From contig PMJQ01000108.1 of assembly GCA_003157485.1 (NCBI GenBank), forward strand, positions 4,325 to 53,714: a DNA stretch of 49,390 nucleotides, written 5' to 3'. This DNA is from Ignavibacteriota bacterium (GTDB lineage Bacteria; Bacteroidota; Ignavibacteria; UBA10030; UBA6906). The position numbers were made by a program, and so were the translations under genes. The notes beneath the pieces were generated by a model that worked only from the letters and a program-made list of their open reading frames with translations, was not told where the DNA came from and did no database searches. Positions 1-49,390 of this stretch are shown here, piece by piece; the stretch's first letter is position 1, and each line of letters starts with the position of its first letter.

Positions 1-834
1 CTGACGATGGGAAGCACCGGCGCCGGCGGCAGGAGCTTTGTGAGCGACCTTCTGCAGGCGGATCGCGGATCAATCATCTCGGCGGCCATCGGGGGCGTTG
101 TGTTCAACCTCTCCAATCTCCTTATCGTGGCGGCGATATCGGTTGCAGGGCTTTCTGTCGCTTTTCCGATCGGCGTGGGACTGGCTCTTGTGATCGGCGT
201 CGTTGTCAACTATGTGAAAGAACCCCGGGGGAACCCGCTTCTCCTGTTCGGCGGAGTTCTTCTCGTCGTGCTGGCGATGACCGTGAACGCAGTCGCCTCC
301 TCGAAAATGAGGGGAGCAAGAACGTCCTCTCCGGCAAAAGGGATCATCCTGTCTGTCCTCGCGGGAATCATCATGGGGTTTTTCTACAGGTTTGTGGCGG
401 ACAGCCTCACGCAGGATTTCGTGACACCTGAGCCCGGGAAACTCACCCCCTATTCAGCCGTTCTCGTTTTTTCCGTCGCCCTGTTTCTTTCGAACTTCGT
501 GTGGAACACATGGTTCATGTACAGGCCTGTAGATGGGAGCACGTCGACATACAGGGAATACGTCGTGAACGGGACGCTGAAGCGGCACCTGATCGGCATC
601 GCGGGGGGGCTCATATTCAACACCGGCTTTCTCTGTAATCTGATCGCCTCGGACAAGGCCGGACCGGCGATCTCGTACGGGCTGGGACAGGGAGCCACGA
701 TGATCGGTGCGGCATGGGGAGTTTTTGTATTCAAGGAATTCAGCGGCGCTCCCCCCGCGGTCTCCAGGTATCTGGCGGTCATGTTCATCACGTTCATAAT
801 CGGTCTGGGACTCATCGTGGCCGCGAAACTCTGA
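1..834 (+). CDS. DMT-superfamily (GRP/ureide-permease-like) transporter, 5'-truncated by window edge
   Basis: The reading frame is open from base 1, so the true start lies upstream; the first Met, at base 7, need not be the start. At least 275 residues are visible. They form a polytopic membrane protein with about eight hydrophobic helices, including segments near residues 24-45, 50-68, 78-97, 112-130, 150-170, 196-212, 228-242 and 255-275. The F-P-I-G-V-G-L-A-L stretch and the overall pattern resemble the glucose/ribose porter and ureide-permease branch of the drug/metabolite transporter superfamily, which usually has ten helices. The gene stops 23 bases before a ribokinase-family gene, so uptake of a pentose, nucleoside or similar compound through the inner membrane is a reasonable inference. 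The substrate cannot be read from the sequence. Annotation pipelines often label such proteins multidrug DMT permease, which I would not adopt. Confidence 0.75.
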   Translation: MTMGSTGAGGRSFVSDLLQADRGSIISAAIGGVVFNLSNLLIVAAISVAGLSVAFPIGVGLALVIGVVVNYVKEPRGNPLLLFGGVLLVVLAMTVNAVASSKMRGARTSSPAKGIILSVLAGIIMGFFYRFVADSLTQDFVTPEPGKLTPYSAVLVFSVALFLSNFVWNTWFMYRPVDGSTSTYREYVVNGTLKRHLIGIAGGLIFNTGFLCNLIASDKAGPAISYGLGQGATMIGAAWGVFVFKEFSGAPPAVSRYLAVMFITFIIGLGLIVAAKL

Positions 835-857
835 TCGTTCGCACGAGCGAAGGGATC

Positions 858-1805
858 ATGGACAAGAACATCGTTGTCATAGGGAGTTCCAATATCGACT
901 TCATCATGAAGATGCCGAGGCTCCCTGCCCTCGGCGAGACGGTCACCGATGCGGTTTTTATGCAGACGTTCGGGGGAAAAGGGGCCAACCAGGCGGTCGG
1001 GGCGGTCCGTGCCGGGGGGAGTGTGTACTTCGTCAATTGCGTCGGCGACGATGACGGCGGCATGCGTATGCTGGAGCATTTCAGGAAGGAAGGGATTCAT
1101 ACCGACTTCGTCTTTACGGAGAAGGGGATTGCGAGCGGTGCGGCGCTCGTGATGATAGGGGAACACGGTGCCAACTATCTCTCCGTTGCGCCCGGCGCCA
1201 ATTACAGGCTTACCCCGGGGCACATCGACAGGGTGGAAGAGCTGATCCGGAACGCCGCAATGGCGGTGCTCCAGTTTGAAATCCTCCCGGAGACCCTGAA
1301 GTATGCTCTTGACGTCTGCGAGAGGCACAGTGTTCGGGTCATGTGGAACTGCGCTCCGGCGCGGGAGATCGAAAAATCCTATCTCAGGAAAGTGACGATT
1401 CTCGTCGTCAATGAAACGGAGGCCGGCATGCTTTCCGGCATTCCTGTCGTCGCGAGAGGGTCGGCGGAAACCGCCGCGCAGGAATTGCTCCGTTCAGGGT
1501 GCGGGACGGTCGTCATTACGCTCGGCGCCGGGGGGGCATATGTCGCCTCCCGCGGCGAGTCAGACTGGATCCCCGCGTTCAGCGTCGATGCGGTCGACAC
1601 AACGGCGGCAGGGGACGTCTACTGCGGGTGCCTGGCGGTCGCCCTCGTGGAGGGACGCACGCTTGCCGAATCTGCGCGGTTCGCCGCCGCCGCAGCGGCG
1701 ATTTCCGTGACGCGTCTCGGGGCGCAGCCCTCCGCGCCATTCAGATCTGAAATAGACGAGTTCAGGAGTCGTCAGCCCGGGCCGGTCCGGGGGGGAGGGG
1801 CGTGA
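858..1805 (+). CDS. rbsK: PfkB-family carbohydrate kinase, ribokinase-like
   Basis: This 315-residue cytoplasmic kinase should phosphorylate a sugar, probably ribose or a related pentose or nucleoside, at a hydroxyl group with ATP. The N-terminal PfkB signature is present: G-S-S-N-I-D-F near residue 8 for sugar binding and G-G-K-G-A-N-Q-A near residue 39. The C-terminal signature reads D-T-T-A-A-G-D, with Ala replacing the more common Gly. The GD pair that holds the catalytic Asp and the anion hole is intact. The ATG at 858 has AAGGG five bases upstream and gives the normal ribokinase length; an upstream in-frame start at 714 would overlap the transporter and adds unrelated residues. The gene follows the transporter by 23 bases and overlaps or abuts the next oxidoreductase, so the three look co-transcribed. 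The exact sugar is not known. Confidence 0.85.
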   Translation: MDKNIVVIGSSNIDFIMKMPRLPALGETVTDAVFMQTFGGKGANQAVGAVRAGGSVYFVNCVGDDDGGMRMLEHFRKEGIHTDFVFTEKGIASGAALVMIGEHGANYLSVAPGANYRLTPGHIDRVEELIRNAAMAVLQFEILPETLKYALDVCERHSVRVMWNCAPAREIEKSYLRKVTILVVNETEAGMLSGIPVVARGSAETAAQELLRSGCGTVVITLGAGGAYVASRGESDWIPAFSVDAVDTTAAGDVYCGCLAVALVEGRTLAESARFAAAAAAISVTRLGAQPSAPFRSEIDEFRSRQPGPVRGGGA

Positions 1806-1807
1806 TC

Positions 1808-2947
1808 ATGTTCGCAGAATCCGTTGCAGCCCTCATTCGTTTGTGTGCCGCCCTGTGCATCGGAACGGGCTGCCTGTTCGCTGCGGGGCAGGAACATGCC
1901 TCACGGAATCCGCCCCTGCGCGTTTGCGTCGTGGGACTTGTTCACGGCCACGTGGCCGGTTTTTTTGACGCAGCGCTTCGCCGCACGGACCTGACGATCG
2001 CAGGCATCGCGGAGGCCGATACCGCCGTGAGCGGGAAGTACCGGAGGGCATACCGGCTTTCCGGAATCCGGATGTACCTCTCGAAGGAGGAAATGCTGGA
2101 AAAGGAACGGCCGGAGGCGGTTGTCGTTTTCTCCTCCACGTTCGATCACCGGGCTGCCGTGGAGCTCTGCAGCCGGCGCGGCATTCCCGTGATGATGGAG
2201 AAGCCTCTCGCCGTAACCCTCGATGACGCACGTGCGATCGCGAAAGCCGCCCGCGACGGCAACATCGTTGTTCTCGTCAATTATGAGACGACCTGGTATC
2301 CCAACACGCACGAGGTGTACCGCATCACGCACAGAAATGCACTGGGGGAAGTCCGGAAGCTCATCGCGCACGACGGGCACCGGGGGCCGAAGGAGATCGG
2401 CGTCGGCCCCGAATTTCTGGCCTGGCTCACCGATCCCGTCCTGAACGGGGGGGGAGCGCTGATGGATTTCGGGTGCTACGGGGCGAACCTGTTTACGTAC
2501 ATCATGGACAACCAGCGGCCGCTCGCGGTCACGGCCGTCACACAACAGCTCAAACCCGGGGTCTACACCCGTGTGGACGACGAGGCGACAATAATTCTCA
2601 CGTACCCCCGCGCCCAGGGGATAATCCAGGCGTCCTGGAACTGGCCGGCCGGCAGGAAGGATATTGAAGTGTACGGGGTCTCCGCCTCCGCGTGTACCGT
2701 CGGGCGGGATCGCATCCGTTTTCGTGAGGGGGACGAGGCTGAAAAAGAGATCGACGCTCCTTCACTGGGCACCCCTGTGGATGATCCGCTCTCTTACCTT
2801 ATCGGTGTCGTCCGCAGGCGGGTGTCCCCCTCGGGACTTTCATCCCTGGAAAACAACCTGATCGTGAGCGAGATTCTTGATGCAGCGCGCCGCTCAGCGG
2901 CCGCACATCAAACGATCCGCCTCGGCACAGATCAGGGTGAAAAGTGA
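1808..2947 (+). CDS. exported Gfo/Idh/MocA-family oxidoreductase
   Basis: The 379-residue product begins with a signal-like hydrophobic segment (residues 1-25), followed by an NAD(P)-binding Rossmann fold starting at L-R-V-C-V-V-G-L-V-H-G-H. The M-M-E-K-P-L-A-V-T stretch matches the conserved E-K-P motif that closes the cofactor domain of the Gfo/Idh/MocA family. The C-terminal half (G-G-A-L-M-D-F-G-C-Y onward) is the family's substrate-binding beta-sheet domain. Members oxidise or reduce sugars and inositols. The ATG at 1808 has GGAGGGG about seven bases upstream; a GTG at 1802 overlapping the kinase stop is the alternative. An export signal on this fold occurs in FCB and planctomycete sugar clusters, where the enzyme may work in the periplasm with bound cofactor. 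Its substrate is unknown; the neighbouring GH28 enzyme suggests a plant sugar. Confidence 0.8.
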   Translation: MFAESVAALIRLCAALCIGTGCLFAAGQEHASRNPPLRVCVVGLVHGHVAGFFDAALRRTDLTIAGIAEADTAVSGKYRRAYRLSGIRMYLSKEEMLEKERPEAVVVFSSTFDHRAAVELCSRRGIPVMMEKPLAVTLDDARAIAKAARDGNIVVLVNYETTWYPNTHEVYRITHRNALGEVRKLIAHDGHRGPKEIGVGPEFLAWLTDPVLNGGGALMDFGCYGANLFTYIMDNQRPLAVTAVTQQLKPGVYTRVDDEATIILTYPRAQGIIQASWNWPAGRKDIEVYGVSASACTVGRDRIRFREGDEAEKEIDAPSLGTPVDDPLSYLIGVVRRRVSPSGLSSLENNLIVSEILDAARRSAAAHQTIRLGTDQGEK

Positions 2948-2980
2948 CAATCACCTCCCTCCCTGGCTGACGGAGCTCTC

Positions 2981-4576
2981 ATGAGATCTGCACTTCTCAT
3001 CCCGTTTTCCCTTTTCACCGCGCTTGTTCTTGCCGCTGCGCCTCTTCCGCCGCAAGCGGGCACGCCGGCGCCCCGGCACGGGCCGGGCGGGGACCCCGTT
3101 GCAGGGGGGGGCATATTTGACGTCAGATCGTTCGGGGCCGTCGGCGATGGAAAGACGGTCGATGGCGCCGCCATCAATCTGGCAATCGAGTCCGCAGCCG
3201 GCGCAGGGGGAGGGACAGTCCGGTTTCCGGCCGGGAGGTATCTCTCCGGCTCCATCCGCCTCAGAAGCAACGTCGGGCTCTATCTCAGCCACGGCGCCAT
3301 TCTGGAGGCCGCGCTCCCTTCGGCAGCTCCGTACGACCCCCCGGAGCCGAACGAGTGGTTCCCCTACCAGGACTTCGGGCACAGCCACTGGCACAACAGC
3401 CTCATCTGGGGCGAGGAGATCCAGAACGTCTCCATCACAGGTCCCGGGCGTATCGACGGCAGGGGACTGAGCAGGGGGTTTGAGAACGGAAAATACGGCG
3501 ACCCCCCCCCGGGGACGGGGAACAAGGCGATCGCGCTGAAAAACTGCCACAACGTGACGCTGAGGGACTTTGCCGTCCTGCACGGAGGGCACTTCGCGAT
3601 ACTTGCGACGGGGGTCGACAATCTGACAATCGATAATCTCCTTATCGACACAAACAGGGACGGCATGGATATCGATTGCTGCCGAAACGTCCGCGTCACC
3701 GGCTGCTCCGTGAACTCCCCGTGGGACGATGCGATCTGCCTGAAAAGCAGCTACGGGCTCGGGCGCGCGAGGGCGACTGAGAACGTGACTGTGGCGAATT
3801 GCTATGTCACCGGGGGATACGTTGAAGGTACGCTCCTGGACGGAACAGAGCAGAGTGCCCCCTCCGGCTACGCGGGGTTCACAGGAAGAATCAAGTTCGG
3901 CACCGAATCGAACGGCGGATTCAAAAACATCGTGGTCACAAACTGCGTTTTTGAAAACTGCGGCGGTCTCGCAATCGAGAGCGTCGACGGAGGCGTGATT
4001 GAGGATGTCGCGATCGATAACATCACGATGAGGAACGTCGTAAATTCCCCGATATTCATACGGCTCGGAAAGCGGGCGCGCGGTCCTGACAGCCCCCCTG
4101 CGGGAGTCATCCGGCGCATCGCGATAAGCAACGTTGTCGTCTCCGGCGCTCACCGCCGGCTCGGCTCCATCATCAGCGGGATTCCCGGCCGGCCCGTCGA
4201 ACAGGTCAGCATACGCAGCATGCGCGTTCTCTCTGAGGGAGGAGGGACGGCGCTCGACGCGGCACTCCGCGTCCCTGAAAAAGAGGCCGACTATCCCGAA
4301 CCGGACATGTTCGGGACAATCCCTTCGTTCGGTTTTTTCATCCGCCACGCTTCGGACGTGGAGCTCACGGATGTGGACATACGGACGGAGAATCCCGATC
4401 TCAGGCCCGCGTTCGTTCTCGAGGACGTGGCCGGAGCGGAGTTCGTGCATGTCCGGTGGAGTCGGAGTCCTTCCGCACCGTCGTTCTCCCTCGACAGCGT
4501 CACCGGCTTCACGACCCGGCTCTGCACGCCTGCGGGGGACATGCACATGGACCGCGTGGACAAGAGACAATTTTAG
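2981..4576 (+). CDS. secreted glycoside hydrolase family 28 (polygalacturonase-like) enzyme
   Basis: This 531-residue enzyme has a signal peptide (about residues 1-20). Next comes F-D-V-R-S-F-G-A-V-G-D-G, the usual opening of bacterial GH28 proteins, and then a right-handed parallel beta-helix seen as repeated N-V-T / I-D-N-I-T turns. Three catalytic Asp candidates are in place: D227 in N-R-D-G-M-D and D249/D250 in W-D-D-A-I-C-L-K-S. The I-K-F-G-T-E-S-N-G-G stretch corresponds to the substrate-binding strand that reads K-x-G-T-E-S in bacterial family members. GH28 enzymes hydrolyse alpha-1,4 links in pectic polygalacturonan or rhamnogalacturonan by inversion. A role in pectin or galacturonoside breakdown outside the cytoplasm is inferred; the position next to sugar oxidoreductase and glycosidase genes fits. 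Exo versus endo action cannot be told. Confidence 0.87.
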   Translation: MRSALLIPFSLFTALVLAAAPLPPQAGTPAPRHGPGGDPVAGGGIFDVRSFGAVGDGKTVDGAAINLAIESAAGAGGGTVRFPAGRYLSGSIRLRSNVGLYLSHGAILEAALPSAAPYDPPEPNEWFPYQDFGHSHWHNSLIWGEEIQNVSITGPGRIDGRGLSRGFENGKYGDPPPGTGNKAIALKNCHNVTLRDFAVLHGGHFAILATGVDNLTIDNLLIDTNRDGMDIDCCRNVRVTGCSVNSPWDDAICLKSSYGLGRARATENVTVANCYVTGGYVEGTLLDGTEQSAPSGYAGFTGRIKFGTESNGGFKNIVVTNCVFENCGGLAIESVDGGVIEDVAIDNITMRNVVNSPIFIRLGKRARGPDSPPAGVIRRIAISNVVVSGAHRRLGSIISGIPGRPVEQVSIRSMRVLSEGGGTALDAALRVPEKEADYPEPDMFGTIPSFGFFIRHASDVELTDVDIRTENPDLRPAFVLEDVAGAEFVHVRWSRSPSAPSFSLDSVTGFTTRLCTPAGDMHMDRVDKRQF

Positions 4577-4603
4577 ATCACAGGAAAGAGGTGCGAAAGA
4601 CAC

Positions 4604-5743
4604 ATGCGAATTCCCCTAATGTTCCTGAACGTTTTCGTCCTTTCCGTCGGCGTGCTTCATGCGCAGGCGCCGGACCATCCCACTCTTCCGCTTGGGTCCC
4701 GGGCGCCCGACTTCAGCCTTCCGGGCGTCGACGGGCGGACCTATTCACTCAAAGACTTTGCCGGCGCAAAAGTCCTTGCCGTGATATTCACGTGCGATCA
4801 CTGCCCGACGGCGCAGGCGTACGAGGATCGGATCAAGAGGCTCGTGAAGGAATACAGCTCCCGGGGTGTCGCCTTTGTCGCCATCAATCCGAACAATCCC
4901 GCGGCGGTCAGGCTCGACGAACTCGGCTACACCGACCTTGACGACACATTTGAGTCGATGAAGATCCGCGCCGCGGACCGCCGTTTCAACTTCCCTTATC
5001 TTGATGACGGTCCGACCGAATCGGTTGCCCGTCTCTACGGGCCTGTCGCAACTCCCCACGTGTTCCTCTTCGACGGCGGGCGGCGGCTCAGGTTTCAGGG
5101 GCGCATTGATGATTCCGAGCGCGAAGAGCTGGCGAAGAATTTCGACACGCGCAACGCACTCGAGGCGCTCCTCGCCGGCCGGGAGCCGGCCGTGAAGGAG
5201 ACGATGGTGTTCGGATGTTCGATAAAGTGGGCGGAAAAGGCCGGATCGAACCGCCAGTGGATGGTCAAGGTGCACGGCGAGCCTGTGACTCTGGAGACTG
5301 CGGACAGCGCCGCCCTTCGGGAGTTGCGCGCCGGGAAGTCGGGAAAAATCCGCGTTGTCAACGTCTGGGCGACATGGTGCGGGCCGTGTGTTGCAGAATT
5401 CGACGATCTCATGGAAACGAATCTGCGGTTCCGGCACCGCGATTTCGAGCTTGTCACCGTCGCGGCCCAGTTTCCCGATGAGAAGGAGCGGGTGCTGAAA
5501 TTTCTCCAGCGCCATCATGCGTCGACGAGAAATCTTCTCTTCGGCGTGAACGACAAATACAGTCTCATGGCGGCGCTCGATCCCGAATGGACCGGCGCCA
5601 TTCCGCACACGATCGTGTTCGGGACCGACGGGGAGGTGCTCTACCGTCAGACGGGGGAACTGGACTTCCTCGCGCTCCGGCGGGCCGTCGTCCCGGCCCT
5701 CAATGCTCTTGCCCCGTGGGGCGGGCTGAGTCCCGTCAGGTGA
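4604..5743 (+). CDS. secreted two-domain thioredoxin-fold (redoxin) protein
   Basis: The 379-residue product has a signal peptide (M-R-I-P-L to about residue 22) and two thioredoxin-like domains. The first (about residues 28-190) is AhpC/TSA-like, opening with L-G-S-R-A-P-D-F-S-L-P and carrying C64-D-H-C67 in a C-x-x-C-P-T-A-Q setting. The second (about residues 225-375) is TlpA/ResA-like, with W-A-T-W-C-G-P-C giving the redox pair C259/C262 and a cis-Pro-like A-I-P-H-T strand further on. Both active sites look intact, so the protein should exchange disulfides in the periplasm. Partners are unknown. It sits between two glycosidase genes without clear functional logic, which is common for such proteins in FCB genomes. 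The ATG at 4604 has GAGGTG upstream and a normal export signal. Confidence 0.82.
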   Translation: MRIPLMFLNVFVLSVGVLHAQAPDHPTLPLGSRAPDFSLPGVDGRTYSLKDFAGAKVLAVIFTCDHCPTAQAYEDRIKRLVKEYSSRGVAFVAINPNNPAAVRLDELGYTDLDDTFESMKIRAADRRFNFPYLDDGPTESVARLYGPVATPHVFLFDGGRRLRFQGRIDDSEREELAKNFDTRNALEALLAGREPAVKETMVFGCSIKWAEKAGSNRQWMVKVHGEPVTLETADSAALRELRAGKSGKIRVVNVWATWCGPCVAEFDDLMETNLRFRHRDFELVTVAAQFPDEKERVLKFLQRHHASTRNLLFGVNDKYSLMAALDPEWTGAIPHTIVFGTDGEVLYRQTGELDFLALRRAVVPALNALAPWGGLSPVR

Positions 5744-5798
5744 ATCGGGCCCTCCTGCAGAGGGTATTCTTCGTGATCATCACACAGCGAGAACAACA

Positions 5799-8700
5799 AT
5801 GAACTCAGGTCGCTCCACGTGGAAACACTTCGTTCGGAGAGGTACCGCGCTCGCCTGCTTCTCCCTGCTCGCGGCGATTCAGGCTCCGGGAGGCGTCTAC
5901 GTCTTTTTCGAAAAGGGATTCCCTTCCGTTGAGAACAGCGCGATCTCCCGTGCGGCGCTCGAACGCGCTCTTGCCCCGCTGGAGCCCCGGTTCATCGGGC
6001 TCGGCGACTTGCAGAAGGGAACACGGCCGGGAGAGGGGGATCTCCTGATCCTCCCTTACGGGTCCGCATTCCCGGCTGATGCGTGGACGGCGATACGGCG
6101 CCAGATCGTCGACGGCAATCTTCTCGTTCTGGGGGGCCGTCCCCTCTGCGTGCCGGTCTTCGGTGACAGTCTCGGATGGCGGGCCGATCCCCCGACCTTC
6201 GCCTACGCGCGGAGTGCGGGGATAGAGGACTCGTACGAGGCGCCGCAGCACGGTCCATGGACGATCCGGTGGGAAGAGGATGCGGTGTTTTTTGAAGGAT
6301 GCGCGGTGAATCCCCGGCGCGTGTTTGTCAACGCGGGGCGGAGCGGGAGGTACCGCGGGCTCGGTCTTCTCGTAGACGGACGAGGGAACAGGCTGGCCGC
6401 ACCCGCCGTCGCGGACGATATCGTTGGGGGCGGGCGTCCCCCCCACAGACGGGTCTATCTCAGTTTTGACGCCGATCAGGCCTACTGGGGTTCGGAGGAC
6501 GGCATTGCACTCATGCGCCGGGCCGCACGCTATGCTTCGCTCGGCGGCGTCCGGCTCTGGCTCGACTTTCAGAACCTCACTGTTGATGCGGGAGAGCCCG
6601 TTTCGGGTGCGGTGGATCTTGTCAGAAGAGGGGAGCCAGCGGTTCTCACCGTCGATTTCCTCTCCGGCACAAAGGTCCTCGCGTCCAAGACATTCGACTG
6701 CGGGAATCTGCTCCACGAGGAGATCCGGTGCGCGCTCTCGGGAAATGCGCACGGTCTCATCACTGTCCGCGCTACCCTCTCCTCGGGAGATACGATGCTC
6801 GAACGGTATACCTCCGGTGTCGCCGTTCACGATGCATCCCTTCTCCGGTCCGGAGCGCACCTCGAACCGGGACGAGACTATTTCCGGCTTGACGGAAAAC
6901 CGTATCTGATGGTCGGGACGAACTATTTTTCCACGGATCTCTATACGCGGTCGTTCTTCGTCGGCGGGAGCATCGGTGGAAACGCGTGGGTCTGGGAGCG
7001 TGATTTCGCCGAGATGGAACGACTGGGGCTTACTGCAGTCCGCACGGGGATCTGGCTCAACCGCGAACGCTATCTGGACGTGGTGAGCGGCGCTGCGGAC
7101 GAACGGCTCCTGCGGGCAATCGAATCGTACCTCCTTGCGGCGGCCCGTCATCACGTGCAGGTCATATTTACGTTCTTTGCATTTGATCCCCAGCTTGAAT
7201 TGCACGAAGGGGAGGAAGGGGACGGTGAACGTCACACCCCCGTGCCCAATCCTTACCTTGACCCGGCGGCCATTGAATCGGAGGGGGCGTACGTCCGCGC
7301 CGTCGCCTCCCGGTTCCGCGATGTGCCGTTCCTGAGCTACGACCTTATCAACGAACCGAGCGTCTCGAATCCGGGGCGTCTCTGGAAAGGGAACACCCCC
7401 AACGGGGATCCGGTGGAGGTCGCTGCGTGGCACGAATGGCTCGGGAAAAAATACGGGACGGCGGAAAGTCTCGCCGTCGCCTGGCATACTACCCCGGCCG
7501 AAATCGGCGCGCCTGACAGGGTTCCCCTCCCCGCCTTTGCAGACCTGGATCTCTCTCGCTCGGGCAATCTGAGAACCGTGCGGGCGCTCGATTATAATCT
7601 CTTTGCCCAGGAGCTTTTCTGCAGGTGGGCCGACAGCATGATTGCGGCGATACGCTCCGCGGGAGCCCGCCAGCCTGTCACGGTGGGACAGGATGAAGGG
7701 GGGGTGACCGACCGGGTCCTGAATCAGTTCTGGGCGGCGTCCGCCGTCAGCTTCACCGTGGACCACACGTGGTGGCGGGATGACGCGCTTCTCTGGAATT
7801 CCATCGCTGCGAAGACGCCTGACAAACCCAACATCATCGGTGAAACGGGGCCGCAGCCCGTCTGGGGGATGGACGGGGCATGGCGCTGGGATGACGTGCA
7901 GGGCCTTGGGCTTGAGGAGAGGAAACTGGTTCTCGGCTTTGCCGCCGCGAACACCGGGATACTCCACTGGGACTGGTCGCGCGACGAGGATTACAGCCTC
8001 CTGCGGCGTGACGGTTCATACAAGCTGTGGCTGGATGCGCTCGCCGGGATCGGGGCGTTTGCCCGTGCAGCGGAGCCGTACGCATCGGAATCGGTTCGCC
8101 CCGACGTGGCGCTTGTCCTGCCGCAGTCGCTTCAGCTCTCCACGTTCGGGAGCTGGGGACTGGCGGTTCAGCAGAATGCCGTTCGCGCGCTGTACAACTA
8201 CGCCAGGGGGAGCGCCCTCGCAGTCGGCGAATACCAGCTCGGGCGCATGCCCCAGGCGAAGCTCATCATCGTGCCTGCCCCGTGGGTGATGCGCCAGGAA
8301 TCGTGGGATCTCCTGATGGGGAGAGTCCGCGCCGGAGCGACGCTTCTGGTGTCGGGGAGGATAGACGCGGACGAACACTGGAGGGGTGTTCCGGGACGAA
8401 CGAAGGACTGGAACACGGAATACCGTCCCGCGGCGATGACGGCGAGGGAGGCACAGGTGACGTGGCCTGGAGGAAACGCCAGGCTCAGTTACAGCGGGGA
8501 CAGGACAACGTATGCCGAACAGGGGATGCTGGGCGGAGGGCGGACGTTCGCCGAGATCACGCTCGGTGCCGGCCGCATACTCTACTTTGCGGATCCCCTT
8601 GAGCTTGCGGATCAGACTGAAGCGATCGGGCGCATCTACGGGTACGCCATGAAGCGCGCGGGAGTGGCCGCTCCGTACGTGACTGCGTGCGACGATCCGG

Positions 8701-8897
8701 GGATACTTATCTGTCCCACCCGGCTGCCGGACGCCACGCTCTACGTTCTGACGTCCGAGAGCGCGGTGAGCGAAAACGTCGCGTTCAGGGACAACCTGAG
8801 CGGAACGGACGTACAGGTGAACATCTCTCCGGGAAGAGGCGCCCTTCTTCTTGTGGGGCGCGACGGACGGATTCCTGCGTCGTACAATACAAAGTAG
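5799..8897 (+). CDS. large secreted clan GH-A glycoside hydrolase (GH5/GH42-like)
   Basis: The product has 1032 residues. A signal peptide (about 1-31) is followed by an N-terminal region with a glutamine-amidotransferase-like or beta-sandwich character (about 35-370). From Y-F-R-L-D-G-K-P-Y onward (about residue 365) lies a TIM-barrel glycosidase domain. Y-D-L-I-N-E-P places the acid/base Glu at E519, and I-I-G-E-T-G-P places the likely nucleophile at E682, the order and spacing expected for clan GH-A. A C-terminal region (about 765 onward) looks like the beta-galactosidase trimerisation or amidotransferase-like fold (V-A-L-V-L-P ... R-A-G-A-T-L-L-V-S-G). It probably cleaves beta-galactosides or related beta-linked sugars. 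The family number is not settled by eye. It ends six bases from a convergent gene on the other strand. Confidence 0.78.
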   Translation: MNSGRSTWKHFVRRGTALACFSLLAAIQAPGGVYVFFEKGFPSVENSAISRAALERALAPLEPRFIGLGDLQKGTRPGEGDLLILPYGSAFPADAWTAIRRQIVDGNLLVLGGRPLCVPVFGDSLGWRADPPTFAYARSAGIEDSYEAPQHGPWTIRWEEDAVFFEGCAVNPRRVFVNAGRSGRYRGLGLLVDGRGNRLAAPAVADDIVGGGRPPHRRVYLSFDADQAYWGSEDGIALMRRAARYASLGGVRLWLDFQNLTVDAGEPVSGAVDLVRRGEPAVLTVDFLSGTKVLASKTFDCGNLLHEEIRCALSGNAHGLITVRATLSSGDTMLERYTSGVAVHDASLLRSGAHLEPGRDYFRLDGKPYLMVGTNYFSTDLYTRSFFVGGSIGGNAWVWERDFAEMERLGLTAVRTGIWLNRERYLDVVSGAADERLLRAIESYLLAAARHHVQVIFTFFAFDPQLELHEGEEGDGERHTPVPNPYLDPAAIESEGAYVRAVASRFRDVPFLSYDLINEPSVSNPGRLWKGNTPNGDPVEVAAWHEWLGKKYGTAESLAVAWHTTPAEIGAPDRVPLPAFADLDLSRSGNLRTVRALDYNLFAQELFCRWADSMIAAIRSAGARQPVTVGQDEGGVTDRVLNQFWAASAVSFTVDHTWWRDDALLWNSIAAKTPDKPNIIGETGPQPVWGMDGAWRWDDVQGLGLEERKLVLGFAAANTGILHWDWSRDEDYSLLRRDGSYKLWLDALAGIGAFARAAEPYASESVRPDVALVLPQSLQLSTFGSWGLAVQQNAVRALYNYARGSALAVGEYQLGRMPQAKLIIVPAPWVMRQESWDLLMGRVRAGATLLVSGRIDADEHWRGVPGRTKDWNTEYRPAAMTAREAQVTWPGGNARLSYSGDRTTYAEQGMLGGGRTFAEITLGAGRILYFADPLELADQTEAIGRIYGYAMKRAGVAAPYVTACDDPGILICPTRLPDATLYVLTSESAVSENVAFRDNLSGTDVQVNISPGRGALLLVGRDGRIPASYNTK

Positions 8898-8903
8898 CGT
8901 GCT

Positions 8904-10004
8904 TCAGTCACGTTCCCGCGCGTCGGGGCCCGATGCGCGGGCTCCGCGCCGGGGCGGAATCCCCTTCGTGTGGCAGTCGATGCAGCGCACGAAATGAATG
9001 TTGTGCGGGCTCCCCTTCTCGGCAAACGTTGTGTGCATTGTTGTCACGTCGAGCCCGCAATTGGAAATTGCCGGATGGCAGTTGATGCAGCTTTCCCCCG
9101 CGTCGTTGCTGTGTCCGTCGTGGCAGGCGAGACAGCTCAATCCCTCGTGAACTCCCCTGGGGGTCCGGTCGTCGGCGCTCCCCGCCTGGTGGAACGCCCC
9201 GGGGGCATGGCACTGAAAGCATATCCGCCCGCGCGGGTCGTCCGAGACCTTCACCTCCCGCGTTCCTTCCCTGAGCCTGAGGGGCGGAAGGGCCGAGGCA
9301 CGGATATACATCTTCTCATACCGGTCATAGAACGCAGCCGCTGTTTCCGCCGGCCGTCGTGAGTAGAATATGCCCCCGGGGTCGTCGTACCCCGCGGCGG
9401 AGGCCGGCGACCCTTCGGTGTGAATTCTGTGGCAGGCCAGGCAGGGGATGGCGGGCTCCCCCGACCGTCCCGCGTCTCTGAGCGACCAGGGACCCTTCCG
9501 GCTCACCGGCGTCACAAGGCTGTCGATCGTCCCGCCGTAAAACATCCCGTGGCACCGGAGGCAGTCCGCGTTGAGCTGCTCGGCCGCATTGTGTTTCCCG
9601 TTCAGGAATATCGCCCCGTATGTCGCCGAGTGTCCACCCGAGATCCACCGGGCATATTCGGTTCCGTGACAGCGCCTGCAGTTGTCCATCATCTCCAGGA
9701 CCTGCCGTTCATCGAGCGTGATGCGTCCGGGAGAGGATTCCGTAAAGTGGTGGACGAGCATCATGCTCTTTTCCTTCAGGCTGTGGACACCCCCCCCGAG
9801 TGCCGTCCCGTGACATTCCTTGCAGGGAAAATCCCTGTGGCCGCTCCGCGCCCACATGGCCGATGAACTCTCTATTTCGTGGCATGATTCGCACGTCGAT
9901 TGCGGAGATGCCTCGACCCAGTACCAGTAGGCACCGGTTGTCGCAACGAGTAACAGAACGAGAACGAAGGTGAGTATGCGGAACGGTGGAGACAGTGTTT
10001 TCAC
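8904..10004 (-). CDS. nine-haem membrane-anchored c-type cytochrome
   Basis: The 366-residue protein has one N-terminal membrane helix (about residues 8-29) and then nine C-x-x-C-H haem sites, in order C-E-S, C-K-E, C-R-R, C-L-R, C-L-A, C-F-Q, C-L-A, C-I-N and C-I-D before each final C-H. The first is at C38-C41-H42. This layout recalls NapC/NirT-type and other multihaem electron carriers facing the periplasm. I chose a GTG start at 10004 because AAAGG lies seven bases upstream and the product begins just before the helix; a TTG at 10082 would overlap the upstream gene and adds a non-membrane tail. It is the last gene of the dehydrogenase operon, so it is inferred to pass electrons from the flavoprotein onward. 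Simple gluconate dehydrogenases use a three-haem subunit, which makes nine haems unusual here. Confidence 0.88.
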   Translation of the reverse strand: MKTLSPPFRILTFVLVLLLVATTGAYWYWVEASPQSTCESCHEIESSSAMWARSGHRDFPCKECHGTALGGGVHSLKEKSMMLVHHFTESSPGRITLDERQVLEMMDNCRRCHGTEYARWISGGHSATYGAIFLNGKHNAAEQLNADCLRCHGMFYGGTIDSLVTPVSRKGPWSLRDAGRSGEPAIPCLACHRIHTEGSPASAAGYDDPGGIFYSRRPAETAAAFYDRYEKMYIRASALPPLRLREGTREVKVSDDPRGRICFQCHAPGAFHQAGSADDRTPRGVHEGLSCLACHDGHSNDAGESCINCHPAISNCGLDVTTMHTTFAEKGSPHNIHFVRCIDCHTKGIPPRRGARASGPDARERD

Positions 10005-10044
10005 TGTACGGCCTTTGTGCGGAATTTGTGTGTGTGCCCCGATC

Positions 10045-11700
10045 CTAACTGAACCGGTTTCCTCTCTCCCATTCTGACGCAATATGTTCCCCGACCCAGT
10101 AGCCCAGCGCCATGATCGTCAGTGCGGGGTTGAAGCCTCCGTTTGTCACATGGAGGCTCGCATCAGCGATGAACACGTTGGGTGTGTCATGAACGCGGCC
10201 GAACCTGTCCGTCACGGAACTCCGGGGGTCGTTTCCCATCCGGCATGTCCCCGCCTGATGCTGTCCGCCGCTCAGCCCGCCCCCCGGAACGTGCCGCCAT
10301 GTGCGGAACGCTCCTGCCTCCTTCAGTATCATCTCCGCTTTCCCCGAGAGGAACTCGCATCCTTCGGCGTCCCGGCCGTGGCGGTGGCCGGAGAGCCGGA
10401 CGACCGGTATCCCCCACGAGTCCCGGACCGCGGGATCCACCTGCACGCGGGAATCAAAGAAAGGCATCTCCTGGACCGGCCCGACGACCTGTATGTTCCG
10501 TCTGAAGTATTTCCTCTGAAACTCCTTGTGCTCTTCCCCCCAGAGGCGTGCCCGGGGGGGGCGGATGTTTGAAAAGAGGTAGGGGAGTCGCGTGAATTCA
10601 TTGGCGAGTATCCCGCCTCCGGTGATGCCGGGATTATGATGGCTGAAATCGCTGATGGCGAGAGTTGCGCCCGGACCCACGTCGTCGAATATGTCCTCCT
10701 CGAAGAGCCCGAAGGCCCCCGTGTACGCATGTCCCTGGAGGTTCCTTCCCACCCAGTCGAACCGGTTTCCGACTCCCGAGGGAAAATGCTTCGATGTCGA
10801 GTTCAGAAGGAGCCTGGGGGTCTCCGTCGCAGAGGCGGCGATGACGATGATGTCCGCGGTCTGCTCCTCTTTCCCGTTCTCGCCGTTAAAGTACTCCACA
10901 CCGGTGATCTTCCCCGATCCGTCGATCGTCAGCGCGCTCACAATGCAGTTTGTCCGCAGCTCACAGTTCCCCGTCGAGAGCGCGGCGGGGATGACGGTAT
11001 TATGCGTCCCGCATTTGGCGTTGATGGGGCAGGCAAACCCGCAGCACGTCCGCCTCCTGATGCACGCCGGGCGTCCGCTGTACGGCACTGAATTGCGCAG
11101 CATCGGGATGGGAAAAGGATGGAGGCCGAGCCTCTTCATCGCGGACTCAAGCAGCGTCGCCTCCTTGTTGTATGCGAACGGAGGCATCGGGTACTGTTTC
11201 TTACGGGGAGCGGCAAACGGATTGAGCGAGGAGTCCCCCGCGACCCCGATCTCCCACTCCGCACGTTCGTAGCAGTGCTCGAGGTCCGCGTAGGTTATGG
11301 GCCAGTCGTCGAGCGTGGAACCCTCGACCCGGCCGTACGTGGTCTTCATTGTGAAGTCCTCCGCCATAAACCGCCAGGCCATCGCGCCGTAGCTCACCGT
11401 TCCCGATCCCACGCACGCCGCGACGTTATTATAGGCGCCGTCGCTCGGGTAGACGATTTCCGTGGAGCCGTCCTCGTTGATCACGACGCGACGGTAGCGC
11501 TCGTCGTCGGGACCAAACGCATTGCCGAGAACGGTTGTGCGCTGCGAGAGGAGCTCGTCGTTGTCGTGATCGTCGAACGACACCCAGCCTCCCCGTTCAA
11601 AGAGCACGACGGAAAGGCCGGCGTTGCTCAGCACGCTGGCAATCACACCGCCGCCGGCTCCGGCGCCTACGACGAGGGCATTCACATGTCTGTTTTTCAC
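10045..11700 (-). CDS. GMC-family FAD oxidoreductase, gluconate/glucose dehydrogenase-like catalytic subunit
   Basis: This 551-residue flavoprotein starts with an FAD-binding Rossmann motif V-V-G-A-G-A-G-G-G (G12, G14, G17). The C-terminal half carries the GMC active-site signature H481-Q-A-G-T-C-R-M-G and the partner N524 in G-G-F-N-P. A cysteine cluster at C213, C219, C220, C224 and C230 (R-T-C-C-G-F-A-C-P-I-N-A-K-C) matches the iron-sulfur-binding segment known in the FAD subunit of three-subunit glucose and gluconate dehydrogenases. The enzyme should oxidise a sugar, sugar acid or alcohol in the periplasm. No signal peptide is visible, so it probably rides through the Tat system with the subunit 3 encoded just upstream, as in known family members. 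The two genes are separated by three bases. Confidence 0.87.
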   Translation of the reverse strand: MKNRHVNALVVGAGAGGGVIASVLSNAGLSVVLFERGGWVSFDDHDNDELLSQRTTVLGNAFGPDDERYRRVVINEDGSTEIVYPSDGAYNNVAACVGSGTVSYGAMAWRFMAEDFTMKTTYGRVEGSTLDDWPITYADLEHCYERAEWEIGVAGDSSLNPFAAPRKKQYPMPPFAYNKEATLLESAMKRLGLHPFPIPMLRNSVPYSGRPACIRRRTCCGFACPINAKCGTHNTVIPAALSTGNCELRTNCIVSALTIDGSGKITGVEYFNGENGKEEQTADIIVIAASATETPRLLLNSTSKHFPSGVGNRFDWVGRNLQGHAYTGAFGLFEEDIFDDVGPGATLAISDFSHHNPGITGGGILANEFTRLPYLFSNIRPPRARLWGEEHKEFQRKYFRRNIQVVGPVQEMPFFDSRVQVDPAVRDSWGIPVVRLSGHRHGRDAEGCEFLSGKAEMILKEAGAFRTWRHVPGGGLSGGQHQAGTCRMGNDPRSSVTDRFGRVHDTPNVFIADASLHVTNGGFNPALTIMALGYWVGEHIASEWERGNRFS

Positions 11701-11703
11701 GGG

Positions 11704-12261
11704 TCAGAGCCTGTACCTGTTTTGTCCGATGAGTGGAGGATAGTCGATACCCAGCATTTTGTAGCTTGCGTAGCCCGGGTTCCCGCCGTGGCGGGGGCTG
11801 CCGTAATACGCCTGCATCACGTGATCCCGGAGCATCGCGAAGAATTTGCCGCTGGAGACCCCCGTCCATCCTCCTTCCCTGAGCGCTCCCGATTCCATCG
11901 CCCTGAGAAACGAATCCTGCTCCTGCGGTGCGAGAGATTCGAATTTCCTGCCGTATTTCCCGCTGCATGCTGCGGTCATTGCATCGAGCCCGGACCGATA
12001 ATCACTTCTGAACCTGCGGTACGGCCCGGCGAGCTGCGTGTCGATGAATCTGACGGCGCCGTTCTCCTTCCCCCCGGGCCACGAATCCGGCGGTATGATC
12101 CGGTCGGCGACAACCCCCAGCAGGGCGGCGTCCGTGTCCGACAGGAAAATCCATTCTCTGCTCCGCGATGGAGCGCACCCCGGGAGAAAACTCAGGGCGC
12201 CTGTTCCCAGCGCGGCGAGTTTGATGAAATCTCTCCGCGAGAGTCCCGATCCTTCCGGCAT
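11704..12261 (-). CDS. Tat-exported gluconate 2-dehydrogenase subunit 3-family protein
   Basis: The 185-residue product opens with a twin-arginine signal, S-R-R-D-F-I-K at residues 8-14, followed by a hydrophobic stretch and F-L-P-G-C (C29), so it may also be lipid-anchored. The remainder (D-R-I-I-P-P-D ... F-I-D-T-Q-L ... Y-Y-G-S-P-R-H-G-G-N) matches the gluconate 2-dehydrogenase subunit 3 family, small partners needed to export and assemble GMC flavoproteins. The ATG at 12261 has AAGGTGG upstream and starts just before the Tat motif; the frame extends to 12300 but those residues are not signal-like. It is the first gene of a three-gene minus-strand operon with the flavoprotein and the nine-haem cytochrome. 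Confidence 0.87.
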   Translation of the reverse strand: MPEGSGLSRRDFIKLAALGTGALSFLPGCAPSRSREWIFLSDTDAALLGVVADRIIPPDSWPGGKENGAVRFIDTQLAGPYRRFRSDYRSGLDAMTAACSGKYGRKFESLAPQEQDSFLRAMESGALREGGWTGVSSGKFFAMLRDHVMQAYYGSPRHGGNPGYASYKMLGIDYPPLIGQNRYRL

Positions 12262-12289
12262 AGATCCACCTTGTCGTCGATTGTTCATT

Positions 12290-12307
12290 CCCGGATGCAT
12301 TTCCGGG
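12290..12307 (-). promoter_or_regulatory. small perfect hairpin upstream of the dehydrogenase operon
   Basis: CCCGGA and TCCGGG pair perfectly around the six-base loop TGCATT. On the minus strand this lies 29 bases before the ATG of the subunit 3 gene, so it could fold in the operon's leader. No T-run follows. The function is unknown, and a chance occurrence in G+C-rich DNA is possible. Confidence 0.3.
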
Positions 12308-12437
12308 CCCGCGACGCCCGGACGAAGACTTCCTCAGCGACTGCGTTCATGATTGTGAAAATCTACAAAGAACAACCCGCCTCTGCAACAGAATTCTCGG
12401 TTCATTGCGCAGAAAATACCTGTAGTTTCTCGTGATC

Positions 12438-12454
12438 GCGCACCGTCAGTGCGC
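12438..12454. promoter_or_regulatory. palindrome 1, GCGCAC-N5-GTGCGC, candidate operator
   Basis: A perfect 6+5+6 inverted repeat lies in the divergent region between the dehydrogenase operon and the TonB receptor, 11 bases upstream of the proposed -35 box at 12465. A second copy of the same core (CGCAC-N5-GTGCG) lies at 12528-12542. Two copies flanking one promoter suggest binding sites for a dimeric regulator. The regulator is not identifiable here. Confidence 0.45.
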
Positions 12455-12464
12455 CCCACCGTGA

Positions 12465-12493
12465 TTGATTCTCTGCCGGCAACAATCTATCTT
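12465..12493 (+). promoter_or_regulatory. sigma70-like promoter of the TonB receptor gene
   Basis: TTGATT at 12465-12470 and TATCTT at 12488-12493 are 17 bases apart. Transcription would start near 12500, leaving a leader of about 97 bases that contains the long hairpin at 12514-12554. Both boxes are close to, but not at, consensus. Confidence 0.5.
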
Positions 12494-12513
12494 TGAAGAA
12501 TCAGCTCATTGAC

Positions 12514-12564
12514 ATGGCGTCCGGGATCGCACACGCGGTGCGACCGGACGCCATTGTCATTTTT
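12514..12564 (+). promoter_or_regulatory. long hairpin with T-run in the leader of the TonB receptor gene (attenuator-like)
   Basis: ATGGCGTCCGG (12514-12524) pairs with CCGGACGCCAT (12544-12554). Inside it TCGCAC (12527-12532) pairs with GTGCGA (12538-12543) around the loop ACGCG. That makes 17 base pairs with a two-base GA bulge on the 5' side. A run of five T follows at 12560-12564, still 32 bases before the receptor ATG. By shape it is an intrinsic terminator inside the leader of the gene it precedes, or a structured operator, since the inner part is palindrome 2. The minus-strand operon starts at 12261 and is transcribed away from it. Confidence 0.55.
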
Positions 12565-12596
12565 CTCCTCACGCCGGTTTTTCATGGGCCCGTACG

Positions 12597-15048
<2,452 letters not shown>

Positions 15049-16365
15049 ATGGTCCGCGGGGCGATTCTGGGAATGCTGGTCTTCATCGCAGTGTCTTCCT
15101 GCCCGTCGCAGAGCCTGAGCCGCATCGACCGGGAGCGGGGTCACGTGATGCTCAGGTTCCTCCGTCAGGATCTCGTGGATTATTATTATGATCCAGGTTT
15201 TCACGGCGTCGACCTCGCAGCGCGGTTCTCGGATGCGGATAAGAAGATAGACCGTGCTGCGACACTCGGTCAGATGTTTCTTGCTATCGGTGGCGCCCTG
15301 TTTGACCTCCGGGATGCTCACACGCAGTTCATTCCTCCTCCCCGAACGCTCCGGGTTGATTATGGCTGGGAGATGGCCATGATCGGGGATTCCTGCTACG
15401 TGACAGCTGTCAGTCCGGGGAGCGATGCTGCAGCGAAGGGGCTCCGCGCAGGAGACCGGATCTGTTCGATAGACGGTTGTGTTCCTTCCCGGTCATCCAT
15501 GCACGTGCTGAGAACCACAATGGAGGATCTGGATCCCCGGGCCGTCGTGTCGATGCGTTTCCAGTGTCCCGACGGGGGGATGAACGATCTTCAAATCGGC
15601 ACGAGGCGCAGAGAACGGGTTCGGGTCGTGAATTCTGCGGCGCCGTCGGCGGGGGAACGAACGGTGGACGACGCTATCCCAGAAGGACCGGCGCCGGCCG
15701 CGGGCGTCCCGCATCTGAAGCTCATCGGGGACAGCCTGGCGGTCTGGAAGCTCCCCCGGTTCGACCTCTCCGCGAAGGAAACAGGGCGTGTGATGGAGAC
15801 CATCGGAGGTTCGCGGGCGTTGGTACTTGACCTGCGAAACAATCCGGGGGGGTATATCACCAGCCTGTTGGCGCTGGCAGGGTACTTCTTCGACGAAGAT
15901 GTCACCCTCTTCCGCGCGAAGGGGCGAACCGGGGTAGACTCCGTCGTCGCTCACACCTCGGGCCGCCCGTACCGCGGGAAGGTCATCGTGCTTATCGACA
16001 GCAGGTCGGGATCGTCCTCTGAGATATTTGCCCGCGCAATGCAGTTCTACGGGCGCGGGGTCGTTATCGGGGATGTTTCGTGCGGAAGCGTCATGGAGGC
16101 GATGTACCGGCAGCACGCCGTGGGTGCGGACAACGTCGTCATGTACGGAGCGAACATCACGGTCGCGGCGATCGCACTTCCGGACGGGCGTCCGCTCGAA
16201 GGGAGAGGGGTGGTTCCCGACGAGATCATTCTCCCGGCCCCGCGCGACATTGCTCTCGGACTCGATCCGGTTATGGTGCGTGCGACGGAGTGTGCGGGCG
16301 CGCCGCCTGACGGGTGGAGGGCCGGTGAGTTGTTTCCTGCGGCCCGGGGCGCGGGGAACCCGTGA
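15049..16365 (+). CDS. secreted S41-family peptidase with PDZ domain, catalytic Lys replaced
   Basis: The 438-residue protein has a signal peptide (about 1-22), an N-terminal helical domain, a PDZ domain (about 103-185, with G-L-R-A-G-D-R-I-C-S-I-D-G) and an S41 catalytic core. L-D-L-R-N-N-P-G-G (260-268) is the family strand. S-G-S-S-S-E aligns with the S-A-S-A-S-E motif of C-terminal processing proteases and puts the nucleophile at S322. In Ctp enzymes the base is a Lys 25 residues later in F-G-K-G; here that site is C-G-S-V, with S347. The D-A-H-T motif (H91) found in the tricorn/IRBP-like branch of S41 is present, so a Ser-His mechanism is more likely than Ser-Lys. It is a periplasmic or secreted protease of unknown target. 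Confidence 0.82.
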   Translation: MVRGAILGMLVFIAVSSCPSQSLSRIDRERGHVMLRFLRQDLVDYYYDPGFHGVDLAARFSDADKKIDRAATLGQMFLAIGGALFDLRDAHTQFIPPPRTLRVDYGWEMAMIGDSCYVTAVSPGSDAAAKGLRAGDRICSIDGCVPSRSSMHVLRTTMEDLDPRAVVSMRFQCPDGGMNDLQIGTRRRERVRVVNSAAPSAGERTVDDAIPEGPAPAAGVPHLKLIGDSLAVWKLPRFDLSAKETGRVMETIGGSRALVLDLRNNPGGYITSLLALAGYFFDEDVTLFRAKGRTGVDSVVAHTSGRPYRGKVIVLIDSRSGSSSEIFARAMQFYGRGVVIGDVSCGSVMEAMYRQHAVGADNVVMYGANITVAAIALPDGRPLEGRGVVPDEIILPAPRDIALGLDPVMVRATECAGAPPDGWRAGELFPAARGAGNP

Positions 16366-16405
16366 GTAAGTTCTGAACTCCCGAGTGCCGGAAAGAAGAT
16401 ACACG

Positions 16406-16440
16406 ACGGCGGACACCGCAACAACCGCGGTGCCCGCCGT
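16406..16440. terminator. hairpin between convergent genes, candidate bidirectional terminator
   Basis: ACGGCGG and CCGCCGT, then CACCGC and GCGGTG after one mismatch, form a 13-pair stem around AACAACC. It lies between the S41 gene and the convergent zinc-ribbon gene. No real T-run follows on either strand, so it may work poorly or with Rho. Confidence 0.45.
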
Positions 16441-16469
16441 TCAGTGACACACACTCCGGCAGACCTGCC

Positions 16470-16637
16470 TTACTTCAGTCCCCGTTTCTTCTTCTCAATA
16501 AACACCTGCGCGTCGACAGGAGCCGAGCAGAGAGGGCATACGTAATTGCGGGTGGTCTCGTTGAAATCCGGCTCGCGGATCTGTTTGCAGTTCGGGCACC
16601 GGATAGTAAGAGGCCTGTCATCGTCCCGCTTTGCCAT
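16470..16637 (-). CDS. small zinc-ribbon protein
   Basis: This 55-residue protein has two C-x-x-C knuckles, C-P-N-C at residues 14-17 and C-P-L-C at 34-37, the spacing of a zinc ribbon. It ends in a basic tail (E-K-K-K-R-G-L-K). The ATG at 16637 has a clear GGAGG eight bases upstream, which makes it a real gene despite its size. It carries no export signal, so it is cytoplasmic; nucleic-acid or protein binding is likely from the fold but no specific role is known. It lies 24 bases downstream of the DinB-family gene on the same strand, probably in one transcript. Confidence 0.7.
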   Translation of the reverse strand: MAKRDDDRPLTIRCPNCKQIREPDFNETTRNYVCPLCSAPVDAQVFIEKKKRGLK

Positions 16638-16661
16638 CAATACGCTCCTCCCTCTTCAGTG

Positions 16662-17264
16662 TTACTTCATCTCCTTTTTCCCCGACTCCGCCGCCTGCTG
16701 TTCCGCCGTCCACGGAGGGACGACCCCGTTCATGCGGGCGTACGCGATGGACTGTCCCAGGTGCTCGTGCAGATGGGCGATGGCGGTGATCAGCACGTTG
16801 CGGTATGACATCTTGTTGCCGAACACTTCCGCGGTCTTGTCGAGGTCCTTGTCGGAGAGTCCCATGACTGCCTTGCGGAAAAAGTCAAACGAGGGCTTGA
16901 ACTTCGCGGCGATTTCACTCTTGTCGGTGAGCGTCTTCTCCATGTTCGGGTCCATCGGCATCGGCGGTTTGACCCCGAGGAACGTCATGAAGAAGTAGTT
17001 GGTGCCGATGATGTGAACGTACACTTCGCTGACGGAACGGACGCCGTCCGAGGGGCGCCAGGAGTATTTCTCCGCGGGGACCGCTGCAGCAAGGTCTTCG
17101 ATCCTTTTTTCTGCGAAACTGATCTGCCCGAGAATGTCTGCGCGGAACCCCTGTTTGGGAGCAGGTGATTCCTTGTCAGGTGCCGTTTCTCCCGCCAGAG
17201 CGATCATCGCGCCCAGGGAAAGGGAAAGCAAAGTGAGTCCGACGCGTTTCAACAAACCAGCCAT
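16662..17264 (-). CDS. exported DinB-family protein
   Basis: The 200-residue protein has a signal peptide (about residues 1-24, ending L-A-G-E) and then a four-helix bundle of the DinB/YfiT type. Histidines expected to bind the metal are in Y-V-H-I-I-G (about residue 84) and in H-L-H-E-H-L-G-Q (about residue 164). The W-R-P-S-D-G-V-R-S-V-S-E stretch is typical of this group in FCB genomes. DinB-fold proteins are divalent-metal enzymes, often thiol-dependent transferases; the exported members have no settled function. The ATG at 17264 has GGAGG six bases upstream. A signal peptide on a DinB fold is common in this part of the tree and does not suggest DNA damage control. Confidence 0.82.
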   Translation of the reverse strand: MAGLLKRVGLTLLSLSLGAMIALAGETAPDKESPAPKQGFRADILGQISFAEKRIEDLAAAVPAEKYSWRPSDGVRSVSEVYVHIIGTNYFFMTFLGVKPPMPMDPNMEKTLTDKSEIAAKFKPSFDFFRKAVMGLSDKDLDKTAEVFGNKMSYRNVLITAIAHLHEHLGQSIAYARMNGVVPPWTAEQQAAESGKKEMK

Positions 17265-17641
17265 GGAAACCTCCAGAATGTAATGTGATGGTGAATGAAT
17301 GAAGCGGTGGACGTACGGCGGATCTGTGGTGACATCTCGCTAATGGGTGATAAGAAGATAGGAAATATAAGTGTCAATGTCACCTTCAGACGATTATGCA
17401 AAAATATCAGATTTTTCTTGATTGTCAACTCAGTCTCCATTATAATGAAATACTGAAATCCGGGAGCCCATTCTCACGCTTGCCGCGTCAACTGTTGTTA
17501 TGCCCTGGTTTGCAGAGTCTTTTCATATCCGTTTCCGCACACTCATGACGCGGGCACCTGCGTCAATCGCCTCCCAGTCGGACTTCCGGCGGACACAACA
17601 GGCCGGCACTGTCAACGCCTCCGGCTCCTCCCTAAAGCATC
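17265..17641. other. A+T-rich promoter region and gap upstream of the DinB-family gene
   Basis: This gap is visibly richer in A+T than its surroundings (17340-17455). On the minus strand it holds TTGACA (17423-17428) followed 16 bases on by TATTTT (17401-17406), and a second TTGACA at 17372-17377 with only weak -10 candidates. Either could drive the DinB-zinc ribbon pair. The part from 17456 to 17641 has no gene that I can support. Confidence 0.45.
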
Positions 17642-18163
17642 ATGTATGTTCCGGGCTCGACGGTGAAGGTCTGTCAGCTTACGGGGGAGACCGGCAAGGA
17701 ATTCAACAGGCCGACGACAAGCCAGACGGAGAAGAGATACGGCCTTTTCGGGACGGATGAGGGGCATTCGTTCCAGCACAATGGCGTTACGTATTTTCTC
17801 TTCGGGGATTCGCAGCCGACCGCCACGTTCGACGGGGCGCCGAATGCGCAGACTGATTCCCCCCGCATCGCGGAGGACAATGACGCAATCGGATGGGTGT
17901 CAGACACAAGCGCGGGCCCGGACCTGAAACTGAATTTTATCACGGACAGTTCCGGTGCATTCTGGAATCCTGTCGTTCTTGACTCCCGCGGCAAGCCTGC
18001 GATATCGCTGAGGGCAAATGAGACGCCGATCGCGGGGATCGGTGACGGAGAGAGAATGTTCGCGATGTTCGGCACGGATAACTTTCTCAGTAATCCGGCC
18101 GACGGGCCGGCCTCACCGGACGGCGCCGCCACGCGCTCCGTCATGGCTGTGTCCGGCGTTTGA
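17642..18163 (+). pseudogene. DUF4185-like gene remnant
   Basis: The frame encodes 173 residues with L-F-G-T-D-E-G-H-S-F and Y-F-L-F-G-D-S, the hallmark start of DUF4185, a five-bladed propeller fold related to glycosidases and lectins. Complete members are usually about twice as long. Here the frame has a stop nine bases upstream of the Met, no signal peptide and an abrupt end. In the next frame, directly after the stop, the sequence reads F-D-P-S-G-L-A-S-G-V-Y-V-L-E-A-S-G (about 18160-18210), which looks like the end of a type IX sorting domain. I read the locus as a gene that lost its N-terminus and middle and carries a frameshift. A short intact protein is possible but less likely. Confidence 0.5.
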
Positions 18164-18283
18164 CCCATCGGGGCTTGCAAGCGGCGTCTATGTATTAGAG
18201 GCTTCGGGAGGGGGGCTACGTCCGGACACGGACGATGCTTCTCCTGAAGTAATCAACCCACTCACACACACAGGAGGCTGCAC

Positions 18284-18646
18284 ATGGGACTCAGAATGCG
18301 GCTGTTGCTTCTCGCCGTGGCGTTCGCAGTCACGGCATATGCTCAGGACCCGAATCCTCCGCAAACCCCGGGTACCAAGACGCCGGTGGTCAGGGAGCGG
18401 CAGATGAAGCAGAAGGCGCGCATCCGTCAGGGGGTCAAAAGCGGTGAACTGACAAAAGGGGAGGCGAGGAAATTGAGGCAGGAGCAAAAAACGATCCAGG
18501 CGGAAAAACAGATGGCGAAGGTGGACGGAAAAGTGACGCCGGCGGAACGGGCAAAGCTCCGCCATGATCAGAACAAGGCCAGCAAAGACATCTATCGGCT
18601 GAAACACAACAAGCGGACGCAGGGGAACCCGGCGGGTACGAAGTAG
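18284..18646 (+). CDS. small secreted basic helical protein
   Basis: The 120-residue product has a signal peptide (residues 1-20, ending A-Y-A-Q). The rest is a highly charged helical region with the pattern R-I-R-Q-G-V-K-S-G-E-L-T-K-G-E-A and V-T-P-A-E-R-A-K-L, ending in a Lys/Arg-rich tail. The same pattern is known from a widespread family of small periplasmic proteins of unknown function in proteobacteria and FCB bacteria. The two repeated segments (G-E-L-T-K-G-E-A / G-K-V-T-P-A-E-R) look EF-hand-like in spacing, but the binding loops are not complete. The start has an excellent AGGAGG six bases upstream. No operon partner is evident. Confidence 0.75.
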   Translation: MGLRMRLLLLAVAFAVTAYAQDPNPPQTPGTKTPVVRERQMKQKARIRQGVKSGELTKGEARKLRQEQKTIQAEKQMAKVDGKVTPAERAKLRHDQNKASKDIYRLKHNKRTQGNPAGTK

Positions 18647-18792
18647 TGATCTCCGTCAGCCGTGCATCAGGGGGGAGCATGCGAAGGCATCTCCCCCCGG
18701 TGATTCTTCTCCTCCCGGAGGGGCTCCGAGTCACACTCGACGCTTCGATGACGAAAGAACCCATTCACGCCTGACACATCACGAATACGGCC

Positions 18793-19119
18793 TTGGCAGG
18801 AGAGAAAAGGAGTGATGCTTACCTCCGCATCTGGCGCACGGTCACGCGCATACCGCGGGGGAGAGTCGCGTCGTACGGCACCGTTGCGAGGCTGAGCGGG
18901 CTCCCGCGACAGGCGCGCATGGCGGGGTATGCACTCCATCACGTTCCCGGGGGAAGTGAGATCCCATGGCACAGAGTTATCAATGCCGCCGGGAGAATCT
19001 CCCTCCCCGGGGAGAGGGGGGAAGAGCAGGAACGGCTCCTCAGCCGAGAGGGAGTTGTCTTTTCCCGGGGGCGGGTCGACATGAAGAAATTCGGATGGAA
19101 AGGCGGGATACCCAAATAG
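18793..19119 (+). CDS. alkyltransferase-like protein (MGMT fold without the acceptor Cys)
   Basis: This 108-residue protein has the DNA-binding domain of O6-alkylguanine-DNA alkyltransferase: V-A-S-Y-G-T-V-A-R-L with an Arg-finger-type A-R-M-A-G-Y-A-L, then P58-W-H-R-V-I-N-A-A-G. In true alkyltransferases the motif is P-C-H-R and the Cys accepts the alkyl group. Here Trp59 replaces it, exactly as in alkyltransferase-like (ATL) proteins, which bind O6-alkylguanine, flip it out and hand the lesion to nucleotide excision repair. The only in-frame start after the upstream stop is TTG at 18793, with a poor ribosome binding site, so expression may be low. The product is cytoplasmic and of typical ATL length. 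Confidence 0.85.
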   Translation: MAGEKRSDAYLRIWRTVTRIPRGRVASYGTVARLSGLPRQARMAGYALHHVPGGSEIPWHRVINAAGRISLPGERGEEQERLLSREGVVFSRGRVDMKKFGWKGGIPK

Positions 19120-19147
19120 GGAAGAAAGTGACTCCGGACGATTTCAC

Positions 19148-19176
19148 TTGACAAATTTGATTTATATATGTATATT
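19148..19176 (+). promoter_or_regulatory. near-consensus sigma70-type promoter of the MarR gene
   Basis: TTGACA (19148-19153) and TATATT (19171-19176) are separated by 17 bases. The expected first transcribed base is near 19183, the A of the preferred ATG, so the message may be leaderless. Confidence 0.65.
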
Positions 19177-19191
19177 TCATTCATGAATGAA
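19176..19191. promoter_or_regulatory. 16-base perfect palindrome over the MarR start codon, candidate autoregulatory operator
   Basis: TTCATTCATGAATGAA reads the same on both strands. It overlaps the last base of the -10 box and the ATG at 19183. MarR-family repressors typically bind such palindromes of about 16-20 bases at their own promoters, so self-repression is the natural reading. Confidence 0.55.
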
Positions 19192-19623
19192 TTTGAGGCC
19201 TGTCCAACAGAGGGTGCTCTTGGACTCCTGACTCTCCTGATAAAGAGCGGGCGGTTTGCGGAATCCCGGCTGGACCAGGCGCTCGGTTCTGAAGGGCTCA
19301 CGTTTGTGAAATGGCGGATGCTCGATGCCCTGGTAAATACGGGGGCCCCGGTTTCACTCGGGAAGCTTGCAGAGCATCTTAATTGCGTCAAATCAAACAT
19401 CACGCAATTAACGGACAGGCTGGAGTCGGAAAGGAGCGTGAAGAGAGTCTCGGATCCGGAAGACAGGAGGAGCATACTCATGGAGCTCACCGAATCCGGA
19501 AAACGCATGCACAGTAGAGGTCTGGAGGCACTCAGGTCGACGACGCAGGCACTTTTTTCGAACTCGAGCGAGGAGGAGAGGAACTCACTCCGGCGTCTTC
19601 TGGTGATGCTGGGTGGCGAATAG
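19183..19623 (+). CDS. MarR-family transcriptional regulator
   Basis: The 146-residue protein has the MarR layout: an N-terminal dimerisation helix, a winged helix-turn-helix (V-S-L-G-K-L-A-E-H-L ... V-K-S-N-I-T-Q-L-T-D-R-L-E) and the wing motif D-P-E-D-R-R-S-I-L-M-E-L-T-E-S-G-K. The D-x-R-S wing is the best-conserved part of the family. I prefer the ATG at 19183 over 19168, because the promoter would start transcription at 19183 and the sequence M-N-E-F-E is a plausible N-terminus. The DoxX gene follows 108 bases later and is a common partner of such regulators, so it may be a target. The effector is unknown. Confidence 0.87.
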   Translation: MNEFEACPTEGALGLLTLLIKSGRFAESRLDQALGSEGLTFVKWRMLDALVNTGAPVSLGKLAEHLNCVKSNITQLTDRLESERSVKRVSDPEDRRSILMELTESGKRMHSRGLEALRSTTQALFSNSSEEERNSLRRLLVMLGGE

Positions 19624-19649
19624 GAAAAGACGGGAGGTGTCCATTTTTT

Positions 19650-19677
19650 TTGATTGTATAATTCATATCTGTACTTT
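19650..19677 (+). promoter_or_regulatory. possible promoter of the DoxX gene
   Basis: TTGATT at 19650-19655 lies 16 bases from TACTTT at 19672-19677. The region is A+T-rich (T-run 19643-19651) and otherwise noncoding. The boxes are imperfect, and the alternative TATAAT at 19657 has no -35. Confidence 0.3.
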
Positions 19678-19731
19678 GCGTTAATGAACAACTGCTCCTT
19701 CGCGGGAGCCGAAAAAGGAAAGGGAAAAATC

Positions 19732-20262
19732 ATGGTGGGAACAGGACTCTTGATTGCACGGCTCATAGTAGGGCTGGCAATGGCAGCGCACGGCGCACAG
19801 AAGGCATTCGGCTTCTTCGGCGGACACGGGCTCAAGGCGACATCCGGGTTCTTCGAATCCCTCGGATACAGGCCGGGCGTGCTGTTTGCCGCATCTGCGG
19901 CATATGGTGAAATCGTCGGTGGTATTCTGACAGCGCTCGGTCTCTTCGGGCCTGTCGGCCCCGCGCTTATCGTTCTGCTCATGATCGTCGCCGCGGGGAG
20001 TGTGCACCTCCGGAACGGGTTCTTCGCGTCCGGGAACGGGGTCGAGCTCAATGCGTTTTATGTCGCAGCTTCGCTCGCGCTTGCGTTTGCCGGCCCTGGT
20101 GTTTTCTCATTTGACACACTTGCGGGGCTGGATCAATATTTCAGCGCTCAGGTCGATGCAGTCGTTGTCGGTGCGGGAATCGTCGTCGGATTTCTCTCGC
20201 TGGCCATCCGGCGGACGACGGCGAGTGCCGCTTCCCCTTCGGCTTCGCGGCCCGGAGCCTGA
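19732..20262 (+). CDS. DoxX-family inner-membrane protein
   Basis: The 176-residue product has four hydrophobic helices and the DoxX/DoxD signature L-I-A-R-L-I-V-G-L-A-M-A-A-H-G-A-Q-K near the N-terminus, followed by G-F-F-G-G-H-G. The ATG at 19732 is chosen because AGGG lies seven bases upstream and known homologues begin at M-x-x-G-L-L; the frame opens further upstream with another ATG at 19684. DoxX proteins sit in the inner membrane; in some organisms they work with oxidative-stress or quinone-linked partners, but most have no assigned reaction. It follows a MarR regulator, a frequent pairing. The C-terminal tail is Ser/Ala-rich and lies outside the membrane. Confidence 0.85.
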   Translation: MVGTGLLIARLIVGLAMAAHGAQKAFGFFGGHGLKATSGFFESLGYRPGVLFAASAAYGEIVGGILTALGLFGPVGPALIVLLMIVAAGSVHLRNGFFASGNGVELNAFYVAASLALAFAGPGVFSFDTLAGLDQYFSAQVDAVVVGAGIVVGFLSLAIRRTTASAASPSASRPGA

Positions 20263-20312
20263 TCTCTTCGCTTCGCATACCCCCCGATATGCACATACGA
20301 ACGGGAATCGGC

Positions 20313-20345
20313 CCGGACGCATTTTCACTGCGTCCGGCCTTTCCC
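20313..20345 (+). terminator. terminator-like hairpin after the DoxX gene
   Basis: CCGGACGCA (20313-20321) pairs with TGCGTCCGG (20329-20337) around TTTTCAC, followed by CCTTTCCCG, a weak T-rich tail. It lies 51 bases after the DoxX stop, where a terminator is expected. Confidence 0.55.
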
Positions 20346-20451
20346 GTTTGAGTCTCGTATTCCGCTTTCGTACCTTATAATTCCCGGACGATTTCCCGGG
20401 ATGGGCCGTCCAACGACCCACAGCCGCCCGAATCTCAACTGAAGGAACTGA

Positions 20452-22593
20452 ATGGAATCGCTGACCCCGCATCATGCCCTCTATGAACAAGCACCGCGCA
20501 TTTCACGCACACCGACTGGCTCTTTTTTCCGTCGCGTACTCCTTCTTCTCCCGCTTGCCGCACTCTGTGCCGGTTCCGTCTCCGCCCAGTGGGTGCAGAC
20601 GAACGGGCCGGGGGGAGGGCACATTTTTTCGATCTATGCCGGATCTTCGCGCCTCATTGCCGGGACGGACGGCGGCCCGTATGCCTCGACGAACGGCGGA
20701 GCTGCATGGGCTCCGGTGAATTCCGGGATACAGGGGAGATACGTCTACGCGTACGCAGGAATCCCATCCGGCATACTCGCAGGGACTGACATGGGTCTCT
20801 ATCTCTCCACGGACGGAGGGATCACCTGGGCCGAATCCGACTCCGGACTCGGCAGAGAGTCTGCGGGAGCGCTTGCCGTTTTCGGCACGTCCATATTTGC
20901 CGGGACCGAGGGAGGGGGAGTGTTCCTTTCGACAAATGCCGGGGCAAACTGGACGGCGGCGGATTCCGGTCTGACATACAGAGACGTCAGTGCGATCCTC
21001 GTCCGCGGGGCCACGCTTTTTGCGGGGACGCACGGGGGAGGGGTGTTCGTCTCCACGGACAGCGGGACGAGCTGGACGGCCGTCAACTCCGGTTTTTCGT
21101 CCCTCGGTGTCAACGCGCTCATGACTGTCGATACAAACCTCCTGGCGGCGACCGAGATCGGCGGACTCTTCTATTCCAGCAACAGCGGTGCGGCGTGGGC
21201 CGCGTACGGCTCAGGGCTTCCTGTGCCGCATGTTGTCGCGCTCCTCGGTTCGGGCACAAACCTCTTCGCCGGTGACGACAGCGCCGGCGTCTTCCTCTCG
21301 ACGGACAGGGGAAACACCTGGACGGCGGTGAACACCGGCCTGACGGACACGAGGGTCGTCACGCTTTCCTCGGGTGGTACGGCGCTCTACGCCGGGACGG
21401 AATTCGGGGGGATGTTTGTGTCGATGAACAACGGGGCATCGTGGTCCCCCGTCAACGGGGGGCTTCGAAGGACGTACGTCAACGTTTTGTATCCCGACGG
21501 ATCCACGCTCTACGCCGGGACGAGCGGATCAGGGATTGCTTCATCGCCGGACAACGGGTCCACGTGGGTGCCTGTCAACCGGGGGCTGACTTCTCCCGAC
21601 GTCTTCGCGCTGGCATCGGATGCCTCCAACTTCTATGCGGGGACGTATCACGGAGGCGTCTTTGTGATGCCGCGGTCCGGCTCGGCATGGTCGCCGGCCG
21701 GTCCGGGGATCACCAACAGCGACGTCAACGCACTTCTGAGTTCGGAAGGAGTTCTCCTGGCGGGGACCGGCGGCGGCATATTCCGATCCACGGACGGCGG
21801 AGCCCACTGGTCGCCGTCAGGCACGGGGCTCACGGTTCCTTCCGTTAACGTCCTTGTCCAGGGGGAGGGATTGATCTACGCCGGAACGTACGGCGGAGGG
21901 ATTTTTACATCGGCGGACAACGGGCTGAACTGGGGTCAGGCACCGGGAGGAATTTCGGCGTACGGCGGGGACGTCAACGCGATTGTCGTGTCGGGCGCTT
22001 CGGTCTTCACGGGGACGCCCCTCGGCGGGATCTACGTGTCGCGGGACAGCGCGAAGACCTGGCTCCGGGCGGGTCTGATTGACACATGCGTCACCTCATT
22101 CACCGCTTCCGGCCGGACCGTGCTGGCGGGGACTCTCGGCGCGGGCGTGGTCCTCTCGAATGACAGCGGGGCGACGTGGACCGGGACGGGGCTTCCGAGC
22201 ACCGATGTTCTTTCCCTCGCGGTGAGCGGAACGAATACGTTTGCCGGAACAGGGGGCCAGGGGGTCTGGATGCGTCCGACGTCTCAGTTGACGGTTACGG
22301 GCACAGGGCCGTCCGGAATGTCCGGACCCGCCGTCTTCAGCCTGCGGCAGAACTACCCGAACCCGTTCAACCCTTCGACGACGATCACGTACCAGGTTCC
22401 CTCCGCGGGGCATGTCATGCTCAGCGTCTACGATCTTCTCGGCAGGGTGGTGGCGACCCTTGTCGACGAAAGGAAAGAGGCCGGTTCGTACGCAGTGCGC
22501 TTCGACGGGCGGGCGCTCTCGAGCGGCGTGTACATATACCGGCTCACGGCGGGGCAATACATACAGACCCGCAAGATGGTCCTGACGAAATAA
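20452..22593 (+). CDS. secreted BNR/propeller-like repeat protein with type IX sorting domain
   Basis: The 713-residue protein has a late signal peptide (hydrophobic core about residues 29-46, ending V-S-A-Q). More than a dozen repeats of about 42 residues follow, of the form F-A-G-T-x-x-G-G-V-F-x-S-T-D-S-G-x-x-W. The S-x-D-x-G-x-x-W element is an Asp-box, as in sialidase-like and Vps10/Ycf48-like propellers. The C-terminal 80 residues carry L-R-Q-N-Y-P-N-P-F-N-P-S-T and end G-V-Y-I-Y-R-L-T-A-G ... K-M-V-L-T-K, a textbook type A type IX secretion sorting domain. The protein is therefore exported to the cell surface or outside. No catalytic residues are evident; adhesion or polymer binding is a guess. 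The start at 20452 has AAGGA upstream. Confidence 0.88.
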   Translation: MESLTPHHALYEQAPRISRTPTGSFFRRVLLLLPLAALCAGSVSAQWVQTNGPGGGHIFSIYAGSSRLIAGTDGGPYASTNGGAAWAPVNSGIQGRYVYAYAGIPSGILAGTDMGLYLSTDGGITWAESDSGLGRESAGALAVFGTSIFAGTEGGGVFLSTNAGANWTAADSGLTYRDVSAILVRGATLFAGTHGGGVFVSTDSGTSWTAVNSGFSSLGVNALMTVDTNLLAATEIGGLFYSSNSGAAWAAYGSGLPVPHVVALLGSGTNLFAGDDSAGVFLSTDRGNTWTAVNTGLTDTRVVTLSSGGTALYAGTEFGGMFVSMNNGASWSPVNGGLRRTYVNVLYPDGSTLYAGTSGSGIASSPDNGSTWVPVNRGLTSPDVFALASDASNFYAGTYHGGVFVMPRSGSAWSPAGPGITNSDVNALLSSEGVLLAGTGGGIFRSTDGGAHWSPSGTGLTVPSVNVLVQGEGLIYAGTYGGGIFTSADNGLNWGQAPGGISAYGGDVNAIVVSGASVFTGTPLGGIYVSRDSAKTWLRAGLIDTCVTSFTASGRTVLAGTLGAGVVLSNDSGATWTGTGLPSTDVLSLAVSGTNTFAGTGGQGVWMRPTSQLTVTGTGPSGMSGPAVFSLRQNYPNPFNPSTTITYQVPSAGHVMLSVYDLLGRVVATLVDERKEAGSYAVRFDGRALSSGVYIYRLTAGQYIQTRKMVLTK

Positions 22594-22617
22594 TTGCACA
22601 CTCCCATTCCCCCCTCC

Positions 22618-24660
22618 ATGAAAACACGCACACTGACGGTCCTCGCAGCCGGAGCGATTCTTGCCGGCTGCGGCGCCCCCGCGCACCGGGATGCCGGTCC
22701 GGAGCATTTCCTTGCCGCCGACATCGACACGACGGTTTCCCCTTCGGTTGATTTTTTCCGCTACGCGAACGGCGCATGGCTCAAGGCAAACCCGATACCT
22801 CCCAGCGAGCGGAGTTGGGGCGTGGGGAATCTCGTCCAGGATGAGACGTATACCCGTCTGAGGGGGGTCTGCGAAGATGCGGCCTCCGACGCCTCTTCTC
22901 CCGCGGGGAGTCCGCGCCGGAAGATCGGGGATTTCTACGCTGCTGCGATTGACACCGCAAACATCGAAAGGCAGGGAATTGCCCCGCTGCGCGCCGACCT
23001 GGATATGATCGACGGCATCCGGGATGCCGGCGGTGTGCGGGATGCGGTCGCGCATCTCCAGATGTACGGGGCGGACCCTCTGTTCGCCGGGTTCGTCGTG
23101 CAGGACGAGAAGAACAGCGCGGCATATTCGCTCCACATTTATCAGGGCGGTCTGGGGCTCCCGAACAGGGATTATTACTTCAATACGGACGGTCGGACGG
23201 CAAACATCCGGCATGAGTACGTTTCCCACGTCACGGCGATGCTCATGCTCCTCGGTGAGAGCCGCAGCTCCGCGGAGAAAAACAGCGCTGCCGTGATGGC
23301 CATTGAAACCCGGCTCGCAAAAGCCTCGCGAAAGCTCGAGGACCTCCGTGACCCGTACAGAAATTACAACATGGTTTCCCTGAAGCGCCTGGACGGCATG
23401 GTTCCGTCGATGCACTGGGAGGGGATGCTCCGGGCGATGTCCCTGCCGATCGTCGATTCCGTCGTCGTCGGACAGCCGGAATTTCTCAGGGAGGTGGAAT
23501 CGCTCCTCCGCGAGGAGCCCCTTGAAGGGTGGAAGGAATACCTTCGCTGGAACCTCGTCAACCGCTTTGCCGCGGCGCTGAGTGCGCTGTTCGAGCGGGA
23601 GCATTTTCATTTCTACCAGACCGTGCTCTCGGGCGTGAAGGAGCCCCGTCCCCGCTGGAAGAGGGCGCTTGATGCGGAGGAGCGGTCGCTGGGAGACATG
23701 CTGGGACAGCTTTTCGTCGAGAAATTCGTTCCCGCTTCGATGAAGGCGCGGTACACAACGCTTGTGGACAATATATTCGCCGCGTATGCGGCACGGATCA
23801 GCAGGCTCGACTGGATGTCGGAGGCGACGAAGGAAAAGGCGCTGGCGAAGCTTCACGCGGTGACGAGGAAGGTCTGTTACCCTGACAAATGGAAGGACTA
23901 TTCCGCTCTCCGGATCGACAGGAGCTCGTTCTGTGCAAATCAGATGCGGGCGGAGGTCTGGGACTACAACTTTCACGCGTCGAAGCTGGGGAAGCCGGTC
24001 GACAGATCGGAATGGGACATGACACCCCAGACCTACAACGCGTATTACAATCCTTCAAACAACGAGATCGTCCTCCCTGCGGCGGGACTGATGATTCCCG
24101 GCGTCGCGGATTCGCTCGTCGATGACGCGATAATCTACGGGTATGCGGGTGCCTCGACGATCGGGCACGAAGTGACGCACGGATTCGACGACGAGGGGCG
24201 TCAGTTCGATGAAGCGGGGAACCTGCGTGACTGGTGGACGAAGGGAGACGCCGACCGGTTCAACGCGAAGGCGAAAATCATGGTCGACCAGTTTCAACAC
24301 TACGTCGTCCTCGACAGCCTCCACGTGAATGGCAGGGCGAGCCTCGGTGAAAACATCGCCGATCTCGGCGGTGTGGTGATCGGCTACGACGGGTTCAAGA
24401 AAACGCATGAGGGACGCACCGATACGCTGATCGACGGATACACTCCCGACCAGCGTTTTTTCCTTGCATACGCCTATTCGTGGCTCGGACAGATTCGGGA
24501 CGAGTCGCTCGCGCGTCAGGTCATGTCGGACGTCCACGCGCCGCAGTTCCTGCGCGTGAACGGGCCGCTTGCCGACGTCCCGGAATTCTACAAGGCATTC
24601 GGCGTCCGGCCCGGGGATCCGATGTACCGCCCGGACAGCGTGAGGGTGAAAATCTGGTGA
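22618..24660 (+). CDS. pepO: M13-family zinc metallopeptidase, lipoprotein (neprilysin/PepO-like)
   Basis: The 680-residue protein starts with a lipoprotein signal (lipobox L-A-G-C, C18). The N-terminal M13 domain has D-F-F-R-Y-A-N-G-A-W-L-K near residue 43, and the catalytic domain has N-A-Y-Y-N-P-S-N-N-E-I and A-S-T-I-G-H517-E-V-T-H521 as the zinc site. The third ligand is E578 in G-E-N-I-A-D-L-G-G, with D582 after it. All key residues are present, and the length fits M13 enzymes, which cut peptides of modest size. It should act from the periplasmic face of a membrane, probably in peptide nutrition. The ATG at 22618 begins a proper lipoprotein signal; a TTG at 22594 is the alternative. It ends just upstream of the branched-chain amino acid operon promoter. 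Confidence 0.92.
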   Translation: MKTRTLTVLAAGAILAGCGAPAHRDAGPEHFLAADIDTTVSPSVDFFRYANGAWLKANPIPPSERSWGVGNLVQDETYTRLRGVCEDAASDASSPAGSPRRKIGDFYAAAIDTANIERQGIAPLRADLDMIDGIRDAGGVRDAVAHLQMYGADPLFAGFVVQDEKNSAAYSLHIYQGGLGLPNRDYYFNTDGRTANIRHEYVSHVTAMLMLLGESRSSAEKNSAAVMAIETRLAKASRKLEDLRDPYRNYNMVSLKRLDGMVPSMHWEGMLRAMSLPIVDSVVVGQPEFLREVESLLREEPLEGWKEYLRWNLVNRFAAALSALFEREHFHFYQTVLSGVKEPRPRWKRALDAEERSLGDMLGQLFVEKFVPASMKARYTTLVDNIFAAYAARISRLDWMSEATKEKALAKLHAVTRKVCYPDKWKDYSALRIDRSSFCANQMRAEVWDYNFHASKLGKPVDRSEWDMTPQTYNAYYNPSNNEIVLPAAGLMIPGVADSLVDDAIIYGYAGASTIGHEVTHGFDDEGRQFDEAGNLRDWWTKGDADRFNAKAKIMVDQFQHYVVLDSLHVNGRASLGENIADLGGVVIGYDGFKKTHEGRTDTLIDGYTPDQRFFLAYAYSWLGQIRDESLARQVMSDVHAPQFLRVNGPLADVPEFYKAFGVRPGDPMYRPDSVRVKIW

Positions 24661-24704
24661 AGGGAGAAATCCTTCAATACCGTTTGTTTTTCGGGATTTT
24701 GCGC

Positions 24705-24716
24705 ATTTTCGAAAAT
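24705..24716. promoter_or_regulatory. 12-base palindrome upstream of the ilv promoter
   Basis: ATTTTCGAAAAT is a perfect palindrome ending five bases before the -35 box of the ilv operon, in an A+T-rich stretch. It may be an operator or part of a weak terminator of the M13 gene (T-rich bases follow). Confidence 0.3.
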
Positions 24717-24721
24717 ATTTC

Positions 24722-24749
24722 TTGACAGAGTGCAAAGAAATTGTATTCT
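24722..24749 (+). promoter_or_regulatory. promoter of the branched-chain amino acid operon
   Basis: TTGACA (24722-24727) and TATTCT (24744-24749) are separated by 16 bases. Transcription would begin near 24756, 15 bases before the leader peptide ATG and about 270 bases before ilvD. Confidence 0.65.
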
Positions 24750-24770
24750 TAGTGTCAGACGATAGCCACC

Positions 24771-24911
24771 ATGGGAAACAGCATACATACCGCGGCGCAT
24801 TCAGGATCCCTCTCCGGAATCCACAGCCCGGTTCTGTCTCTTTCCCTGATTCTCAATCTCCTGCTGCTTATTAGCCTCCCGAGCGTTCTGGGGCTGTTTA
24901 TTAACAGCTAA
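24771..24911 (+). CDS. ilv operon leader peptide, rich in Leu, Ile and Val
   Basis: A 46-residue open frame starts at the ATG at 24771, shortly after the promoter. It has 12 Leu, 5 Ile and 2 Val, with L-I-L-N-L-L-L-L-I at residues 26-34. Such runs of the end-product amino acids are the sensor of attenuation in ilv and leu operons: scarce Leu-, Ile- or Val-tRNA stalls the ribosome there. The run ends exactly where the first arm of the RNA stem system begins (24874), so a stalled ribosome would cover that arm. The hydrophobic peptide could instead be a small membrane protein, but its position before ilvD argues for a leader. No strong ribosome binding site precedes it. Confidence 0.75.
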   Translation: MGNSIHTAAHSGSLSGIHSPVLSLSLILNLLLLISLPSVLGLFINS

Positions 24912-25022
24912 CCGAACGCCGGAGGCCAACCAGCATATACCCCTCGTTTCACCCTAGCGGTCAAGCATGGTTCTCCTCCGGCGGGCAGGTACAATGTTTT
25001 GCATGTTTACGAGGACTGAACC
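24874..25022 (+). promoter_or_regulatory. mutually exclusive RNA stems controlling ilvD translation (attenuator)
   Basis: Arm 1 (24874-24888, inside the leader peptide) can pair with arm 2 (24914-24926): GCCTCC/GGAGGC and GCGTTC/GAACGC. Arm 2 (CGCCGGAGG at 24917-24925, plus AACC at 24928-24931) can instead pair with arm 3 (CCTCCGGCG at 24975-24983, plus GGTT at 24969-24972), about 13 pairs. Arm 3 can also pair with the ilvD ribosome binding site: GGTTCTCCTC (24969-24978) with GAGGA and GAACC (25011-25015, 25018-25022), ten pairs with a two-base bulge. A small hairpin (24893-24908) lies between. The arrangement predicts that a ribosome stalled on the Leu/Ile run masks arm 1, so that arms 2 and 3 pair and the ilvD binding site is freed. 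No T-run terminator is present, so control would be at translation. Confidence 0.6.
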
Positions 25023-25025
25023 GAC

Positions 25026-26711
25026 ATGGCCGATACGGAATCTCAAAACTACCGGAGCAGGACGATAACGCAGGGAGTCCAGCGCACTCCCAACAGGGCG
25101 ATGCTGCGCGCCGTGGGTTTCGGCGACGGCGATTTCACGAAGCCGATCGTCGGCGTCGCCAGCGCGTACAGCACAATCACCCCGTGCAACATCGGGCTGA
25201 AGGATCTTGCCGAGCGCGCGGTTGACGCTCTCCGTTCCGCCGGAACGATGCCCCAGATATTCGGGACGATCACCGTCAGTGACGGCATCTCGATGGGAAC
25301 GGAGGGGATGAAGTACTCCCTGGTGTCGCGCGAGGTGATCGCGGATTCCATCGAGACCGCATGCAACGCTCAGAGCATGGATGGCGTCCTTGTCGTGGGG
25401 GGGTGCGACAAGAACATCCCGGGGGCGATGATCGCCATCGCGCGCATGAACATTCCCGCCGTCTTTGTGTACGGCGGGACGACAAAACCCGGACATCTCC
25501 GCGGGAAAGATCTGACCGTCGTCAGCGCGTTCGAAGCGGTGGGTGAGTTCAGCGCCAGCAAGATCAGCGAAAGCGAGCTCATGGATGTCGAGAGGAGCTG
25601 CTGTCCCGGGGCGGGCTCCTGCGGCGGAATGTTCACCGCCAACACGATGTCCTCGGCGGTCGAGGCGATGGGGCTCAGCCTCATGTACTCCTCCACGATG
25701 GCGGCCGAAGATGCGGAAAAATCTGATAGTTCCGCCCGTTCCGCCGAAGTGCTCGCCCGTGCAATCCGCAACAGAATACTCCCCTCACAGATTCTCACGC
25801 GTCACGCATTCGAAAATGCAATCGCCGTCGTCATGGCGATCGGCGGCTCCACGAACGCCGTCCTCCATCTCCTTGCGATCGCCCATGCGGCGGGCGTCCC
25901 GCTCTCGATCGATGATTTTGAATCGATCCGCGCACGGGTCCCCGTGCTCTGTGACCTGAAGCCTTCGGGGCGGTTCGTTGTGACGGATTTTCACAGGGCG
26001 GGAGGAATTCCGCAGGTGATGAAGATGCTCCTCGCTCACGGAGTTTTGCACGGCAGCGCGCTGACGGTGACGGGAGAGACCGTCGAAAAGCTCCTCGGGA
26101 ATGTTCCGGATCGGCCGCAGTCAGGACAGGAAGTGATCCGCCCCTGGGAAAATCCTCTCTACAATGAGGGGCACCTTGCCGTCCTCAAGGGGAATCTCGC
26201 CACGGAAGGCGGGGTGGCAAAAATTACGGGGGTGAAGCAGCCCTCGATCACGGGTCCGGCGTGCGTGTTTGACTCGGAAGAAGCCTGCCTCGGAGCGATA
26301 CTGGAAGGGAAGATCAAAAAAGGGGACGTGATCGTGATCCGGTACGAAGGCCCCCGCGGCGGCCCGGGAATGAGGGAGATGCTGGCGCCGACTTCCGCGA
26401 TCATCGGTGCGGGACTCGGTGACTCGGTCGCATTGATCACCGACGGCCGGTTTTCCGGAGGGACGTACGGGCTTGTCGTCGGTCATGTCGCGCCGGAGGC
26501 GTACGTCGGAGGAGCGATCGCGCTCGTCCGCGAGGGGGACATGATCACCATCGACGCGCGGAAGCGCGTCCTTCATCTCGACGTCAGCGAGGCCGAACTG
26601 AAAAAGCGGAAAGACGCATGGGTGCAGCCGGAGCCCCGGTACAGGCGGGGCGTTCTCGCAAAATATGCGCGTCAGGTTTCGAGCAGCAGCACGGGCGCGG
26701 TCACAGACTGA
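25026..26711 (+). CDS. ilvD: dihydroxy-acid dehydratase
   Basis: IlvD removes water from 2,3-dihydroxy-isovalerate and 2,3-dihydroxy-3-methylvalerate, giving the keto acids for valine, leucine and isoleucine. The 561-residue length is normal for the family. Iron-sulfur cysteines are visible in T-P-C-N-I-G-L (C54), G-G-C-D-K-N (C127) and [11 protein letters not shown] (C199, with C192 and C193 beside it). The P-G-H-L-R-G and R-G-G-P-G-M-R-E-M segments are also family marks. It is the first structural gene of the operon; its ATG at 25026 has GAGGA ten bases upstream, and that site can be hidden by the leader RNA. The enzyme acts in the cytoplasm and is oxygen-sensitive in many bacteria. Confidence 0.95.
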
Positions 26712-26746
26712 TCCATTCATACCATTCACTGAGCGGAGGGTTGACG

Positions 26747-28570
26747 ATGTCACGACAGGCGCACGAGGAAGAAAGCCCGGCCGCACCGGCGGGACGGCTC
26801 ATGACCGGGGCGGAGATATTCGTTCGCAGTCTCATCGCCGAGAACGTCGAGGTCCTCTTCGGCTATCCGGGGGGAGCGACGATCGGCGTCTACGACGCCC
26901 TGCACGACATCTCGGACATCAATCACGTCCTGACGCGGCACGAACAGGGGGCGACGCACGCCGCGGAAGGGTATGCCAAAGCGACGGGGAAACCCGGCGT
27001 CGTTCTTGTCACATCCGGGCCCGGCGCGACGAACACGGTCACCGGCATCGCGGATGCGATGATGGATTCGATACCGCTTGTCGTTTTTACAGGGCAGGTC
27101 CCGCTCCGCCTCATCGGGAACGACGCGTTCCAGGAGGCGGACATCGTCGGCATCACGCGTCCGGTCACGAAGCACAACTACCTCGTGCGTGACGTCCGCG
27201 AGCTGGCGCAGACGATCAAGGAAGCGTTCTACATTGCCCTGAGCGGGCGCCCGGGCCCGGTCCTCATCGATCTCCCGAAGGACGTCATGGCCCAGAAGAC
27301 CACCTTCGATTATCCCGGGAGCGTCACGCTGAGAAATTACGCTCCCATACTCGACGGGAACCTCCGGCAGATCAGGAAAGCCGCGGAGGTGATAAACGCG
27401 GCAAGCAGGCCGGTCCTGTACGTGGGAGGGGGAGCGATCCTCTCCAACGCCGCTCCGGAGCTGACGGCGCTTGCGCGGAAGCTCCGCTGTCCGGTGACGA
27501 CGACGCTGCACGGGCTCGGGTCGTTCCCCGAGAACGACCCGCTCGCCATGGGGATGCTCGGCATGCACGGCACATGGTATTCCAACATGGCGGTCCATTT
27601 CTGCGACGTCCTCATCGCCGTCGGCGCCCGGTTCGACGACAGGGTCACCGGCAACGTGGATGCGTTTGCCGCAGAGGCGAAGAAGATTCACATCGATATT
27701 GATCCGTCCGCCATCAGCAAAAACGTCAAAGTCGACGTCCCGATCGTCGGCGATGTGAAGCGGGTGCTCGCCGCGCTCCAGGATCTGGTCAACCCCCTGG
27801 AGACGAAGGACTGGCTCCGGACGATCGACGCCTGGAAGGACGAGCATCCCCTCCGCTACAGGAACGGGGAGGAGATCCGTGCGCAGTACGTCATCCAGAA
27901 GCTGGGGGAGATCACGGAGGGGAATGCCATCGTCGTCACGGACGTGGGGCAGCACCAGATGTGGGCCGCGCAGTTCTTCAACTTTGCCCATCCCCGCACG
28001 CACATCACCTCCGGCGGCCTCGGCACGATGGGGTTTTCGCTCCCCGCCGCCATGGGGGCGGTGTTCGGCCGCAGGGATCTCCCTGTCATTTCGATAAGCG
28101 GCGACGGTGGCTTCCAGATGAACAGCCAGGAGATGGCGACGATCGTCCAGCACCGCCTCCCTCTCAAGATATTCGTCATCAACAACGGCTTCCTCGGCAT
28201 GGTCCGGCAGTGGCAGGAGCTGTTCTGGCGGCGGCGGTACTCGCAGGTCGAGCTCGCGAACCCGGATTTCGTGCGCCTTGCGGAGGCGTACGGCTGCACG
28301 GCCTTCCGCGCCACGCGCACCTCCGAGGTGGAGGACGTCCTGCGCAAGGCGATGGCGCACACGGACGGCCCGGTGTTTGCCGAGTTCGTCGTCGCGAAAG
28401 AGGACAACGTCTACCCGATGATCCCCGCGGGGCAGACGATCAATGAGATGATCGATACGCCCGATCCCGTCCCGGGGGGCCGCAACGGCTCCGGAGACGC
28501 AATCGCCACTGTGGAAAAAGGAAAAGCCAGAAAGGTAAGCGTTCATGCCCATGTCCCAAGCAATGCTTAA
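26747..28570 (+). CDS. ilvB: acetolactate synthase, large catalytic subunit
   Basis: This 607-residue thiamine-diphosphate enzyme joins two pyruvates to acetolactate, or pyruvate and 2-ketobutyrate to acetohydroxybutyrate, the first common step of valine, leucine and isoleucine synthesis. E66 in T-R-H-E-Q is the cofactor-activating Glu. G-D-G-G-F-Q-M-N-S-Q-E and the later N-N-G-F-L-G-M-V-R-Q-W form the ThDP/metal motif. F-G-Y-P-G-G near residue 38 opens the fold. The ATG at 26747 has GGAGGG upstream; the frame opens earlier, but only by running into ilvD. The 3' end overlaps ilvN, which suggests coupled translation of the two subunits. Confidence 0.95.
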   Translation: MSRQAHEEESPAAPAGRLMTGAEIFVRSLIAENVEVLFGYPGGATIGVYDALHDISDINHVLTRHEQGATHAAEGYAKATGKPGVVLVTSGPGATNTVTGIADAMMDSIPLVVFTGQVPLRLIGNDAFQEADIVGITRPVTKHNYLVRDVRELAQTIKEAFYIALSGRPGPVLIDLPKDVMAQKTTFDYPGSVTLRNYAPILDGNLRQIRKAAEVINAASRPVLYVGGGAILSNAAPELTALARKLRCPVTTTLHGLGSFPENDPLAMGMLGMHGTWYSNMAVHFCDVLIAVGARFDDRVTGNVDAFAAEAKKIHIDIDPSAISKNVKVDVPIVGDVKRVLAALQDLVNPLETKDWLRTIDAWKDEHPLRYRNGEEIRAQYVIQKLGEITEGNAIVVTDVGQHQMWAAQFFNFAHPRTHITSGGLGTMGFSLPAAMGAVFGRRDLPVISISGDGGFQMNSQEMATIVQHRLPLKIFVINNGFLGMVRQWQELFWRRRYSQVELANPDFVRLAEAYGCTAFRATRTSEVEDVLRKAMAHTDGPVFAEFVVAKEDNVYPMIPAGQTINEMIDTPDPVPGGRNGSGDAIATVEKGKARKVSVHAHVPSNA

Positions 28571-29093
28571 CACGCAGGCGCCCGGCCCCGCCGACGAGAA
28601 GGTCAAGAGGCACACGATCTCGATTCTCGTGCAGAACAAGTTCGGGGCCTTTAACAGGATCGCCGGCCTGTTCGCGGCGAAAGGGTACAACATCGACAGC
28701 CTGAGCGTCGGACCGACGGAGGACGAGGGGGTGTCCCGTATGACGATTGTTGCGCGCGGGGATGATCAGATCATCGAACAGATCACGAAACAGCTGAACA
28801 AGCTCATCGACATCGTCAAGGTGATCGACCTGACGTTCGAGAGCTTCGTCGACAGGGAACTTGTCCTTGTCAAGGTCCATTCGACGAACGACACGCGCCC
28901 CGAGATCATGCAGATCGCGGAGATCTTCCGCGCGAAGGTCGTTGACATCAGCCCGAAAACCCTCACGCTGGAGGCCACCGGGAGCCAGCAGAAGGTCGAT
29001 GCGATTATCAAGATGCTGAAGCCCTTCGCCATCAAGGAGATGGCCCGCACGGGACGGGTCGCACTGAAGCGCGAGTTCCAGGGGGAGGTATGA
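28545..29093 (+). CDS. ilvN: acetolactate synthase, small regulatory subunit
   Basis: The 182-residue protein has the N-terminal ACT domain ([20 protein letters not shown]) that binds valine for feedback inhibition, and the C-terminal domain that activates the catalytic subunit. The ACT residues and length match IlvH/IlvN. The start at 28545 overlaps the end of ilvB by 26 bases; M7 at 28563 is an alternative that would overlap by eight. The stop overlaps the next gene's start (ATGA). The subunit should join IlvB in the cytoplasm and set the rate of the whole pathway. Confidence 0.93.
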
Positions 29094-30124
29094 TCATCGT
29101 TATGCAGCCGGGGGCCTCCCGGGAACAGGTCGAGCACGTGTTCGAGCAGGTGCGCACGCTCGGCTACCAGGTGCATCCGATCTACGGAGAGCAGAGGACT
29201 GTGATCGCCTGCGTCGGCGACGAGCGGGGGAAATCGCGCCTCCAGGCACTGGATGTCCTCAGCGGCGTCGAGAGCGTTGTCCCCATACTGAAGCCCTACA
29301 AGCTGGCCAGCACGGACTGGAAGCCGGAGAGGACGACGATCAGGCTGGGAGAGGCGGGGTCGCCGGGGTCGGTCACGGTCGGCAACAACCACTTCATCGT
29401 CATGGCGGGACCCTGTTCAGTCGAGAGCCGCGAGCAGATACTGGCGGTTGCGGAGGAGGTCAAGAAGTCGGGGGCGAAAGTCCTCCGGGGCGGGGCGTTC
29501 AAGCCCAGGAGCTCTCCCTACAGCTTCCAGGGGCTCGAGGAGGAGGGACTCCGGCTGCTCGCAGAAGCGAGGGAGAAGACGGGCCTCTTCATCATTACCG
29601 AGGTGATCACACCCACGGACGTCCCCTTGGTGGCGGATTACGCGGACATACTCCAGATCGGCGCGCGCAACATGCAGAATTATGCGCTCCTGAAGGAGGT
29701 GGGCAAGGTACGAAAGCCGGTTGTCCTGAAGCGGGGGATGGCGAACACGGTGAAGGACCTCCTCCTCTCGGCGGAATACATCATGTCGCAGGGGAATTAC
29801 GAGGTGATCCTCTGCGAGCGCGGGATACGGACGTTTGAAGACTACACACGGAACACCTGCGATCTCTCGGCGGTCCCCGCGGTCCACGAGACGAGCCATC
29901 TCCCGATCATCGTCGATCCCAGTCACGGCACCGGCGTCCGGAGCCTCGTCACGCCGATTGCGAAGGCCGCGGTTGCCGCAGGCGCGGACGGTCTGATCAT
30001 CGAAGTCCACCCGAAACCCGAGGAGGCGTTCTCCGATGGGGCCCAGTCGCTGACACCCGCCGGGTTCGCCGACCTGATGGCGTGGGTGAAGAAACTCATT
30101 GACGTGGAAGGCAGAATACTTTAA
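29090..30124 (+). CDS. aroF: 3-deoxy-7-phosphoheptulonate (DAHP) synthase, type I-beta
   Basis: The 344-residue enzyme condenses phosphoenolpyruvate and erythrose 4-phosphate, the first step of the shikimate pathway. An N-terminal ferredoxin-like regulatory domain (about 1-70, [10 protein letters not shown] onward) precedes the barrel with [38 protein letters not shown] and D-P-S-H-G-T-G. These are the substrate- and metal-binding motifs of the type I-beta class. The start overlaps the ilvN stop by four bases (ATGA), so it is a true operon member between ilvN and leuA. An aromatic-pathway enzyme inside a branched-chain operon is unusual and may link the two by shared control. Feedback by Tyr is typical of this domain layout, but is not shown here. 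Confidence 0.93.
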
Positions 30125-30137
30125 GGAGAGCATTGCC

Positions 30138-31700
30138 ATGAACGACCGCATTATCGTGTTCGACACAACGCTCCGCGACGGGGAGCAGTCGCCCGGGTGC
30201 AGCATGAACGTGGATGAAAAACTGCGCATGGCCCGGCAGCTCGAACGCCTGAACGTCGACGTGATCGAGGCGGGATTCCCCGTCGCCTCTTCCGGGGATT
30301 TCGAGGCTGTCCGCATGATCGCGGGAACCGTCGAACGCTCATCGGTCGCGGGGCTCTCGCGGGCCATGGCGGGAGACATCGACAGGACGTGGGAAGCGAT
30401 CCGCGGCGCACGCAGGCCCCGCATCCATACGTTCATCGCCACGTCCGACATTCATCTCGCGCACAAACTCAAGAAGACGCGGGAACAGGTTTTGAAGGAT
30501 TCGGTCGAGGCGGTGAAGTATGCCAGGAGCCTCTGCAGCGACGTCGAGTTCTCCTGCGAGGACGCCTCGCGGACCGACATCGGATTCCTGTGCGAGATCG
30601 CCGCAGCGGTGATCGCAGCCGGTGCCACGGTTCTCAATCTTCCCGATACGGTCGGCTACGCGATCCCCGCGGAATACGGCGCCATGTTCAGGGCGATCCG
30701 GGAGCGTGTGGGGGATCTGGGCGGGGCGGTCCTCAGCGCTCACTGTCACAATGATCTCGGCATGGCGGTGGCCAACACGCTCGCGGCGATCGAAAACGGG
30801 GCGCGCCAGGTCGAGTGCACCGTCAACGGCATCGGCGAACGCGCGGGGAACGCGGCGCTGGAGGAGATCGTCCTTGCCCTCAAGGTCCGTGCCGAACGAC
30901 TCGGCGTCGTGACGGGGGTCGATGCCGGGGAGATCTACCGTTCCTCCAGGCTCCTGTCGAGTCTCACAGGGATGCAGGTGCAGAGGAACAAAGCGATCGT
31001 GGGGGCGAACGCGTTCTCCCATGAAGCCGGCATCCATCAGGACGGGATGTTGAAGAGTGCAATCACGTACGAGATCATGACGCCGCAGTCGGTCGGCATC
31101 AAACACAGCACGCTCGTGCTGGGGAAACATTCCGGCCGGCACGCTCTCAGGCAGCGCTATGCGGAACTCGGGTTCGATCTGACGGACGGCGAGCTCGAGA
31201 AGGCATACGCCGGGTTCACGTCGATCGCGGACCAGAAGAAGGAAATATTCGACGAGGAGCTTATCGCGATCCTCGAATCGGGAACGCACGGCTCGGAACA
31301 GGACTACCAGCTCATCGGGCTGCACGTCAGCACGGGGACGAGCGTCCGCCCCACGGCCACCGTGGAGCTCAAGACGGGTGAGGAACGGATGGTCGACTCC
31401 GCCACCGGGGACGGCCCTGTGGACGCCATGTACCGGGCCATGGAACGGCTGACGGGGATCGTCGGAAAACTCCTCGAGTACTCGCTCAAGTCGGTGAGCA
31501 TCGGCCACGACACCGTGGGTGAAGTGTTCGTGCGCGTGGAATTCGACGGCGTCCAGTACAACGGGAGAGCGGTGAGCACCGACGTGATCACCGGCAGCGC
31601 ACGGGCCTACCTCGAAGCGATGAACAGGGCGCTGAACGTGCGCAAACGCAAGGAGGGGCGCGCGAAAGAGGCGATCGCGCTCGCGGCCTCGGTCCTGTGA
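30138..31700 (+). CDS. leuA: 2-isopropylmalate synthase
   Basis: LeuA condenses acetyl-CoA with 2-ketoisovalerate, committing carbon to leucine. The 520 residues include the catalytic barrel with [12 protein letters not shown] at the N-terminus, S-A-H-C-H-N-D-L-G (metal site) and [10 protein letters not shown]. The C-terminal LeuA dimer or regulatory domain (about 390-505) is the site of leucine feedback in the family. The ATG at 30138 has AAGGAG about eight bases upstream; the frame opens 39 bases earlier inside aroF. It is distinguished from the cimA gene downstream by E-Q-S-P-G in place of T-Q-R-E-G. Confidence 0.95.
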
Positions 31701-31728
31701 CGATGATCTCAAGGGAGGAAGTACGCCG

Positions 31729-33141
31729 ATGAACGCGCCGAAGCCGAAAACCCTTTTTGAAAAGGTGTGGGAGTCGCACGTTGTGCACCAGGAACCGGAG
31801 GCTCCCGCCGTCCTCTATATCGACCTCCACCTGGTTCATGAAGTCACATCCCCCCAGGCGTTCGCCGGGCTCCGTTCCCGCGGGCTCACGGTGCGGAGGC
31901 CCGGGAGGACCGTCGCCACGGTCGACCACAGCATCCCCACGGGGGATCCGTCTCTGCCGCTCACCGACCCGCTCGCCTCAAAGCAGATCGCGCAGATGGA
32001 GGAAAATGCCCGCCGGGGGGGCATACGGTTTTTCGGAATGTCGAGCGCGGGCCGCGGGATCGTCCACGTCATCGGTCCCGAGCTCGGGCTCACGCATCCG
32101 GGAATGACCGTCGTCTGCGGGGACAGTCACACATCGACGCACGGCGCTTTCGGTGCGCTCGCCTTCGGCATCGGGACGAGCGAGGTGGAACACGTGCTGG
32201 CGACGCAGTGCCTGCTGCAGCGCCGGCCCGGTGTGTTTGAAATCCGGATCGAGGGGAAGCGGGGGCCCGGCGTCACGGCAAAGGATATCGTGCTTGCGCT
32301 CCTCGCACGGATTGGCGTCGGAGGGGGGACAGGACACGTGTTCGAATACACGGGCCCGGCGGTCGGTGCGCTCTCGATGGAGGAGCGGATGACGATATGC
32401 AATATGTCCATCGAGGGGGGCGCACGGGCGGGGATGATGGCGCCGGATGACACGACGTTTGAATACATCGCCGGGAGGGAATTCTCGCCGCGCGGCGAGG
32501 AGTGGGACCGTGCAGTGGCCGGATGGCGGGCCCTTCCGACCGACGACGGGGCGGTTTTTGACAGGTCACTGACGCTCGATATCTCGGACCTGTCGCCGAT
32601 GATCACGTTCGGGACGAATCCCGGCATGGGTCTGGCGGTGGGCGGCCCCGTCCCGCGGCCTGAGGACGTCAAAGACCCCTCGCAAAGGTCGGCGCTCAGG
32701 AAGGCGCTGGAGTACATGAACCTGACCCCGGGCGAGCCCCTCCTCGGCCGTCCGGTCAACGTCGTCTTCATCGGGAGCTGCACGAACGGGCGCCTCTCCG
32801 ATCTGCGTCTTGCGGCCTCGGTTCTCCGCGGGCGGAAGGTCGACCCCGCCGTACGCGTGCTCGTCGTTCCCGGATCGCAGGCGGTGAAGCGCCAGGCGGA
32901 GGCGGAAGGGCTTGACAGGGTATTCACGTCGGCCGGTGCGGAATGGCGCGAAGCCGGATGCTCGATGTGCATCGCGATGAATGGCGACCAGCTCTCGCCG
33001 GGCCAGTACGCTGTCAGCACGAGCAACAGGAATTTCGAGGGACGGCAGGGAAAGGGAGGCAGGACGTTTCTGGCTTCACCGCTGACGGCGGCGGCGAGCG
33101 CTGTGACCGGCAAAATCACCGACGTCCGGACGCTTTCATAG
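31729..33141 (+). CDS. leuC: 3-isopropylmalate dehydratase, large subunit
   Basis: The 470-residue subunit carries the catalytic [4Fe-4S] cluster. Family cysteines are in F-I-G-S-C-T-N-G-R and the late [14 protein letters not shown] and [12 protein letters not shown] are other active-site marks. It isomerises 2- and 3-isopropylmalate with LeuD, and also acts on citramalate to make methylmalate in the CimA route, so one enzyme serves both leucine and isoleucine. GGGAGGA precedes the ATG. The leuD gene follows 14 bases later. The enzyme is cytoplasmic. Confidence 0.95.
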
Positions 33142-33155
33142 GAAGGAACAGGCTC

Positions 33156-33749
33156 ATGGAGAAATTCACCCGGTTCTCGTCGCGTGTCGTCCCGCTCCTG
33201 GTGGACAACATCGACACCGATCAGATCATACCGGCCCGGTTCCTCAAGGTGACGGACAAGCAGGGGCTGGGAGACAACCTGTTTGCGGACTGGCGGTTCA
33301 ATGCCGACGGCACGCCCCGGCCCGATTTTGTCCTGAACATGCCCGCGCACCGGGGGGCGCAGATCCTTCTTGCGGGAGACAACTTCGGGTGCGGTTCATC
33401 GCGCGAACACGCTCCCTGGGCGCTTGCGGGATTCGGTTTCCGGGTCGTGATCAGCACCTCGTTTGCCGATATTTTTTCAAACAACGCAATGAAAAACAGC
33501 ATCCTCCCCCTTGCGCTGGCCGCGGGAGACCATGCCCGGCTCGCCGCACTTCTCGGCGCGGACCCCCGCACGGAGCTGACGGTCGACCTCCCGTCACAGG
33601 CCCTTCTCGTTCCGGGAGGGGCCGCGATGCGGTTCCCCATTGACGGTTTCGCAAAGACCTGTCTTCTGAACGGCGTGGATGAACTCGGGTACCTGTTCCG
33701 GTTTACGGAGGAGATCGAGGCGTTCGAACGTACAACATCGCGGAGTTGA
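33156..33749 (+). CDS. leuD: 3-isopropylmalate dehydratase, small subunit
   Basis: The 197-residue protein is the swivelling domain partner of LeuC. It shows [13 protein letters not shown] and [16 protein letters not shown], the substrate-recognition loop of the family. The ATG at 33156 gives the normal length and has GGAAGGA upstream; the frame is open for another 213 bases inside leuC, but that part is a shadow. It should form the isomerase with LeuC for both leucine and citramalate-derived intermediates. Confidence 0.95.
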
Positions 33750-33752
33750 GAG

Positions 33753-35309
33753 ATGCGCGTCCAGGTGTACGACACGACGTTGCGCGACGGCACGCAGAGG
33801 GAGGGGATATCGCTCTCGTGTGACGACAAGCTCAGGATCGCCAGGAAGCTGGACGACCTGGGCGTTGCATTCATCGAAGGCGGGTGGCCCGGCTCGAACC
33901 CCAAGGACGTCGAGTTCTTTTCCCGCGCGAAGGACGTCCGCTGGAATCACGCCGTGATCACGTCGTTCGGCTCCACGTGCCGCGTCGGCGGCCGGCCGGA
34001 GGAGGACCCCAATATTGCCGCGCTCATCGATTCGGCGACAACCGTGTGCGCTCTCGTCGGGAAGACCTCCCTGTTTCACGTCAGGGAAGTTCTGAGGACC
34101 GATGCGAAGGAAAACCTACGGATCATCCGCGAGAGCACGGCGTATCTCGTCGGGCGGGGACGGAGGGTGTTTTACGACGCCGAGCATTTCTTCGACGGGT
34201 TCAAGCTCGACGCGGAATACGCGCTGGAGACGCTCCGCGCCGCTTCCGGAGGCGGGGCGGAGGTTCTCGTTCTCTGTGATACGAACGGGGGGACGATGCC
34301 GTGGGAGATTGCGGAAATCGTCTCCCGCGTCCGGGAGGCCGTGGACGTCCCCCTGGGGATCCACACGCACAATGACGCGGAGTGTGCCGTGGCGAACTCC
34401 CTTGCGGCGGTGCGCGGGGGATGCATCCAGGTGCAGGGGACGATCAACGGCTACGGCGAACGATGCGGAAACGCGAACCTCGTTTCGGCGATCGCAGATC
34501 TCACGCTCAAGCTCCGCATGGAATGTCTCCCGGAGGGGAACCTGGCGCGCCTCACCGAGACCGCCCACTACGTCGCCGAAATCGCCAATCTCTCGCCGGA
34601 CGCCCACCTTGCCTATGTCGGGAAATCGGCGTTCGCACACAAGGGGGGAATCCACGTCGCGGCCATACGGCGGAACCCCGATTCGTACCAGCATGTCGAT
34701 CCCGCACTTGTGGGAAACACGATGCGGGTCGTCGTGTCGGAGCTCTCCGGGCGCGCGAACATCGTCAGCAAGTCCGAGGAATTCGGGTTTGTCAACGTCG
34801 ACACGGGGAGGATCAGCCAGGTTCTGGATCAGATCAAAGCCCTGGAGGCGAAAGGGTTCTCCTTCGAGGCGGCGGAAGCGTCGGTCGCGCTCATGATGCA
34901 GCGGCAGCAGGAGAACTACGCCCCCCCCTTCACGCTCATCGACCTCACGGTGAACGTCGAGCACAGGGAGGGGAGGGGGATATTCGCGGAGGCGACGGTC
35001 AAGTTGAACGTCGGAGGGAACGTCCTCCACACGGTGGCGGAGGGAAACGGCCCGGTCAACGCGCTCGACACCGCGGTCAGAAAGGCCCTGACGCCCGTGT
35101 ACCCGAAGCTCTCCGGGTTCCGGCTCGCAGACTACAAGGTGAGGATCCTCGACGGCGGGAGCGGGACCGCCGCAACGACGCGCGTTCTCATAGAGACGAG
35201 AAACGGAACGCGCAGGTGGAGCACCGTCGGCGCGAGCGCCAACATCATCGAGGCGAGCTGGCGCGCCCTTTCCGACAGCATTGAATACGGGCTGACAACG
35301 ACGTCCTGA
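33753..35309 (+). CDS. cimA: citramalate synthase
   Basis: CimA condenses pyruvate and acetyl-CoA to (R)-citramalate, which LeuCD and LeuB turn into 2-ketobutyrate for isoleucine. This bypasses threonine deaminase. The 518 residues include D-T-T-L-R-D-G-T-Q-R-E-G, F-D-A-type barrel strands, I-H-T-H-N-D-A-E-C-A-V-A-N-S and G-Y-G-E-R-C-G-N-A-N, all diagnostic of the CimA branch and not of LeuA. A C-terminal dimer domain (about 395-510) probably senses isoleucine. It starts three bases after leuD. Its place between leuD and leuB is what one expects if the isoleucine branch is made by this operon. Confidence 0.94.
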   Translation: MRVQVYDTTLRDGTQREGISLSCDDKLRIARKLDDLGVAFIEGGWPGSNPKDVEFFSRAKDVRWNHAVITSFGSTCRVGGRPEEDPNIAALIDSATTVCALVGKTSLFHVREVLRTDAKENLRIIRESTAYLVGRGRRVFYDAEHFFDGFKLDAEYALETLRAASGGGAEVLVLCDTNGGTMPWEIAEIVSRVREAVDVPLGIHTHNDAECAVANSLAAVRGGCIQVQGTINGYGERCGNANLVSAIADLTLKLRMECLPEGNLARLTETAHYVAEIANLSPDAHLAYVGKSAFAHKGGIHVAAIRRNPDSYQHVDPALVGNTMRVVVSELSGRANIVSKSEEFGFVNVDTGRISQVLDQIKALEAKGFSFEAAEASVALMMQRQQENYAPPFTLIDLTVNVEHREGRGIFAEATVKLNVGGNVLHTVAEGNGPVNALDTAVRKALTPVYPKLSGFRLADYKVRILDGGSGTAATTRVLIETRNGTRRWSTVGASANIIEASWRALSDSIEYGLTTTS

Positions 35310-35321
35310 ACGAAAGAGCGC

Positions 35322-36389
35322 ATGAAAGCAGCCATCATACTTCTCCCGGGGGACGGGATCGGTCCGGAGGTGACCGGTGCGGCGCGCAGCGTCCTGGATC
35401 GCGTCGCGCAGATGCGGGGGCACGAATTCAGTTTCACGACACACCGTATCGGGGGATGCTCCATCGACGCATCCGGAGTCGCACTGACGAAGGAAGTCCT
35501 CGAGTCCTGTGCGCGGGCGGACGCAGTGCTTCTCGGAGCGGTCGGGGGCCCGAAGTGGGATAACCCCGGGGCGGCCGTCAGGCCCGAGCAGGGCCTCCTG
35601 GCGCTGCGCAAGGGGCTCGGGCTCTACGCAAATCTGAGGCCCGTCAGGCCCCACGCCCGGCTTCTCGACGCGTCCCCGATCAAGCCGGACCACCTCAAAG
35701 GGGTCGATCTCCTCGTGCTGAGGGAGCTGACCGGAGGGCTCTATTTCGGGATGCCGCGCGGCCGGGACGAGGTCGATGGCCGGCTCCGCGCGTTCGACAC
35801 GATGGAGTATTACGAGTACGAGATCAGGCGCATCCTTGTTCTGGCCTTCCGCCTCGCCGGGGGGAGGCGGAAGAAGGTCACGTCGGTGGACAAGGCGAAT
35901 ATCCTCGAGACGTCCCGCCTCTGGCGGGCGACCGCCGCCGACGTCGCTCGGGATTTCCCCGGCGTCACGCTCGAGAACATGCTCGTGGACACTGCGGCGA
36001 TGCGGCTCATTGCGCAGCCCGCGGGATTCGACGTCCTCGTGACGGAAAACATGTTCGGCGACATACTGACGGACGAGGCGTCCGTGCTTGCGGGCTCGAT
36101 GGGCCTCCTCCCCTCGGCCTCGATCGGGGAATCCGGCCCCGGCCTGTACGAGCCGATACACGGCTCCGCCCCCGACATCGCCGGAAAAGGCATCGCCAAT
36201 CCGGTGGGGGCGATACTGAGCGCGGCGCTCCTCCTCCGGCATTCGCTCGGCCTGGAGGCCGAAGCGCAGGCGGTCGAGCGGGCGGTGGACCGGGCTATTG
36301 CCGACGGATTCCGCACGGCGGACATACGGGGCTCCGGAAGCACGGAAGCGGTCACCGGAGGTGTGGTGGAGAGGATAACTTTCATTTAG
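35322..36389 (+). CDS. leuB: 3-isopropylmalate dehydrogenase
   Basis: The 355-residue NAD-dependent enzyme oxidises and decarboxylates 3-isopropylmalate, and in the CimA route 3-methylmalate. Family motifs are [52 protein letters not shown] and H-G-S-A-P-D-I-A-G. The R-E-L-T-G-G-x-Y-F-G form is the LeuB type, not isocitrate dehydrogenase. It is cytoplasmic and follows cimA by 12 bases. Confidence 0.95.
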
Positions 36390-36401
36390 AGAGGCGGTCC
36401 G

Positions 36402-37361
36402 ATGGGGATGGAATCGACATATGTCTGGATGAACGGCGAGCTCGTGGACTACGCTCATGCGACTGTGCATTTTCTCACCCCGGCGCTTCACTACGGGGCG
36501 GGAGTATTCGAAGGCATACGGTGCTACGACACGGAGCGGGGTCCGGCGGTTTTCCGGCTGGAGGACCATATTGAACGGCTCCTAAAGTCGGCGCACGTGT
36601 TCGGGTTCCGCCCTCTCCCCTGGTCGGCGGAAGAACTCGCCGGGGCGGCATCCCGTACGGTCGCCGCAAACGGATTCCGCGAGTGCTACATCAGGCCGCT
36701 TGTGTATCTCTCGGGCGGAGGGTGGAACCTGAATGTCGACATGGGTGAACCGGCCGTCGGGATCGCCGTATGGGAGTGGAAGAACTATCTCGGCGCCGAG
36801 GCCCGTGAACGGGGGGTCCGCGCGAATATCTCGTCGTTCACCCGCCATCATCCGAACGTGATGATGACGAAGGCCAAGATCAGCGGGAATTATGCAAACA
36901 GTTTTCTGGCGAAAACCGAGTCGGTCCGGCTCGGCTTCGAGGAGGCGATAATGCTCGACCCCCAGGGATATGTCGCAGAATGCACGGGGGAGAACATCTT
37001 CGTGGTCAGGAAAGGGGCGATACTCACGCCGTCGCTCGCTCCTGTCCTTGAGGGGATAACGCGCGATTCCGTCGTCACGCTCGCCCGCGATGCGGGGTAC
37101 GAGGTTGCGGAAGGGCCTGTCTCGCGCGATCAGCTTTATGGTGCGGATGAGGTTTTCGTCTGCGGAACGGCATCCGAGGTCATCGGGCTTCGCGAGATCG
37201 ATTTCCGGGCCATCGGGTCGGGAACGACGGGCCCCGTGACGCGGGCGCTGCAGACGGCGTTTCACTCTGCGGTGCACGGGACAGGCCGCCGCTCGGCGGA
37301 GTGGCTCCGCTGTGTCGGGGATCCCGGAAATCTCGCCCTCAGAAAAACAGGCACGGATTGA
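36402..37361 (+). CDS. ilvE: branched-chain amino acid aminotransferase (operon copy)
   Basis: The 319-residue PLP enzyme of fold type IV adds the amino group to the keto acids of Val, Leu and Ile. The cofactor Lys is K159 in T-K-A-K-I-S-G-N-Y-A-N-S. L-H-Y-G-A-G-V-F-E-G-I-R near residue 29, E-A-I-M-L-D and E-C-T-G-E-N-I-F-V-V further on are the expected signatures. C-G-T-A-S-E-V is the phosphate-binding end. The C-terminal tail (about 295-319) is longer than usual and not conserved-looking. A second homologue lies at 45478-46458 outside the operon. Confidence 0.94.
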   Translation: MGMESTYVWMNGELVDYAHATVHFLTPALHYGAGVFEGIRCYDTERGPAVFRLEDHIERLLKSAHVFGFRPLPWSAEELAGAASRTVAANGFRECYIRPLVYLSGGGWNLNVDMGEPAVGIAVWEWKNYLGAEARERGVRANISSFTRHHPNVMMTKAKISGNYANSFLAKTESVRLGFEEAIMLDPQGYVAECTGENIFVVRKGAILTPSLAPVLEGITRDSVVTLARDAGYEVAEGPVSRDQLYGADEVFVCGTASEVIGLREIDFRAIGSGTTGPVTRALQTAFHSAVHGTGRRSAEWLRCVGDPGNLALRKTGTD

Positions 37362-37409
37362 ACAGGTTCGTCAACTGCAACCACAACACAGGTCAAGGAG
37401 AACGGAAGA

Positions 37410-38471
37410 ATGGCGCTCATTGATTTCGGCGGTGTCCGGGAAGAGGTTGTCACGCGTGAGGAGTTCACGCTCGCAAAAGCGCGGGACGTGCTGGGGAAAG
37501 AAGTTGTCGCGATCATCGGTTACGGTCCCCAGGGGCACGGTCAGTCGCTGAACCTGCGTGACAACGGCGTGAATGTCGTGATCGGCCAGCGGAAGGGGGG
37601 GAAAGGCTGGAGCGACGCAGTGCGGGACGGCTGGGTGGAGGGAAAGACCCTCTTTGAGGACATCGAGGAAGCCGTGAGGCGCGGGACAATCGTGCAGATC
37701 CTCCTTTCCGACGCCGGGCAGAAAGAACAGTGGCCCAGGATTCTGAAGAATCTGAAAAAGGGGCAGGCGCTCTGTTTCTCGCACGGGTTCTCGGTCGTGT
37801 TCCGCGATCAGACGGGGGTCGTTCCGCCGAAGGACGTCGACGTGTTCCTCGTCGCCCCGAAAGGCGCCGGACGCACCGTGCGGACGAATTTCCTGGCCGG
37901 GAGCGGGATCAACTCCAGTTTTGCGGTCTTCCAGGATGCAACGGGGAAGGCTGCCGAGAGGGTGACGGCGTTCGGAGTGGCCATCGGGTCGGGATACCTG
38001 TTCCCGACGACGTTCGAGAAAGAAGTGCTGAGCGATCTGACGGGGGAGCGCGGCGTTCTGATGGGGGCGATCGCGGGACTCATGAAAGCGCAGTACGAAA
38101 CGCTCCGCGCGATGGGGCACTCCCCCAGCGAGGCGTTCAACGAAACCGTAGAGGAAGCGACGCAGTCCCTCTATCCCCTCATCGGTGCGAACGGGATGGA
38201 CTGGATGTTCGCCTCCTGCAGCACAACGGCGCAGCGGGGTGCGCTCGACTGGTCGAAGAGGTTTGAGACCGCTGCACGCCCCCTGTTCGAGCTCCTCTAC
38301 AGGGATGTGAGCGAAGGGGTGGAGTCGCGCCGGGTCCTTGACACGTGCAGCGCCCCTGACTACCGGGAGAAGCTCGAGGTGGAGCTCGGGGTCTGGCGGA
38401 ATTCGGAGATGTGGAAGGCAGGGGCTGCGGTGCGGTCCCTCCGGCCCGAAAACTGGAAGAAAAAAGGATAA
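37410..38471 (+). CDS. ilvC: ketol-acid reductoisomerase
   Basis: The 353-residue enzyme rearranges and reduces acetolactate and acetohydroxybutyrate with NAD(P)H. I-I-G-Y-G-P-Q-G-H-G-Q-S-L-N-L-R-D-N-G (about residues 35-53) is the cofactor loop. The C-terminal knotted domain shows the metal-binding acidic residues in D-L-T-G-E-R and E-E-A-T-Q-S. It is slightly longer than standard class I enzymes of about 330-340 residues. It is the last gene of the operon, 48 bases after ilvE, with AAGGAG before the ATG. A strong hairpin follows the stop. Confidence 0.94.
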   Translation: MALIDFGGVREEVVTREEFTLAKARDVLGKEVVAIIGYGPQGHGQSLNLRDNGVNVVIGQRKGGKGWSDAVRDGWVEGKTLFEDIEEAVRRGTIVQILLSDAGQKEQWPRILKNLKKGQALCFSHGFSVVFRDQTGVVPPKDVDVFLVAPKGAGRTVRTNFLAGSGINSSFAVFQDATGKAAERVTAFGVAIGSGYLFPTTFEKEVLSDLTGERGVLMGAIAGLMKAQYETLRAMGHSPSEAFNETVEEATQSLYPLIGANGMDWMFASCSTTAQRGALDWSKRFETAARPLFELLYRDVSEGVESRRVLDTCSAPDYREKLEVELGVWRNSEMWKAGAAVRSLRPENWKKKG

Positions 38472-38478
38472 GATCGTG

Positions 38479-38536
38479 CGCTGCGGGGAGCGGAGCGTCC
38501 CGGAGGCCGCTTGAGTGACGCCGCTCTCCGCGAGCG
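38479..38536 (+). terminator. hairpin after ilvC, candidate operon terminator
   Basis: GCGGGGAGCGG (38483-38493) pairs with CCGCTCTCCGC (38521-38531), with one G-T pair, and CGCT/AGCG extends the base. Only a short TTT follows, so it is not a classic intrinsic terminator, but it lies right after the last gene. Confidence 0.45.
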
Positions 38537-38592
38537 TTTCACCTGTGCAACGCCCCCCCCGGCGGCGATATACCCTTCCCGGCGAACCGGGC

Positions 38593-38621
38593 TTGACTCG
38601 GTTCCCTCTTTACTCTATCTT
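38593..38621 (+). promoter_or_regulatory. promoter of the Yip1-family gene
   Basis: TTGACT (38593-38598) and TATCTT (38616-38621) are 17 bases apart, about 100 bases before the ATG at 38721. The pair indicates separate transcription from the ilv operon. Confidence 0.5.
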
Positions 38622-38720
38622 CATTCCGTCCGGCTCCTGGAAGAAGGGCGCTTCTCTCCGTGACCGGCATCTGGCAAGACCTCGTGCGTTCCCTTCCTTA
38701 CACAACATCCAGGAGGCATC

Positions 38721-39311
38721 ATGAATATCGTGGATAGGGCGAAGAACATCATCCTGACGCCGAAAACCGAGTGGCCGGTAATTGCCGGCGAGGACCCGGT
38801 CGCGGGTCAGATTATTTCCGGGTACGTTATCCCTCTCGCGCTCATCCCCGCCGTTGCCACAATGCTCGGTCTCGGCCTGATCGGCCGCGGGATGCTCACG
38901 TCGTTCACGGCGGGGATTGCCATGGCGATCGTTTCGTTCATCGCCGCCGTGGCGGGAGTCTATCTTACTGCATTTGTCATCGACTATCTTGCGCCAAATT
39001 TCGGATCCCAGAGAAACTTCGGGCGGTCGATGCAGCTTGTCGCCTATTCGTACACCCCGGCCTGGCTTGCGGGGATCCTCACAATCATTCCTGCCCTCGG
39101 CGTCCTTGTGCTTATCGCGGGCCTCTACGGCTTGTATCTCTTGTATCTCGGGCTCCCGCACACAATGAAGACGCCGCAGGACAAAGTCGTGCCCTACATG
39201 GTTGTGTCGATCATCGTCCTGATCATCGTGTATTTCGTCCTGACGGCGATACTGACGATGGTCGTCTTCGGCATATTCGGGTTGAGCGCCATGTCCATGA
39301 TGGGGAGCTGA
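38721..39311 (+). CDS. Yip1-domain inner-membrane protein
   Basis: The 196-residue protein opens with N-I-V-D-R-A-K-N-I-I-L-T-P-K-T-E-W-P-V-I, a cytoplasmic motif characteristic of bacterial Yip1-domain proteins. Five hydrophobic segments follow (about residues 33-53, 62-85, 108-125, 128-146, 160-190). The function of bacterial members is unknown. The start has AGGAGG directly upstream. No partner is evident; galT downstream is convergent. Confidence 0.82.
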   Translation: MNIVDRAKNIILTPKTEWPVIAGEDPVAGQIISGYVIPLALIPAVATMLGLGLIGRGMLTSFTAGIAMAIVSFIAAVAGVYLTAFVIDYLAPNFGSQRNFGRSMQLVAYSYTPAWLAGILTIIPALGVLVLIAGLYGLYLLYLGLPHTMKTPQDKVVPYMVVSIIVLIIVYFVLTAILTMVVFGIFGLSAMSMMGS

Positions 39312-39340
39312 GACGGGGAGGGAAACATGCTGTTGATCGG

Positions 39341-39365
39341 GCGGGGCCGCGGGGAGCGGCCCCGC
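39341..39365. terminator. perfect ten-pair hairpin between convergent genes
   Basis: GCGGGGCCGC and GCGGCCCCGC flank the loop GGGGA. It lies between the Yip1 gene and convergent galT. There is no T-run on either strand, so termination is only inferred from position. Confidence 0.4.
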
Positions 39366-39389
39366 GTCACTTGTAGGGGGGAGTCCCCT

Positions 39390-40388
39390 TCAGTCGACGC
39401 TGACGTCGCGCAGGAACTTCGCGCTCTCCTCGGGGATCGCGGTATTGATGTACATGCCGCTCCCGATTTCGAACCCTGCGGTCCGCACGATGCGGGGGAT
39501 GACGGTGAGGTACCAGTGGAAGTATTCCCTCTGGCCTTCGCGCGCCGGGATCGATCGGATGGAAAAATTGTAGTCCGGGTCGTTCAGGCCGTGATACAGT
39601 TTCCCGAGGACGGTCCTGAGCGTCGCTGCGAGGTCCGTGATCTCATACTCCTCGATTTCGTCGAACGATGAACAGTGGCGCACGGGAAAGATCCAGAGGT
39701 GGAACGGCGAAAGAGCGGCGTAAGGGATGAATGCGACGAAAGAGTCGGTCGAGGCGATGATTCTGTGCCTGTCCGCAAGCTCCCGCCTGAGCGTCGTGCA
39801 GAACACGCAGTCCCCTGTCTCGTCGAAAAACCGGATCGCCTCGTCCATCCTGTGTCGTATCTGTGTCGGGACGATGGGGGTTGCAGTGATCTGTGAATGC
39901 GGATGTACAAGCGAAGTCCCGGCGGACTCGCCGTGGTTCTTGAAAATGATGATCGCCTCGACGCGCGGATCTTTCCTTATCTTCATGTAGCGCGCGCGGT
40001 AGGCGCCGAGTATCGTCCTGAACTCTTCGACGGAGTACAGCGCGGGAGAGAGATCATGCCGCCTGTTCTCAACAACGACTTCGTGAAACCCCACGCCCGA
40101 CATTGAGCGGAACACTCCGTCGACCCGTCTGACCCGGTCCCCTTCCTGCGAGAGCGCGGGGAACTTGTTCTCGACGACGCGCACCTTCCATCCGTCCCGG
40201 TCCGCCACCCTGTACGTTTCCGCGGCGCTCATCGCCTCGTTGCCCGGGCAGAAAGGGCACCCGGGATCGAACTGCGGGAGGGGATCCGACTCCTTTTTCG
40301 GGCGGATGAACTGGTCGGGCCTCCGCGCGCGCTCCTTCGCGATAATCACCCACTCGCGGGTAATGATGTTCTGTCTGAGCTCCGGCAT
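39390..40388 (-). CDS. galT: galactose-1-phosphate uridylyltransferase
   Basis: The 332-residue enzyme swaps UMP between UDP-glucose and galactose-1-phosphate (Leloir pathway). V-H162-P-H164-S-Q holds the nucleophilic His (H164), which becomes uridylylated. Zinc ligands are in C44-P-F-C47, and a second C-V-F-C occurs later. P-E-L-R-Q-N-I-I-T-R-E-W-V-I-I-A is the usual N-terminus. It is cytoplasmic and stands alone here; no galK or galE is adjacent. It could serve galactose released by the large glycosidase at 5799-8897, although the two are 30 kb apart. Confidence 0.92.
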   Translation of the reverse strand: MPELRQNIITREWVIIAKERARRPDQFIRPKKESDPLPQFDPGCPFCPGNEAMSAAETYRVADRDGWKVRVVENKFPALSQEGDRVRRVDGVFRSMSGVGFHEVVVENRRHDLSPALYSVEEFRTILGAYRARYMKIRKDPRVEAIIIFKNHGESAGTSLVHPHSQITATPIVPTQIRHRMDEAIRFFDETGDCVFCTTLRRELADRHRIIASTDSFVAFIPYAALSPFHLWIFPVRHCSSFDEIEEYEITDLAATLRTVLGKLYHGLNDPDYNFSIRSIPAREGQREYFHWYLTVIPRIVRTAGFEIGSGMYINTAIPEESAKFLRDVSVD

Positions 40389-40532
40389 GATGCAACAAGC
40401 TACACAGGGGCTCCGTGAAAGTCAATTTCTTCCAGGGGGGAGCGCCCCTCCGTGTTGCGCTCCGGCAAGCGTTCCGCGAAAGCCTGCTCCGCCGGTTCGT
40501 GTCTGTCGGGGCGAAGGCATGAGGGGCCGATT

Positions 40533-41315
40533 CTATTTCCCTGAATCGATCTGTGCGAGAACCTTCTTCACGTCGACAAGCTTCACCCACGGCTCGATCC
40601 CCGCGGTGGGACCCGTCACCTCGATCGTCACGTTCAGCACGAGCGTCTTTTTCGCAACGCCCCCTTCCGGCTGTTTCATCTCCACGCGGGACATCTGTTT
40701 TGTGTCCTTCAGAGACACCGGATCACAGTAGACGGCGATGCGCTCCGAGCCGTTTTCGACGCCGGATTTCAGCGCGATGACGCCCGGACGTTCGAAAACG
40801 ACCATGTCGGGATCGATGACCGCCCCGGGATTGCTGTTGAAGGAGACGGAGACCTGCACGGGGTCTTTGTGCCCCTCGGTTGCCTTGAGCTGCATCTGAC
40901 CCGACTTCTGCTGCATCTCCATGGCGATTCTGGACATCTCCGCATAATCCCCTTTTGCCTGCGCCTCCGCGATCTTCTTCTGATACTCCTTCTGCAGATC
41001 CTTGCTCTCTTCTTCGGTCTTCTTCTCGGTCCCGAACCTCCTGTTTGCGGAGGCGCCCGTCAGACTGAACTTTCCCGTCCCCGAATTCTTGTACGCCTCC
41101 GTGGGGAGATTGAAGTCCTCGTGTTCCAGGGAGTATCCTGCGGGCTGCCCCAGCGCCTCGAGGACTGCCACAAGCTTCTTTTTGATGACGGATACTTCGT
41201 CACGCGTCAGGGATTGTTCATCCTGGGCGCGTGCCCATCCCCTTCCGGGCCCGGCTGCAACCCAGGTTGTTACAATCAAAAGAGCAGCGGCGGGAACGAG
41301 GCGTACACGGAGCAT
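40533..41315 (-). CDS. secreted protein of unknown function with coiled-coil segment
   Basis: I do not recognise a named family. The 260-residue protein has a signal peptide (about residues 1-30, ending A-R-A-Q). A Lys/Glu/Gln-rich helical segment (about 92-145) with R-R-F-G-T-E-K-K, K-D-L-Q-K-E-Y-Q-K-K-I-A-E-A-Q-A and E-M-Q-Q-K-S-G-Q-M-Q is likely a coiled coil. The C-terminal half is beta-rich. The ATG at 41315 has AAGGAG upstream, so it is a real gene. It is probably periplasmic. The zinc-binding small protein gene lies just upstream on the same strand. Confidence 0.65.
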   Translation of the reverse strand: MLRVRLVPAAALLIVTTWVAAGPGRGWARAQDEQSLTRDEVSVIKKKLVAVLEALGQPAGYSLEHEDFNLPTEAYKNSGTGKFSLTGASANRRFGTEKKTEEESKDLQKEYQKKIAEAQAKGDYAEMSRIAMEMQQKSGQMQLKATEGHKDPVQVSVSFNSNPGAVIDPDMVVFERPGVIALKSGVENGSERIAVYCDPVSLKDTKQMSRVEMKQPEGGVAKKTLVLNVTIEVTGPTAGIEPWVKLVDVKKVLAQIDSGK

Positions 41316-41365
41316 GGCGGTCTCCTTGCGTGGGTGGTTTGATTTAGACGGGGTGTCAGGTTAGA

Positions 41366-41659
41366 TTATGCGCCGGGATCGTCGTCGGGGTCGCGATCCG
41401 GGTCGCTCACGGCTTCAGGGTGCGCGATGAAGAGCTTCGAGCAGAAGTCACCCGAGAATTTCCCCTTCTTTCTGCACTGGGCAAGTGTCTTCCGGATAGC
41501 ACCGAGATCGTCGGCACCGTCGGAGAAGCAGAAGTTCTCCAGCGTTGTGCCGCATTCCGTGCAGTAGACCTTCTCTCCAGCCGGCCCGGAGATCCGTTCC
41601 TTCTTCGGTGTTGCCGCCTGCCGTCGCTTTGGCCGGCGCTTTCGGTCTCCGGTTTTCAT
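41366..41659 (-). CDS. small Cys-rich (zinc-binding) protein
   Basis: The 97-residue protein has a basic N-terminus (R-K-R-R-P-K-R-R), then Y-C-T-E-C-G-T-T-L-E-N-F-C, a single C-R-K-K-G-K-F and F-C-S-K-L-F-I, giving five cysteines. The C-x-x-C plus later Cys suggests one zinc site. An acidic tail (D-P-D-R-D-P-D-D-D-P) ends it. The pattern C-G-x-x-L-E-N-F-C ... C-x-x-x-G-K-F ... F-C-S is one I have seen in small uncharacterised FCB proteins. The ATG at 41659 is preferred over upstream starts (41770) because those residues are not family-like. The function is unknown. Confidence 0.6.
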   Translation of the reverse strand: MKTGDRKRRPKRRQAATPKKERISGPAGEKVYCTECGTTLENFCFSDGADDLGAIRKTLAQCRKKGKFSGDFCSKLFIAHPEAVSDPDRDPDDDPGA

Positions 41660-41780
41660 GAGCTCGCTCGGAAATGAGTAATGCCGGACGCAATATAGAG
41701 AATTGTCCGTAAATGAAAAAGACCCTCCGCCGCGCGCTGCGAGACCGGTCGCTCGAAACTCCGGTCGCACTGACGCCGTG

Positions 41781-41997
41781 TCAGTTCTGCCGGGGACCGG
41801 GGGGGAGATGATCGGTCAGGTATGTTGTCAGGAGCCCGAACAGGTGCCGTGTCGTCCCTTCCCCGTCATAGACCCAGTCGAATGTCCCGTTGATTATCGT
41901 CGTCGAGCCGTCCGACGTCAGCCGGACGATTCCCCCGTGCGGCGGATGTGAGGGTTCCCGCAAGCGCAGCAACAAGAACGATAGTCTGTGTCCGCAT
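41781..41997 (-). pseudogene. remnant of a secreted DPP-IV-type (S9B) peptidase gene
   Basis: From the ATG at 41997 the frame encodes a signal peptide (M-R-T-Q-T-I-V-L-V-A-A-L-A-G-T-L-T-S-A-A). At a run of five G (around 41935-41940) the coding shifts by one base into G-I-V-R-L-T-S-D-G-S, then T-T-I-I-N-G-T-F-D-W-V-Y, a conserved segment of dipeptidyl peptidase IV N-terminal domains. It then diverges and stops at 41781, far short of the roughly 700 residues of a real enzyme. I infer a decayed gene: one base lost or gained in the G-run, and the 3' part deleted. The adjoining M28 peptidase gene is intact. Confidence 0.5.
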
Positions 41998-42174
41998 GGT
42001 GGGCTCCCTCTCGCTGTCGTTTCTGTGTGAATTCCGTGGCGGGAAAAACTACTGTTTCCTTGCGCGAAAATCAAACACGCAAAAATCAAGCCCTGCCTTT
42101 GCTTTCGGAGGTGCCGGTGATTATCTTGGGGGCGTCTTCCTGTCCGCATATCCGCATCACAATAAGGGGAAGAG

Positions 42175-44433
42175 ATGATGAGTGTGCCGCGACCCGCTAT
42201 GATTCTCGCCTTTCTGTTCGCTTCCATCTGTCTCCGTGCGGCCGCCCAGCCGATGGCCGGGTTCGACAGCGCGCGTGCCCTGAGCGAACGCTCTCTCGAA
42301 GTGAAGTTCGACGCCTCGCTGAAGGCGGACAACATGCGCGACTGGATGAAACAGCTCTCCTCGCACGCGCATCACGTCGGGTCAAAGGGGGATGCGGAGA
42401 ATGTGTCGATGATCGCGTCGCTCTTTCGGTCATGGGGATACGACACGCATGTCGAGGAATTCACGGTCCTGTTCCCGACGCCGAAGCTCCGGGTTCTCGA
42501 AATGACCCGTCCGACGTCGTACCGCGCGGTCCTTGCTGAACCTCCCGTCCCGGGGGACACGACGTCAGGCCAGACAGCCGAACAGCTTCCGCTGTACAAT
42601 TGCTACTCGTGCGACGGCGACGTGGCTGGCGAGCTCGTGTACGTCAATTACGGTGTCCCGAAGGACTACGAGGAGCTTGCCCTGCGCGGGATCGACGTGA
42701 AGGGGAAGATCGTCATTGCCCGGTACGGGGGCGCCTGGCGCGGCATCAAGCCCAAGGTTGCGGCGGAGCACGGTGCCCTGGGATGCATCATCTATTCCGA
42801 CCCCCGTGACGACGGGTATTTCCGGGGGGATGTGTACCCGGAAGGTGCGTATCGGAACAGGTTCGGCGGTCAGCGGGGGTCTGTCGAAGACATGCCGCTG
42901 TACCCCGGGGACCCGCTCACGCCGTTTGTCGGCGCCACGAAGAACGCAAAGCGGATTCCGATGAACGAGGCGCGGGTGCTGACGACGATACCCGTCCTTC
43001 CGATATCGTACGCCGATGCGCTCCCGCTCCTTTCCGCGATGGGGGGGCCTGTGGCGCCTGAGGAGTGGCGGGGGGCGCTCCCGATCACGTATCACTGCGG
43101 GCCGGGTCCGGCGGCCGTCCACATGAATCTGGAGTTTTCATGGGACATGGCGCCCATCCGCGACGTGATCGCAATGCTGAAGGGAAGCAGTGAACCCGGA
43201 GAGTGGATCATACGGGGGAATCATCAGGATGCGTGGGTGTTTGGCGCGGGTGATCCCCTGAGCGGTCTGGTGTCGATGATGGAGGAGGCCCGTGGTGTGG
43301 GCGTCCTGGCTGCGGGGGGGTGGCGTCCGGAGCGGACGATTGTGTACTGCGCATGGGACGGTGAGGAACCCGGGCTGCTGGGCTCCACCGAATGGGTGGA
43401 GACGCATGCCGATGAGCTTGCAGGCAAAGCGGCCGTGTACGTCAATTCCGACGGAACCGGAAGGGGCTTCTTCTCCGCCGGCGGGTCCCATACGCTCGAA
43501 TTGTTCATCAACCAGGTTGCACGGGAGGTGACGGACCCGGAAACTCACGTGAGCGTGTCCGAACGCGCAAGGGCGGCGCAGATACTCCATGCATCCGGCA
43601 CGGAGAGAAAGGGAATCCGGGAACGGGCGGACCTGAGGATCGGTGCGCTCGGCTCGGGATCCGATTATTCCCCATTCCTCCAGCATCTCGGCATAGCGTC
43701 GATGAACATCGGCTACGGCGGGGAGGACGGAGGGGGCTCCTATCATTCCGCGTACGATTCCTTCGATCACTATGCGAGGTTCGGCGACCCCGGCTTTGTG
43801 TACGGTGTGACGGAAGCGCAGACCGCCGGCAGGATCGTGCTCCGGCTCGCGGACGCGAATGTCCTTCCGCTCGATTTCGGCGACTTCACCGAGACGATCG
43901 GGCGCTACGTCGGGGAGGTGATGAAGCTCGCCGACGACATGCGTGAGTCGACGGAAGAGCTGAACAGGAATGTCCGCGAGAAGACGTTCGAACTTTCCGC
44001 GGACCCGAAAGATCCGCGGGTCGCGCCGAAATCCGAAGACCCCGTTCCATACTTTGATTTCTCCCCGCTCCAGAACGCTCTGGCGGCTCTCGAAAGGAGC
44101 ACGCACCGGTTCGGCGAAGCGTGGATGGGGGGGCGCTCCGGCGGAGGTCCTCTCCCGGCAGAAACCGCCCGGGCGCTCGACAGGCTTTTCATGGATTTCG
44201 AGAGGACACTGACGACGAAGGAGGGGTTGCCCGGAAGGCCCTGGTACGTTCATGAAATCTACGCGCCCGGACGGTATACCGGATACGGCGTGAAGACGCT
44301 TCCGGGAGTGCGGGAGGCGATCGAGGCGCGAAAGTGGAAGGAGGCGGCCGATCAGGTCGTAATCGCCGCCGGAGTGCTGGAACGGGCCGCAGCGCTCGTC
44401 GAAAGGGGGACGTCGCTCTTGAAGAAAAAGTGA
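42175..44433 (+). CDS. secreted M28-family peptidase, glutamate carboxypeptidase II-like
   Basis: The 752-residue protein has a signal peptide (about 1-24), a protease-associated insertion (about 115-300), the M28 di-zinc catalytic domain and a C-terminal transferrin-receptor-like dimerisation domain (about 610-750). Zinc ligands are H350 (N-H-Q-D-A-W), D360 (G-D-P), E398 and D426 (N-S-D-G-T-G), and H524 (Y-H-S-A-Y-D). E397 in W-D-G-E-E-P-G is the catalytic base. Order and spacing match human GCPII. It should remove C-terminal acidic or other residues from peptides in the periplasm or outside. AAGGGG precedes the ATG. Together with the M13 and S41 enzymes it suggests a peptide-based diet. Confidence 0.92.
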   Translation: MMSVPRPAMILAFLFASICLRAAAQPMAGFDSARALSERSLEVKFDASLKADNMRDWMKQLSSHAHHVGSKGDAENVSMIASLFRSWGYDTHVEEFTVLFPTPKLRVLEMTRPTSYRAVLAEPPVPGDTTSGQTAEQLPLYNCYSCDGDVAGELVYVNYGVPKDYEELALRGIDVKGKIVIARYGGAWRGIKPKVAAEHGALGCIIYSDPRDDGYFRGDVYPEGAYRNRFGGQRGSVEDMPLYPGDPLTPFVGATKNAKRIPMNEARVLTTIPVLPISYADALPLLSAMGGPVAPEEWRGALPITYHCGPGPAAVHMNLEFSWDMAPIRDVIAMLKGSSEPGEWIIRGNHQDAWVFGAGDPLSGLVSMMEEARGVGVLAAGGWRPERTIVYCAWDGEEPGLLGSTEWVETHADELAGKAAVYVNSDGTGRGFFSAGGSHTLELFINQVAREVTDPETHVSVSERARAAQILHASGTERKGIRERADLRIGALGSGSDYSPFLQHLGIASMNIGYGGEDGGGSYHSAYDSFDHYARFGDPGFVYGVTEAQTAGRIVLRLADANVLPLDFGDFTETIGRYVGEVMKLADDMRESTEELNRNVREKTFELSADPKDPRVAPKSEDPVPYFDFSPLQNALAALERSTHRFGEAWMGGRSGGGPLPAETARALDRLFMDFERTLTTKEGLPGRPWYVHEIYAPGRYTGYGVKTLPGVREAIEARKWKEAADQVVIAAGVLERAAALVERGTSLLKKK

Positions 44434-44508
44434 TCGCACGTCTTGCGCATCGTAAAGCCGTATTCGTTTCCTTTCGCCGATCCAATCACAACAACCAGGA
44501 ATACTTCC

Positions 44509-45417
44509 ATGCGCAGTGTATTGCTTCTCTCTCTTCTTCTCTCGCTCGCGGCAATTTCTTCCCCGGGGCAGACGGCTCCTTCCGCCTCGCCTATCGACAT
44601 GATGATGAACTACACGGTCACACCCAACGTCGTCTACTCCGTCGCGAACAACTATGAATGCAAGCTCGACGTATATACCCGGAATCCCCGCGGCACGGTC
44701 GCTCCCACGGTGATTATCATCCACGGCGGAGGCTGGGTGGGCGGGTCAAAGGAGGAGAGGGTTCTCGAAATTCTTCCCTACCTCGACATGGGGTTTCATG
44801 CGATAAACGTCGAGTACCGGATGGCAAGGGTTTCCCCTCCCCCTGCGGCGGTCGAGGACTGCCGCCAGGCGCTGCGCTGGCTCTACGAGCACGCAAAGCA
44901 GTACGGTTTCGATACGACGCGCATTATCGTCACAGGAGGATCCGCGGGGGGGCATCTGGCACTGATGACGGGGATGGTCGACGCCGCGGCGGGGTTCGAT
45001 GCATCGAAGGAATGGGATGATGCGCTCCCCACGATGAAGGTCGCTGCGATAGTCAACTGGTTCGGGATTACCGACGTGAACGAGCTTCTCACCGGGCCGA
45101 ACCGGCAGAGCTACGCCGTGAACTGGCTGGGGAGCCTCCCTGAAAGGGAAAAGGTGGCGGCGCGCGTTTCACCGCTTTCGTATGTCCGGGCCGGTCTTCC
45201 TCCCGTGCTGACGATTCACGGGGATAATGACCAGCTCGTTCCGTATTCGCAGGCGGTGCACCTGCATAAAGCGCTCACCGCGGCCGGTGTGACGAACCGG
45301 CTTGTGACGATCCCGGGGGGGAGGCACGGGGGGTTCACGCGGGATCAGATGGTTTCGGCCTATGCGGCGATACGGGAGTTTCTCGATCAGGCAGGAATCC
45401 ACCCGGCGAACAGATAG
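44509..45417 (+). CDS. secreted alpha/beta hydrolase, esterase-like
   Basis: The 302-residue enzyme has a signal peptide (about 1-21) and an alpha/beta hydrolase fold of the hormone-sensitive-lipase/BD-FAE type. H-G-G-G-W (about 72) forms the oxyanion hole. G-G-S145-A-G-G is the nucleophile elbow, D241 in H-G-D-N-D-Q-L-V-P and H273 in G-G-R-H-G-G-F complete the triad. It should cleave small esters, possibly on decorated sugars. The ATG at 44509 has AGGA about eight bases upstream and begins a clean signal peptide; the earlier start at 44443 lacks one. It follows the M28 gene by 75 bases and ends at a strong terminator. Confidence 0.85.
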   Translation: MRSVLLLSLLLSLAAISSPGQTAPSASPIDMMMNYTVTPNVVYSVANNYECKLDVYTRNPRGTVAPTVIIIHGGGWVGGSKEERVLEILPYLDMGFHAINVEYRMARVSPPPAAVEDCRQALRWLYEHAKQYGFDTTRIIVTGGSAGGHLALMTGMVDAAAGFDASKEWDDALPTMKVAAIVNWFGITDVNELLTGPNRQSYAVNWLGSLPEREKVAARVSPLSYVRAGLPPVLTIHGDNDQLVPYSQAVHLHKALTAAGVTNRLVTIPGGRHGGFTRDQMVSAYAAIREFLDQAGIHPANR

Positions 45418-45425
45418 CTGAACGC

Positions 45426-45459
45426 AAACGGGCGGCATCGCTCTCGCGGCCGCCCGTTT
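45426..45459. terminator. bidirectional intrinsic terminator between convergent genes
   Basis: AAACGGGCGGC (45426-45436) and GCCGCCCGTTT (45449-45459) form an eleven-pair stem ending in TTT on both strands. It sits between the esterase gene and the convergent aminotransferase gene and should serve both. Confidence 0.75.
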
Positions 45460-45477
45460 CACTGAAGGAGAGCAGGG

Positions 45478-46458
45478 CTATTTTCTGCTGCTCCGTGCGA
45501 ACGTTCCGGTGTTCTCGCTCTTCACCCCTGTCCCCGAGTTGTACACGGGAACGCAGTGCGGACGGTACCGGACGACTCTTCCCCGGACGATGTTGAAATA
45601 CAGCTCCCTGATCTGCCTGACAACGTTCCCCATTTTTCCCGTTCCGATCGGCCGGTGGTCGATGCGGGTCACCGCGATGACCTGCACCCCCGTCCCCGTG
45701 AAGAACACCTCGTCGGCGAGGAAGAGCTCCGTCCTGTCCACCGACCGTTCCTGCACCTCCATCCCCAGCTCGTCTTTCAGAAGATTGATTATCGTTCGCC
45801 GGGTGATCCCCTCGAGTATGTTCTCGGAAATCGGGGGGGTGACCGCGACCCCGTTCCTGACGAGGAATATGTTCTCCGCCGATCCTTCTGAGACGTGGCC
45901 GTCCTGGCTCAGGACGATCGCCTCGTCGAACCCGGAGAGCTGTGCGTCCGACTTGGCAAGCGCGGAGTTCACGTACGCTCCGGCGATTTTTCCGCGCGCG
46001 GGAATCATGTTGTCGTCCACCCGCCGCCAGGAGGAAATCGTACAATGGGCGTTTTCGTCGTTTTCGACGTAGAGTCCGAACGGAACGGAGGTGATCGCCA
46101 GTCGCGGCGTGAGGTTGTGGAGCCTGACGCCGATGATCTCGTCGCCGTAGAATGCAAGGGGGCGGATGTAGCAGTCGGTCTTGAGTCCCTCTGAGCGAAG
46201 CAGCTCAAGCGTGCATGTCGCCAGTGCCTCGGCGGTGTATGGAAGTTCCATGCGGAGGAGCCCGGCGGACTGAAGAAACCGGCGGAAGTGATCGACGGGG
46301 CGGAAGACGAACAGCTCTCCTTCATCGTCGTTCCAGTATGCCCTTATTCCCCCGAAAACCGCCGTCCCATAGTTGAGTCCGTGCGTCAGCACTCCCACTT
46401 TCGCTTCCGCATATGGAACGATCTTCCCGTCGAGAAATGCGTAGCCCGGCAAGTTCAT
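45478..46458 (-). CDS. ilvE: second branched-chain aminotransferase-like class IV enzyme
   Basis: The 326-residue PLP fold type IV enzyme has the cofactor Lys K157 in A-R-G-K-I-A-G-A-Y-V-N-S. H-G-L-N-Y-G-T-A-V-F-G-G-I-R has Gly where most BCATs have Glu in F-E-G-I-R. E-A-I-V-L-S and E-G-S-A-E-N-I-F are typical. F-F-T-G-T-G-V-Q-V ends the phosphate site. It is monocistronic and far from the ilv operon, so it may serve catabolism, D-amino acids or a different keto acid. The GGGAGAG before the ATG supports the start. The C-terminal 25 residues are low-complexity and may be dispensable. Confidence 0.85.
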   Translation of the reverse strand: MNLPGYAFLDGKIVPYAEAKVGVLTHGLNYGTAVFGGIRAYWNDDEGELFVFRPVDHFRRFLQSAGLLRMELPYTAEALATCTLELLRSEGLKTDCYIRPLAFYGDEIIGVRLHNLTPRLAITSVPFGLYVENDENAHCTISSWRRVDDNMIPARGKIAGAYVNSALAKSDAQLSGFDEAIVLSQDGHVSEGSAENIFLVRNGVAVTPPISENILEGITRRTIINLLKDELGMEVQERSVDRTELFLADEVFFTGTGVQVIAVTRIDHRPIGTGKMGNVVRQIRELYFNIVRGRVVRYRPHCVPVYNSGTGVKSENTGTFARSSRK

Positions 46459-46677
46459 TGCACTCTCCCTGATTTGTTCGGTTGCTTTTCGACTGTCGTC
46501 GCGACGTCACTTCAGTTATATTGAAGATACGACCCCGCGGGGAAAAAGAAAATAGCCCCGCGCACAACGGCGAATGATCGCAAGAGCGAGGTTCCCCGGG
46601 CTTCTCACACCGGTGCGGGCATTTTCGTGATGTGCATCAACGCACGCATCGGACCGCGGGATCAACAGTCTCCGCGC

Positions 46678-46706
46678 TTGACATTTGGTAAGCGTTTCGT
46701 TATGAT
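46678..46706 (+). promoter_or_regulatory. strong sigma70-type promoter of the candidate small RNA
   Basis: TTGACA (46678-46683) and TATGAT (46701-46706) are exactly 17 bases apart, one of the best promoter matches in the window. Transcription would start near 46713. Confidence 0.7.
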
Positions 46707-46712
46707 TATCAG

Positions 46713-46880
46713 ATTTTACTCCACTGTTCTTTTCCAGTTCCGTCGAGCGTGCCTTTGCCCCTGGCCTTGCGTCTGAATAAGACCGCGCGGAAAGCCCATC
46801 ACTTATTCAAAGGCACAATTCCGACGGAACGTATTCTGCGTCATTCAATAAGAGCGATTCTCCGTCGCTCTTTTTTGTTT
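46713..46880 (+). ncRNA. candidate structured small RNA of about 168 nt
   Basis: A near-consensus promoter (46678-46706) and an intrinsic terminator (46850-46880) bracket this stretch, which has no convincing coding frame. It folds into a long rod: GTTCCGTCG (46737-46745) pairs with CGACGGAAC (46822-46830), GTGCCTTTG (46749-46757) with CAAAGGCAC (46808-46816), and GAATAAG (46775-46781) with CTTATTC (46802-46808, sharing one base). Internal loops and a 17-base unpaired strand (46758-46774) separate the stems. I did not recognise SRP RNA, tmRNA, RNase P or a standard riboswitch; 6S RNA is a possibility from size and rod shape only. It could also be a premature-termination leader of the gene at 47008. 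Confidence 0.55.
46850..46880 (+). terminator. strong intrinsic terminator
   Basis: AAGAGCGA (46850-46857) pairs with TCGCTCTT (46865-46872) around a seven-base loop, followed by TTTTGTTT. This is the clearest Rho-independent terminator in the window. Confidence 0.8.
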
Positions 46881-47007
46881 TATCCGCCGCGCTGTTCCGC
46901 GCCCGTTTTCCTCTCCCGATACTCCGACGCTTACAGATCTCCTGCACATTACGCTGTCGTACCACCGAGGCACTCACCATTTGAATAACTTTCAGGGGGA
47001 GTCAACG

Positions 47008-47514
47008 ATGATCACACGAACACGCTTTGTGACGGCCGCACTCGTCACGGTCCTCTCGTTCAGTGCCGCAAACGTCAGGGCCCAGTCGATAGAAGTGACA
47101 CCCGCAGCGCTCGCCGTCAAGTCGGATATTGTTGCGGTGGGAAGAGTCAGTGCGCTCGTCTCGCACTGGAACGAAGATCATTCGAGGATACTCACAAACG
47201 TCACGCTGTCCGTCGACAAGTATGTCAAGGGAGGGGCTACGGGACAGCCTCTCACGATAGTCGTCCCGGGGGGAGAGGTCGATGGCGTCGGCGAATTATA
47301 CAGCCACATGGCGACATTCCAGCAGGGAGAGAGCGTGCTCGTATTCGCCGAGAAGGATACGCGCGGGAACTACAGGGTTTCTTCGGGACAGCAGGGAAAG
47401 TACACGGTCAGAAAAGACGACGCTACGGGAAAGTTGACGGTCGGGGGAAACATGACGCTCGAGGGAATGACCGCTCTCGTGCAGAAGGCGATCGTTGATC
47501 AAAACCAGAAATAA
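47008..47514 (+). CDS. small secreted protein of unknown function
   Basis: The 168-residue product has a signal peptide (about residues 1-26, ending V-R-A-Q). A beta-rich domain follows with A-L-A-V-K-S-D-I-V-A-V-G-R-V, I-L-T-N-V-T-L-S-V-D-K-Y-V-K-G and V-V-P-G-G-E-V-D-G-V-G-E-L-Y-S-H. This pattern occurs in uncharacterised secreted proteins that often neighbour extracellular proteins. The ATG at 47008 has GGGGGAG upstream. The next gene, a secreted beta-helix protein, follows by 54 bases, possibly in one transcript. No catalytic residues are apparent. Confidence 0.7.
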   Translation: MITRTRFVTAALVTVLSFSAANVRAQSIEVTPAALAVKSDIVAVGRVSALVSHWNEDHSRILTNVTLSVDKYVKGGATGQPLTIVVPGGEVDGVGELYSHMATFQQGESVLVFAEKDTRGNYRVSSGQQGKYTVRKDDATGKLTVGGNMTLEGMTALVQKAIVDQNQK

Positions 47515-47568
47515 CCGGGCGTCCTGTCCGCGAAACACTCGACTCTTGACAAACACAGGGGATGGATC

Positions 47569-49390
47569 ATGAAAAATCGATATACTGATTTCGGGGCTGT
47601 CATAATTCTTATGTCAGTTTTGCTGGTTCAAACGGTCACTGCAACCGGACGCGTCATCCACTTCAGCGGTCCGTTAACCGCGGGAGGGACATCATTTATC
47701 GCTACCCTGACATACGATGATGCCCAAACCCCGAGTTCAACTGGTCCCGGCCGGGCCGATTATTCATCCTATACTCTTGACCTTGTCGTCGACCCGGGAG
47801 TCACGGGAAGCGTCACATATCACCGGGATCCGAGCTCGACGCTGACTGTTTATAATGATCAAACCTTCGGCGATGCTTTCTCGACCACCGGTACGAACCC
47901 GGGTTATGCCAGTTTCAATCTCACAGACGGCTCAGGCGTAGTTTTCAATTCGACAGCCTTACCTTCAACTCTGCCCCCCATCTCATCCTTTAGTTCCAAT
48001 TCCGTCGCGCTCGTGGGTGGAACAGCGCTCGGAAACATTACTTTGATCGGGAGACAGAACGCCATCGTGGTACCTTACCTGGCAACCGGATACAGGTACC
48101 AGGAGGACTCTACCGAGGCTAAGTTTCCGGCTAACTATCAGACTCTCGGATTCGATGATTCACAATGGGCAACCGGAAATGCTGGTTTCGGCTCAATTGC
48201 AGGATGCGATCTCAACAACCCGGCATACGTCAAGACAAATTGGGATGTGTTAACCCAGATTCTGTTGCGGAAGCACTTCAGTCTCCCCTCCGGGGCCAAC
48301 AATCTTGCAATAAGCGTCGCCATCGACAATGATGTGCAGGTATTCATTAACGGCACCGATGTCTCGAACGGGCTTCAAGTTCACGAAAACTGCCCGACCC
48401 GTGCAAGCTTCGTTTTCCCGGTTCCAGACAACATTCTCATTGCTGGAGACAACCTCATCGTAGTGCGAGGGAGTGACCGCGGAGGTTCCTCTTATCTTGA
48501 TGTTCAGGTCGAAGCAAACCTCCCTCCGGATTCTGTCACAAACACGCAGGACGCGGGGAGCGGTTCGCTGCGGGAAGCGATCGTGAGAGCGAATTCTCAT
48601 CCCGGTCCCGATAGGATACGGTTCAGCATCCCTGGATCCGGAGTTCAGACCATCGCCCTCTCCTCACCCCTCCCCCAGCTGACGGATCAGGTGGTGATCG
48701 ATGGCTACACGCAGCCGGGTGCGCGCCCGAACGGACTCGCGGTTGGAGACAATGGGGTTCTTCTGATTGAACTCAACGGCCAGGGGACGGTGCTCCACGG
48801 GCTTGTCCTTCTGGGAGGAAACAGCGCGGTCCGGGGGTTGGTTGTCAACAGGTTCACCGACGCCGGAATCGTCCTGGAAACTGCTAACGGCGATACTATT
48901 CAGGGGAACTTCATCGGAACCGACCCGACAGGAACGGTGGCGGAGGGAAATGGAGCCGACGGCGTTTACATCGGTAACGGGGCTGCTCCCGGGACAGGAA
49001 ACTACAACGTGATCGGGGGAAACACGCCGGCGGCACGGAACATCATCTCCGGCAATGGCCGGAACGGCATGACGTTCGACCAGACCACCGGAAGCATGGT
49101 ATACGGGAATTACATAGGGACAAATGCAGCTGGCACCGCTGCACTCGGCAATGCCCAGGCCGGAATTGGCATATTTGTCGGAGGGGGACAATTCATCGTC
49201 GGCGGGCCGGGAGTCTATGGAAATGTCATTTCGGGGAACGGGACGAACGGCATCGAAATTAAGTCGTCGTCAAACATCATACGTGGGAATCTGATAGGCA
49301 CAAACGCTGCAGGGACCGCGGCGATCCCAAATACGAATGACGGGATCTGGATGGCGGGGGGGGTCTTCTCTGGTGTGACAGCGCTTACAC
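47569..49390 (+). CDS. large secreted beta-helix repeat protein, 3'-truncated by window edge
   Basis: The frame is open from the ATG at 47569 (AGGGGA seven bases upstream) to the end of the window, at least 607 residues. A signal peptide (about 1-27) is followed by a beta-sandwich region (about 28-165) and a galactose-binding-like domain (about 170-325; V-F-I-N-G-T-D-V and V-V-R-G-S-D). Then V-T-N-T-Q-D-A-G-S-G-S-L-R-E-A-I, the start of CSLREAI-type domains, opens a right-handed beta-helix with repeats of G-N-x-I-G-T-x-x-x-G-T-A and I-S-G-N-G-x-N-G-I. Such proteins are large surface adhesins or polysaccharide-binding proteins and in this lineage often end in a sorting domain, which would lie outside the window. 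The first kilobase is poorer in G+C than its neighbours (47581-47640 is 24/60, 47941-48000 is 27/60), suggesting a transferred or newly joined N-terminal part. Confidence 0.8.
   Translation, partial: MKNRYTDFGAVIILMSVLLVQTVTATGRVIHFSGPLTAGGTSFIATLTYDDAQTPSSTGPGRADYSSYTLDLVVDPGVTGSVTYHRDPSSTLTVYNDQTFGDAFSTTGTNPGYASFNLTDGSGVVFNSTALPSTLPPISSFSSNSVALVGGTALGNITLIGRQNAIVVPYLATGYRYQEDSTEAKFPANYQTLGFDDSQWATGNAGFGSIAGCDLNNPAYVKTNWDVLTQILLRKHFSLPSGANNLAISVAIDNDVQVFINGTDVSNGLQVHENCPTRASFVFPVPDNILIAGDNLIVVRGSDRGGSSYLDVQVEANLPPDSVTNTQDAGSGSLREAIVRANSHPGPDRIRFSIPGSGVQTIALSSPLPQLTDQVVIDGYTQPGARPNGLAVGDNGVLLIELNGQGTVLHGLVLLGGNSAVRGLVVNRFTDAGIVLETANGDTIQGNFIGTDPTGTVAEGNGADGVYIGNGAAPGTGNYNVIGGNTPAARNIISGNGRNGMTFDQTTGSMVYGNYIGTNAAGTAALGNAQAGIGIFVGGGQFIVGGPGVYGNVISGNGTNGIEIKSSSNIIRGNLIGTNAAGTAAIPNTNDGIWMAGGVFSGVTALT

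Follow-up and report, generated by a model that had tools for sequence, protein, structure and literature searches.

Organization of the ilvD locus

The DNA analyzed here, in the following termed the window, is a stretch of 49,390 nucleotides from an Ignavibacteriota bacterium (GenBank assembly GCA_003157485.1, contig PMJQ01000108.1), and the genes and elements of the locus described below are all located on its forward strand. The gene ilvD (25026–26711), identified by the Pfam domain ILVD_EDD, encodes dihydroxy-acid dehydratase and has its ATG at 25026. It is followed on the same strand, with short or overlapping junctions, by ilvB, ilvN, a DAHP synthase gene, leuA, leuC, leuD, cimA, leuB, ilvE, and ilvC (26747–38471), giving a presumed operon of eleven genes and about 13 kb. 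The junctions ilvB/ilvN and ilvN/DAHP synthase are overlapping ones. The operon genes represent the complete pathway to leucine, isoleucine (through citramalate), and valine, i.e., to all three amino acids proposed to be sensed by the leader described below. The DAHP synthase gene (29090–30124) belongs to the aromatic pathway and is embedded in the branched-chain operon, with ilvN on one side and leuA on the other. A T9SS sorting domain is encoded upstream, which is indicative of the Bacteroidota group.

Upstream of ilvD, a leader peptide ORF of 46 codons extends from 24771 to 24911, including the stop codon TAA at 24909–24911; its translation, taken from the sequence and the ORF list, is MGNSIHTAAHSGSLSGIHSPVLSLSLILNLLLLISLPSVLGLFINS. 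The control codons (24846–24902), as read from the sequence, comprise a Leu/Ile run at residues 26–34 (LILNLLLLI, 24846–24872) and further Leu, Val, and Ile codons at residues 36, 39, 40, 42, and 44, which run through arm 1 of the RNA structure described below nearly to the stop codon. An earlier note on this DNA had placed this Leu/Ile run just before arm 1 (24874), and both the run, which ends at 24872, and the leader frame were found as described there. The combined share of Leu, Ile, and Val amounts to 43% in the leaders collected in this study vs. 22% in the genes of the window. Frame and tract are conserved across the order, the tract in its amino acid class rather than in its exact sequence and at a constant distance to arm 2 and the stop codon. 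An evident Shine–Dalgarno (SD) sequence was not found at the leader start. Most leader ORFs carry a CATA[CT][CA]GC motif, corresponding to His-Thr/Ile-Ala in the peptide, about 15 bases into the frame (24786–24794 in the window). Ile codons in the leaders are mostly ATT (131 ATT vs. 54 ATC), whereas the genes of the window show 38 ATT vs. 183 ATC, a comparison that is not a clean test given the different GC content of the relatives.

A sigma70-type promoter, TTGACA-16-TATTCT (24722–24749; 10 of 12 matches, 0.2 expected in shuffled sequences), predicts a transcript start at about 24756, some 15 bases upstream of the leader ORF. A promoter of this type is found at the same position directly upstream of the leader in 28 of 31 leaders, and this conservation argues against transcripts that would start downstream of 24983.

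Competing helices between the leader and ilvD

Four segments of the leader mRNA can form mutually exclusive pairings: arm 1 (24874–24888), arm 2 (24914–24931), arm 3 (24969–24983), and the ilvD SD region (25011–25022, arm 4), which contains GAGGA and GAACC. Helix 1:2, the protector hairpin, is formed by GCCTCC (24874–24879) with GGAGGC (24921–24926) and GCGTTC (24883–24888) with GAACGC (24914–24919). Helix 2:3 consists of CGCCGGAGG (24917–24925) paired with CCTCCGGCG (24975–24983) and AACC (24928–24931) paired with GGTT (24969–24972). In helix 3:SD, GGTTC (24969–24973) pairs with GAACC (25018–25022) and TCCTC (24974–24978) with GAGGA (25011–25015), which amounts to ten pairs with a two-base bulge. 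The sequestering stem-loop is predicted to be closed by a short hairpin located between arm 3 and the SD region (24980–25007; 24980–24989 with 24998–25007), and visual inspection showed similar hairpins in several relatives. Within the order, sequence conservation in the 2:3 hairpin's internal loop (GC-ACA-CC / GG-UNAA-GC; 24932–24966) goes further than base pairing would demand (alignments A1 and A5).

The earlier note had claimed that arm 2 pairs with either arm 1 or arm 3 and that arm 3 alternatively forms ten pairs with the SD region, and it had suggested calculating the energies of the three folds as a check. The sequence bears out the arms at these positions as well as both sets of pairings, and the calculation gave −31.6 kcal/mol for the 1:2 hairpin (z −5.5, none of 200 shuffles as stable), −28.9 kcal/mol for the 2:3 hairpin (z −5.3, none of 200), and −19.5 kcal/mol for the 3:SD hairpin (z −2.2, 3 of 200), with dinucleotide shuffles serving as reference. 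The 1:2 hairpin is longer than the earlier note had stated because the segment 24889–24913 folds inside it as well.

Distribution of the element

IlvD was detected in 28 of 60 near genomes, and in 20 of the 28 loci examined, the window included, a leader with the arms is located at the same place before ilvD; 19 of these were caught by the filters, and one (L013) was recognised by its arms. The element is absent before ilvD in some IlvD-bearing genomes of the order (L006, L007, L019–L022, L025, and L029), of which L006, L007, and L019–L022 belong to family f5. A covariance model built from 18 of the 20 leader loci (R1) matched in 45 of the 98 genomes of the order, and a second one built from 36 sequences (R2) in 47 of the 98. 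The sites in the order are mostly located before ilvD, including genes for a second IlvD type that is 44% identical. A common filter, composed of a Leu/Ile/Val-rich ORF, the 2:3 helix, and arm 3 pairing near the start codon, was passed by 28 of 44 leaders of the order vs. none of 80 ilvD upstream regions from elsewhere.

The same leader with its arms also precedes gltB, encoding glutamate synthase, in five genomes (L143, L148, L149, L150, and L154); the identity of this target gene was checked with Pfam on L143, and the gltB leaders are rich in Ile, Leu, Thr, and Pro. Six weaker sites lie before ilvB. They belong to family f5 (L155–L160), and in some genomes of that family the position of this weaker related leader before ilvB looks like a shift of the control point to another gene of the pathway. 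A site before cimA (L161) has the arms with no evident leader tract and is an uncertain member. No leader accompanies two weak R1 matches (L162 and L163), which were discarded as chance hits.

In family f43, which belongs to another class of the phylum, a related element is located before ilvB in 14 genomes. The GCCAGAGG / CCTCTGGC arms recur in it, its leader is rich in Ile and Leu, and its arm 3–SD pairing is mostly shorter. The internal loop sequence of the 2:3 hairpin is missing from this version; the CATA[CT][CA]GC motif is present in some f43 leaders, e.g., in L176. In a low-GC genome of the same class as the window (L172, match 1501–1623), a Leu/Ile/Val leader with alternative hairpins precedes ilvD, and these hairpins differ in sequence (arm GCTAGGGATC / GATCCCTA); this version has perhaps evolved independently or diverged strongly.

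Outside these groups, no comparable leader or arm motif was seen at the 80 ilvD loci, which come nearly all from other phyla (mostly Cyanobacteria and Proteobacteria), and a search with R1 of 20 whole genomes from this set gave one weak match, a stretch of Leu codons without arms. Plasmid records contained no similar DNA. Neither the window nor six relatives gave a match to Rfam models, T-box and riboswitches included, at gathering thresholds, and at E≤10 nothing meaningful appeared, the sole match being a small RNA at chance level (E=2.4).

Covariation of the three helices

The earlier note had named beforehand the conservation of the leader frame and of the arm pairings in close relatives as the point on which its proposal could fail. 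The comparison did not refute the proposal: leader frame and tract have been retained in many genera, together with helices 1:2, 2:3, and 3:SD, and covariation is seen across them. Since relatedness among the sequences limits what such tests prove, permutations were confined to families in a swap test, in which duplex energies of a sequence's own arms were compared with those of arms permuted within the family for 25 representatives. Own arms paired more stably than permuted ones for 1:2 (−17.23 vs. −15.68 kcal/mol, p=0.0005), 2:3 (−19.90 vs. −18.96 kcal/mol, p=0.00125), and 3:SD (−14.28 vs. −13.06 kcal/mol, p=0.00025). With one sequence per genus, the corresponding values were p=0.0038, 0.0028, and 0.00005.

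In a MAFFT alignment of 29 leaders, paired cells make up 95.4% for helix 2:3, whose covariation score exceeds that of all shuffles; helix 1:2 is weaker, being paired in 79% of the aligned cells. Within 1:2, a Ser/Asn codon of the leader (AGC/AAC) covaries with C/U in arm 2 (11 AU, 9 GC, and 3 GU pairs), exchanges between AAC and AGC being matched by GTT/GC in arm 2. Compensatory changes in 3:SD include GTTCACC/GGTGAAC (L125) vs. GTTCGCC/GGCGAAC (L134), AGTC/GACT in L133, and an eight-pair helix CAAGGTTC/GAACCTTG in L135.

Folding states and proposed mechanism

Leader mRNAs were folded in three states, namely without a ribosome, with one stalled nine codons upstream of the stop codon, and with one at the stop codon itself. 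To represent the ribosome in the latter two states, the RNA was masked from its 5′ end to the 15th base after the first base of the A-site codon. The predicted unpaired fraction of the SD in the window is 0.02 without a ribosome, 0.63 in the stalled state, and 0.02 at the stop. Averaged over 40 leaders, the predicted values are 0.25, 0.47, and 0.26, respectively, and the stalled state is predicted to be more open than the stop state in 37 of the 40; for roughly one leader in three, stalling is predicted to open the SD only slightly. In the window, two bases separate the leader stop from arm 2, and in the relatives the stop is close to arm 2 as well. A ribosome that terminates there should therefore sit on arm 2, whereas stalling at nearly any point of the tract leaves arm 2 accessible.

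The covariation, the folding states, and the absence of a terminator at the sequestering hairpin are together read as translational attenuation that is switched on in starvation, and it is very probable that the element is a ribosome-mediated translational attenuator that senses charged Leu/Ile/Val tRNA and controls the branched-chain operon via ilvD translation. We infer that the leader is translated, that ribosomes stall within it, and that ilvD translation responds. In starved cells, a ribosome would stall in the Leu/Ile/Val codons and cover arm 1, so that arm 2 could capture arm 3 and the ilvD SD would be exposed. In fed cells, the ribosome would get to the stop at 24909–24911 and cover arm 2, leaving arm 3 to pair with the SD. 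In the absence of leader translation, 1:2 would form and arm 3 would again take the SD, so that ilvD, as the directly controlled gene, would likewise be off. The effect would spread to the downstream genes by translational coupling or polarity. The attenuation at the level of translation proposed in the earlier note is thus supported by the kept frame and tract, the covarying helices, and the lack of a terminator, with the mechanism itself put forward here as a model. Direct reinitiation from the leader stop to ilvD is considered unlikely, as the two are 114 bases apart.

Alternative and additional readings

Polarity is a known route by which an effect on a proximal gene reaches distal genes of an operon. 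Blocked ilvD translation might expose the mRNA to Rho, with loss of distal transcription rather than reduced ilvD translation as the main output. In favor of such Rho attenuation, ilvD is the only directly sequestered gene in the presumed operon of about 13 kb, and polarity would be a natural route to ilvC, but the overlapping junctions permit translational coupling too. We regard this as unlikely to be the main output, and since the SD switch would still have to act first, it extends the proposed mechanism more than it competes with it. Slightly less probable is an addition to codon sensing, in which the internal loop of 2:3 serves as a second sensor for a ligand, a protein, or a tRNA, so that two signals would act on one translational switch that also governs gltB.

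Quite improbable is a version in which control is translational and a protein, tRNA, or metabolite binding to the 2:3 hairpin is the sensor itself, the leader ORF mattering little. The conservation of the internal loop fits this idea, as does the binding protein proposed for the actinobacterial LEU element, where codon mutations were without effect on regulation (PMC1262725). The tract, however, is kept by class and at a constant distance to arm 2 and the stop, as codon sensing requires, the 1:2 helix covaries inside the ORF, and the f43 version keeps the leader without having the internal loop sequence.

A classical transcriptional attenuator, in which one of the hairpins acts as an intrinsic terminator before ilvD when amino acids are plentiful, is highly improbable: its layout of leader peptide and alternative hairpins is the one seen here (PMC10272879), and several relatives have T-rich stretches between arm 3 and the SD, but these begin more than 10 bases past the 2:3 hairpin or sit in a loop, the sequestering helix ends only a few bases before the start codon, which leaves no room for a U-tract behind it, the terminator-like sites in the window are near chance (2 found vs. 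0.7 expected) and both inside the leader ORF, and 2:3 as terminator would make stalling turn the operon off, which is the wrong direction. A search for an intrinsic terminator with a U-tract at the sequestering helix before ilvD found none, in agreement with the earlier note, which had described the element as free of a T-run terminator and as different from the enterobacterial ilv attenuators. The mutually exclusive hairpins of the transcriptional ilv attenuators are present, whereas their terminator is not, and the element is therefore not a member of that group.

Comparison with known systems

By analogy, the translational attenuator proposed here resembles a cross between an ilv attenuator, as the sensor, and an erm attenuator, as the output. 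In antibiotic-resistance attenuators of the ermC type, the pairing is rearranged by a ribosome stalled on the leader, and the SD of the following gene becomes accessible. The present element likewise has an SD that one fold hides and the other leaves open (predicted 0.02 vs. 0.63 unpaired in the window, with covariation of 3:SD). In contrast to the ermC type, where stalling involves a drug and the nascent peptide, the element would respond to uncharged Leu/Ile/Val tRNA, and its target is biosynthesis. Mycobacterial polycysteine leaderless ORFs, in the 2020 account by Canestrari (cited in PMC9031893), reportedly mediate cysteine-responsive attenuation at the level of translation by a short upstream ORF without a classical terminator. 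They concern cysteine, other genes, and another phylum. Vitreschak et al. are said to have predicted transcription attenuators in Bacteroidetes/Chlorobi in 2004.

Transcription attenuation of ilvBNC by leader peptides with a terminator has been established or proposed in Corynebacterium and other groups (PMC10272879; PMC11857589), and a Flavobacterium transcriptome gave clues for leader-peptide transcription attenuation before amino acid operons (PMC9723704). The element shares with the enterobacterial attenuators and those of Corynebacterium ilvBNC (ilvB-II motif) a Leu/Ile/Val leader before a branched-chain operon and the selection of a hairpin by ribosome position (PMC10272879; PMC11857589). 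It differs in the off state, which in the ilv attenuators is an intrinsic terminator with a U-tract and here a hairpin without U-tract that would hide the SD. The LEU element before leuA in Actinobacteria likewise has Leu codons in a leader peptide and a target gene SD that is engaged in pairing. There, however, the SD is bound by the Leu codons themselves, at the foot of a pseudoknot, and codon mutations were reported not to fit attenuation (PMC1262725); here, the SD pairs with a separate arm 3. Pairing of the Leu codon run with the SD was not found in the window, where the fold pairs the SD with arm 3, downstream of the ORF. In the arginine leader rbfL of Staphylococcus aureus, an amino acid-sensing leader also acts on translation initiation of the next gene; there, the binding site is occluded directly by the ribosome that pauses at the Arg codons, and expression falls, whereas here stalling is predicted to raise expression via RNA switching (PMC13009471). 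A studied example of an element of the present kind in this lineage was not found in the open literature, and an earlier description elsewhere is possible.

Significance

The textbook form of leader-peptide control of amino acid operons is transcription attenuation. The comparative evidence collected here points to the ribosome logic of an attenuator acting on the translation start of a complete branched-chain operon, and its conservation in dozens of related genomes suggests that the operon would be switched on at the level of translation when leucine, isoleucine, or valine is short. It follows as a prediction that altered control codons should change translation and not termination. The element recurs before ilvD, ilvB, and gltB, and a second class of the phylum has it as well; it therefore defines a searchable RNA family, and through the gltB sites, a small regulon would tie glutamate synthesis to branched-chain amino acid starvation.
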